DNA from: a virus
Virus record (IMG/VR): IMGVR_UViG_3300044797_000016
Coordinates: 1-39,523 of that record
Length of the DNA: 39,523 nucleotides
Reading direction: 5' to 3' (one strand)
The translations under genes were made by a program, and so were the position numbers. Under the pieces are notes generated by a model, which was not told the DNA's origin, did not search any database, and saw only the letters and a program-made list of their open reading frames with translations. Positions 1 through 39,523 of this stretch are shown here, one piece after another (positions within the stretch are counted from its first letter, which is position 1; every line of letters begins with the position of its first letter).

Positions 1-71
1 TCTTTCAACTTGGGTTTCAAGGGAATGACGGACATCCCTAAAGTCAAATAACGTAATACGTGGTTTAGCAT
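1..71 (-). CDS. Primase-helicase, 5' fragment (duplicate of the gene starting at 39404)
   Basis: Reading leftward from 71 gives the first 23 codons of the protein encoded in full at 37863-39404. Compared with that copy, residue 5 is Val instead of Ala, residue 21 Lys instead of Arg and residue 22 Leu instead of Ser; three other changes are silent. A GAGGAG ribosome binding site lies seven bases upstream of the ATG. This is the contig edge cutting the gene, not a broken gene; the variants look like allelic differences in the sampled population. Confidence 0.85.
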   Translation of the reverse strand, partial: MLNHVLRYLTLGMSVIPLKPKLK

Positions 72-190
72 TCATAGGCTCCTCAATCGTTCAAAAAATG
101 ATACATCAGCATACTCGCATCCCATTGAGCCGAATAGTCCGGTAAATAATACCCTTTTAGCTGAATTTGAGGCGTCTTATCAAGGTTTTT
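1..190. repeat. Left copy of the terminal overlap (190 bp)
   Basis: Aligns without gaps to 39334-39523 with an offset of 39333. Six substitutions lie at 7, 10, 15, 36, 58 and 63; positions 64-190 are identical. It carries the first 71 bases of the primase-helicase gene and the 3' end of the exonuclease gene, both on the minus strand. Inferred to be the join of a circular or circularly permuted genome assembled from a mixed population, rather than a fixed terminal repeat. Confidence 0.9.
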
Positions 191-781
191 CTCGCGCCGA
201 ATAATAAGTCCCCAGTTAGCCTCAATGCCATATACTTCTTTAAGCAAAAGACTATAACCATAGAGCTGTAAGGGATGCAACGGGTCGAGCTTGCTTTTTA
301 TCTTCAAATCTACAACCCAAACAGTATCTTTTGTTGGCCCTTCCCCTGGATTATGTTTTCCGTCCCAAAATGTCTTTCTTTGTTTTTCCCAAAAAGGATT
401 AGCAAAAGTCCCTGAAGTATCTAAGGTGCCTCCGAATTCTTTGCCCGTCATTTTTTGTTCAATATGCACAGGCTTATATCCGGACTCTTTAAAAAACTGT
501 GCTACGGGATCAAATACAGCTGCTTGATAATCTGGAACTCCATCTTCAAATGTTTCGCCTTTAAGAAAAGCTTCCATTAAAGAATGTACATCGTTGCCTA
601 AGTCTGCACTCTCTTGATAGAACTTACGCCGAGCATTTACACAACATGGATCTTCTTTGCCATGCAGATTCCTACATATCCAATCCTCAAATCCGGACAT
701 ATCTTTAGCGAATATGCCGGGGATTTGAGAAACAGATGGGATAGATATTCCCTCTTTGTCTAAATGCTCAACGTGAGGCAT
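83..781 (-). CDS. RecB-family PD-(D/E)XK exonuclease
   Basis: Product of 232 residues carrying the nuclease motifs of the RecB/Cas4-like PD-(D/E)XK family in order: GNDVH (62-66), an acidic residue at Glu108, GGTLD (117-121), VVDLK (156-160, catalytic DxK) and QLYGY (172-176). The family cuts DNA with metal ions, usually as an exonuclease processing ends for recombination or replication. It overlaps the upstream HNH gene by 14 bases, lies downstream of the probable ssDNA-binding gene and just upstream of the primase-helicase, which fits a recombination or replication role. The motif order is seen directly; the precise substrate is inferred. Its 3' end is repeated at 39416-39523. Confidence 0.8.
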   Translation of the reverse strand: MPHVEHLDKEGISIPSVSQIPGIFAKDMSGFEDWICRNLHGKEDPCCVNARRKFYQESADLGNDVHSLMEAFLKGETFEDGVPDYQAAVFDPVAQFFKESGYKPVHIEQKMTGKEFGGTLDTSGTFANPFWEKQRKTFWDGKHNPGEGPTKDTVWVVDLKIKSKLDPLHPLQLYGYSLLLKEVYGIEANWGLIIRREKNLDKTPQIQLKGYYLPDYSAQWDASMLMYHFLND

Positions 782-1154
782 AAAACTCCTTTAAGGCTTT
801 GCTAGGACTTGCTCTAGTTTGAGTCTGTTCATACTTCGTAGTCCAACGTATATTACCCGGAAAATAACCTTTTTTATTATCTATCCTATCGACAGTATAC
901 TTTAAACCAGGTTTAGTGTATCCAAATTCCTTTTCATATATTTTGAAATTTGACCATGGCTTATACACTCGGATATTTTTTGCTCCGTATCTACTGTATC
1001 TATTATTACTTGGATTAGTGCATCTGTCCATCATCCTATGCCAATTAATAAAAGATGGATGCGCTTTATTAAATTTACTTTGTTGTTCAGCATTATACCC
1101 CGGATGTCTTAAACGCCATTTCCGCATATATAAAGCTTTTTGAATCAAAGTCAT
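768..1154 (-). CDS. HNH homing-type endonuclease
   Basis: Protein of 128 residues. The middle and C-terminal part reads as the HNH homing endonuclease pattern common in phages: W-x2-M-x2-RC near residue 40, then YGAKNI, a PW pair, and the block VDRIDN followed by GY...GNIRW and a Gln. Such free-standing nucleases cut related genomes lacking the gene so that it spreads. The ATG overlaps the stop of the upstream gene (ATGA, 1151-1154), so it is built into the operon without disrupting neighbours. The N-terminal 30 residues are basic and may help DNA binding. A second gene of this family is at 3541-4011. Confidence 0.8.
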   Translation of the reverse strand: MTLIQKALYMRKWRLRHPGYNAEQQSKFNKAHPSFINWHRMMDRCTNPSNNRYSRYGAKNIRVYKPWSNFKIYEKEFGYTKPGLKYTVDRIDNKKGYFPGNIRWTTKYEQTQTRASPSKALKEFYASR

Positions 1155-1660
1155 TTAATTTCTTCCGCAATACTTAACATTCCTTCTAGAATGAATCGAT
1201 AGCGAGCCAACGCCTGTTCTTTATCCATAGCCTCTGTATTAACCATAGCCGCTACAATGACGGCTGCATCATGGCTACGTCCACCGATCATCATATTACG
1301 GTCTTTTTGATTCCAATCTGCTTTAGACATCTTCTCAGTGTCGTCAGCCTTTTTAGTAAACTTAGGCGTGAAACGTTTAGCGCGGTCAACATCAACAGTC
1401 GGACCTTTTTGTGTTTCGCTTGTAACTGCTTTTTGTTCATTAGGATTTCCAGAAACATCTTTGACAATAAGAATTTTATTCAAATACTCTTTGCCGCTAT
1501 CGGCTATATAGAATTCCGCTTCAAACTCTGCGCCGGGAACAACATGGGCTTTATCGCCTTCAGACAGATTCTTTGAATAATTCACAAACTTTCCATTATT
1601 CTTAAAACCGTACTTTGTTAGTTCTTGTACTTGCACTTTAACTACTTGATTCGTTGCCAT
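1151..1660 (-). CDS. Probable single-stranded DNA-binding protein
   Basis: Protein of 169 residues. The N-terminal half (about 5-75) alternates short beta-prone stretches with Gly and Lys (for example GKFVNYSKNLSEGDKAHVV), as expected for an OB-like fold; a charged linker follows, then a helical C-terminal part with DWNQKDRNMMIGG near 115 and an acidic final stretch (EGMLSIAEEIK). AAGGAG precedes the ATG. Phage proteins of this size and build, beside a RecB-type exonuclease and a primase-helicase, are often ssDNA-binding proteins. I do not see a diagnostic motif, so the assignment rests on composition and context. It could be another nucleic-acid-binding accessory. Confidence 0.45.
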   Translation of the reverse strand: MATNQVVKVQVQELTKYGFKNNGKFVNYSKNLSEGDKAHVVPGAEFEAEFYIADSGKEYLNKILIVKDVSGNPNEQKAVTSETQKGPTVDVDRAKRFTPKFTKKADDTEKMSKADWNQKDRNMMIGGRSHDAAVIVAAMVNTEAMDKEQALARYRFILEGMLSIAEEIK

Positions 1661-1673
1661 TATTTTTTCTCCT

Positions 1674-2192
1674 TTATAGTCTTACACTAATACCAACACC
1701 GAAATGCTGCTCATGATCTAAAATTAAGCCTAGTTTAACATTATCCCAAACAGTATAGGATAACTGGACAAAGACGACAGAAGTTAAACCGCTTCCCCCG
1801 GCAAAGCCTAGTCCTAAATCAAGCTTCTTATAATACAATCCGTCGAGTCCTGCGCCAAAACGTAGTCCATTAGAATAGAATGTGCCAATGAATGGCTCAT
1901 GCTCTAGTCCGAATTGCGGAGATGTAACGCTAACGCTGCCATTTTTGCGTATATCTATTGTAGATACGCGGTCTGGCAATGTCTCGACTGTCTTTTTATT
2001 ATCAGGGCCTATGATAATAAGTTGATGCGTTAACGGATTCACACTTATCTGTTCACTATCGTCACTAGGAAGTATAACAGATTTAACAACGCTTGTCAAG
2101 GCTTTATCACTCTGTTTAGTTTTATACCAAACAAATAAGCCGAACCAGCCCCAAAGAATGGCTGCCGCTAATAGTTTATATCGAAGTTTCAT
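1674..2192 (-). CDS. Membrane-anchored hypothetical protein
   Basis: Protein of 172 residues with an N-terminal membrane segment (about 6-24, ending FGLFVWYKTK), then a soluble or periplasmic region rich in beta-prone residues; the last 70 residues are Gly, Phe and Leu rich with alternating polarity (for example LGLGFAGGSGLTSVVF) and end in Leu. Family not recognised. The signal-anchor at the start suggests it sits in the inner membrane with the rest outside. It overlaps the upstream gene by four bases. An early-type promoter (2071-2099) lies inside its coding region. Confidence 0.6.
   Translation of the reverse strand: MKLRYKLLAAAILWGWFGLFVWYKTKQSDKALTSVVKSVILPSDDSEQISVNPLTHQLIIIGPDNKKTVETLPDRVSTIDIRKNGSVSVTSPQFGLEHEPFIGTFYSNGLRFGAGLDGLYYKKLDLGLGFAGGSGLTSVVFVQLSYTVWDNVKLGLILDHEQHFGVGISVRL
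2071..2099 (-). promoter_or_regulatory. Sigma70-type promoter inside a coding region
   Basis: On the minus strand, TTGACA (2094-2099), a 17-bp spacer ending TGT, and TATACT (2071-2076), that is a consensus -35 and an extended -10. It closely resembles the promoter at 36815-36843: both have AATCTGTTATACTTC at the -10 side and AAAGC shortly before the -35. It lies inside the gene at 1674-2192 and would drive the ssDNA-binding protein, HNH, exonuclease and primase-helicase genes independently of the upstream promoters. Confidence 0.75.
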
Positions 2193-2398
2193 ACTTTCGG
2201 CCCCTTATTGCTGTAGGCAAAACAAGCAATTGCTGCACTATAAACAGCGGCTTCATTACAATTCAACGGAATTTTGCCAAATAAAACGGCTAGGACACGT
2301 ATTAGAATAACTAATGTAAAGAGGCCCATCCAACAATCGCCGGATACATCTGCGAAGTCTTGAAGGCGTTCCCACCACATTTTAACTTTGTCGTACAT
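2189..2398 (-). CDS. Small membrane protein
   Basis: Protein of 69 residues with an amphipathic Trp-rich N terminus (VKMWWERLQDF), a hydrophobic segment about 24-42 (MGLFTLVILIRVLAVLF) and a second weaker one about 50-62. No family recognised. The start overlaps the stop of the sigma-4-like gene and the end overlaps the next ATG by four bases, so translation is probably coupled on both sides. Possible roles such as membrane remodelling or exclusion are guesses only. Confidence 0.6.
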   Translation of the reverse strand: MYDKVKMWWERLQDFADVSGDCWMGLFTLVILIRVLAVLFGKIPLNCNEAAVYSAAIACFAYSNKGPKV

Positions 2399-2901
2399 TA
2401 TTTCGCCTTTTGTTGTTTAATGAACTTCTTATAAGCCGCTCTTGCTTTATTGATGCGGTCATGCACAGCGTCTCTGCTAATACCGAGTTCCGCCGCCGTT
2501 GAATATTCTGAAATGCCGCGTTGCATAATACAATCCCAAACGGCTTTCTGTTTATCTGTTAGACTACAATAGGCTTCAAAGTTAGGCTTCAATTTAAACT
2601 CCGTTGCTTCTAATATAAGTTTTTCCGTCTCATCTTCAATAGCCGGGCCGGTTGTACGGCTTCTAAATACGACTTGATCGGGATCAAACGCAAAGTCCTT
2701 TGCAAACTGCGTTTCAGGATTCAAATCATCCAAATAATTCTGATATGACTTTGTGACAATGCGCTCTTTATAGAACTCTTTATAACAGGGATTCTTACAA
2801 GTACTAACGTGTTCTTCCGTTCCTTTAGCTCCGCAAACAATACATTCTCTGTTATTATCGAAAGAGCCGTCTTGCCATCTTACTACGCAGTGTGTCATCA
2901 T
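2398..2901 (-). CDS. Zinc-ribbon plus sigma-region-4-like transcription regulator
   Basis: Protein of 167 residues with two recognisable parts. Residues 20-39 hold a probable zinc site, CIVCG, then His and two Cys (HVSTCKNPC). Residues 112-162 read as a helix-turn-helix of the sigma70 region 4 type: SLTDKQKAVWD, then AAELGISRDAVHDRINKAR and a basic tail. Region 4 contacts the -35 element in sigma factors; phages use related domains in late-gene regulators. No region 2 is visible, so it is unlikely to be a complete sigma factor. It is the best candidate here for the early-to-late switch (inference). Two ATG codons start it; a GGGG-containing site lies upstream. Confidence 0.65.
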   Translation of the reverse strand: MMTHCVVRWQDGSFDNNRECIVCGAKGTEEHVSTCKNPCYKEFYKERIVTKSYQNYLDDLNPETQFAKDFAFDPDQVVFRSRTTGPAIEDETEKLILEATEFKLKPNFEAYCSLTDKQKAVWDCIMQRGISEYSTAAELGISRDAVHDRINKARAAYKKFIKQQKAK

Positions 2902-2923
2902 AATGTCTTTCCCCTTTGTGTTT

Positions 2924-2941
2924 ATCGGGTAGCTCCCCGAT
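2924..2941. other. Intergenic hairpin
   Basis: A perfect six-base inverted repeat, ATCGGG and CCCGAT, around a six-base loop, sits in the short gap between the genes at 2942-3145 and 2398-2901. There is no T tract on the minus strand, so it is more likely an RNA-stability or partial-attenuation element than a full terminator. It is one of the few real gaps in an otherwise overlapping gene string. Confidence 0.5.
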
Positions 2942-3145
2942 TTATACCGTTTCTCGCCGTGAATACGTCCAAACTTGAATAATATAGCTCTTCTCGCGTG
3001 TTCTTTTAACTCTCACACCGTCATTGTTTATTAAAAGCCCTGCTGCTTTCTTCTTAGCCACTTTCTCATTGTCGTATATATCAAAGAATTCCCACACTTG
3101 CACTTTGTTTTGTATGGCGTTTAATAATCTTTGTGCTGATATCAT
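2942..3145 (-). CDS. Small hypothetical protein
   Basis: Protein of 67 residues starting MISAQRLL. The open frame extends 30 codons upstream, but I chose the ATG at 3145 because it overlaps the stop of the upstream gene as ATGA, the coupling used throughout this arm. The sequence is mixed and basic towards the end (GVRVKRTREKSYIIQVW), as in small nucleic-acid-binding or regulatory proteins. No family recognised. Confidence 0.55.
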   Translation of the reverse strand: MISAQRLLNAIQNKVQVWEFFDIYDNEKVAKKKAAGLLINNDGVRVKRTREKSYIIQVWTYSRRETV

Positions 3146-3339
3146 ATCGTATCTTTTAACTCGGCTTCCAGGTCTCGCAAAGCGGCTTCGTTCGTCGCCC
3201 GTGTCTTTAGTAGTTCCATGATTTGCAGGTCGCATTGGTTTGCTTCTGCATTCAACAATGACACAACGCTAACTATCCAATCAATCTGCATTCGTAAGTC
3301 ATTAATACTTTCTTTTAGTTCTTTTACCCGTGTACTCAT
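3142..3339 (-). CDS. Small coiled-coil protein
   Basis: Protein of 65 residues, almost wholly helical and highly charged, with heptad-like spacing of Leu, Ile and Met (VKELKESINDLRMQIDWIV and later LQIMELLKTR). It probably forms a coiled-coil oligomer. No family recognised. Its start overlaps the preceding stop and its stop overlaps the next ATG, both by four bases. Confidence 0.6.
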   Translation of the reverse strand: MSTRVKELKESINDLRMQIDWIVSVVSLLNAEANQCDLQIMELLKTRATNEAALRDLEAELKDTI

Positions 3340-3548
3340 TTGTGTTTCCTCCCATGTTTAGGCACGTCATCTTGACAGCCGGTTGGTACAAGACAAGTCC
3401 CGTCTGTAACATCAGGCTTGAAGCTGTCATATACTGAGGCTTTGCCATTTTCAAAACCAAGGCGATAACATAAATGGCTTATTACAATACCGGAAATAGT
3501 TAGCTGTAAAGACAGAATAATTATTGTCCATTTAGCTGTTTTATCCAT
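3336..3548 (-). CDS. Small N-terminally anchored membrane protein
   Basis: Protein of 70 residues with one membrane segment (about 8-28, WTIIILSLQLTISGIVISHL) and a hydrophilic C-terminal region ending in a basic cluster (KHGRKHK) with two Cys (GTCLVPTGC). It is likely an inner-membrane protein with a small external or cytoplasmic tail. The ATG lies inside the last codons of the HNH gene (eight-base overlap). No family recognised. Confidence 0.6.
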   Translation of the reverse strand: MDKTAKWTIIILSLQLTISGIVISHLCYRLGFENGKASVYDSFKPDVTDGTCLVPTGCQDDVPKHGRKHK

Positions 3549-4011
3549 GAATTAAACCTCCTAATGAAACTATCTGCCCTTTATTGTTTCGTTTGCCTAT
3601 ATGATAATGTCTACTATTAAGACTTTGCTCTTTTCTAGTGGCCCATCTACAATTATTCATTTCATAGCCTTCATTGTTATTGATACGATCTAATGTTTTT
3701 CCTAAAGGTCTTTCTCCCAAATCTCTTAAGAAGTTTTCAAACTTAGCCCATTCGGGATGTATAGCGATTCCACGTCCTCCGTAATATTTATAATCAGGAC
3801 TATTTTTATTGCTAACCCTATTCCACATACTCTTCCATGAACTATAAGTGTTAGATTTCTTTGCAGAGTGCCCGTGTGTTGTATTAGCTTTGATCGCTCT
3901 ACTTTTTTGTAAACAACCGCAAGATTTTGTTAATCTTGCTATATAATTTGCTTTTTCTGTTCTAAATATTGTCTCACAAAAAAGGCATTGAACATCAACT
4001 GCATATCTCAT
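3541..4011 (-). CDS. HNH homing-type endonuclease with N-terminal zinc site
   Basis: Protein of 156 residues from the ATG at 4011. The longer frame to 4080 overlaps the 41-residue gene and is not preferred; the chosen ATG is preceded by GAGGAG at about ten bases. An N-terminal CxxC (CLFC) and CGC form a zinc site typical of this family. The core reads SWKSMWNR, YYGGRGI, FENFLRDLGERP, TLDRINNNEGY and NCRWAT..EQ, the phage HNH homing endonuclease signature. It would nick or cut related phage DNA at an intron-less or intergenic target to spread itself. It resembles the gene at 768-1154 in its core but is clearly diverged. Confidence 0.85.
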   Translation of the reverse strand: MRYAVDVQCLFCETIFRTEKANYIARLTKSCGCLQKSRAIKANTTHGHSAKKSNTYSSWKSMWNRVSNKNSPDYKYYGGRGIAIHPEWAKFENFLRDLGERPLGKTLDRINNNEGYEMNNCRWATRKEQSLNSRHYHIGKRNNKGQIVSLGGLIHG

Positions 4012-4012
4012 A

Positions 4013-4138
4013 TTAGTCACACTCCTCATATTGATAATAGCATTCGCGACATATTGTACATGCCCATTCAGACAATCCATTAAAACATCTCATAAACTGT
4101 AGCTCATGTTCATGCCTTAGCTGATTCGCACCATTCAT
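4013..4138 (-). CDS. Small cysteine-containing protein (41 residues)
   Basis: Reading leftward from the ATG at 4138 gives 41 residues, starting MNGANQLRHEHEL and containing CTICREC near 27-33 and a final CD. The ATG overlaps the stop of the C2H2 gene, and the HNH start follows directly after its stop. Four or five Cys and two His in 41 residues suggest metal binding. Family unknown; support comes from the coupled start, not from homology. Confidence 0.5.
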   Translation of the reverse strand: MNGANQLRHEHELQFMRCFNGLSEWACTICRECYYQYEECD

Positions 4139-4437
4139 TGTAATGAATCCTCCTGTGATTGTATAAGCCTATCAGCCATACGCATCCAACAAACATGGCA
4201 ACGGCACGACTCTAAATGCTCTGTCTCATTTGAGCTAACAATGATGTACGGCCTAAGCCATGTATCTTCGGCTTGCTGTACTACTTGTTGCTTTGAGCGT
4301 CCCGATGTGCTTCTAGCTTGAGCTTGAACATGTCTAGGATCAGTTTTGAGGGCCGAATGTCTATGGCTTGCCTCTAAGTGCTCTGTGAAGTCATTATAGG
4401 CTTTAAATCCAATCCCGCAGAAATGACAAGTATTCAT
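4135..4437 (-). CDS. C2H2 zinc-finger protein
   Basis: Protein of 100 residues. Residues 4-25 form a C2H2 finger: CHFCG, a Phe, then HLEASH (Cys-x2-Cys-x12-His-x4-His). A second cluster near the C terminus (CRCHVC) could bind another metal ion. Such fingers are uncommon in bacteria but occur in phages, where they bind DNA or partners. The middle is Gln and Ser rich. GGAGGGTGAG lies upstream of the ATG, which also overlaps the preceding stop. The role is not known; a DNA-binding early regulator is a reasonable guess. Confidence 0.7.
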   Translation of the reverse strand: MNTCHFCGIGFKAYNDFTEHLEASHRHSALKTDPRHVQAQARSTSGRSKQQVVQQAEDTWLRPYIIVSSNETEHLESCRCHVCWMRMADRLIQSQEDSLQ

Positions 4438-4610
4438 TGTCTCACCCTCCGTTTCATCTTGAATGAACTGATTTTAGAAATATCAACCATATCTATTTCA
4501 TCAGATTCTAGTAAAGTATTTGGGAAATGAGCTTGCCCGTCTTTATCTTTAAAAAAATTAGCTTTCTGCCAATTCTCTTCTCTGCGCTGCATTGATTGTT
4601 TAAAGTTCAT
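4434..4610 (-). CDS. Small charged hypothetical protein (58 residues)
   Basis: From the ATG at 4610, 58 residues beginning MNFKQSMQRREENWQ, with an acidic middle (LLESDEIDMVD) and a basic end (KMKRRVRQ). Both ends overlap neighbours as ATGA, so it fills the gap between 4607 and 4437 exactly. That tight fit is the main evidence that it is translated. No family recognised. Confidence 0.6.
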   Translation of the reverse strand: MNFKQSMQRREENWQKANFFKDKDGQAHFPNTLLESDEIDMVDISKISSFKMKRRVRQ

Positions 4611-4855
4611 TTAAGTAACCCCACTTGTTTAAGGCCTTCGATTGTGAGTGTAGGATAGCCTCCGCTTCTATAGTCATATGTCGGAAGCTTAGGCGCTACC
4701 ACATCCCACATCCGGGAGTCAATGCCATATTGCTTGCTCCATATCATCTGTCCTTTGTATTTAAGCACTATCTGTGCTTTCGCACCTATGGCTCTCAGCT
4801 CAGCTCGTTCCTTACTTGTCGTAAGTGCTCGCAGTCCTTCGTTGTTTGTTTTCAT
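4607..4855 (-). CDS. Small hypothetical protein, possibly from a leaderless mRNA
   Basis: Protein of 82 residues from the ATG at 4855 (MKTNNEGLRAL...). The open frame extends to 4882, but a strong promoter lies at 4861-4889 with its -10 box ending six bases upstream of this ATG, so transcription would begin at or next to the start codon. No Shine-Dalgarno precedes either possible start. Read-through from further upstream could use the TTG or ATG at 4879-4882. The protein has a basic helical N terminus and no recognised family. Confidence 0.55.
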   Translation of the reverse strand: MKTNNEGLRALTTSKERAELRAIGAKAQIVLKYKGQMIWSKQYGIDSRMWDVVAPKLPTYDYRSGGYPTLTIEGLKQVGLLK

Positions 4856-4856
4856 A

Positions 4857-5027
4857 CTATAGTGTATCAGACTCTTCATCAATAGTCAATAGGTCTTTCG
4901 TTTCATTTACATGCTCTTCCGATTCTCTGGCAAACTCCAAAGTGTCATTCCGGCAAAGATCACACACTTGATAGCTTATTGTGGATTCGGCCTCTTGTCC
5001 ACATCTAAGACAATTGATTATAGACAT
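4857..5027 (-). CDS. Small zinc-ribbon protein
   Basis: Protein of 56 residues starting MSIINCLRCG. The frame is open to 5075, but AAGGAG lies six bases before the ATG at 5027, which decides the start. Two CxxC pairs (CLRC at 6-9 and CDLC about 22-25) form a short zinc ribbon, followed by an acidic tail (FARESEEHVNETKDLL). Its stop lies just downstream of the promoter at 4861-4889, which therefore sits in its last codons. Likely a small regulatory or adaptor protein; family unknown. Confidence 0.65.
   Translation of the reverse strand: MSIINCLRCGQEAESTISYQVCDLCRNDTLEFARESEEHVNETKDLLTIDEESDTL
4861..4889 (-). promoter_or_regulatory. Sigma70-type promoter with flanking inverted repeat
   Basis: On the minus strand, TTGACT (4884-4889), 17 bp, then TACACT (4861-4866) preceded by TGA, an extended -10. 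AGAC (4869-4872) and GTCT (4893-4896) form an inverted repeat with 20 bases between them, the same spacing as AGGC and GCCT at the promoter 5343-5371. The predicted start of transcription falls at about 4854-4855, the first base of the next start codon. Confidence 0.75.
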
Positions 5028-5047
5028 AATTATCTCCTTTGTTCCCG

Positions 5048-5143
5048 TTAGGGAAGCATTAATATAACAACCCACCCTACCGGCCCAAGACAGAACAACA
5101 CAATAAACAATGCTAGTTCCAACGTACTTTTATGGCTAGTCAT
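5048..5143 (-). CDS. Tiny single-pass membrane peptide (31 residues)
   Basis: From the ATG at 5143, 31 residues: a short polar start (MTSHKSTLE) and then one continuous hydrophobic stretch (LALFIVLFCLGPVGWVVILM). AGGAG lies about six bases upstream, inside the end of the preceding gene, whose stop is separated from this ATG by one base. The good ribosome binding site and exact fit support translation. Function unknown; a small inner-membrane effector is likely. Confidence 0.6.
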   Translation of the reverse strand: MTSHKSTLELALFIVLFCLGPVGWVVILMLP

Positions 5144-5144
5144 G

Positions 5145-5306
5145 TTAGGCTCCTAGGTTAGCAGCTACAGTCATTTTAAGGCAAGCGCCGTATTGTAGCT
5201 CATACCGTTCACGTGCTTTGTAAGCGGCCTTCAATGTCTTATAAACTCCGGTAGCAAACACTTGCTCTAAACGTGTATAGAAGGTCACGACGAATGACTG
5301 TTTCAT
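5145..5306 (-). CDS. Small early protein, first gene of the early arm
   Basis: Protein of 53 residues starting MKQSFVVTFYTRLEQ. The frame runs open to 5336, but that ATG lies at the expected transcription start of the promoter at 5343-5371, whereas AGGAGG lies five bases before the ATG at 5306, so the shorter form is chosen. The sequence alternates beta-prone and helical stretches (VFATGVYKTLKAAYKARERY), typical of small alpha/beta early proteins. No family recognised. Confidence 0.65.
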   Translation of the reverse strand: MKQSFVVTFYTRLEQVFATGVYKTLKAAYKARERYELQYGACLKMTVAANLGA

Positions 5307-5342
5307 TTGAGCCTCCTGTTTGTTTGTCTTTCTCATGCCTAT

Positions 5343-5371
5343 AGTATATCAGGCTTTCGGCCTTTTGTCAA
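5343..5371 (-). promoter_or_regulatory. Main early promoter (sigma70 type) with operator-like repeats
   Basis: On the minus strand, consensus TTGACA (5366-5371), a 17-bp spacer, then TATACT (5343-5348) preceded by TGA. AGGC (5351-5354) and GCCT (5375-5378) form an inverted repeat with 20 bases between them around the -35 box; a further AGGC/GCCT pair lies in the spacer and TAGGCCTA overlaps upstream. It stands at the head of the early arm, so a repressor site here would control the whole operon (inference). Confidence 0.85.
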
Positions 5372-5400
5372 TAGGCCTAAAGGCTCAATTATGCTAAGAG

Positions 5401-5710
5401 CTACCCGAAATTATACACTGGGGAAGCACCTACGCTTCTTTCATTGTTTAGGGATTGTGCCAGGTCTTCGTTAACCGCCTCTACTGGCAGACAGTCTTTC
5501 TCGTTAGCTCGTGACCTACCGGCCACGCAAGGCAATAGCCTACAAGCTTTAACAGTTCTCTCGAATAGAGGCGAGGCTTTAGGCAAGATTGGCAAATCTT
5601 GCGTGAAGTCGAGGGCAGGTCGAAGACCCTTCAGCCGAGACGAACTTCACTAAAGCTTAATAGGTGATGTCATGTGAATCCTTCGCTTTGCTCCGGTTCA
5701 CTCACCTGTT
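5401..5710. ncRNA. Candidate structured non-coding RNA region
   Basis: This part of the 586-base gap between 5306 and 5893 has no convincing gene but is packed with complementary segments. Seen: GAAGC/GCTTC (5423-5438); TGCCAG/CTGGCA (5458-5463 with 5484-5489); GCCTA-C-AAGC with GCTTTAGGC ending at 5584, one bulge; GCAAGATT/AATCTTGC (5583-5602); GTGAAGT/ACTTCAC (5603-5609 with 5644-5650) enclosing a GGTC/GACC hairpin; AGGTGA/TCACCT (5662-5667 with 5702-5707) enclosing GTGAA/TTCAC. Strand and ends are not settled. I could not match it to RNase P, tmRNA or 6S RNA. Being next to a tRNA recalls large phage RNAs such as GOLLD or ROOL, but no sequence match is claimed. Confidence 0.5.
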
Positions 5711-5786
5711 TAAATATTACTTCTTAAAATGCTTTATTATCAATGTTTTTATTAACTGCACTGCAGCGCTTAAAGCTAAATAATGA

Positions 5787-5815
5787 TTGTAGTAGAGATA
5801 GGTACTACCTAATAA
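5787..5815 (+). promoter_or_regulatory. Weak candidate late promoter with palindrome
   Basis: TTGTAG (5787-5792), a 17-bp spacer and TAATAA (5810-5815) resemble a degenerate sigma70 promoter facing the late arm. The spacer contains the palindrome AGGTACTACCT (5800-5810). The boxes match consensus poorly, so the promoter would need an activator or may not be real. The rest of 5711-5892 is AT-rich, with CTGCACTGCAG at 5757-5767 and AAGGT/ACCTT at 5821-5837. Confidence 0.3.
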
Positions 5816-5892
5816 ACACTAAGGTAGGAGACACCTTGTTGTTTTAGATTTAGCTAGGCCAATACAGTCAGCTACTAACTTCGGAGACTCCT

Positions 5893-6165
5893 TTGTCAGA
5901 CAGCAGCCAAGACGTCACTACAAATATTGTCGTACCGGACCGACCGCAGACGCTTGTCCAAAGTAGTTCTGTGATCGGCTACAGTTATGACGGTGCTAAC
6001 TATATTTTGGATGTTTGGTACAAAGGCCACAAAGGCAAGCAAAGCTTATATCGCTACTTTCTCTGCTATCCTGTGACCATGGCTCAAGTGTTCAATAGCG
6101 GGCCTGGCGTGGGTTTGAAGGCACGAAACATACTCAAAGGCTTACGCAGTATGAAACTTAGATAA
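5893..6165 (+). CDS. KTSC-domain protein
   Basis: Protein of 90 residues from a TTG start; CGGAG lies six bases upstream and decides the start. Residues about 23-83 fit the KTSC domain: SSSVIGYSYDG, then ILDVWYKG, a Tyr-rich strand (LYRYFLCYPVTMAQVF), Gly and Val, and a final helix (LKARNILKGL). KTSC domains (named after a Lys-Thr-Ser-Cys motif) occur in phages and plasmids, and a nucleic-acid or partner-binding role has been proposed. It is the first gene on the plus side of the control region and is separated from the late operon by about 440 bases, so it may be expressed on its own. Confidence 0.65.
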   Translation: MSDSSQDVTTNIVVPDRPQTLVQSSSVIGYSYDGANYILDVWYKGHKGKQSLYRYFLCYPVTMAQVFNSGPGVGLKARNILKGLRSMKLR

Positions 6166-6181
6166 ACATTCGTTGTAGGCC

Positions 6182-6201
6182 AAGCTCGACACACTGAGCT
6201 T
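6182..6201. other. Hairpin downstream of the KTSC gene
   Basis: AAGCTC (6182-6187) and GAGCTT (6196-6201) form a perfect six-base stem with an eight-base loop, 16 bases after the stop. No T run follows on the plus strand, so termination is uncertain. Confidence 0.4.
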
Positions 6202-6303
6202 AAACGTATCAAACGCTTTGAATCAACATTTAAGCAAAACAAACAATTGAGATTGGTCATATAAGTCATTCATTAACCTTAACCTAATCGTCGTCAGCGA
6301 ATT

Positions 6304-6329
6304 GATGTTAAGATGTAATCTGCTTAACA
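6304..6329. promoter_or_regulatory. Operator-like inverted repeat, copy 1
   Basis: GATGTTAA, 11 bases, CTTAACA. The arms TGTTAA and TTAACA are inverted repeats. The same arrangement, with the same 11-base gap but a different gap sequence, recurs 44 bases later. TTAACCTTAACC is found shortly upstream (around 6272-6284). It looks like a protein-binding site, either for a late regulator or for replication initiation. Confidence 0.55.
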
Positions 6330-6347
6330 CATTTTCTCCGTCGATAA

Positions 6348-6373
6348 GATGTTAATATTAATTAAGCTTAACA
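6348..6373. promoter_or_regulatory. Operator-like inverted repeat, copy 2
   Basis: GATGTTAA, 11 bases, CTTAACA, start to start 44 bases (about four helical turns) after copy 1, so both would lie on the same face of the DNA. Only the arms are conserved between copies, not the centre, as expected for a dimeric binding protein. Confidence 0.55.
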
Positions 6374-6410
6374 TAGGGGGAGTAGGCATCCCTTAATTGA
6401 GACAGACGGT

Positions 6411-6440
6411 GGGGGTCAGAAAAGCCCCCTAACTTTTTTT
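6411..6440 (+). terminator. Probable rho-independent terminator
   Basis: GGGGG (6411-6415) pairs with CCCCC (6425-6429) around a nine-base loop and is followed by TAAC and seven T (6434-6440). It would stop plus-strand transcription from the KTSC region before the tRNA. It also implies that the tRNA and late operon have their own promoter downstream or depend on antitermination. Confidence 0.6.
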
Positions 6441-6450
6441 GATATATTAG

Positions 6451-6462
6451 ACGTATTGATTT
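6451..6462. repeat. Direct repeat flanking the tRNA, left copy
   Basis: ACGTATTGATTT, ending at the base just before the 5' end of the tRNA. An identical copy lies at 6544-6555, seven bases after the tRNA CCA end. Confidence 0.7.
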
Positions 6463-6537
6463 CGCTCTGTGGACCATTGGAACGTCGCAAGCCTCATAAG
6501 CTTGAAACAGTCGGTTCGATTCCGGCCAGAGCAACCA
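6463..6537 (+). tRNA. tRNA-Met (CAU) with initiator-type features
   Basis: Folds as a 75-base cloverleaf with an encoded CCA. Acceptor: CGCTCTG with CAGAGCA, leaving a C1-A72 mismatch; discriminator A73. D stem GAC/GTC with A11-T24 and GG in the loop. Anticodon stem CAAGC/GCTTG with loop CTCATAA, anticodon CAT at 6495-6497. T stem GTCGG/CCGGC, loop TTCGATT. The C1-A72 mismatch and A11-U24 pair are hallmarks of bacterial initiator tRNA (established knowledge); the usual three G-C pairs next to the anticodon loop are not present (here A-T, G-C, C-G). Most likely an initiator or initiator-like tRNA; tRNA-Ile2 (lysidine-modified CAU) is less likely. Confidence 0.85.
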
Positions 6538-6543
6538 TTTAAA

Positions 6544-6555
6544 ACGTATTGATTT
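6544..6555. repeat. Direct repeat flanking the tRNA, right copy
   Basis: ACGTATTGATTT, identical to 6451-6462, with a start-to-start distance of 93 bases. The repeat includes TTGATT, which could act as a -35 box for the late operon (TTATTC follows 18 bases later), but that promoter would be weak. Confidence 0.7.
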
Positions 6556-6606
6556 ATAGAGCACCCCGTATGTTATTCATGTTAAATCAAAAAAGGAGCC
6601 TTAAAA

Positions 6607-6843
6607 ATGACCGTTGAATCCGTTGAAAACGTATCTACTTCTAGTGATGTTCCTGTTAAAGAAAATTTAACATCAAATAACACGGAGAAACCTAAAGTCA
6701 GTCCAGCCCAAGATTTACGCAATATCCAAGCCCTTCTAGTCAATGGTATTTTCCCCGGACAGATGGCCCCGCAGGTCGTTCAAAGCTTTCAGTTACTTGA
6801 AAAAATGGCAGTAGAAATTGAGAAACAACAGGAGAGTAAATAA
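6607..6843 (+). CDS. Small hypothetical protein, first late gene
   Basis: Protein of 78 residues after AAGGAG at the usual distance. The N-terminal half is Ser, Thr, Val and Asn rich and looks unstructured; the C-terminal half (about 36-77) is helical (AQDLRNIQALL, then VVQSFQLLEKMAVEIEKQQ). No family recognised. Its TAA overlaps the next ATG (TAATG), so it is translated with the following genes. Confidence 0.65.
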   Translation: MTVESVENVSTSSDVPVKENLTSNNTEKPKVSPAQDLRNIQALLVNGIFPGQMAPQVVQSFQLLEKMAVEIEKQQESK

Positions 6844-7085
6844 TGGAATTTCCCTTAGCCAGAGACGCGGCCCAGGCCTCGTTAGATACATCCGCAGATA
6901 TGCACCTTCGTACTACAATAGCCGCTGACATTTGGACGGCTTGCCACAGCAATGCCTACACCACGTCAGCCATCACTTGGACCTCTGTCACTGAGGAACA
7001 GGCACTTATTATCTTCAAAGAGCTTCAACAGCAAGGTTATACATTAGTTTATGGTACCGGTACTGTCACAATCAGTTGGTCATAA
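6843..7085 (+). CDS. Small paralogue A of a tandem triplet
   Basis: Protein of 80 residues: a helical start, then TTSAITWTSVTEEQALIIF, ELQQQGY and a final beta strand ending TISWS. The same order (helix with TA, Ala-Ile-Ser strand, Glu helix, Leu-x-Gly-Tyr, terminal strand ending in Trp) is found in the next two genes, so all three are paralogues. Short phage proteins ending in I/V-S-W are often encoded near structural genes. They may be minor virion or assembly proteins; the actual role is unknown. Confidence 0.65.
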   Translation: MEFPLARDAAQASLDTSADMHLRTTIAADIWTACHSNAYTTSAITWTSVTEEQALIIFKELQQQGYTLVYGTGTVTISWS

Positions 7086-7098
7086 CAAGGAGATTTGA

Positions 7099-7326
7099 AT
7101 GAGAGGCATTCCTACAGAAATAGAATTACAACGTATGGCCGGAGATACATTGCTTCCCACTACACTACAAGCTATTTATACAGCTATATTAGCCGGAAAT
7201 GCTGTAACAGCGGCTATTTCTACATCCGGACATACCGGACCTGGTATTGAGAGATTGTTTATTGATTTACAAGGTCAGGGGCTAAATGTAGTTAATAGCG
7301 GCAGTACTTTTACAGTTAATTGGTAA
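7099..7326 (+). CDS. Small paralogue B of a tandem triplet
   Basis: Protein of 75 residues after AAGGAG. Features shared with its neighbours: LQAIYTAILAGNAVTAAIST, a central helix with IERLFIDLQGQGL, and a terminal strand TFTVNW. The spacing of conserved positions is the same as in the gene at 6843, although identity is low, which suggests an old duplication. Function unknown. Confidence 0.65.
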   Translation: MRGIPTEIELQRMAGDTLLPTTLQAIYTAILAGNAVTAAISTSGHTGPGIERLFIDLQGQGLNVVNSGSTFTVNW

Positions 7327-7349
7327 AACAGCTCTATAAGGAGATATAA

Positions 7350-7598
7350 ATGGAATTTTTTGATTCCCAAACGTTTCACAATCTATCTAGCCCTTTGCCT
7401 CCTCCGGATGCAGGATTGATAGGTGCGGTATTGGCCGCTATGTGTACCGCCATGGCTTCCCATCTGTTCGTTTCTTCGGCAGTTAGTACTTCCGGATATT
7501 CGGTAGCTTCTTCAGAAGAAGTTATTAGCGAACTACGTAAATTAGGCTATGGTGTTGATATTACCACCACACCCGGTTCTATTATAGTATCCTGGTAA
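7350..7598 (+). CDS. Small paralogue C of a tandem triplet
   Basis: Protein of 82 residues after AAGGAG. A longer, Pro-rich N terminus (SSPLPPPD) precedes the shared core: AVLAAMCTAM, SSAVSTSGY, SSEEVISELRKLGYGV, and a last strand SIIVSW. It is the most diverged of the three at the start, but the end is clearly the same module. Function unknown. Confidence 0.65.
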   Translation: MEFFDSQTFHNLSSPLPPPDAGLIGAVLAAMCTAMASHLFVSSAVSTSGYSVASSEEVISELRKLGYGVDITTTPGSIIVSW

Positions 7599-7607
7599 GA
7601 ACCTCTA

Positions 7608-7841
7608 ATGGGTCTTTCTCGTAAATCCCGCCGTAATATAGCGGTTTTCAACCGCCTGAAGGCTACGCCTTCTCAAGCCTTATATAGTGCAAAACGTATC
7701 CCCATTGATACCAAAATCAATACGTTTATAGATGCTTACAGGAATGTTAACCAGCTTGCAGTCTCTCCGCAAGCGGAGGAGCCTTTGAATGATACAGCTA
7801 ATAGTGCGGTTGGGGAAGTGGTTGGAGACAAGATTTCCTGA
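7608..7841 (+). CDS. Small basic hypothetical protein
   Basis: Protein of 77 residues with a basic N terminus (MGLSRKSRRNIAVFNRLK) and a more acidic C terminus. It overlaps the next gene by 53 bases in another frame. No strong ribosome binding site is seen before the ATG, only the end of the previous gene, so coupled translation is likely. No family recognised. It may bind nucleic acid through its start. Confidence 0.55.
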   Translation: MGLSRKSRRNIAVFNRLKATPSQALYSAKRIPIDTKINTFIDAYRNVNQLAVSPQAEEPLNDTANSAVGEVVGDKIS

Positions 7842-8121
7842 GAAGTTTGTTGTTACCTCTGAACGCTATAATAAGTTAGAATCAGATATACAAAATTGTA
7901 TTGAAAAAACAAATCAAATTGATCTTATTCTTAATCGTTTAAGTTCTGTTGAAACCAATGCTGTACATAAGGGCGCTGTTTCAGATCTTATTGCAGCCGT
8001 CAAAACCCTTAAAGATGAATATGTCAGTCTCAAAGCTTCACTAGGTATGGCCAGGATAGGCGACGCTGATATTAGAGCGATGCTTAATGGCTCCCCTATA
8101 GACCCGGAGGATACAATATAA
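7789..8121 (+). CDS. Hypothetical protein with WLETRFPEK motif
   Basis: Protein of 110 residues. GGAGGAG lies eight bases before the ATG, inside the upstream gene. The N-terminal GKWLETRFPEKFVVTSERY is a pattern I associate with small phage proteins encoded near the terminase or connector, but I cannot give a function. Residues 30-90 are probably coiled coil (CIEKTNQIDLILNRLSSVE, then VKTLKDEYVSLKASL). Its TAA overlaps the next ATG (TAATGG). Confidence 0.65.
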   Translation: MIQLIVRLGKWLETRFPEKFVVTSERYNKLESDIQNCIEKTNQIDLILNRLSSVETNAVHKGAVSDLIAAVKTLKDEYVSLKASLGMARIGDADIRAMLNGSPIDPEDTI

Positions 8122-8453
8122 TGGCTACCCCTAAAGCACAAGTATTTTACAGAGTTGTAAAGGCTGCCCCCGGACATCGTTATTCCGGCCTATACGGTGT
8201 TGAGAAGGTGTTCATTAAAGACAACACTATCTATAAGAAAGAGCTTGTCCATGAATGGGATTTACGCATTATCTCTGAAGCTGTTTTGGCCAAATTAGGC
8301 GGTTCTGCTGCTTATGACTCCTACACTGAAGATCACGATCTAGAAGATGCTGTGGAAGATCCTAGTATTGTAGAGGCGAAAGCCCGTACTAAAGAGGATT
8401 TGAAGGACTTAACTCAGCGTAAACTTAATAAAGAAATGAAGTGGTTTAAATAA
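8121..8453 (+). CDS. Hypothetical protein upstream of terminase
   Basis: Protein of 110 residues. The N-terminal half is beta-prone (QVFYRVVKAAPGHRYSGLYG) and the C-terminal half charged and helical (VEAKARTKEDLKDLTQ). It overlaps both neighbours by one base (TAATG). No family recognised. Its position, conserved in coupling, directly before the small terminase suggests a packaging or connector accessory, which is inference only. Confidence 0.6.
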   Translation: MATPKAQVFYRVVKAAPGHRYSGLYGVEKVFIKDNTIYKKELVHEWDLRIISEAVLAKLGGSAAYDSYTEDHDLEDAVEDPSIVEAKARTKEDLKDLTQRKLNKEMKWFK

Positions 8454-8842
8454 TGTTCTCAAAAGGCAATCAATATGGCAGAGGCAGACCAAAGATAAGC
8501 CTCAATAAGCCGGAGCTTCTTTTGCCTATTATCTTCCAAAAGGCCCATATTAATTGGGCTAATGACTTTACATTATTGTATAAGCAATGGAAGGCTGGTT
8601 TTATTAATCCTTTAGATGCCCGTAAGTTCGATTTATATCTACAACTTATGCCTTATTTATGCACTAAAGTGAATATTAAAGACCTAGATGCTTCTAAGTT
8701 TGTTACAGAACGGGATCAGAAGGCCATGACAGATCAAACAGCTGCGCTACTAGAGGCCCTTGAGAATGAAACAAAGTCAAGTAGAAATGGTAAAGAAGCT
8801 GGCTTGGCAAACAGGCCATCTCAAATACCTCCAAAGGCCTAG
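8453..8842 (+). CDS. Probable terminase small subunit
   Basis: Protein of 129 residues. It starts MFSKGNQYGRGRPK; the pattern KGN-x-G-x-GRPK is frequent at the start of phage small-terminase-like proteins. The remainder is mostly helical. The gene lies directly upstream of, and overlaps, the large subunit gene, the usual order. The small subunit recognises packaging sites and regulates the large subunit ATPase. I see no clear helix-turn-helix, so the call relies on the N-terminal motif and the position. Confidence 0.6.
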   Translation: MFSKGNQYGRGRPKISLNKPELLLPIIFQKAHINWANDFTLLYKQWKAGFINPLDARKFDLYLQLMPYLCTKVNIKDLDASKFVTERDQKAMTDQTAALLEALENETKSSRNGKEAGLANRPSQIPPKA

Positions 8843-10256
8843 TCAACGCCTTCTGTATGAAGCCCGAACAGAAGCCTATAAATCATCTCGTAAGTATGTT
8901 TTTTGCTGTGGCCGGGGTTGGGGGAAGTCTTTTTACCTTTTCTCCGGTTGTGTGGAAACAGCCATTCAGTATCCCGGTTCCGATTCAGTATTTGTCGCTC
9001 CTGTACAGCGTAAGGTATCGGAATACCTCGAACCGATAGCCAGAGACGTATTTAAGGACTGCCCCGATGATCTTAAACCTAGGTTTTACACCGCAGATCT
9101 TATCTACAAGTTTCCCAATGGGTCACGCATTATCGTTTGTGGTTCAAATCAAAAAGCATTTGATAATATTCGAGGCGGTACCTTTAAAAAAGCGGCTGTT
9201 GATGAGGGTGCGTACCATGACTACCTCATTGAACTTATCGAGAGAGTACTTCTTCCGGCGCTCAATAAGGGTAATGGGTATCTCGAACTTGGGAGTACAC
9301 CTCCTGATGTGGAACACCCATTTGACCAGAGATACTGTACGGAGGCGGAGTTGGCTGGCTACTACTTCCACGCCACAATTTACGATGCCGGTTATCCTGA
9401 AGAGCAAATATCAGAATTTAAAAGGGAAGCTGGTTGGCTTGAAACAGAAAATCGTTGGAAATCTCCCGCACACGAATTAACTTGGCGTATTGAGTATATG
9501 GCCGAAAGGGGACTTAGAAACCCCGAAAAGACTATTATTCCCGGGTGGGATGATAAATACATAAAGGACATTAAGCATGACTCCTACTATCCCTTCTTTA
9601 ACAAAGCTGTTAGTTTGGATGTGGGTACTAAGCATGATCTTACTGTGGCGCTATTTGGCTATTATCATTATCTCAACGCTACACTTGTAATCGAAGATGA
9701 ATTCAAACTTCCTGGACCTGAATTCACAACACTTAAATTAAGTGCCGCAATTAAAGTTAAAGAGCGTAACCTTTGGGGTAGTCAGCAACCCTGTGTTAGG
9801 GTCAGTGATATTTCCGACATTCAAGCGGATCTCAACTCCACACACAATTTACCTTTTATTAGTGTGTCCAAGACCGAACTACATTCGATGGTTAATAGGC
9901 TCAACCTTCTTGTTGACGCTGGCCGTCTTGTGGTTCACCCTCGTTGCAAGCTTCTTATACAAACACTCAAGAACGGTATTTGGGATAAGAACAGGAGCGA
10001 ATTCGCACACTCAGAGATAGGATTGGGGCATATGGACGCGCTCGCCTCTTTAATCTATATGCATTTGGCATTTGAAGCCTATTATGCAGTTAATCCAATA
10101 CCAATAGCAGCCCCGACCTTTACTAATTTAGATTTACACGGCAATTATGGCAGAATCAATGAATCAGTTTGGAGTAAAGTATTTCCTGAAGAAAAGAAAG
10201 ACGATTTGGAAGATGAACTTCCCTATCATGATGAAAATGGTCAAGAGGAATGGTAA
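8766..10256 (+). CDS. terL: Terminase large subunit
   Basis: Protein of 496 residues from the ATG at 8766 (the frame opens at a TTG at 8760; GAGG at 8753-8756 suits the ATG better). Walker A GRGWGKS at 49-55, Walker B AAVDEG at about 143-148, then the RNase H-like nuclease domain with SLDVGTKHD near 283-291 and GHMDALASLIY near the C-terminal region. This is the motor that pumps DNA into the prohead through the portal and cuts it. It overlaps the small subunit gene by 77 bases; the portal follows after four bases. Confidence 0.93.
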   Translation: MKQSQVEMVKKLAWQTGHLKYLQRPSQRLLYEARTEAYKSSRKYVFCCGRGWGKSFYLFSGCVETAIQYPGSDSVFVAPVQRKVSEYLEPIARDVFKDCPDDLKPRFYTADLIYKFPNGSRIIVCGSNQKAFDNIRGGTFKKAAVDEGAYHDYLIELIERVLLPALNKGNGYLELGSTPPDVEHPFDQRYCTEAELAGYYFHATIYDAGYPEEQISEFKREAGWLETENRWKSPAHELTWRIEYMAERGLRNPEKTIIPGWDDKYIKDIKHDSYYPFFNKAVSLDVGTKHDLTVALFGYYHYLNATLVIEDEFKLPGPEFTTLKLSAAIKVKERNLWGSQQPCVRVSDISDIQADLNSTHNLPFISVSKTELHSMVNRLNLLVDAGRLVVHPRCKLLIQTLKNGIWDKNRSEFAHSEIGLGHMDALASLIYMHLAFEAYYAVNPIPIAAPTFTNLDLHGNYGRINESVWSKVFPEEKKDDLEDELPYHDENGQEEW

Positions 10257-10260
10257 CTAA

Positions 10261-12408
10261 ATGGCAGCTATAACACCTAGTTCTTTGAACAGCGCCCCCG
10301 AGGATTATTATTTCGGAAATGCTCCCTTAGACGCTATTGGCGATGCGCTAATGGATCGTGTTGAAAATTATTATATCTTTTTAAATGCTACCGGCGTAAT
10401 GAATCTATGGAGGCGCTCCTTTGCGTTCTTTTATAATAGTGCCCGTTTGGGCGGTAGGGTCAACCCTGTGGGTAAGAAGTTGGAACTTCAGTCTATTTCG
10501 ATGGACGATTATCCTAACCTTTTACGCAACATCCTCGTACTTACCACTGCGCAAATGCCTTCGATGCAGACTCTTTGTAGTAATGGAGACGAAAAGACGC
10601 TGGAACAAAACAAAATAAGCCAACAGGTTTTAGACTATGAAGTAAGAGAACATCGAGTTAATGATTACATTGTTCAAGCGGCTGAAGATTCGTTGTGGGC
10701 AGGGGAAGGATTCATCTACAAAGGTTGGAATCCTAATCTAGGGGAAGAAGTAGCCCCTGATGCTAATCCCGATACTATGGAACCGACAATGGGGCCTGAC
10801 GGGCAACAGCAAGTGCTTCACACCGGTGACTGGGAATTTGATAATTTAACTACGCTAGATGTCATTCGAGATGTAGACTCCTTATCGTATAAAGCTTGCG
10901 AATGGGTTATTGCCCGACGCTTTGTTAATAAATGGAATTTAATAGCTCAGTATCCTCAGTTTAAAGATGAGATACAAAGAGCGTCTTGGATGCTTACAGA
11001 CAGACGTAATTCTAAATTTGGATATAGCGCCGTAAACCATAGAGACTTAATTCCGACGTTTGAATTCTTTCACAATAAAACCCAAGCGGTTCCAATGGGC
11101 CGGCAAACTCTGTTTTTAGATTCTGATGTAGTTCTATTTGACGGTCCCTTAGCTTATGGGTCCAGGCCAGTTTATAGGTGCGTGTATGCAGAACTTAGAA
11201 ACAATCCTTTCGGTTGGACTGTCGGATTCTCGCTTCTCCCATTGGCTGAAGCGAACAATCGCCTCACTTCTACACTTCTTACCAATGTTGCTACCTTCGG
11301 TGTTACTCGTGTACTTAATCCACGTGGTGGTAACATTAGTTTACAGGCTTTATCAGAAAATCTCGCTGTTATTGATTATACACCCGTAGGACCCACCGGC
11401 GGAAAGCCGGAGGTTCTTAATATGTCAAATCCCATCACTAAAGAAACAGGGGATTTGCTAAAATTTGTTAATCAGAAGATGGAGACGTATGCCGGAATAA
11501 ATTCGACATTGAGGGGTCAACTCGATAACCCTGAAATGTCAGGTGCAGCAATGGCAATGCAAGCTTCTATTTCCCTCCAATACAATGCGGGATTCCAGAA
11601 GTCCGTTATTAAAGTACTGGAAGAAGTCGGGACCGGAATGGTGCAAGATCTTAAAGCATTTGCAGACGCGCCGCGTCAAGCGCTAATTGTAGGTAAGATG
11701 GATCAAGGCTATATGCAGTCTTATAGCAAGAAAGATTTTGATGGCATCGATCGTGTTGTAGTAGCGGCTGGAAATAGTTTATTGAACACTACCGCCGGTA
11801 AAGTTAACTTGGCGGATCAACTCTTACAGAATGGTATGCTTCCTCAAGGCGAAGCCGGTGCCATGAAATACATTCAAGTGATGAATGAAGGCAAACTTGA
11901 ACCTGAAACCAATGCGCTGCAGTCCACTTATATGCAGATTCAAACGGATAAGGAACAACTCCTAGCCGGTAAAATGCCTCTTATTCAAATGTCTGATAAT
12001 CATCCATTAATGATGCAGGAAGTTAATACCCTTAACAACAATCCTTTGATTAGAGGCAATCCTCAGTTAGGTAACTTAGTACGCCAATACATTCAACAGC
12101 ATTTCCAACAGTGGCTACAGATGCCTCCTCTTCTTTGTGCGGCTTTAGGTATTCAGCCTCCACCTCCTCAAGGAGGTCCAGGAGGACCACCCCCGCCACA
12201 AGGACAGCCTCCAAAGGGTCAACCGGGGAAACAACCTCCTGTTCAAACTCCGCCTCATCCACAACATAAACCCCCTATGCAAGGCGCAACCCCTCATCCA
12301 ATGGCTAAAGGCCCTCAAATGCCTAGAATGCCTCAAGGAGCCCCCCAGGGAAATAAGATGGCAGCGCAGTCTATTACGCCGACCCCCTTAATCCCTCCAC
12401 ACTCATAA
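10261..12408 (+). CDS. Portal protein with Pro/Gln-rich tail
   Basis: Protein of 715 residues next to the large terminase, as is normal for the portal, the dodecameric ring through which DNA passes. The size and the helical middle (NPEMSGAAMAMQASISLQYN) suit podovirus-type portals. Residues from about 630 to the end are an extended low-complexity segment of Pro, Gln, Gly and His (PPPPQGGPGG, PPHPQHKPPMQ), which may thread into the capsid or contact ejection proteins. The identification is by position, size and general character, without a single signature motif. Confidence 0.82.
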   Translation: MAAITPSSLNSAPEDYYFGNAPLDAIGDALMDRVENYYIFLNATGVMNLWRRSFAFFYNSARLGGRVNPVGKKLELQSISMDDYPNLLRNILVLTTAQMPSMQTLCSNGDEKTLEQNKISQQVLDYEVREHRVNDYIVQAAEDSLWAGEGFIYKGWNPNLGEEVAPDANPDTMEPTMGPDGQQQVLHTGDWEFDNLTTLDVIRDVDSLSYKACEWVIARRFVNKWNLIAQYPQFKDEIQRASWMLTDRRNSKFGYSAVNHRDLIPTFEFFHNKTQAVPMGRQTLFLDSDVVLFDGPLAYGSRPVYRCVYAELRNNPFGWTVGFSLLPLAEANNRLTSTLLTNVATFGVTRVLNPRGGNISLQALSENLAVIDYTPVGPTGGKPEVLNMSNPITKETGDLLKFVNQKMETYAGINSTLRGQLDNPEMSGAAMAMQASISLQYNAGFQKSVIKVLEEVGTGMVQDLKAFADAPRQALIVGKMDQGYMQSYSKKDFDGIDRVVVAAGNSLLNTTAGKVNLADQLLQNGMLPQGEAGAMKYIQVMNEGKLEPETNALQSTYMQIQTDKEQLLAGKMPLIQMSDNHPLMMQEVNTLNNNPLIRGNPQLGNLVRQYIQQHFQQWLQMPPLLCAALGIQPPPPQGGPGGPPPPQGQPPKGQPGKQPPVQTPPHPQHKPPMQGATPHPMAKGPQMPRMPQGAPQGNKMAAQSITPTPLIPPHS

Positions 12409-12409
12409 T

Positions 12410-14242
12410 ATGGCAAATACAAAGAATGGCGCTTTTCTAAATGATGCAAAAGTAGTTGCTGGACTTGACCCGTCGGCTAATCAAGTACCTGTAGCTGTAG
12501 ATGTTAATGGACATCTTTTAATTGATATCGAAGCAAGTACTATTACCATTGGTAGTGTTGACTTAAATGACGGCGCTGGTAATCCGATAGGCTCTTCTGG
12601 CGGAGCTTTAAATGAAAATTTAGTATCCATAAGCGGTGCGTCTCTCACAGAAGGCCAAAAGACAATGGCCGCTTCTATTCCTGTAGTGATTGCCTCAGAC
12701 CAAACCCCTATACCTGTCACTGGTACATTTACACCACCTGCTTTACAGAATGTAAATTTAACACAATTAGATTCAGTGGCTTTAGGCGCTCCGTCTAATT
12801 ACGGAACATCTCCGGGCGCTGTTGAAGTGCAGGGCGTTAATGCCTTTATTACTAATACACCCGCTGTAACTCTGGCCAGTACTACTATTACGGGCAATGT
12901 TACTGTCGTACAACCAACCGGTTCCAATCTTCATGCTGATATAGACAATTTCCCGGCCACTCAAGCCGTTACACAAAGCACAAGCCCTTGGGTTGTTAGC
13001 GGTACAGTCACTACAACCCCGCCAGCTAATGCTTCGACTAATTTAACTCAAGTCGGAGGCGTAGCTATTTCTGAAGGTCAGAAATTAATGGCTTCCTCGT
13101 TTCCTGTTGTAATAGCCTCGGATCAATCAGCTATTCCTGTGAGTGGAACGATCACGACATCACCTAATGTCAATGTACATGATGGAAGCGGCAATACAAT
13201 AGCTTCTACAGGTACTTCTTTAAATGTTGACATAACTAATACTGTTCCTGTCACATTGACAAGTACGACTATTGCAGGAAATGTCACTGTTGTACAACCT
13301 ACCGGATCTAATCTCCATGTGGATGTGGATAACTTCCCTGCTACAGTAGCTGTTACTCAGTCTACATCACCGTGGGTTGTAAGTGGAACAGTAACAACTA
13401 CACCTACGTCGGATTTAACACCGGCCACACAAAATATTACAGCACAGGATACTGGAACCACTACAACGACTGGAGCAAACAATCAAAGTATTTTTACCGG
13501 TACTCCTACCGCAGGGTCAGCAGCCTCTTTTTCTGTTAACACTATCACTTCGGTAGATGTTCAAGTTACAGGAACATGGACAGGTACCCTGGAAGTAGAA
13601 AGTTCAAGCGATGGCGGTACAACTTGGTATAAGAATGGCGGACATCAAAAAGGTGTCACATTCAATTCAAGTTCTTTCACGTCGAATTTTCAAGTGTCTA
13701 CCAATGTTGCTGCAGCTACCACTTTTCGGGTACGAGCTATTGCTGCTTGGACAGGAACAGCAACAGTTCGTGTTGTTGAATCTATCAATCCCGATTCATT
13801 ATATATTCTAAATGCTCTTCAGATATTGGACGGCGGTACTACCGGATCAAAAGCTACAATTAAAGCAGCTTCCACGCCGTCAGTAGCTACAGATACAGCT
13901 TTAGTAACTACATTGATTCCTACTGCTCCTAGTTTGCAAAATGGATTATCTATCACTGTTAAAGTAGTAAAAGCAAGCGCAGGGAATTTAGATGGCTATT
14001 ATATTTACAATCCTAATGCTAGTGTGGCTTATGTACAGATATTTAATGCTTCGTCTGCCGGCTCTGTTACACTAGGTACTACCGTTCCCGTATTAAGTTT
14101 GGGTATTCCATCATTAGGTGCTGCTAATATCTCTACTCTAGGCATTGCTTTTTCAACAGGTATAGCGGTTGCTTCTACTACCACAGCTACAGGAAGTACG
14201 GCTAATGGTACGGCAGTAGATGCTAACTTCTGGTTCGCTTAA
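12410..14242 (+). CDS. Repeat-containing beta-rich fibre or decoration protein
   Basis: Protein of 610 residues, very rich in Thr, Val, Ser and Gly and poor in charge. Two long internal repeats: EGQK-x-MA(A/S)S followed by PVVIASDQ, at about 80-100 and 221-241; and GNVTVVQPTGSNLH with STSPWVVSGTVTTTP, at about 163-204 and 290-332. Such sequences form beta-helical or beta-sandwich shafts in phage fibres. The C-terminal third has no repeats and may be a head or receptor-binding part. It lies one base after the portal stop, an unusual place for a tail fibre, so a capsid fibre or decoration protein is also possible. Confidence 0.6.
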   Translation: MANTKNGAFLNDAKVVAGLDPSANQVPVAVDVNGHLLIDIEASTITIGSVDLNDGAGNPIGSSGGALNENLVSISGASLTEGQKTMAASIPVVIASDQTPIPVTGTFTPPALQNVNLTQLDSVALGAPSNYGTSPGAVEVQGVNAFITNTPAVTLASTTITGNVTVVQPTGSNLHADIDNFPATQAVTQSTSPWVVSGTVTTTPPANASTNLTQVGGVAISEGQKLMASSFPVVIASDQSAIPVSGTITTSPNVNVHDGSGNTIASTGTSLNVDITNTVPVTLTSTTIAGNVTVVQPTGSNLHVDVDNFPATVAVTQSTSPWVVSGTVTTTPTSDLTPATQNITAQDTGTTTTTGANNQSIFTGTPTAGSAASFSVNTITSVDVQVTGTWTGTLEVESSSDGGTTWYKNGGHQKGVTFNSSSFTSNFQVSTNVAAATTFRVRAIAAWTGTATVRVVESINPDSLYILNALQILDGGTTGSKATIKAASTPSVATDTALVTTLIPTAPSLQNGLSITVKVVKASAGNLDGYYIYNPNASVAYVQIFNASSAGSVTLGTTVPVLSLGIPSLGAANISTLGIAFSTGIAVASTTTATGSTANGTAVDANFWFA

Positions 14243-14243
14243 T

Positions 14244-14426
14244 ATGAAATGGATGCCTGATACTTGTGGTTGTTCTTTTGAATGTCAGATAGACCAAGAC
14301 GGTGTAGATTTAGATTGGATATCTACATATACTACCTGTGATATACATTCTGCATTAAGTGGTCAGCCTTTGTTGGCTCAAGTGTTATCAGAAAATAGAG
14401 CGAAAAATTTAGCGCAAGGAAATTAA
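14244..14426 (+). CDS. Small cysteine-motif protein
   Basis: Protein of 60 residues starting MKWMPDTCGCSFECQ. The frame extends 24 bases upstream into the previous gene, but the ATG at 14244 directly follows the previous stop and gives a typical start. Cys at 8, 10, 14 and one near 33, with a His after it, suggest a zinc site. Short phage proteins with a similar start (DTCGC) are common near structural genes; the role is unknown. Confidence 0.6.
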   Translation: MKWMPDTCGCSFECQIDQDGVDLDWISTYTTCDIHSALSGQPLLAQVLSENRAKNLAQGN

Positions 14427-15640
14427 TGGCTGCTGTATATTGTAAATCAGGAAATACAATAGCCCAATCATTAGCGGCAGCGGCTACGCAGGAATTTGCT
14501 TTTGGAAATACCTTCCTAAGCGGATCAGGTACAGCCACTAACGCCAATTTTACAATACGACAGGCCGGTACAACTAGCCGATTAGGAATATTAGTAACTT
14601 CAAATACTGTTACAGCTACATCAACAGCTAGTGTACGAAAAAATTCAGGTGTTGGAAGTGAAACAGTATCAATTCCCGCTTCTACCACAGGTTATTTTGA
14701 AGATACTACTAATCATGATTCTTTTGTTTCAGGGGATACAGCTGAATATAGAGTAACAGCAGGATCTACCGGTACTGCTATAACATTCAGTTCTCTATCA
14801 ACTACTTTCTTAGCCAATTCGGGTACTGTACAATATTATCTTGTAAATGGAACACAGGCATTCACAGGAACCAGCATTAATGATTTTATCCCTATGGCCG
14901 GTTCTATATACGTTAGTACCACGGAAGCACAAACACAACAAAAAAATAAAGATACGTTTACTTATAGTAATATGTATCTACATGTTAATACAAATTCCCG
15001 TACTAGTACATCAACAGTACAATTTAGAAAGAATGGGACAAACGCAAACTTAACTCTTTCAATTGCAGCAGCAACGACAGGAATATTTGAAGATACAACC
15101 CATACCGATAGTATTGTATCTGGCGATTTAACAAATTTTGAAGTGGTATTGGGAACTGGAACAGGCACACTTAATATATTTAATGCTGGAGTAGAATGTT
15201 TTTCTTCTGCTAATAGATTTCAGTTATTAGCAGCTGGCGCGGCCGCTGGACCCGCTTCTAGTGCCACTCTATATGGATCAGTAAGTGGAAATGTAGGAGT
15301 AGTAAGTTCGGAAAACACGGTAGCTACAAAAACAAACTTGTCGGCTACTAGTTCTAATATGGCTATATTTGTATTAATGAATGGAACAGCCTCTAGTTCT
15401 ACGATAAACTTTAGGAAAAACGCAACAAACGGAAATCAAACTATATCTGTACCTTCATTGACAACCGGATATTTTGAAGATACTACACATACGGATGCAA
15501 TAAGTCCATCCGATACGATTGATTATAGTGTTACATCAGCAGCATCCGTAATGGCTCAATTCACATTTACCATTTTTAGTACTTTATTTACAGTTAATCA
15601 AACAGGACACCTATTAGCTTGTTTAGGATGTGGAGGTTAA
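14426..15640 (+). CDS. Three-repeat beta-rich structural protein
   Basis: Protein of 404 residues made of three tandem copies of a domain of roughly 125 residues. Each contains RKN(S/G/A) followed by a strand, then T-T-G-(Y/I)-FEDTT-(N/H)-x-D (YFEDTTNHDS, IFEDTTHTDS and YFEDTTHTDA) and a Gly/Ser-Asp turn. The pattern suggests a trimeric or multidomain fibre or a capsid decoration protein. The last residues include two Cys (LLACLGCGG). It is in the cassette between portal and scaffold. No family recognised. Confidence 0.65.
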   Translation: MAAVYCKSGNTIAQSLAAAATQEFAFGNTFLSGSGTATNANFTIRQAGTTSRLGILVTSNTVTATSTASVRKNSGVGSETVSIPASTTGYFEDTTNHDSFVSGDTAEYRVTAGSTGTAITFSSLSTTFLANSGTVQYYLVNGTQAFTGTSINDFIPMAGSIYVSTTEAQTQQKNKDTFTYSNMYLHVNTNSRTSTSTVQFRKNGTNANLTLSIAAATTGIFEDTTHTDSIVSGDLTNFEVVLGTGTGTLNIFNAGVECFSSANRFQLLAAGAAAGPASSATLYGSVSGNVGVVSSENTVATKTNLSATSSNMAIFVLMNGTASSSTINFRKNATNGNQTISVPSLTTGYFEDTTHTDAISPSDTIDYSVTSAASVMAQFTFTIFSTLFTVNQTGHLLACLGCGG

Positions 15641-15652
15641 GGAGAAATAATC

Positions 15653-16318
15653 ATGGCAGATTCAGATAGTAGTTCCCCGATAGTACGTTATAATTTAATT
15701 TTAAATCAATTGGAATACTTTAATGGTTCTGATTGGTATGCTGCTGCGACAAGTCCAGAAATGCCGGTGGTTGATACGATCAACGGATTACATGGCGATC
15801 TTACATTAGCTGCTGGTTCTAATATTACTTTGACCCCTTCCGGTAATACGATTACCATTGCTGCTACGGGGGGTGGAAGTTCTCCGAGTATTCAAATAAT
15901 TCAAGCAGCCGCCCCTGCGGCCGATCAAGTAGATTTTACTGTTACCCCCGGATGGGATTTAGGAAGCGCTGAAGGGACTCCTTTAAGTTTAACTATTACT
16001 CCGTCTTCAGCCTCTGCAACCATTCGAGTCTCATTGGTTTGCGAAGCTGCTTTTGCAGGAACTCCTATTAATTGTTGGGTTACAGCTTTTATGGATTCTA
16101 CGAATTTATACGGGTCTAGCTCTAGTCCAGCCGCCTCCTATGGACAATCCCTCTCACATACAGATGTCGGAACACTGAGGGTTGTTTTGGAGCGATATAT
16201 CGTCCCCGGAGACACAGCCGCACATGTTTTTACTATTCAGGGAGCCTTTGCTAGCGGATCAGACGGGTTTAGTATTGGTACCGGAGATTTGACGTTTATT
16301 GTTGAAGAAGTACATTAA
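15653..16318 (+). CDS. Fibre-like virion protein
   Basis: Protein of 221 residues after GGAG. The N-terminal region reads INGLHGDLTLAAGSNITL and NTITIAATGGG, the repeat-bearing linker often seen before the head domain of phage tail fibres. The rest is beta-rich with many Ser, Gly and Ala and ends IVEEVH. It would suit a small trimeric fibre head or decoration protein. The exact place in the virion is not known. Confidence 0.6.
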   Translation: MADSDSSSPIVRYNLILNQLEYFNGSDWYAAATSPEMPVVDTINGLHGDLTLAAGSNITLTPSGNTITIAATGGGSSPSIQIIQAAAPAADQVDFTVTPGWDLGSAEGTPLSLTITPSSASATIRVSLVCEAAFAGTPINCWVTAFMDSTNLYGSSSSPAASYGQSLSHTDVGTLRVVLERYIVPGDTAAHVFTIQGAFASGSDGFSIGTGDLTFIVEEVH

Positions 16319-16325
16319 TAGAGTA

Positions 16326-16341
16326 TCTGCCTGACGGCAGA
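16326..16341. other. Hairpin between fibre-like and scaffold genes
   Basis: TCTGCC and GGCAGA form a perfect six-base stem with a four-base loop, eight bases after the stop and before the AAGGAG of the scaffold gene. No T run; probably an RNA processing or stability element. Confidence 0.45.
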
Positions 16342-16357
16342 CCTCAAGGAGCCTTAA

Positions 16358-17278
16358 ATGCCTGATGCTAATGCCTCACCTTCATCTGTACCATCTGCTG
16401 CTTCTACCCCTGCTACACCTACTAAGTCAGTGGGTAATGAACTTAAACCTGCTGGAGTTAATGTCACTGCTGCGCCGAAAACTGCACCGCAAAGTGAAGA
16501 GACATTTGATGTCCAAATCGATGGTAGGACAGAAAAGAAAACCAAGAAAGAAATATTAGAAGCCTATCAACTTCGTCAACTTTCAGATAAAAGACGTAGT
16601 GAAGCAGATAAGGTGTTAGGCGATTTTAATAAACTTCAAGAATTAAGTAAACGTGATCCTATTAAGTTTATGAGAGCTATGGGTCATAACTTCGATGATA
16701 TCGCCACTCAATATCTAGCCCGTAAAGCTGAAGATGCAATGAAAGATCCAAAGGTATTGGAAGCGGAACATACCAAAGCAGAATTAGAACAATACAAGAA
16801 ATGGGCGCAAGAACAAAAAAGTATTCAAGAGCAAGCCCAAAAGAAAGCACAGATAGATCAAATTAGAGGTCAACTTCACGCCGAGATTATAGAGGCTGTT
16901 AAAGACGCTTCCCAAACTCTCGGTTTGCCTATCGATGAGGATTTGATTGTTGCTGTAGCGCAAAATATGATGGTGCAAGACAAGGCTAAAAAACCTTTGA
17001 ATGCCAAAGAAGCTCTTCCAGCCGCTTATGCCAAAACACAGAAATGGCTACAAGGTATGGCATCCAAGATGGAAGGTGAAGCTATTGTAAAATGGCTTGG
17101 CGAAGATGTAGCTAAAAAGATCCGTAAATACGATTTGACACAATTAAAGGCGAAACGTTCTACTGTCAACCCTACGGGCAACAGTATAAGCCGTAAGCCT
17201 GAGTCAAAAGAAGCCCCTAAAAAGGCTTACAAGACTTGGTCTGAATTTAAGGCCGAGACTTTAGACAAAATTAAGTAG
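16358..17278 (+). CDS. Capsid scaffold protein
   Basis: Protein of 306 residues, the standard character of a podovirus scaffold: a disordered Ala/Pro/Ser/Thr N terminus (about 1-45), then long charged helices with coiled-coil potential (KRRSEADKVLGDFNKLQEL, and QEQKSIQEQAQKKAQ), and a basic C-terminal end (KAYKTWSEFKAETLDKIK) like those that bind coat protein. It lies directly before the major capsid protein. A scaffold co-assembles with coat protein and leaves the prohead. No protease domain is seen. Confidence 0.78.
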   Translation: MPDANASPSSVPSAASTPATPTKSVGNELKPAGVNVTAAPKTAPQSEETFDVQIDGRTEKKTKKEILEAYQLRQLSDKRRSEADKVLGDFNKLQELSKRDPIKFMRAMGHNFDDIATQYLARKAEDAMKDPKVLEAEHTKAELEQYKKWAQEQKSIQEQAQKKAQIDQIRGQLHAEIIEAVKDASQTLGLPIDEDLIVAVAQNMMVQDKAKKPLNAKEALPAAYAKTQKWLQGMASKMEGEAIVKWLGEDVAKKIRKYDLTQLKAKRSTVNPTGNSISRKPESKEAPKKAYKTWSEFKAETLDKIK

Positions 17279-17382
17279 TTCCCCACCACAGACTCCGCAG
17301 TTAGGATATCCTCGGTGTTAAGCCCTCTAACAAGAGTAGCTTGGGTTATTAGTTACACAAAATAATAATTCAGGAGGCCATA

Positions 17383-18654
17383 ATGGCTAATTCAGCAGAT
17401 ACATTTGGAGTATTACAAGGAAACTTTAAAGAAGTATACGGCGATCTACATAATCTCATCCCAGATACAGCCAAGATGATGAAGATGATCCCGTACAAGC
17501 CGAAAGCGAAGATTGGTAACGAATTCGTTGAGGCCGTCAAATTGACCCATGAACATGGCGTGACATATTCTCAATCAGATAATAACGCGGGTGCGCTCGT
17601 GACATTGAGCACCCCGATTCCGTTGACTCTTTTGGATGCGAAAGTGATGTCTTCCGTTCTGTTGCTTCGTGCGCAGATTGGTTATGACGCATTTGCCCGC
17701 GCCGAAGGCGGAGACAAAGTGGCGTTCAAAGATGCTTCCGAGTTGGTTGTTGAAGACTTGCTCGAATCCATCACCAAACGTTTAGAAATTTGCTTGCTTT
17801 ACGGATCATCCCCTACCGGTATTGGCGGGATTCCTGAAGGCGGAGCTTCTAACGTCGCAGGTGTCCTTACCCTCGTTCTTCTCCCGGCTCAATGGGCGAC
17901 CGGAATTTGGGTGGGATCAGAAAACGCGCAGGTTGATATTTATCATGGTAGCACAAAGATCAATACCAATGCTCCTTTCGTAGTTACGTCCGTTAATCCC
18001 GACACCTATACCTTGGTGTTTACGGGTAATGCGACGGATGCAGCGGCTGTCACAACTTACGTTACAGCTAACGCGGATGCCTTCATTGTATTCACCGGAT
18101 CATTCGGAAACGAAATGAGCGGATTGGATGCAGTTTGTTTGAACGCGGGAACGCTCTGGAACATCAGTGCGGCCTCTTATGCGTTATGGCACGCGAACGT
18201 GTATGACGCAGGCGCGGCTAATCTGACGATGGGTAAGCTTCAGTCTGCCATTCAGAAAGCTGTCCAGAAGGGCCTTGACGGAGATGTTAACGTCATTTGT
18301 AACCCGGCTACTTGGGCAACCCTGAATACCGACCTTGCGGCTCTTCGACGTTTCGTTGAAGATTCCACGGAAGGCGAACTAGGCGTTGAGTCCATCAAAT
18401 ACCTGTACGCAGGTGGAAAGATGGATGTTGTGGCTTATAACCTCTGCAAAGAAGGTGAATGTTTCATTATGCCTAAAAAAGGTGTGAATCGTATCGGCGC
18501 GGCTGATATCGGTTTCAAACTTCCTGGCGGCGATAATGGATTCCTTCACGTTCCGGACCGGATGGGTTATGAGTTCCGCTTGTTCTCTTCACAGGCGTTC
18601 TTCACTCCGTTCGTTGCTAAACTTGTCAAGATCTTTGACATTGTCAACAGCTAA
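17383..18654 (+). CDS. Major capsid protein
   Basis: Protein of 423 residues following the scaffold gene, with a strong AGGAGG. The N-terminal part (DLHNLIPDTAKMMKMIPYKP) and the long central helix region resemble HK97-fold coat proteins; residues about 165-245 are beta-rich and Thr/Ala/Asn rich and may be an inserted surface domain. The C-terminal half (GKLQSAIQKAVQKGL through VNRIGAADIGFKLPGG) completes the fold. The gene is visibly richer in G and C at third positions than its neighbours, as expected of the most highly translated gene. A 104-base leader precedes it and a long hairpin follows. Confidence 0.82.
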   Translation: MANSADTFGVLQGNFKEVYGDLHNLIPDTAKMMKMIPYKPKAKIGNEFVEAVKLTHEHGVTYSQSDNNAGALVTLSTPIPLTLLDAKVMSSVLLLRAQIGYDAFARAEGGDKVAFKDASELVVEDLLESITKRLEICLLYGSSPTGIGGIPEGGASNVAGVLTLVLLPAQWATGIWVGSENAQVDIYHGSTKINTNAPFVVTSVNPDTYTLVFTGNATDAAAVTTYVTANADAFIVFTGSFGNEMSGLDAVCLNAGTLWNISAASYALWHANVYDAGAANLTMGKLQSAIQKAVQKGLDGDVNVICNPATWATLNTDLAALRRFVEDSTEGELGVESIKYLYAGGKMDVVAYNLCKEGECFIMPKKGVNRIGAADIGFKLPGGDNGFLHVPDRMGYEFRLFSSQAFFTPFVAKLVKIFDIVNS

Positions 18655-18664
18655 GAATTAAGAC

Positions 18665-18711
18665 GGTAAGGCTCCGGCTAGGGGCCTGTTAGAGCCCTAG
18701 CCGACCTTGCC
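18665..18711 (+). terminator. Long hairpin after the capsid gene
   Basis: Outer stem GGTAAGG (18665-18671) with CCTTGCC (18705-18711), inner stem CGGCTAGGG (18675-18683) with CCCTAGCCG (18695-18703), and an 11-base loop. There is no T tract (AATTCCC follows), so it is probably a partial terminator or a 3' stabiliser for the capsid message rather than a complete stop. Confidence 0.55.
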
Positions 18712-18730
18712 AATTCCCTAGGAGGAATAA

Positions 18731-18937
18731 ATGGCCACTACAATTACGTTTACGTTAACAGTCCCCTCAGTTCAAGGAACCGTTGCTGGAAAGATGCGTG
18801 TTATGAACGGTTTCAGTCCTCAGTCTTTCATGGAGATTGGAAAGTATTTTGAAGCAATTTCAGGCGGAGCTTACAATGGTCGTGTTGTTACGACTATCGG
18901 AAGTCTTCCTGCTGTCACATCTTACGTCGGATATTAA
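18731..18937 (+). CDS. Small hypothetical protein downstream of capsid gene
   Basis: Protein of 68 residues after AGGAGG. Mostly beta-prone with Thr and Val at the start (TTITFTLTVPSVQGTV), a central helix (SFMEIGKYFEAI) and a Gly/Tyr end. Neither charged nor hydrophobic enough for a membrane. Genes of this size between coat and tail genes often encode head decoration or completion proteins; that is an inference from position. Confidence 0.55.
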   Translation: MATTITFTLTVPSVQGTVAGKMRVMNGFSPQSFMEIGKYFEAISGGAYNGRVVTTIGSLPAVTSYVGY

Positions 18938-19000
18938 AAGATCTAAAGGCTTCGCGGCTCTCCCTATAAATAAGAACCGTACAATTTTAAGGAGCATTAA

Positions 19001-20311
19001 ATGTCCATACCTCTTACAATTAATGGCGTTACTTTCCAGTTTCCACGTCCCGGCGATGTTAACTGGGGATTAGCAGTAGATGGATGGGCTGTAGCTGTTA
19101 CAAATGCTCTTTCTATCATTTCTTTTGGTAACGGTTCTTTCTTAACCCTGACATCGCAGAGTGTTAATCCTGCTACGGCGGGGTTTTTGCGTTTAGCCAA
19201 TTCTGATACGATTGATTGGCGTAATAATGCTAATACAGGCAATTTAGCTTTAGGTGTTAATAGTTCGGACCAATTAATTTATCAAGGGCAAGTAGTGAAT
19301 GTCGGCGGATCTAGCGGTGTTAGCGGAATTAATGCAGATGCTAATCCCCCTATTGCAGGAGAGGTTCAATTTCTTAGTGGTACAAATGTCGATTTAGTAC
19401 AATCTTTACAAACCATAACTATCAATGTGCCTACTGTCGGATCTGGTACTGTTGATTCAGCTACTCAATATAATTTAGCTTATTACGCAGTTGCAGGAAC
19501 AACTGTAAGTGGGACCGGAGAACTTCTTTATAATCCTGGGACGAATAACTTCTTTTTCAATAATAGTGGATCGGGCGATTCAACATTCTTTATACAAAAT
19601 AGTGGACTTAGTGTTGACTTTCGTATTTCAGGAAGCGCTTTCTTTTTAGAAGATAACACGCATGCTAACCAGATTTTAGCTTATAATGGCGCTGCTCCGA
19701 ATTTAGGTGTTGAAGTGCCTTTGCAAATGTCAGGGCATCAAATTAATAGTTTAGCTCCAGGTACTTCTGGAACAGATGCTGTTAATTTGAATCAATTAAA
19801 CACTGTGTCAGGCTTTCAATCAGGGGATATGAAAGCAGCGGCTTATACAACTGTTCCAACCGGATGGCTGTTGTGTGATGGAACCAGTTATGCTACAGCA
19901 ACCTATCCGTCATTATTTGCAGCCATTGGTTATGTTTATGGCGGAAGCGGAGCAAATTTCAATGTTCCTAATATGGTTAATGCTGTACCCATAGGAGCCG
20001 GATCTATTGCTGCTATGGGCGTTACAGCAGGTGCTACAACAGCAACAGATAGTATAACACCAATTCAAAATGCTCATAATCATACTACTACTTTTGGACA
20101 TAGCGGTGGTTCTATTTTTACTGACCAAACAAGCCCGTATGGCACAAGTTCTGTTAATCATGCTTTTTATGAATGGGCAGGTGGAGCAAATGCTTCAACT
20201 CCGTTAAATTATGACCAAACAAGTAGTGTTACAGCTACAAATCAGGCTACATTAGTAACAGTTAGTACGATACAACCCTCTTTAGGTGTTACTTGGTTTA
20301 TTAAACAATAA
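19001..20311 (+). CDS. Tail fibre with phage tail-collar domain
   Basis: Protein of 436 residues. A short N-terminal module (FQFPRPGDVNWGLAVDGWAV) probably attaches it to the virion, a long Gly/Ser/Asn/Thr beta-rich shaft follows (to about 270), and the C-terminal region carries a tail-collar type domain: GDMKAAAYTTVPTGWLLCDG, then YPSLFAAIGYVYGGSG and FNVPNM. This domain is typical of short tail fibres and their receptor-binding ends. The His-rich turn after it (NAHNHTTTFGH) is also usual. Likely the host-recognition fibre. Confidence 0.8.
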   Translation: MSIPLTINGVTFQFPRPGDVNWGLAVDGWAVAVTNALSIISFGNGSFLTLTSQSVNPATAGFLRLANSDTIDWRNNANTGNLALGVNSSDQLIYQGQVVNVGGSSGVSGINADANPPIAGEVQFLSGTNVDLVQSLQTITINVPTVGSGTVDSATQYNLAYYAVAGTTVSGTGELLYNPGTNNFFFNNSGSGDSTFFIQNSGLSVDFRISGSAFFLEDNTHANQILAYNGAAPNLGVEVPLQMSGHQINSLAPGTSGTDAVNLNQLNTVSGFQSGDMKAAAYTTVPTGWLLCDGTSYATATYPSLFAAIGYVYGGSGANFNVPNMVNAVPIGAGSIAAMGVTAGATTATDSITPIQNAHNHTTTFGHSGGSIFTDQTSPYGTSSVNHAFYEWAGGANASTPLNYDQTSSVTATNQATLVTVSTIQPSLGVTWFIKQ

Positions 20312-20322
20312 AGGAGCTATAA

Positions 20323-20625
20323 ATGGATATGGAACAAGACGCACTTCGTCAATCGTTGTTAACAGAACTCATCGACAATATGCATAGCCGATTAGCGGAT
20401 AAGATGTTCCCTGATTCTAATGCTATTCCGATGCCTAATCATGACCAAGGCGATTTGCCTGCGGCCTCTGACATTCCCGACACTGAAGCTATGGATTCCG
20501 TTGCTGCTGGAGCGGATGTCACAGATCATGGAGCTGAAGGTAGTTCCACTTCAACCGGAATACCAGATGATACAGATATGTCTGAAGATGATTTAGAGGA
20601 AATGTTAAAAGGTTTAGACAAATAG
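20323..20625 (+). CDS. Small acidic hypothetical protein
   Basis: Protein of 100 residues after AAGGAG. An N-terminal helix (ALRQSLLTELIDNMHSRLADKM) is followed by a strongly acidic, probably disordered remainder with many Asp, Ser and Pro, ending in an acidic helix (DMSEDDLEEMLKGLDK). It could be an assembly chaperone or minor virion protein. No family recognised. Confidence 0.6.
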   Translation: MDMEQDALRQSLLTELIDNMHSRLADKMFPDSNAIPMPNHDQGDLPAASDIPDTEAMDSVAAGADVTDHGAEGSSTSTGIPDDTDMSEDDLEEMLKGLDK

Positions 20626-20634
20626 GAGCCTTTC

Positions 20635-21597
20635 ATGGCAGGTATTGATTACACATCAGACGCATTAATAGCGTCTATTCAACGTCGGATTACTCTTCCC
20701 GATGCTCAAAACTTATACAGTCCTACTTCTCTCATTCTATTTATGGGAGATGAATTGTCGAGTACTTGTATCCCCTTGATACATTCTGTTCAACAGGAAT
20801 ATTGGGTGCAAAAGATTGACATTCAACTTATTCAAGATGTAACCAATTACGCAATACCTATCAGAGGCATTACTAACGGCCTTCGCTTGGTAACTCTGTT
20901 GGATACGAATAACAACGAGATTGATTATCCCTTGTTACGCCCTGAGATGACAGCCAGTTCTTACAATTGGCTTAGTCCCTTCTCTACCTCAACTTTATAC
21001 GGTTTCTATATAGAGAATGATCATATCGTTATGTTTCCTAATTCAGTTGTTACTAATCCGGTTAATAGAATCAGATTCCGTATTGAGAGACAGCCTTCTC
21101 AGCTCTGTGCTACATCGGAAGCAGGGCAAATTACGGCTATTTCAGGACAGGATGTGACAGTGAATGTTATTCCTGCTGATTGGACGACCTCTTTAACCTA
21201 TGATTTAATTGATGGCAAACCTCAATTTCAATCCAAAGGAGATGACTTTGTAGTGTCTAATTTGGATATGGGTACTCAAATCATAACCTTTACTACTGCT
21301 GTTCCTGCTAATTTAAACATAGGGGATTGGATTGCAGTATCAAATACATCACCCATCCCGCAAATACCCTATCAGATGTTTCCTTATTTGGCTCAATGTG
21401 TGGCTACCAAGTGCTTAGAAGGAATGGCTGATACTCAAATTCTACAAGCTGCTCAGCAGAAATTAGCCTTGATGAAAGAAGATTTATTGAAGTTGATGCA
21501 ACCCCGCGATATGGGCAATGTTCAAACGGTCGTTAATAGAGGCGGATTGTTTGATAATGGCCAATTCTGGGGATGGGGAAGCGGGAACTACTGGTAG
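20635..21597 (+). CDS. Head-tail adaptor (connector) protein
   Basis: Protein of 320 residues placed between the fibre and nozzle genes. N-terminal helices (MAGIDYTSDALIASIQRRIT and SPTSLILFMGDEL) and a beta-rich middle (IERQPSQLCATSEAGQ) are followed by C-terminal helices (QILQAAQQKLALMKEDLLKL) and a Gly/Trp end (GWGSGNYW). The pattern fits the head-to-tail adaptor or packaged-DNA-stabilising proteins of podoviruses, such as the gp4 type of P22. Assigned by position and shape, not by a unique motif. Confidence 0.55.
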   Translation: MAGIDYTSDALIASIQRRITLPDAQNLYSPTSLILFMGDELSSTCIPLIHSVQQEYWVQKIDIQLIQDVTNYAIPIRGITNGLRLVTLLDTNNNEIDYPLLRPEMTASSYNWLSPFSTSTLYGFYIENDHIVMFPNSVVTNPVNRIRFRIERQPSQLCATSEAGQITAISGQDVTVNVIPADWTTSLTYDLIDGKPQFQSKGDDFVVSNLDMGTQIITFTTAVPANLNIGDWIAVSNTSPIPQIPYQMFPYLAQCVATKCLEGMADTQILQAAQQKLALMKEDLLKLMQPRDMGNVQTVVNRGGLFDNGQFWGWGSGNYW

Positions 21598-21600
21598 ATC

Positions 21601-24087
21601 ATGCAGGTATTAACGCTTAAAGCTGCTGGACTTTATAGCTTTCCTAATCCGCTCGGTTCTGTTCCACCGGGATCATTAGTCGAAGCCCAGAACTCTGTAA
21701 TGGACCGGCCTGATACGATAGAAACACGTAGAGGGCAAGCTCAGTACGGCACAACCCTGACTACGCCTTTCCAACAAATGTATAATTTCAATAATACATT
21801 AATGGCTTGGGACGGCACTACATTTTGGTATGACTCAGATGGAGCCGGTACTTGGCTCAGTTTAACCGGATCTTACACACAGCCGATAGGCACTTTTAGA
21901 ATACACGGCGCAGAAGCTTCAAGTAATCTTTATTTTGCTACCAGCACAGGCATTATAGGTCTAACGGCTCCAAATTCTACCCTATATTTTGCCGGAGTAC
22001 CATTCCCTCTTGATTCAAAAGCTGTTTTAAATACATTAAGCGGAGCCTGGTTTGCTCCTGGTAATACCGTAGGATATCGGATGACTTTATCTTATACCGA
22101 TACCAATAACAATTTACATGTATCTGCTCCAGCTCAAAGACTTGTCATATCTAATCCCGGCGGAGGAAGTGCTAGCACCGTCACCCTTACCTGGTATATC
22201 CCGCCGAATCTGCCATTAGGCTATACCTACTCTATTTGGAGAACACGTCAAGTAGCCGATATTTCAGGCGTTTCTCAAGATCCTGGGGATGAAGAATACC
22301 TGGTTGTCAATAAGATATTGACATCTACGGATATAACTAACCGTTTTATAACTTATACAGATTTTACCCCAGATGTATTGTTAGGCGAAGTGCTATATAC
22401 CAACCCTTCCCAACAAACAATTGCAGGGGCTAATTACCAACCTCCATTGGCTAAAGACATAACCTTCTATCAAGGGAATATGCTGTATGCCAATACCACT
22501 ACACGTCAACAAACTGTAATCAATATGATCGCTACGGGAAGTCCTGGCGATACAATCACGATCGGCGGAGTGGTTTATACAGCTGATAGTACAGAAAATG
22601 CTGCGATAGGCCATTATCAAGTATTTACGACAGGTACGACAGGCCAGAACATAGACAATACAGCGCGTAGTTTAGTGCATGTCATCAATTTCTATACAGC
22701 CAATACCTACTACTGGGCCATTTATACTTCTGATTATACGTCTCTGCCAGGCCAAATTACGCTACAAGAGCGCGGCATAGGTGGTGGACCATTTGCTATT
22801 ACGGCAAGTGTAGGAACTAATTGGTCACCTCAGATTCCGGCAGCAGGTACATCCTATAGTTCTAGCAATAATGTCAATCCTCATTATGTCTATGTGTCTA
22901 AGGTGCAGATTCCGGAAGCGGTGCCGCTAGGCAACTTCATTCCAATAGGCACAAAAGATAAAGCTATTCTTAGAATTGTAGCGCAGCGCGACTCAGTGTT
23001 TGTATTTAAAGAAGACGGTATCTATCGTATCCTAGGTACAGATATAACCAACTTTAGTGTGTCTTTGTTCGATTCGACAGTTATTTTGACCGTACAGGAT
23101 TCGATTGCAGCCCTTAATAATCAGATATGGGCATTTACTAACCAAGGCGTTGTTAGTGTTTCAGATTCCGGTTCTATCATTCAGTCTAGGGCCATTGAAC
23201 GTGACCTTATAACCCTTTCTTCGGCCTTATATCCTAATTTCCATTCCGCTAGTTGGGGATTTGGATACGAATCTGACCGGCATTACGCTATAGCCACTCC
23301 GACATTAGTTACGGATACCGTTGCCACTCAAATTTGGGTTTATAACTTCTTAACGCAATGCTGGACCAATTGGCCCCTGACAGTTACAGCCGGAATTGTA
23401 AGTTTACAGCCGGATGATCATTTATATTTGATGTACCCGAATTCTGACCTAATGACCCGGGAAAGAAAGAATTGGACAAGCTTTGACTTTGCTGACTTTA
23501 GCTTTCCGGTCACTATTACATCTAGTAGCGGATTTCTGGTTAACCTCACATCAACAGCTTCCGCTGCTGTTGGAGATACCCTCTATCAAACTGATATCAG
23601 CGGAGCCGTAATAGGACAATCTATCATCACTGTTATCAATTCAGGAACACAGTTAACTGTAACAGACTTCTTCGGATGGGAAGCTGGAGCAGCTACCATC
23701 TTTCAACCTATACCAATTGATATCGAATTTACTCCAATAAGTGGAAATGTGGCTTGGGTCCAACATTTTACAGATTGCATCTTATTCTTTAGAACAGATT
23801 CAGTCTTTACCCTGTTGGATGTAGCATTTAATTCTGATTTTGATCCTACGAATGAAATAACCACTTTAACTCCTGTTCAAGGCGGAGGATTCGGATCTGT
23901 GCCATTCGGTTCTGAGCCTTTTGGCGGTGTTATTACCTTTGCTCCTGTTATTAGAACTTTAGTGCCTAGAAATAAAGCCCGATGCCATTGGCTGAATGCT
24001 TCTATTATTCACAGCGAAGCCCTAACCAACTTTGCTTTAGTTGGTATTAACTTCTTCTATAACTACGTTAGTAGTAGGTTCCGTTAA
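21601..24087 (+). CDS. Tail nozzle / DNA-stabilising protein
   Basis: Protein of 828 residues. The start, GSLVEAQNSVMDRPDTIETR followed by RGQ, resembles the opening of P22 gp10-like tail proteins, which form a beta-propeller-rich nozzle below the adaptor and close the DNA channel. The remainder is almost wholly beta structure with regular turns (GTTFWYDSDGAGTW, GNTVGYRMTLSYTDTNN). The large size, position after the adaptor, and one-base overlap with the next gene (TAATG) all fit. Alternative: another tail hub protein. Confidence 0.7.
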   Translation: MQVLTLKAAGLYSFPNPLGSVPPGSLVEAQNSVMDRPDTIETRRGQAQYGTTLTTPFQQMYNFNNTLMAWDGTTFWYDSDGAGTWLSLTGSYTQPIGTFRIHGAEASSNLYFATSTGIIGLTAPNSTLYFAGVPFPLDSKAVLNTLSGAWFAPGNTVGYRMTLSYTDTNNNLHVSAPAQRLVISNPGGGSASTVTLTWYIPPNLPLGYTYSIWRTRQVADISGVSQDPGDEEYLVVNKILTSTDITNRFITYTDFTPDVLLGEVLYTNPSQQTIAGANYQPPLAKDITFYQGNMLYANTTTRQQTVINMIATGSPGDTITIGGVVYTADSTENAAIGHYQVFTTGTTGQNIDNTARSLVHVINFYTANTYYWAIYTSDYTSLPGQITLQERGIGGGPFAITASVGTNWSPQIPAAGTSYSSSNNVNPHYVYVSKVQIPEAVPLGNFIPIGTKDKAILRIVAQRDSVFVFKEDGIYRILGTDITNFSVSLFDSTVILTVQDSIAALNNQIWAFTNQGVVSVSDSGSIIQSRAIERDLITLSSALYPNFHSASWGFGYESDRHYAIATPTLVTDTVATQIWVYNFLTQCWTNWPLTVTAGIVSLQPDDHLYLMYPNSDLMTRERKNWTSFDFADFSFPVTITSSSGFLVNLTSTASAAVGDTLYQTDISGAVIGQSIITVINSGTQLTVTDFFGWEAGAATIFQPIPIDIEFTPISGNVAWVQHFTDCILFFRTDSVFTLLDVAFNSDFDPTNEITTLTPVQGGGFGSVPFGSEPFGGVITFAPVIRTLVPRNKARCHWLNASIIHSEALTNFALVGINFFYNYVSSRFR

Positions 24088-24497
24088 TGTATCAAGGCAA
24101 ATTCACACGTATACAGAATGAAGATTTAGGGAAAGAGCCTCCGAAATCCTTAACGCCTGTTGTGTATCAGTTGAACCTAATTATTGATTATCTTAAGACA
24201 GCCTTTGCTAATGCTATTACAGCACAAGATAATATGATAGATAATATTCGCCCTTTACAAATTAAATCAACCGGCGTTCCTGCCACTGACACTCTAACTT
24301 TTTCTGTCAGTCTTCCTAACGGCTATCAACCTGTAGGACTTATAGTTTGTAACTGTATTGATTTGTCAGGTGCAATCGTAGGCAATCCGGTGTGGGCAGA
24401 GATGCAACCGGGACTCGTTAATGGCGATGTAATAGTAAGAGCAATTTACGGTTTGACACTAGACCATACATACCAAATTACTTTCAGGGTATTCTAA
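24087..24497 (+). CDS. Hypothetical structural-region protein
   Basis: Protein of 136 residues overlapping the nozzle gene by one base. An N-terminal helix with LTPVVYQLNLIIDYLKTAF is followed by a compact beta-rich domain (LTFSVSLPNGYQPVGLIVC) ending in LDHTYQITFRVF. No family recognised. Small proteins in this place often cap or plug the tail; this one has neither signal peptide nor membrane segment. Confidence 0.6.
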   Translation: MYQGKFTRIQNEDLGKEPPKSLTPVVYQLNLIIDYLKTAFANAITAQDNMIDNIRPLQIKSTGVPATDTLTFSVSLPNGYQPVGLIVCNCIDLSGAIVGNPVWAEMQPGLVNGDVIVRAIYGLTLDHTYQITFRVF

Positions 24498-24499
24498 CT

Positions 24500-26065
24500 A
24501 TGGCAACAATACAAGATCCTAATCAAGAACAACAGCCCGGACAAACTGGTGGGAATGGGGTTAATGCTCCTATTTCAGGTACCGGAGCTGCCGGAAGTCA
24601 AACAGCTTCCGGGTCTGCTTCAGGGCCTAATCAAAACCCTGTTAGTCCTGTTCAACAGAATACAGCTCCCCAAGCCGGTCAAGGCTACACCGACGTATCT
24701 GCCTATTTGAATGCTAATCCTACTGGCGGTCAACAGATAGGCAATAGTGTAGCTTCTAATCTAACCCAAGGCTACAATACTACAATGGGCGATATTAACA
24801 CGTCCGCTCAGAATACAACGGGACTTGCGAATTCAGGCTATATTCCTGAGAACACTCAGTTGATCCAGCAAGTAGCAAATAACCCAACAGCGGCGGTAAC
24901 AGATCCTAATCAAGTTTCAGGTTATCAAGCTCAGTTAAATGATACCTATACAGGTCCTACTTCGTGGACCGATCAAACTAACGCTAACGGCACTACAACC
25001 GGCGGTTATGGCACACTTCAAGGTGAAGTACAAAACGCTCAACAGAATGCAAACCTATTAAATACTCCCGGCGGAAACAATGTTCTTGTTCAACAAGTGG
25101 AGAATCAACAGAATCCGGGTCAAACAAGTGCCGGTGTAAATTCCTTAGATACTCTCCTATTCGGTGGTACACCGGGAGCTGTACAAGCTGCACAAACTGC
25201 CGCACAGCCTTATGCCAATTTAGGTACTTATTTAGATACACAGAACAATAATATTAATAACACGATTTCAGGAGCGCAAGCAAATGCTGCTCAAACATCT
25301 GCCGATGCTTTGAATGCCTTTACGGGGGCTAATGGAACATTAACGAACTTGAATAACACTGTTAATCAAACAGCTGCTACTGACTTAAGTCAAGCTCAGC
25401 AGCAACAACAGCAATTACAGACAGACTTAGCCAATTTAGAAACACCCGGCGCTATAGCTAATCAATCTTTAGGGATTCAAAATTATAATGTCGGTCAACT
25501 TTCAGCTGCGGATCAAGCGGCCCTAGGTATTAATCAACAACAATGGCAAGCTTTGCAAAGCGCACTTCAAAATGCTGGAACAAGTCAATATGAAACAGGG
25601 CATAACTTCGGAGCCTCTAGTGCAACAAATGATATCAATCTAAATAACTTCTTAACACAACAGGCGGCTAACTCTACAGGCATTAATGCGGGTAATACAG
25701 CGAATGCCGGACAGTATGCAGAAACAGCGGCTATTAATCAATTATTAGGAAGTCAAGCTCCCTTACAAACAGAGGCTTTAAATCCCGCAATGGCAAGCGA
25801 AGCTGGTACTTATAATCCGGCTACAATTAATAATTTCAATTATCAAGGCGCTTTAACAGCGGCTCAGAATGACGCAGCACAGAATCAAACAGCAGCCCAA
25901 CAACAAGCAAATCAATTAACAGCACAGGCCAATGCACAACATGCGGCTAGTAAAAGCGGTCCTTTTGGAAGTATTGGAAATTTCTTAAATCAAGCTAAAA
26001 ATTATGCAATTAACCCTCTAACGGTTGTCCCAGAGGAACTAAACGCAGTTAAATCGAAGGTATAA
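24500..26065 (+). CDS. Gln/Asn/Ala-rich ejection-type virion protein
   Basis: Protein of 521 residues, very rich in Gln, Asn, Ala and Thr, with a disordered first 90 residues and long predicted helices afterwards (for example DLSQAQQQQQQLQTDLANLE and AAQNQTAAQQQANQLTAQA). Such proteins in podoviruses are packed inside the head and injected with the DNA. The final 40 residues are basic (KNYAINPLTVVPEE). It is the first of four large genes of this character. No enzyme domain is seen. Confidence 0.55.
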   Translation: MATIQDPNQEQQPGQTGGNGVNAPISGTGAAGSQTASGSASGPNQNPVSPVQQNTAPQAGQGYTDVSAYLNANPTGGQQIGNSVASNLTQGYNTTMGDINTSAQNTTGLANSGYIPENTQLIQQVANNPTAAVTDPNQVSGYQAQLNDTYTGPTSWTDQTNANGTTTGGYGTLQGEVQNAQQNANLLNTPGGNNVLVQQVENQQNPGQTSAGVNSLDTLLFGGTPGAVQAAQTAAQPYANLGTYLDTQNNNINNTISGAQANAAQTSADALNAFTGANGTLTNLNNTVNQTAATDLSQAQQQQQQLQTDLANLETPGAIANQSLGIQNYNVGQLSAADQAALGINQQQWQALQSALQNAGTSQYETGHNFGASSATNDINLNNFLTQQAANSTGINAGNTANAGQYAETAAINQLLGSQAPLQTEALNPAMASEAGTYNPATINNFNYQGALTAAQNDAAQNQTAAQQQANQLTAQANAQHAASKSGPFGSIGNFLNQAKNYAINPLTVVPEELNAVKSKV

Positions 26066-26069
26066 AAAC

Positions 26070-27530
26070 ATGGCTAATTCAGTAACTTCCGGTCTTGAAA
26101 ATATTTTAGGGATTGATACCACAGCAGGTAACTCGCAGATACAGAGCGCCATTGATGCTCTGAATGCTGTTGGAGTACCCACAGCTCAGCAGTTAGATCT
26201 TCCTACACTACAAAAATACGTCTCTGCTGGTGTTCTAACACCTGCCCAATATCAGGCTATTCAGGAAAATCCTAATGTTTATAGCCAAAGCATTCAGCAG
26301 AATCAAGATAATACAGGACTCCAAGCACAAAAAGCAGCTCTTCAACAATTAGGCGGTATTTCACAAACTGGATCTACTCCTATTATGCAAGCTCAGTTGA
26401 TGAATGCTATTAATACAGCTAATCAATCAGCTCAGGCAAATCGCGGAGCAGTACAAGAGAATGCGCAAGAAAGAGGAATAGCAGGAGGGGGACAAGAACT
26501 TCTAGGACAATTGGTAGGAAACCAAGGAGCCGCCACTACAGCTAATCAAGGAGCCTTAACTGCTGCTTCTAATAACGCACAACTGGCCCTTCAGGCCCTC
26601 GCCAATCAAGGAACATTAGGCGGTCAAGTTCAAAGCGAATCCCAACAGTCTGCACAAGCTCAGGCTCAGGCCGCTGCTCAGATTGCTCAATATAATAGCC
26701 AATTACAGAGCGCAGCGAATCAGTATAATACACAAAATGCAAATCAAGCCCAACAGATGAATTTACAGAATGCTCAGAATATTTCAAGTGCTAATACAGG
26801 ACTTGCTAATCAACAGACAGAATATAATGCTCAAGTGCCTGAAACCATTTATAATAATCAAATGGGGAAAGCTCAAGCGGAAGCTGGTGAATACAATCAG
26901 GCGGCTAATTTGGCAGAACAACAGGCTCAACAACAGAATCAGTTTACTGGTTCCTTAATAGGAGCCGGTGCTACTCTAGGCGGAGACTATATGTTAGGCC
27001 AAGGCATTAGCGGCCTACAAAATGCAGGCCAAGCTGCTAATTCAGGAGCTATGACTGGAACAGAGGCTGTTAATACTGGCTATGGTTCTACTCCGAATTC
27101 TCAGAACGCGAATCCTAGTCAATACGGTATTCCTCAGAATCCCTATGCTATGGGAGGGGAAGTTAAAGGCTATTGTGGCGGAGGTACATGCTACGCACAA
27201 GGCGGGGAAGTGCATGACCATGAAATCTGTATGAAGTTAGGTGGTCCTGTTCCTGGTACTCCTAATGTTCCTGGCGATTCAACAGAAAATGACACCGTTC
27301 CAGCGCGTTTAAGTCCCCATGAAATAGTATTACCTCGAACAGTAGCCCAAGCCCCGGACGCACCTGCTAAAGCTGCTCAATTCGTTGGACAAATTAAAGG
27401 ACAGATTCCGCCTGAAGCAGGACCAATGATAGGAGATGCAATTTCTCAAATGGGCCCACAGAAAAGTTTTGCTGATATCATTAAGGAACTCGAAGCCAAT
27501 GGATTGGAACTTCGATTGGGTACAAAATAA
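26070..27530 (+). CDS. Gln/Ala-rich ejection-type protein with GGEV motifs
   Basis: Protein of 486 residues, helical and Gln/Ala/Asn rich up to about 310, then a Gly-rich C-terminal region with MGGEVKGYCGGG, YAQGGEVHDHEIC and a segment PVPGTPNVPGDSTENDTVPA followed by LSPHEIVLPRTV. The latter pattern, with its paired GGEV motifs and VPA-x-LSP-x-EIVLP, recurs in phage virion proteins; what it does is not settled. It has three Cys and several His around the GGEV repeats, possibly metal binding. Translation is coupled to the next gene (TAATG). Confidence 0.6.
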   Translation: MANSVTSGLENILGIDTTAGNSQIQSAIDALNAVGVPTAQQLDLPTLQKYVSAGVLTPAQYQAIQENPNVYSQSIQQNQDNTGLQAQKAALQQLGGISQTGSTPIMQAQLMNAINTANQSAQANRGAVQENAQERGIAGGGQELLGQLVGNQGAATTANQGALTAASNNAQLALQALANQGTLGGQVQSESQQSAQAQAQAAAQIAQYNSQLQSAANQYNTQNANQAQQMNLQNAQNISSANTGLANQQTEYNAQVPETIYNNQMGKAQAEAGEYNQAANLAEQQAQQQNQFTGSLIGAGATLGGDYMLGQGISGLQNAGQAANSGAMTGTEAVNTGYGSTPNSQNANPSQYGIPQNPYAMGGEVKGYCGGGTCYAQGGEVHDHEICMKLGGPVPGTPNVPGDSTENDTVPARLSPHEIVLPRTVAQAPDAPAKAAQFVGQIKGQIPPEAGPMIGDAISQMGPQKSFADIIKELEANGLELRLGTK

Positions 27531-29116
27531 TGCCTTATAAAAGCGATGCTCAACGTAAATTCTTTCATACTAATACCGCCAAGAAAGCTGGTATAACAGA
27601 AGATGAAGTAAATGAATTTGATAAAGCTTCCAAGGGTAAGAAGTTGCCAGAGCATGTCGCTAAAATGGCTAATGGTGGAGAAGCGAAACCTTTTAATGGC
27701 CTGGACGATAGCACTCTCCAAGGTTTACATGATTTATTGCTAAAAGCTCAGAATGGCGAAGATATACATGAAGCTCCTAAAACAGATCCTTCCGTAGAAG
27801 ATGAACCTAAAGGAACAGTAGGTACCTTTGAAGTACATGCTTCTACAGACCCCGCTGGACACATGGGCTATGCAGAAGGCGGAGAAGTTAAACCCTCTAC
27901 CATGGATGGTCTAAAAAGTTTAATACAACATGCGATTGAAGGAACAATGGGTGTGGGAACAAGAGATTTAAATGCTGCTGAAAATGTTGATCCTGTGGTT
28001 ACCTCTTCTACTGATACGGCTAAAGGAATGGCACGCGGCGGAGAGATAGAGGATAGTGCCGATAAAGAATTTCATGCTGCAATGAAGCATTATGGCGCTA
28101 TTGCCGGTATCAAAACTCCAGGTTATGCTGATGGTGGAGCAGTTCCTCCAATGCAAGCTCCGGGTATGCCTGTGAATGGCGGATACTCGGGTGCAGGATC
28201 AGACAATCTATCCGCTTTATTGCAAATGCTTAAAACGGGTGGAATGGATCAACTTCTACCCGGTAGTACAACAATGAATGGAATGGCTCAAGGTATTGGT
28301 CAAGCCGTAACTGACCCAGGCACAGCCGGAATTGTCAATCAGGCAACAGGGGCGAATGTACAAAATCCGGCCCCTACACCTCCGCCTACAGATCCTGCTT
28401 TTATGAGTAAGTTGAATGCCGGTACAGCAATGACACCTCCTACACCGGTTCCACAGCCTGCAGGAAACCCTATAAGTCAGGCAATGCACAATTTAAACAA
28501 CACCGCTCCTACTCCGCCTGATATCTATAAAGGAATTAGTGCTGAAGACCGAGCTAATTTAATGAATCAATTACTGGCTCAAAAGTCTAGTCCGGGGATG
28601 TTAGCTGCAAGCGGAGCCGCCGGTTTGGGCGACGCTATTTCCAATTCCTTTGGTAAAGGCGGACAGAATGCTCAAGGAAACTTGGCCGCTAAGGCCAATC
28701 AAAATATTGAACAAAGAGCTGGAATTATTGATACACAAAGGGCTCAGAAGATGCAGGATATCACAGCAAAAATGATGGTGATGAAGTCTGACCCTTCCTC
28801 TTCTATGAGTACCATTGCGCGTCAAATGTATAAACAAATGACAGGAAAAACAGCTCCTAGTGGTGTATCGGCTGCTCAGATTGAATCATTAAATCCTTTG
28901 ATTGAAAAACAAATTGAGACATCAGCTCAGAAAGCCATTGCTGGTGGAGAGCAAGCTGTTAATGCTGGTAAAGCCCTTTATGGCGAAACATGGGGGGATA
29001 TGGTGAAAGAATTATTCGGCGCTACCGGAACCGAGACTGGTGCAGCGGCTTTGGAAAAGGCGAGCGGCGCTACACCGGCTGCTCCTGCTTCTAACGGCTG
29101 GTCGGTGGTTAAATAA
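27530..29116 (+). CDS. Virion protein with GGEV repeats
   Basis: Protein of 528 residues. The N terminus, KSDAQRKFFHTNTAKKAG, then EFDKASKGKKLPEHV, is a known type of phage domain found before GGEV-like motifs. GGE(V/A/I) occurs at least three times (MANGGEAKP, YAEGGEVKP, MARGGEIED), with GGAV once (YADGGAVPP). The middle is Pro-rich (PAPTPPPTDP) and the C terminus helical. It probably belongs to the same internal or tail complex as its neighbours, with which it overlaps by one base. No enzyme activity is identified. Confidence 0.6.
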   Translation: MPYKSDAQRKFFHTNTAKKAGITEDEVNEFDKASKGKKLPEHVAKMANGGEAKPFNGLDDSTLQGLHDLLLKAQNGEDIHEAPKTDPSVEDEPKGTVGTFEVHASTDPAGHMGYAEGGEVKPSTMDGLKSLIQHAIEGTMGVGTRDLNAAENVDPVVTSSTDTAKGMARGGEIEDSADKEFHAAMKHYGAIAGIKTPGYADGGAVPPMQAPGMPVNGGYSGAGSDNLSALLQMLKTGGMDQLLPGSTTMNGMAQGIGQAVTDPGTAGIVNQATGANVQNPAPTPPPTDPAFMSKLNAGTAMTPPTPVPQPAGNPISQAMHNLNNTAPTPPDIYKGISAEDRANLMNQLLAQKSSPGMLAASGAAGLGDAISNSFGKGGQNAQGNLAAKANQNIEQRAGIIDTQRAQKMQDITAKMMVMKSDPSSSMSTIARQMYKQMTGKTAPSGVSAAQIESLNPLIEKQIETSAQKAIAGGEQAVNAGKALYGETWGDMVKELFGATGTETGAAALEKASGATPAAPASNGWSVVK

Positions 29117-30642
29117 TGGAATACAAGGTGCAAGGCCCTGATGGGGTACAGCATGTCATTGACGGTCCTGCCGGGGCTTCTGATGACGAAGTGATACAAC
29201 AGGCTCAAAAGCTATTCTCTCCTAGTGCCGTAGAATCCTTTGGACGTGCGGCTGTTAATAATCTTCCTGCCGGAGGTCAATTAGGAGCTTTAGGCACAGC
29301 AGCCCTGAAAGGTGAGGATTATAGTCAAGGAATGCAAGATTTCAATGAGAAAGCTAGTGAGGCTAAGGCCGAGCATCCTGTAGCCTATGGAGCCGGTGCT
29401 GTAACAGGCTCTGTTGCTCCTTTAGCCATTCCGGGGGTTGGAGAAGCTATGGCAGCAGCCCCTGCGCTCACAGGAGCAGGGCTAGGAGCTGCAAATGCTA
29501 TTGGTAATACAGATTTAGTCAAAAACCCCGATGAGGCCCTAAAACAGGCTGCTTTAGGGGCTGGAACAGGGGCTATTATTGGCAAAGCTCTCCCTAATGG
29601 TGAAGGACTGGCCTCAGATTTAGAAAAGTCGGGACAAAGACAGGCTTTCCAGGCTATGGGCATGAATCCTGAATATGCTGGACATCTAGACCCTGACGAG
29701 ATACAAGATATAGGCAAATTCGCTCAAGATTATGATTTAGTTAAAGGTACGCCATTTGAACGGTTAGAGAAAGCTCAAAATCTACAAACAGCTTTTGGAC
29801 AAAAGATAGGAGAACTAGGGGACCAAGCAATTCCCGGTGAAGCTATTGATACTTCTGACTTACAAAGTCAGGTACAAAAATGGGGAGGCTTAGCGGGTAC
29901 ACAGCCTAGAGCCCTCACAAGAGACTATGCAGCAGGTATTAAAAATATTCAAAGTCTTGGAGAGCACCCTACCTTCGATCAAATTCAAAGACTTAAACAA
30001 ATGTATGGTCAAATGGCTTTTGATGGAGCCCATCAAGTTAAGAATCAAGCAGCAGCCGATATATACAGTAAACTTAAAGATGCTGCTACTGACCTAGTGG
30101 GACAACAGACTGACGATGTGCAAGACTTATTTAATGGCTATAAGAACTCCGGAGATATGGTACGTGGACTTCAAAAGATGGCCGGGAAAGAAGCGGCTAC
30201 AGGACAGGGAGCTTCTCAAGGCATCGGCTTTGCAGGACGCATATTAGGAAAACTACCGGGACAGTCTAATCCGGTTGTGAATACAGCTACGGCTGCCGGT
30301 GTAGGAATGATGGGTCATCCTTTAATGGGACTTATGGCTGCCACTCCTACAGTGATGAATCCGGCCATATTGTCTCAAGCCTCACAGATGGGAGCTGAAG
30401 CACTCCCTAAAGCGGCTCAAGGGATTAAATTAGGGACGAATAACGCTGTCACGTCTTATCTTCTGAATACATTGAATCAAAATCCCCAAAAATTAGGCCG
30501 CTTTGCTCAGCCGCTAATAAATGCAGCTAAAGAAGGCGGCTCACAGGGACTAGCGGCACAGCATTTCTTACTAAGTGGTCAATATCCGGAATACAACAGT
30601 ATGGTGATGGGACAGGATGGAGGCGACAATGCCGACAGGTAA
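29116..30642 (+). CDS. Ejection-type virion protein
   Basis: Protein of 508 residues. It opens with YKVQGPDGVQHVIDGPAGAS and DDEVIQQAQKLFS, a short N-terminal module found at the start of several phage internal virion proteins. An Ala/Gly-rich region with membrane-like stretches follows (GAVTGSVAPLAIPGVGEAMA and ALTGAGLGAANAIG), then long helices. Hydrophobic Gly/Ala segments suit a protein that crosses the host envelope during DNA injection. It is the last large late gene and overlaps the holin-like gene by 14 bases. Confidence 0.6.
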   Translation: MEYKVQGPDGVQHVIDGPAGASDDEVIQQAQKLFSPSAVESFGRAAVNNLPAGGQLGALGTAALKGEDYSQGMQDFNEKASEAKAEHPVAYGAGAVTGSVAPLAIPGVGEAMAAAPALTGAGLGAANAIGNTDLVKNPDEALKQAALGAGTGAIIGKALPNGEGLASDLEKSGQRQAFQAMGMNPEYAGHLDPDEIQDIGKFAQDYDLVKGTPFERLEKAQNLQTAFGQKIGELGDQAIPGEAIDTSDLQSQVQKWGGLAGTQPRALTRDYAAGIKNIQSLGEHPTFDQIQRLKQMYGQMAFDGAHQVKNQAAADIYSKLKDAATDLVGQQTDDVQDLFNGYKNSGDMVRGLQKMAGKEAATGQGASQGIGFAGRILGKLPGQSNPVVNTATAAGVGMMGHPLMGLMAATPTVMNPAILSQASQMGAEALPKAAQGIKLGTNNAVTSYLLNTLNQNPQKLGRFAQPLINAAKEGGSQGLAAQHFLLSGQYPEYNSMVMGQDGGDNADR

Positions 30643-30775
30643 GGATGGGAATCGTTTCTGGGAAAGATTAGTAATATTGGAACAAAAAGTAGCCAATGTA
30701 ATGACATTCCAAAAATGGCAAATGGTACTTCTCACAGGCATATTCTTAGCAATACTACGGGTGGCACTAAAATGA
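30629..30775 (+). CDS. Small holin-like membrane protein (48 residues)
   Basis: From the ATG at 30629, preceded by GGAGG at five bases, 48 residues: a basic, amphipathic first half (WERLVILEQKVANV) and one hydrophobic segment at about 30-45 (QMVLLTGIFLAILRVAL) ending in Lys. This layout (helix with E-x-x-V-x(7)-V, then a single C-terminal membrane helix) resembles XhlA-type holins and other small lysis proteins. It stands at the end of the late operon, where lysis genes belong. Function inferred from layout and position. Confidence 0.6.
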   Translation: MPTGKDGNRFWERLVILEQKVANVMTFQKWQMVLLTGIFLAILRVALK

Positions 30776-30788
30776 GCGGAGGAAATGT

Positions 30789-31004
30789 ATGTCTTTGCAA
30801 ATTTGTTGGAAATGCTCCCGCTCAATCGAACCATTAGAACGTAAAGAGAAGGATAAAAAGTCTAAGAAAAGTTGGACTATCCTATATTGCCCTTTTGAAC
30901 GTTGTAAAGCCAATTTAGATATTTATCCGTCAGTTAATGTGAAGATGTGGAATTCTGCTAAAGGTTTCTTTGAGGATGAAACAGAACATGATCCTTTCGC
31001 TTAA
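30789..31004 (+). CDS. Small zinc-ribbon protein
   Basis: Protein of 71 residues. CWKC at 6-9 and CPFERC near 33-38 give a probable zinc ribbon, with a basic stretch between (RKEKDKKSKKS) and an acidic tail. GAGG lies upstream of the ATG. It overlaps the following gene by 17 bases if the ATG at 30988 is used. Role unknown; it is inside the presumed lysis region. Confidence 0.6.
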   Translation: MSLQICWKCSRSIEPLERKEKDKKSKKSWTILYCPFERCKANLDIYPSVNVKMWNSAKGFFEDETEHDPFA

Positions 31005-31350
31005 AAGGTTGATGAATAATCAGGAAGCTGACGCGGTATTTGGCGAATTATATATAGACAACGAATTAGAATGCCTAACCCTAGAAAGATTATCAAAGCT
31101 GATACCGCAAGGCACGTACCCAATTTCATTCTATTTTAGTCCTCACAACAATCTTCTGGTGCCTCTTCTGACTGTTCCGAACCGGACGTTTGTAGAGATA
31201 CACCCAGCCAACACCCCTGATCAGTTGGAAGGCTGCATAGCTGTCGGGACTGTGCACAATCAGGACAGTATTGCAAACAGTAGGTATGCATTTACTCAGC
31301 TGATGTCGAAGATAGCGACTCACGACGACTTAACGATAGAGATTTCTTAA
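30988..31350 (+). CDS. DUF5675-like protein of the lysis region
   Basis: Protein of 120 residues from the ATG at 30988 (the frame opens at a TTG at 30970; GAGG at 30972-30975 is slightly far from this ATG at 12 bases). It matches the DUF5675 pattern as I know it: GELYID, CLTLERLSKLIPQGTYPI, an Arg-Thr strand, EIHPANTPDQLEGCIAVG and a closing NSRYAF. The family is common in phages near holins. Its His and GCI arrangement recalls L,D-transpeptidase-like folds, but no activity is established, so a cell-wall role is inference. Confidence 0.65.
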   Translation: MILSLKRLMNNQEADAVFGELYIDNELECLTLERLSKLIPQGTYPISFYFSPHNNLLVPLLTVPNRTFVEIHPANTPDQLEGCIAVGTVHNQDSIANSRYAFTQLMSKIATHDDLTIEIS

Positions 31351-31396
31351 GCTTCTTTCGCATAGTTTTATTTGTCGTAAATGTTTTAAACCTCAG

Positions 31397-31433
31397 GCCT
31401 TTCCGAGTCTTTCGATTCGGGACGGCTTTTTTT
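31397..31433 (+). terminator. Rho-independent terminator of the late arm
   Basis: CCGAGTC (31403-31409) pairs with GATTCGG (31414-31420) around a TTTC loop, with an outer GCC/GGC pair set (31397-31399 with 31424-31426) and seven T (31427-31433). It follows the last late gene and faces the end of the minus-strand arm. The minus-strand side has no T run, so it works mainly for plus-strand transcription. Confidence 0.85.
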
Positions 31434-31452
31434 GTTGCAGCACTAAGATAAT

Positions 31453-31941
31453 TCATTGTTTCCCTCCTGACCGAATCCGCTCGGCTATTCCTTTACGTAT
31501 TGGGCGATACATTTTAGTAGGGTCGCTCATAATTGCCTTATAAACTTCTGTCGCGTCATAGTTTTCTGCAATTTTCGCATCCTCTTCTCGTTGCTCCTGA
31601 CGGCCTCTCGTATAAGCCTCAAAACATGTAGGACATTGTTTACTCTTAGCGGCCTCTGTTAATCCTTTCTTATATGCCTCTTCCTGTGCGAGTTTGATTT
31701 GCTCGGCTAATTCCTGTGTGAATACTTTCCATTCTCTATCTGATATACCGATATTTTGTTCGTCAAGAACGGCCCCTAGTTTCAAAGCAATACTTTCAGC
31801 CGTCACAGCCTTTCGGGGAGTCATGGCTTGATAGTGGAAATCTTCTGTATGTCTAGGAATGTCTTCTTTACATTGACATGGGCGTTTAGAAAAACAAGGT
31901 AAACATTCTTCTCGTTTATGTTCTTTGCAAATTTGTTTCAT
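31453..31941 (-). CDS. Cysteine-rich hypothetical protein, last early gene
   Basis: Protein of 162 residues from the ATG at 31941; the frame is open to 31980, but GGAGGAG directly upstream of this ATG decides the start. The N terminus is Cys-rich (CKEHKREECLPCFSKRPCQC), giving one or two zinc sites, and CPTC lies near 109-112 (KSKQCPTCFEAYTRGR). The middle is helical. No family recognised. It is the last minus-strand gene before the convergent terminator. Confidence 0.6.
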   Translation of the reverse strand: MKQICKEHKREECLPCFSKRPCQCKEDIPRHTEDFHYQAMTPRKAVTAESIALKLGAVLDEQNIGISDREWKVFTQELAEQIKLAQEEAYKKGLTEAAKSKQCPTCFEAYTRGRQEQREEDAKIAENYDATEVYKAIMSDPTKMYRPIRKGIAERIRSGGKQ

Positions 31942-31963
31942 TTCTCCTCCGTTCTGAGAGTAT

Positions 31964-32026
31964 TCATTTATGACATCCACACGGACATTGCGTACCTTGA
32001 TAATATTGACAATTATGACAATGCAT
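31964..32026 (-). CDS. Candidate 20-residue cysteine/histidine microprotein
   Basis: An ATG at 32026 overlaps the stop of the upstream gene (TAATG) and is preceded by GAGGAG at eight bases. It encodes 20 residues: MHCHNCQYYQGTQCPCGCHK, with five Cys and three His, enough ligands for one metal ion. Translation rests on the ribosome binding site and coupling only; such a small frame could also be a leader that links translation of its neighbours. Confidence 0.45.
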   Translation of the reverse strand: MHCHNCQYYQGTQCPCGCHK

Positions 32027-32334
32027 TATTCGCACTCCTCACATGGTCCATCTGATATATCAACTGTGGAACATGAATGGATATTTTTAGGCTTAATTTT
32101 CTCCTCCGTCTCTCGGAAGGGGGCGAGAGCTTCTGCTAATAATTTGCAAGTCGGCCAATGCATACTAGAACAAAATTCGCCGTGTATATCCTCATGGGCT
32201 TTCTCTGCCGCCTCTTTGACGGCGAAGAGTTTTTCAAGAGTTTCTACCATTTCTAATCCTTTAGCCATTGAAACTGTTCCCGGCATAATTTCCCATCGCT
32301 TCCGCAATTCGTCGAGCTGTTTCTCAGAGATCAT
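32026..32334 (-). CDS. Hypothetical protein with Cys/His sites
   Basis: Protein of 102 residues starting MISEKQLDELRKR. The frame opens at 32349, but the promoter at 32355-32383 would start transcription at about that position, leaving no leader for that ATG; the ATG at 32334 has AGGCGG upstream and is chosen. Helical first half (GLEMVETLEKLFAVKEAAEK), then FCSSMHWPTC and a final PCEEC, which suggest metal binding. No family recognised. Confidence 0.6.
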   Translation of the reverse strand: MISEKQLDELRKRWEIMPGTVSMAKGLEMVETLEKLFAVKEAAEKAHEDIHGEFCSSMHWPTCKLLAEALAPFRETEEKIKPKNIHSCSTVDISDGPCEECE

Positions 32335-32354
32335 TTCGCCGCCTTTCATACTTT

Positions 32355-32383
32355 AATATAACAGGCTTTCCCTACTTTGTCAA
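32355..32383 (-). promoter_or_regulatory. Sigma70-type promoter with inverted repeat
   Basis: On the minus strand, TTGACA (32378-32383), 17 bp ending TGT, then TATATT (32355-32360). A perfect seven-base inverted repeat, AACAGGC (32360-32366) and GCCTGTT (32385-32391), brackets the spacer and -35 box. The half-sites AGGC/GCCT are the same as at the main early promoter, but two bases closer together. It lies in the last codons of the protease gene. Confidence 0.85.
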
Positions 32384-33070
32384 GGCCTGTTTTAAGAAAT
32401 CTTTAATATGTTCCAGCCCTACAGCAAACCCCATCCCTGCCGCTGGTTCAAAGGGATTCTCCATGATTGTACCTTCTCCTACACCCACCAATCGTCCTGA
32501 GAGGTCTACCAATGGCCCTCCTGAATTGCCGGGATTAGTTGCTGCGCTTTGGATTACTACACCATGCGGCACGCCTTCAATGTCATCCGTGAAGTTCTCT
32601 ACCCATCCTACACTTACCGTATGCTGTAAGCCTAATGGAGAGCCGAATAGCACCACTTCCTGCCCTCTTACTAAAGGCTTGCCTATTTTGAAGTAAGGGA
32701 AGTTATACTGCGGTATAACAAGGTTAATCTGACCATTCTCTAATACAAATGGAGAATCTCCGTCTTTCCATAAAGGTCTTACTAAAGCTAAATCAAGGCG
32801 TTTATCTACAACCCCTATAGCGCCGACATAAACCGTTCCATCATCTGTCTTAATAAACACCTTGGTTATCTTATCATCAGACACGCAATGAGCACAAGTC
32901 AATACGTCTCCTTCTTTATCAATAAAAGCTCCTGAGCATACTCCTTGTCTATGATCGCTAAGTACCATACCTAATTTAACGACTTTATCTTTATCCTTTA
33001 CTACGACTTTCTCGGGGGACATGGCACAAGCAAACATTGGAACAAACAGCAAAAATAATTTTTTCATCAT
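32372..33070 (-). CDS. Exported trypsin-like serine protease
   Basis: Protein of 232 residues from the ATG at 33070, chosen because AGAGGAG lies five bases upstream; the frame extends eight codons further. An N-terminal signal peptide (KKLFLLFVPMFACAM) is followed by a chymotrypsin-fold protease of the HtrA/trypsin type with all three catalytic residues in context: His61 (LTCAHC), Asp93 (KRLDLALVRP) and Ser183 (NPGNSGGPLVDL). The Cys at the end of the signal has a poor lipobox, so lipoprotein anchoring is uncertain. No PDZ domain. It would act in the periplasm or at the cell surface; a role in host defence or superinfection exclusion is only a guess. Confidence 0.85.
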   Translation of the reverse strand: MMKKLFLLFVPMFACAMSPEKVVVKDKDKVVKLGMVLSDHRQGVCSGAFIDKEGDVLTCAHCVSDDKITKVFIKTDDGTVYVGAIGVVDKRLDLALVRPLWKDGDSPFVLENGQINLVIPQYNFPYFKIGKPLVRGQEVVLFGSPLGLQHTVSVGWVENFTDDIEGVPHGVVIQSAATNPGNSGGPLVDLSGRLVGVGEGTIMENPFEPAAGMGFAVGLEHIKDFLKQALTK

Positions 33071-33225
33071 TTTGACTCCTCTTGTTTTAAACAAATACAG
33101 TCTATATTTTTATCAACTAAATCTAATTGACGAATTGCATATGCGCATGTTTCAACATCTGGATACTCCACAACGGCGGTAATAAATCCGTGTAATAAAT
33201 GAATTGTTAATATTAAACTGTACAT
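33067..33225 (-). CDS. Small hydrophobic-start protein (52 residues)
   Basis: From the ATG at 33225, immediately after the stop of the upstream gene, 52 residues: a hydrophobic first 20 (MYSLILTIHLLHGFITAVVE), then a short helical part with three Cys (ETCAYAIRQLDL, and CIC). The stop overlaps the protease ATG (ATGATG), so protease translation is probably coupled to it. The end carries the AGAGGAG that serves the protease. No family recognised; it may assist export. Confidence 0.6.
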   Translation of the reverse strand: MYSLILTIHLLHGFITAVVEYPDVETCAYAIRQLDLVDKNIDCICLKQEESK

Positions 33226-33435
33226 TTATTTCCCCTTTTTGACATGCATTATTTTCTTGCCCTTAGTCAACTTCTTTAAATCCTCTTCATTAAGCTTTAA
33301 AGCCCTTAATTCATAGACTAATTCATTTAATATCATCATTCTCTCTTCTATTGTGTCTGCTTTTCTTGCTATACAGCGACGAAAAAATTCTTCTGTTGAA
33401 TCTAAATCAAGTCTAAATCCTATAGGATTATCCAA
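33226..33435 (-). CDS. Small helical hypothetical protein, TTG start
   Basis: Protein of 69 residues from a TTG at 33435. The frame opens nine codons earlier at an ATG without a ribosome binding site, whereas GGAGG lies at the right distance before this TTG. It overlaps the exonuclease gene by eight bases. Sequence: an acidic helical first part (DLDSTEEFFRRC), LNELVYELRALKLNEEDLKK, then a basic end (KGKKIMHVKKGK). No family recognised. Confidence 0.55.
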   Translation of the reverse strand: MDNPIGFRLDLDSTEEFFRRCIARKADTIEERMMILNELVYELRALKLNEEDLKKLTKGKKIMHVKKGK

Positions 33436-34153
33436 TTTTACCTCCGAGAGTCCATTTTCCACATGCCTGACAATGTAATCGTTGATATACTAACTTTGCT
33501 TTACGTTCTGTGCCTCTTTTCTGTAATTTAGCTTCTCCACATACAGGGCAAGTTCCGTTATTATAAACAGAGGGCATTGATTGCGGTGTCCAAGCCTTTA
33601 ATTTGTTATAAAGCTCTTCCGTACTCAGAACATCGTGAATATTGTACTCTTTCATCGCATCCCAGGCCTTACGATTTCCTGCAAGGCATTCTGTCCATAA
33701 AGACATACCTCGGAATTTCTTATGGCTAAGCTTCTTATACTTTGTACACAATTTGTCAGTTAAATATTCCAATTTGTTTGATGTAAATTCAAACACTTTC
33801 TTAGCAATTCTGTATGTGTCCAAATGCTTAACCGGGCTAGGCGGCTTCATTCCATGTAATATGAACCTAGCATTAATCTTTGGAATATCAAAGCTTTGTC
33901 CATTCTGTGTAACTACAATATCTGCTTTATCTAGGAAGTCCCATAGCACTTTTAAAATACGTTTATCGTTCTTATCATTTCGCTTGTCGTGATACACCAC
34001 TAAGTCAGAATTTAGCCATTTGGCAGACCATGCCATGATTTGCCAATCTTCCTTAATCTGATTCAGAGCTACAAATTGCTCTTTTAGATTCCAGACATAG
34101 GCTACAATAGGCTGAGTTTCGATATCGAGGACTAGAACGTTAGATTCGCTCAT
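33428..34153 (-). CDS. DnaQ/PolB-like 3'-5' exonuclease with zinc ribbon
   Basis: Protein of 241 residues. DEDD-type exonuclease motifs: Exo I VLDIETQP (Asp10, Glu12), Exo II TQNGQSFDIPK (Asp89) and Exo III YNIHDVLSTEELY (Tyr170, Asp174). Residues 202-231 form a C-terminal zinc ribbon, CPVCG and CQACG, followed by a short basic end. It lies near the polymerase gene, so it could proofread or degrade host DNA. Its ATG overlaps the HNH gene by four bases. The polymerase has its own exonuclease domain, which makes a second free exonuclease noteworthy. Confidence 0.82.
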   Translation of the reverse strand: MSESNVLVLDIETQPIVAYVWNLKEQFVALNQIKEDWQIMAWSAKWLNSDLVVYHDKRNDKNDKRILKVLWDFLDKADIVVTQNGQSFDIPKINARFILHGMKPPSPVKHLDTYRIAKKVFEFTSNKLEYLTDKLCTKYKKLSHKKFRGMSLWTECLAGNRKAWDAMKEYNIHDVLSTEELYNKLKAWTPQSMPSVYNNGTCPVCGEAKLQKRGTERKAKLVYQRLHCQACGKWTLGGKIG

Positions 34154-34527
34154 TTCGCCGCCTTTTCCTGATTTGTCTTAATTAAGTGGCACTCTGTACA
34201 CAAAAACTGTAAATTCTCTATAGGACAGAAAAGCTTCTCGTACCATTTCTTATAGTCTGACCACTTCTTAGGCCCTTTGCCAATAGGCAAAATATGATCT
34301 ACAGCTCCGTCTATTTTACGACGCTTACGCTTTCGATTTGTTATATAATCGACTATAAAAACAGCACGACTACATTCGTCACACTTATAAATACCCTTAG
34401 CCATTCGGGCTTTCTTGAGTACTTCCCGTCTTTCCAGGCTCCAACGCCATGTCTTTCGGGCCGCCGCTACTAGATAGCGGTGAGGTGTCCATTCTCGCTT
34501 CGTTCGCGCCTCTTTTGGCTTTTTCAT
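34150..34527 (-). CDS. HNH endonuclease (replication cluster)
   Basis: Protein of 125 residues from the ATG at 34527, with AGGCGG upstream; the frame is open to 34578. HNH features: CDEC, then VDHILPIGKGP, a Trp/Lys-rich turn, and a final NLQFLCTECHLIKT. Unlike the two homing-type genes in the early arm, this type (D-H-I-x-P and C-x2-C-H) is common in phage replication or packaging clusters and may nick or process phage DNA. It overlaps the exonuclease ATG by four bases. Confidence 0.8.
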   Translation of the reverse strand: MKKPKEARTKREWTPHRYLVAAARKTWRWSLERREVLKKARMAKGIYKCDECSRAVFIVDYITNRKRKRRKIDGAVDHILPIGKGPKKWSDYKKWYEKLFCPIENLQFLCTECHLIKTNQEKAAK

Positions 34528-34639
34528 TCCGTTTCCGCCTTTTAATTCGTTGATCCCGGCTATTCCACCAGTGGTCATAGAACAGCTCTATCCATAGTGT
34601 AACTAAAACTGCTGTTTCGAGTTTTTGATCTAAAGTCAT
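34397..34639 (-). CDS. Possible small protein overlapping the HNH gene
   Basis: The ATG at 34639 overlaps the polymerase stop (TAATG) and opens an 80-residue frame: a hydrophobic, Trp-rich start (LETAVLVTLWIELFYDHWWN), then basic and low-complexity residues where it overlaps the HNH gene in another frame. The coupled start is typical of real genes in this arm; the second half, shadowing the HNH gene, is less convincing. Low confidence. Confidence 0.35.
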   Translation of the reverse strand: MTLDQKLETAVLVTLWIELFYDHWWNSRDQRIKRRKRNEKAKRGANEARMDTSPLSSSGGPKDMALEPGKTGSTQESPNG

Positions 34640-36378
34640 TAATGCACTTCCGCCCAGTTTGTACCTGTTTTGACATCTACAGTTAATGGTACATCTAGCT
34701 TAATTGCATTTTCCATTTCGTATTGTACTGCTGCTGAATCATGTTCAATATAAGAAGATTCGAATAATAATTCATCGTATATTTGAACTAACAAACCGAA
34801 TGAGGGCGAGAAACGGTCTTTATGTTTCGAGATCCCTATCATAGCCATCTTCATTATTTCTGCTGCTGATCCCTGTGAAATATTGTTGATAATTTGGCGC
34901 TCCGCACTTTCACGCCGCCAGATGTTGCCATCAGATAAACCATCAACTTTAATTCGCCGTCCAAGTAAAGTCGTGCAGAAGCCGCTTCGTTTAGCGTCAA
35001 AGAGCAACTTATCTTGCCATCGTCTAAGACTTGGAAACAAAGTCCACCAGGCGTTAATTTGGTTTTGCGCTTCTTCAAGTGTTCCTCCAAGCTGTCGTTG
35101 AACTGAATATTTACTTGCTCTATAGCCTACGGAAAGATTAAGCACTTTGGCCCGGTCTCTCTCAATCCCCAAACGCTCGGCTGTAAATGTGTGGAAATCA
35201 ATCCCGTCATTAAACATTCGGCACAATACAGGGTCCTTTGATAAATGTGCCATGACTCTGGGCTCAATCTGGCCAAAATCGCAATCTCCCATAAGCATTC
35301 CGGGTCTAGGGACAAACATCCGCCGCACTTTCTTTCCATTTTCGGTTTTCCTTGGTATTTGCAATAAGTTAGGATTTGAACAGCTTAAACGCCCTGTCCT
35401 CGTTCCACATTGGTTGAACCACGGATGTACTATACTTTTGCTTCTCTCCAAATATGGATTGACAAAAGAGGAAAGCAACGTATCCAATTCTGAGTATTTG
35501 AGTAACAAGGACACGGTGGGATTATCCGCGACCGATGCCAAGGCCCGCTTATCCGTAGACGACTTTCCTTTGAATGTCGGATAGATTTCTTTCGCATTTA
35601 GGGAGTCCAATAATTGCCGAGGAGAATTGAGATTAATATCCCCCAACTCGTTTTTAATTTCTCGCTCAATCGGCATCTTTTGCAATTCCAAGGTTGTTTT
35701 AAGTGATTCCAAGTATTTAAGGTCAACACAAATCCCCCTTGCTTCCATTGCCGCTAAGATAAAGGCTACAGGACGTTCTATTTGTTCAAAATAATCACTA
35801 GGGCACCCTGTAGAGCTAAATCCAGGTACTAATTTACCTATTTGTTTTTCATAAAGTTTCCATGTTACATAACAATCCAAGGCGTTATAGGCAGATACGA
35901 TATTAATAGGCCATTTATCTAATGTGCGACGTTCCGTTGCCTGTTTCTTCGTTCTTTTACCACAAATATCGTCATAATTAGGATATTCTATATCTAAATC
36001 TTCTTTAGCTAGCTGTTTAAGGCCAAAACCATGACGACTACTATCGTTAATATGGGCAATAAGAGATGTATCCCAAACCAATTGATTATCATTAACATTA
36101 ATCCCCCATGACCGAAGACAGTCAAAGTCTGAAACACCGTTATGACAAATTAAAGAAAGGGCAGAAAAATCAATATGATTAAGAAGTACAAGGTCACTGA
36201 AATAATAACTAGCGCCGCCGTTATAAAAACCACACCCAACAAACCCCCCTTGCTCATCGTGTTCAACATCACAAGACCATATTCCTTCAGGTGTAAAAGT
36301 TTCATCATCAATTCTTAGGTCCAGATTGTGTTGCCTTATTAATCCATCGAAAACACTTTGAAGCTCCTCTAATTCCAT
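34639..36378 (-). CDS. Family A DNA polymerase with proofreading domain
   Basis: Protein of 579 residues. Exonuclease domain (about 1-190): SCDVEHDE (Asp37, Glu39), ICHNGVSDFD, and YNALDCYVTW. Polymerase domain: motif A DCDFGQIEPRVMAHLSKD (Asp367, Glu372); motif B RDRAKVLNLSVGYRASKYS with Lys411, Leu415 and Tyr419; motif C VQIYDELLFE (Asp535, Glu536). Leu415 stands where E. coli Pol I has Phe762, and Tyr534 replaces the usual His of HDE. It is shorter than Pol I because the 5' nuclease is missing. AGGA lies near the ATG. It replicates the phage genome with the PrimPol-helicase. Confidence 0.92.
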   Translation of the reverse strand: MELEELQSVFDGLIRQHNLDLRIDDETFTPEGIWSCDVEHDEQGGFVGCGFYNGGASYYFSDLVLLNHIDFSALSLICHNGVSDFDCLRSWGINVNDNQLVWDTSLIAHINDSSRHGFGLKQLAKEDLDIEYPNYDDICGKRTKKQATERRTLDKWPINIVSAYNALDCYVTWKLYEKQIGKLVPGFSSTGCPSDYFEQIERPVAFILAAMEARGICVDLKYLESLKTTLELQKMPIEREIKNELGDINLNSPRQLLDSLNAKEIYPTFKGKSSTDKRALASVADNPTVSLLLKYSELDTLLSSFVNPYLERSKSIVHPWFNQCGTRTGRLSCSNPNLLQIPRKTENGKKVRRMFVPRPGMLMGDCDFGQIEPRVMAHLSKDPVLCRMFNDGIDFHTFTAERLGIERDRAKVLNLSVGYRASKYSVQRQLGGTLEEAQNQINAWWTLFPSLRRWQDKLLFDAKRSGFCTTLLGRRIKVDGLSDGNIWRRESAERQIINNISQGSAAEIMKMAMIGISKHKDRFSPSFGLLVQIYDELLFESSYIEHDSAAVQYEMENAIKLDVPLTVDVKTGTNWAEVH

Positions 36379-36493
36379 AAATTAGTCCTATTCCTGTGTA
36401 TATAGCGACACAGACGCAGGCAGCTATAAAGCTAATAAGGCAAGCTATTAACAGTGCTTTTAGGTAATTCTTTATATCTATCATCCAGTTCAA
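36308..36493 (-). CDS. Small membrane protein overlapping both neighbours, TTG start
   Basis: Protein of 61 residues from a TTG at 36493; AGGAG lies seven bases before it, which favours TTG over the ATG three codons later. One strong hydrophobic stretch (about 13-40, LKALLIACLISFIAACVCVA and on to GLIYG), then a basic tail. It overlaps the upstream gene by 62 bases and the polymerase by 71. The long overlaps lower confidence, but the ribosome binding site is good. Function unknown. Confidence 0.55.
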   Translation of the reverse strand: MNWMIDIKNYLKALLIACLISFIAACVCVAIYTGIGLIYGIRGASKCFRWINKATQSGPKN

Positions 36494-36779
36494 TATGATT
36501 CTCCTGATAGTCTAAAAGCATAAGAGCATCGTAGGCCAAGTGGGCCAAATGAGGAAGACCGCTCTCCAAATCCAAATCTTCCCCTCTTAAAAAGGCCGCT
36601 AGATGCCTAGAACAAGAGCCTAAAAGCTTCATCCAAGGCATTCCTGCCTTGTAATTCCATTGCCCATACTTCTTAGCTCCAAAGTCGCCTACTTTGGCCA
36701 CATAAATTAGCCCGGGCATAGCAAAAATATATTGCAGTTGTATTTTGCCCGTATCTAAATGTTTTGCTTCATTCGTCAT
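36432..36779 (-). CDS. dATP/dGTP diphosphohydrolase-like protein (DUF5664/MazZ type)
   Basis: Protein of 115 residues. The sequence fits the all-alpha dATP/dGTP diphosphohydrolase-like family (DUF5664): LDTGKIQLQYIF, VAKVGDFGAKKYGQWN, then SRHLAAFLRGEDLDLESGLP followed by HLAHLAYDALMLL. The acidic and His residues in the last block are the likely metal-binding site. Relatives include MazZ of phages with 2-aminoadenine DNA, but the family is widespread in phages without it. It probably trims the nucleotide pool. The promoter at 36815-36843 is its nearest. Confidence 0.72.
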   Translation of the reverse strand: MTNEAKHLDTGKIQLQYIFAMPGLIYVAKVGDFGAKKYGQWNYKAGMPWMKLLGSCSRHLAAFLRGEDLDLESGLPHLAHLAYDALMLLDYQENHIELDDRYKELPKSTVNSLPY

Positions 36780-36867
36780 AGGCTTTAACCTCTTTCAATA
36801 TCTGTTCCAAAAGAAGTATAACAGATTGTTCAAACAATGTCAAGTGCTTTAAATCTTCTACTCTCAT
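36769..36867 (-). CDS. Candidate 32-residue helical peptide
   Basis: The ATG at 36867 overlaps the stop of the upstream gene (TAATG); the frame encodes 32 residues, an amphipathic helix (MRVEDLKHLTLFEQSVILLL, then EQILKEVKAYDE), and its stop overlaps the next gene by 11 bases. The promoter at 36815-36843 lies inside it, so either the promoter is embedded in a real gene or the frame is a chance product of coupling. Low to moderate confidence. Confidence 0.45.
   Translation of the reverse strand: MRVEDLKHLTLFEQSVILLLEQILKEVKAYDE
36815..36843 (-). promoter_or_regulatory. Sigma70-type promoter with spacer palindrome
   Basis: On the minus strand, TTGACA (36838-36843), 17 bp, then TATACT (36815-36820) preceded by TGT. 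The spacer contains ATTGTTTGAACAAT, a perfect 14-bp palindrome, a likely operator. It would drive the dATP/dGTP diphosphohydrolase-like gene, the polymerase and genes beyond. It matches the promoter at 2071-2099 around the -10 (AATCTGTTATACTTC). Confidence 0.85.
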
Positions 36868-37121
36868 TATCCTAAGTTCCCTAGCGCTTCGCCATTATCG
36901 GCAATCTTCTCGTCTTCATATTTACTAACTTTAAGTCTATATATCTCTAATGCAGCGCAGAATAGAGAGCCCATAACGACGCAAAACACGCTGAAGCTGC
37001 GCCCATTACGTACAACATACTCAACACATTCTTTATAGAGAACATAGGTAAGATCTCCCGCTTTCATAGGTTTACGTCCATCGTCAATACTACTCATTTC
37101 TGCTTTTGTAATATGAGGCAT
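36867..37121 (-). CDS. Conserved small phage protein (DUF6899-like)
   Basis: Protein of 84 residues. It contains KAGDLTYVLYKECVEYVVRN, VVMGSLFCAALEIYRLKV and a final KYEDEKIADNGEALG. The pattern GDL-x-Y, G-x-L-x2-A-x-LE-x-YR and YED-x-KI-x2-NG matches a widespread phage family that I know as DUF6899. Its function has not been established. It sits between the two nucleotide-metabolism genes. The gene begins one base after the end of the deoxyribosyltransferase-like gene. Confidence 0.6.
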   Translation of the reverse strand: MPHITKAEMSSIDDGRKPMKAGDLTYVLYKECVEYVVRNGRSFSVFCVVMGSLFCAALEIYRLKVSKYEDEKIADNGEALGNLG

Positions 37122-37574
37122 TTAAACTTTCTCCTTTAGCTCTTCTGCGAGAGCAAATATAGCATCTTGTAATGTCTCATGCAATCCATCTACCAATATG
37201 TTTGTAAAACTCATCTTTGCTTGCGACACTCTTTGAGGAGCCACTAAATGAACAGGAATAAACCTATGGAACACGGCGTATGCCATTTCCCAGTTTGTAC
37301 CATCGCTTTGCATATCGCCTGTGATATTCAGTATTGCACGACTTTGTGATACGGCTTGTAGATCCTTTTTTACAAAAGCTGCCATACGATCACGATCAAA
37401 AGCATTACTAATGATATCGTTCATATCTTCATGCTTTTCGAGTCCTTCATTATCACTAGGATCATAATAAGTTAATCCATAAGCTGATAACAAAGCTTTG
37501 GTTTCAGCTCTTTCTAAAAGAACTTCGCCTATCTTGCGATGCGTCATTGCACCAGCAATATAAATGTCATACAT
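37122..37574 (-). CDS. Nucleoside 2-deoxyribosyltransferase-like protein
   Basis: Protein of 150 residues with the Rossmann-like pattern of the family: YIAGAMT near the start, a Tyr/Pro turn (TYYDPSDN), an Asp in FVKKDLQAVSQSRAIL, then SDGTNWEMAYA with the probable catalytic Glu. The family breaks or exchanges the N-glycosidic bond of deoxynucleosides or deoxynucleotides, or in other branches acts on NAD-like molecules. In a phage it may alter nucleotide pools. The actual substrate cannot be read from the sequence. Confidence 0.7.
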   Translation of the reverse strand: MYDIYIAGAMTHRKIGEVLLERAETKALLSAYGLTYYDPSDNEGLEKHEDMNDIISNAFDRDRMAAFVKKDLQAVSQSRAILNITGDMQSDGTNWEMAYAVFHRFIPVHLVAPQRVSQAKMSFTNILVDGLHETLQDAIFALAEELKEKV

Positions 37575-37580
37575 GGGATG

Positions 37581-37691
37581 TTAGTCTCCCTCAATAAGTC
37601 CTGTGCCGTTGCAATAGCTGCATTCTATTTCTTTCTCTTCCCCGCCATGCCCTACCCATAGTACTCCTTGTCCTTCACATATATCACACAA
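37581..37691 (-). CDS. Mini DnaJ-type zinc-finger protein (36 residues)
   Basis: From a TTG at 37691, with GGAG seven bases upstream, 36 residues carrying two CxxCxGxG motifs: CDICEGQG at 2-9 and CSYCNGTG about 24-31. This is the DnaJ-type zinc-binding unit reduced to one pair. It overlaps the upstream gene by 11 bases and ends just before the deoxyribosyltransferase-like gene. Function unknown; DnaJ zinc fingers bind unfolded protein or nucleic acids. Confidence 0.65.
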   Translation of the reverse strand: MCDICEGQGVLWVGHGGEEKEIECSYCNGTGLIEGD

Positions 37692-37863
37692 GATAAGACT
37701 CCTTACAGGCAACGTGAGATACACTATCTTGGTCAATATCGTGCGGTTTGGTAGTGCTAAAACTTACTCTGCTAGGTAGTTCCCGCCAATAGGCATAGGC
37801 CACATACATTACTTCGTCATCTTCTTTGAACGGCCTATTGCAAAGATTGCATGTTAAATTCAT
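37684..37863 (-). CDS. Small zinc-motif protein (59 residues)
   Basis: The ATG at 37863 overlaps the primase-helicase stop (TAATG). The 59 residues begin MNLTCNLCNRPFKEDDEV, with a CxxC pair, and include HVACKE near the end, which together could hold zinc. No family recognised. It carries, close to its end, the ribosome binding site of the next small zinc-finger gene. Confidence 0.6.
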   Translation of the reverse strand: MNLTCNLCNRPFKEDDEVMYVAYAYWRELPSRVSFSTTKPHDIDQDSVSHVACKESYLV

Positions 37864-39404
37864 TAGAGTTCGACCATTTTATATGGCTTATTTAACAAGC
37901 CGAAGTGGATTAGGCCCTTTGGTCCATTATCATTCTTGTCAAGATTTCCCACAATTTCTGTACATTCAGGTGTAACACGGGTTTCACTAAGAAGTAGAAC
38001 CCTGGACGATGCCTGTTCAATTGTACCACTCCCCTTGATCATGGACATTCTGGGCGTGACTTTCTCACCTGACTTAAGATCAATCCAATCTGCACTTCTG
38101 TTAAGTTGGGCTGTAACAATTCCGGCACATTCATACTTACGGCGTAAAAAATTAAGTCCTTGCATAAAGGCGCCAAGTTCCCGTTGTTCTTCGCTAACAT
38201 GGTTGATATGGTCGAACATAAACACGTCCGGTTTGATTTCATTTATCGCTTCCTCGACTTTTTCAATGTTTGGCGCAAATGAGTCACATACATAGAGAGC
38301 GTGTTTACTAAATTCGGAAGGTTCGCTAAGGGTTGCCAAGTATCTAGACCAAAACTCTGTATATGGTGTTTCTGTTGAAAAGATAAGTACTCGTTTACCA
38401 GCTTCACACAATGTTCGAGCGATGCCGATAAGAAAGTTAGTTTTACCCGTTCCTGTCCTTGCAGCAATCGTAAGGAGGCGGCTGCTTTTGAGTCCGCCTT
38501 GTAGCATTTGGTCGAGTTTGGCGTATCCTGTTTTAAGCTCTGCGCCACTTGAACCGGAACCCAACTGACATTGGCCGAACTGCTTGATACTGTCTGGGTT
38601 TGTGGGACTGTGTATGACAAGTCCTGTCTCCATACTTCGGGATTGTTGAAAGGACTCCATAGTTCTCCCCACGGACTTTGCTTCATATCTGCTCCAAATG
38701 TTTTCAATTTTGGCTTCCAAATGTCCCGAAGTTGCGTGAACCATGGATGGATGATATCTGAGTAAATCTCCGGCATCAACAGCACTATAGCCGTCATGAC
38801 GAAGCCTACCAAGTATGCTAGTAAGAGTTGTGTCGACATTTCCATCTTTCATTTCCTCCAATGCTTTAGCTATCCAACCCTCTTGTTTAAGTGTATAAGG
38901 TTTTAACCCATTTTTTTCCAATAAAGTATTCGACGAAAAAAGCTCCGTTGGAAGAATAGGTAATGCGCTTATACGAAAGGGGTTTAACCACCGATACCTT
39001 CTTCCGCTTTCGTGTACGGAGCCGGGAGCTACAACATAGCCGCCTTCCCCCCTTATGTCTACACCTGGCATTAGACGGACAGCATTCTGAATTATGCCAG
39101 CGCTTCGATACCATAAATGCCTACCATTCCCCGTTAAAGAAACCACGGATGATTTGAGTCCAAGTCTTTGGGCAGAAGCTATTCCTTCTGGGCCGTCTAG
39201 GTCTATCACAACCAAGCCCGACACTACACCAGTGACTATTCCCGAATTTGCATTTGGCCACTTGAGAAACCATGCTCGGACTTCTTCCTCGCTTGCTCTT
39301 CGCTTTTGAAATTCTGTCCAAGGTATTAAGGGCTCTTTCGACCTGGGCTTCAAGGGAATGACGGACATTCCTAAAGTCAAATAACGTAATGCGTGATTTA
39401 GCAT
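37863..39404 (-). CDS. Primase-polymerase/helicase fusion
   Basis: Protein of 513 residues. N-terminal archaeo-eukaryotic primase domain of the Prim-Pol type (about 3-140): SVIPLKPRSKEPLIPW, the catalytic VVIDLDG (Asp68, Asp70), GNGRHLWYR (His96), and VDIRGEGGYVVAPGS. C-terminal DnaB/RecA-like helicase domain (about 290-510): Walker A ARTGTGKT (315-322), Walker B VFMFDHI (394-400), and TAQLNR (431-436). It unwinds DNA and makes primers at the fork in one chain. GAGGAG lies seven bases before the ATG, which rules out the alternative ATG at 39408. Its start crosses the contig join. Confidence 0.88.
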   Translation of the reverse strand: MLNHALRYLTLGMSVIPLKPRSKEPLIPWTEFQKRRASEEEVRAWFLKWPNANSGIVTGVVSGLVVIDLDGPEGIASAQRLGLKSSVVSLTGNGRHLWYRSAGIIQNAVRLMPGVDIRGEGGYVVAPGSVHESGRRYRWLNPFRISALPILPTELFSSNTLLEKNGLKPYTLKQEGWIAKALEEMKDGNVDTTLTSILGRLRHDGYSAVDAGDLLRYHPSMVHATSGHLEAKIENIWSRYEAKSVGRTMESFQQSRSMETGLVIHSPTNPDSIKQFGQCQLGSGSSGAELKTGYAKLDQMLQGGLKSSRLLTIAARTGTGKTNFLIGIARTLCEAGKRVLIFSTETPYTEFWSRYLATLSEPSEFSKHALYVCDSFAPNIEKVEEAINEIKPDVFMFDHINHVSEEQRELGAFMQGLNFLRRKYECAGIVTAQLNRSADWIDLKSGEKVTPRMSMIKGSGTIEQASSRVLLLSETRVTPECTEIVGNLDKNDNGPKGLIHFGLLNKPYKMVEL

Positions 39405-39523
39405 TCATAGGCTCCTCAATCGTTCAAAAAATGATACATCAGCATACTCGCATCCCATTGAGCCGAATAGTCCGGTAAATAATACCCTTTTAGCTGAATT
39501 TGAGGCGTCTTATCAAGGTTTTT
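39334..39523. repeat. Right copy of the terminal overlap (190 bp)
   Basis: Counterpart of 1-190, offset 39333, with six substitutions, three of which change the primase-helicase protein. Positions from 39397 onward are identical to the left copy. Confidence 0.9.
39416..39523 (-). CDS. Exonuclease, 3' fragment (duplicate of the gene at 83-781)
   Basis: The last 36 codons including the stop of the RecB-type exonuclease, identical to 83-190. Cut by the contig edge; the full gene is at 83-781. Confidence 0.9.
   Translation of the reverse strand, partial: KNLDKTPQIQLKGYYLPDYSAQWDASMLMYHFLND

Follow-up and report, generated by a model that had tools for sequence, protein, structure and literature searches.

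The only tRNA gene of the virus record analysed here is best read, from its sequence, as encoding an initiator-type variant and not a standard tRNA-fMet; the wording 'variant' was chosen because the full motif of three consecutive G-C pairs in the anticodon stem is absent. Initiator tRNA begins every bacterial protein, and these three pairs are thought to define it. Phage tRNAs are usually viewed as codon supplements or as nuclease-resistant spares. The DNA studied (the window) is a complete IMG/VR virus record (39,523 bases), and its genes include those for a terminase, a major head protein, a DNA polymerase and a primase/helicase. Two close relatives were found: L002, a 41-kb contig (terminase 78%), and L003, a 19-kb fragment (terminase 79%).

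ARAGORN, which the preliminary description had proposed to run, detected exactly one tRNA in the window, a tRNA-Met(CAT) (Table 1), in agreement with the single tRNA claimed there. The Rfam model RF00005 matched at 6463-6534 with 50.6 bits (E 4e-8; Rfam cut-off 29) and nowhere else in the record. On account of this covariance-model E-value the tRNA is beyond chance; its RNA folding energy (z = -1.6) is uninformative alone. The gene is parsed as CGCTCTG TG GACC ATTGGAA CGTC G CAAGC CTCATAA GCTTG AAACA GTCGG TTCGATT CCGGC CAGAGCA ACCA. The acceptor stem (CGCTCTG/CAGAGCA) starts with C1xA72, followed by G2-C71, C3-G70 and T4-A69, and the 3' end consists of A73 and a CCA that is encoded in the gene. 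The D-stem is built of G10-C25, A11-T24, C12-G23 and a C13xC22 mismatch, the last of which was missing from the preliminary description. The D-loop has 7 nt, the T-loop reads TTCGATT, and the Levitt pair is reversed to U15-A48 and thereby compensated. The anticodon stem is formed by C27-G43, A28-T42, A29-T41, G30-C40 and C31-G39, so that G30-C40 is kept and the full three-G-C motif is lost. The C1-A72 mismatch, A11-T24, the anticodon CAT in a CTCATAA loop, the encoded CCA and the replacement of the three G-C pairs by A-T, G-C and C-G had all been described correctly.

Table 1. Features of the window around the tRNA gene.
Feature	Position	Strand	Basis or remark
Initiator-type tRNA gene, anticodon CAT	6463-6537	+	ARAGORN, Rfam RF00005, structural parse
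Anticodon arm CAAGC-CTCATAA-GCTTG	6488-6504	+	Structural parse; cited literature on A1339/G30-C40 and VapC
Terminator-like hairpin GGGGGTCAGAAAAGCCCCC and T-run	6411-6439	+	Just upstream of the tRNA
Direct repeat ACGTATTGATTT, left copy	6451-6462	+	Abuts the tRNA
Direct repeat ACGTATTGATTT, right copy	6544-6555	+	6 nt past CCA
ACGTATTGATTT, third exact copy	7714-7725	-	
Start of packaging/structural operon: small ORFs, then large terminase (phrog_2)	6607-10256	+	First gene ATG at 6607

The determinants published for formylation are a 1-72 mismatch, G2-C71, C3-G70 and A11-U24 (PMC7949028), all of which are present in the window tRNA. The features of an initiator that were found are thus the open 1-72 end, these two acceptor pairs with A11-U24, and G30-C40; three consecutive G-C pairs at 29-41, 30-40 and 31-39 were not. 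A comparison of covariance models for initiator, Met and Ile2 was replaced by a position-wise classifier. For this, IMG/VR was scanned with a pattern for CAT tRNAs with encoded CCA, without selection on 1-72, and the 108 distinct tRNAs among the matches listed comprised 30 that are mismatched at 1-72, 56 with G-C or A-U and 22 that are ambiguous (weak U-A or G-U). A naive-Bayes score from which 1-72 was left out was correct for 29 of the 30 mismatched and 55 of the 56 paired tRNAs by leave-one-out. Towards the mismatched class the window tRNA scored +7.8 bits and the CAT tRNA of L002 +12.3 bits, and none of the 56 paired phage tRNAs listed scored as high as the window tRNA. The top contributor was A11-T24 (21 of the 30 mismatched vs 0 of the 56 paired tRNAs listed), whereas T4-A69 and C5-G68 lowered the score. 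The initiator type claimed in the preliminary description is therefore borne out by the published determinants and by a classifier that is blind to 1-72.

Two other identities can be weighed on the same evidence. A CAT anticodon might belong to a tRNA-Ile2, in which host TilS would convert C34 to lysidine so that the tRNA reads AUA in the phage genes. AUA makes up 155 of the 560 Ile codons counted there, or 15.3 of every 1000 codons, and about half of the listed phage CAT tRNAs have a paired acceptor of the elongator or Ile2 type. However, an Ile2 would be expected to combine a paired 1-72 with C11-G24, which is present in 54 of the 56 paired phage CAT tRNAs listed, whereas the window tRNA has A11-T24 and, opposite to elongators, C1xA72. 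Among the matches listed it is also nearer to bacterial initiators (best identity 75%) than to phage elongators (best 63%), and we judge the Ile2 reading to be distinctly improbable. An elongator tRNA-Met, or a tRNA of dual use, in which the acceptor mismatch is incidental seems very improbable. With two of its three G-C pairs lost, the anticodon arm is indeed partly elongator-like, but an elongator should have a paired 1-72 together with the C30-G40 that elongator tRNA-Met carries (PMC11497404), whereas here C1xA72 coincides with G2-C71, C3-G70, A11-T24 and G30-C40. Moreover, the relative L002 likewise has C1xA72.

The extent to which the initiator signature is conserved was surveyed with one pattern, CGC...CAT...GCAACCA, run on viral contigs and on bacterial and archaeal genomes; the counts refer to the matches listed and are no census, the sequences are related, and P values serve as a guide only. 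The 99 distinct bacterial initiators listed all had A11-T24, G30-C40 and G4-C69, and 98 of them had G31-C39, but the full motif occurred in 74. Because 25 of the 99 are also without the full set, the three-G-C motif is not strictly defining. The loss of the motif noted in the preliminary description stands insofar as the full motif is gone, and needs refining as to the retention of G30-C40 and this incompleteness in listed bacterial initiators. In the 110 distinct viral C1xA72 CAT tRNAs listed, A11-T24 was found in 51, G30-C40 in 108, G31-C39 in 66 and the full motif in 13. Evidently, some of these matches come from proviral contigs and represent fMet genes of the host. A non-host-like set was defined as the 79 listed viral tRNAs that are less than 85% identical to every bacterial control; it had G30-C40 in 77, A11-T24 in 23 and the full motif in 5. 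Among the matches listed, G30-C40 in 77/79 compares with 29/56 in the paired phage CAT tRNAs (P = 9e-11); after clustering at 85% identity the corresponding counts are 39/41 vs 18/42 (P = 2e-7). The bias persisted in the 75% identity clusters listed (P = 0.015), although these (8 vs 12) are few for strong tests. A U31-G39 wobble closing the anticodon loop (GT-CTCATAA-GC) was observed in 24 of the 79 non-host-like tRNAs listed (e.g. L017, L042, L061, L110) and in 10 of the 41 clusters of this set, in none of the 99 bacterial initiators listed and in about 1/50 of the paired phage CAT tRNAs listed. The phage of the window is no special case, CAT tRNAs with initiator-like features being common in IMG/VR.

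From these counts it follows that in phage C1xA72 tRNAs most of the signature drifts, whereas G30-C40 is held. This pair makes a type I A-minor contact with A1339 of the 16S rRNA, and translation in vivo falls about 20-fold when C-G takes its place (PMC11497404). Its retention amid drift is the residue that selection for initiation in the P site would leave. Since the pair kept is the one contacted by A1339, the window tRNA looks like a working initiator pared down to essentials. Gene, structure, determinants and comparative constraint are established for this tRNA.

The altered 31-39 pair could have another meaning. Enteric VapC cuts initiator tRNA between A38 and C39 (PMC4105405), the position occupied by A38-G39 in the window tRNA, and phage tRNAs changed near cut sites have been proposed to act in anti-defence (PMC10264068). 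C39 was present in 98/99 bacterial initiators but in 68/110 viral C1xA72 tRNAs among the matches listed. The main role of the tRNA might then be to survive VapC-type cuts as a replacement made resistant by the change at 31-39, a reading that concerns purpose and overlaps in mechanism with the explanation preferred below. We regard this as unlikely. Because 29-41 is relaxed too and L002 keeps C39 in a G31-C39 pair, relaxed constraint would suffice without nucleases and could explain the pattern equally well. In addition, phages are reported generally to avoid encoding tRNA-fMet (PMC10264068).

The CAT tRNA of L002 (17429-17504) occupies the gap that precedes the major capsid gene, a different locus from that of the window tRNA, and is parsed as CGCGGTG TG ATGT TTCGGAA ACAT T CCTGG TCCATAC CCAGG CTCCAA GTTGG TTCGACT CCAAC CACCGCA ACCA. 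It shares C1xA72, G2-C71, C3-G70 and G30-C40 with the window tRNA, but has T11-A24 and C33. U33 is near-universal in tRNAs, and its replacement by C33 is recorded here as an observation. The two tRNAs are 57% identical over 60 aligned positions. Both have U15-A48, found otherwise in 1 of the 110 viral and 0 of the 99 bacterial tRNAs listed, which suggests that they descend from one ancestor and were relocated, or that they share a source. At the site of L002 that matches the window tRNA (7406-7480) a degenerate tRNA is present (RF00005, 48 bits) behind a similar hairpin; its anticodon loop is aberrant, and ARAGORN reports a two-base, Lys-like 'tt'. L003 has no tRNA at the equivalent site nor before the capsid gene. 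The DNA-polymerase relative L360 gave no match to the CAT-tRNA pattern in its record and no ARAGORN tRNA in the part examined. The wider family found consists of L002, L003, L360 and distant terminase relatives, one of which (G004) carries a tRNA-Asn. A terminase profile search of genome contigs for the host gave no relative, and INPHARED gave no DNA match to the tRNA region.

Between the end of the terminator-like hairpin and the tRNA lie 23 nt, and L002 and L003 have a similar hairpin ahead of the packaging operon. No promoter-like site was found directly upstream of the tRNA. Mismatched copies of ACGTATTGATTT occur in the window at chance frequency, which only the three exact copies exceed. 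The two flanking copies suggest that the tRNA was inserted into the leader, or that a duplication took place within it; the repeat may be an insertion scar or a regulatory site. Further upstream, the strand-switch region contains AT-rich repeats at 6304-6374 that may mark an operator or an origin of replication: a direct repeat of 26 nt with copies at 6304 and 6348, and an inverted repeat (13+13 nt) at 6349-6374. Near the replication genes, at 32372-33094 on the minus strand, a trypsin-like serine protease (phrog_9683) with a signal-peptide-like N terminus is encoded.

The 12-nt direct repeat on both sides of the tRNA, the different, degenerate tRNA-like element that L002 has in this position and the mismatch in the D-stem would fit a passenger, be it an attachment-site remnant, a decaying captured host tRNA or a mere mark for RNase P processing in a late leader. 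We think this quite unlikely, as the remaining stems show no defect other than the C1xA72 end, the identity elements are kept and the change at the tertiary pair 15-48 is a compensated one. None of the 99 bacterial initiators listed shares more than 75% identity with the body; therefore it is no recent capture from those sampled. An attachment-site remnant was rejected, no integrase being found among the ORFs scanned (a subset of all ORFs).

The best explanation, which we consider probable, is a phage-encoded initiator-type tRNA that is processed by the host and supplements or partly replaces host fMet-tRNA. Its expression, charging, formylation, use in the P site and benefit to the phage are inferred along the following lines. 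Host RNases would trim the transcript, in which CCA is already encoded, and host MetRS would charge the tRNA with Met via the CAU anticodon. Host Fmt would then formylate it through C1xA72, G2-C71, C3-G70 and A11-U24, and the open 1-72 end would keep it from EF-Tu and peptidyl-tRNA hydrolase. IF2 would place it in the P site, where A1339 would grip the retained G30-C40, and it would supplement or partly replace host fMet-tRNA at phage ATG starts when the host pool is limiting. On the simplest account it would add to the host's supply of initiator tRNA while phage proteins are made; judged by the comparative evidence, the tRNA is probably functional. TTG starts and a leaderless mRNA, offered earlier as the rationale, find no support: the start was ATG in 33/33 genes checked, with an SD-like stretch before most. 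The full three-G-C motif is usually reported to be important for initiation, and the loss of G29-C41 and G31-C39 was counted against an initiator role. So were T4-A69 (vs G4-C69 in 99/99 bacterial controls listed), the C13xC22 mismatch, the hairpin upstream without a promoter-like site, and the absence of a tRNA from both sites in the relative L003, although this is a 19-kb fragment.

Many phages carry similarly altered initiator tRNAs, and this broad pattern outweighs the single gene in interest. That 30 of the 108 listed viral CAT tRNAs are mismatched at 1-72 and 22 more are weak contrasts with the reported avoidance of fMet (PMC10264068). The C1xA72 phage tRNAs can be viewed as mutagenesis done by nature to probe the requirements of an initiator, and they open the control of translation initiation by phages to direct tests. 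It is a tentative idea, to which we give somewhat less than even credence, that initiators form a large and overlooked group among phage tRNAs, mostly annotated as tRNA-Met, which retain nothing of the signature but the open 1-72 end and G30-C40 and take over or rescue initiation in infected cells, partly since the altered anticodon stem escapes initiator-specific toxins. No description of a reduced initiator signature was found in the literature searched, which covers only some of the subscription journals. Phage fMet tRNAs are a known kind; the reduced signature is the new part. In the huge phage 1-SewaA, phage-encoded tRNAs called as formylmethionine have been reported (PMC10747093), but that phage has 47 tRNAs.

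The window tRNA agrees with bacterial tRNA-fMet in C1xA72, G2-C71, C3-G70, A73, A11-U24, the CUCAUAA loop and G30-C40. It differs in having A29-U41 and C31-G39 in place of G-C pairs, U4-A69, C13xC22 and a 7-nt D-loop with U15-A48, and in its identity of 75% or lower to every listed control. Initiators with TCAGG-CTCATAA-CCTGA (Microvirga, Pelagibacteraceae, Bacteroidales) resemble it in combining A29-U41 with G30-C40 and in missing the full motif, but they keep G31-C39 and G4-C69. An anticodon arm almost identical to that of the window (CCAGC-CTCATAA-GCTGG) was seen in Pseudomonas phage LESphi2 (42 kb, OQ594955.1, L375), whose CAT tRNA lies at 17342-17416 between genes for a RelE-like toxin and a holin. 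The cultured T5-like phages Enterobacter KKP_3711, Escherichia TrudiGerster and Salmonella beppo carry CAT tRNAs, annotated as plain tRNA-Met, that share a weak or mismatched 1-72 and G30-C40 with the window tRNA. Their 1-72 is C-U, U-A or U-U instead of C1xA72, and they have further tRNA genes around them in genomes of about 110 kb; the window tRNA, by contrast, stands alone in a 39.5-kb record.
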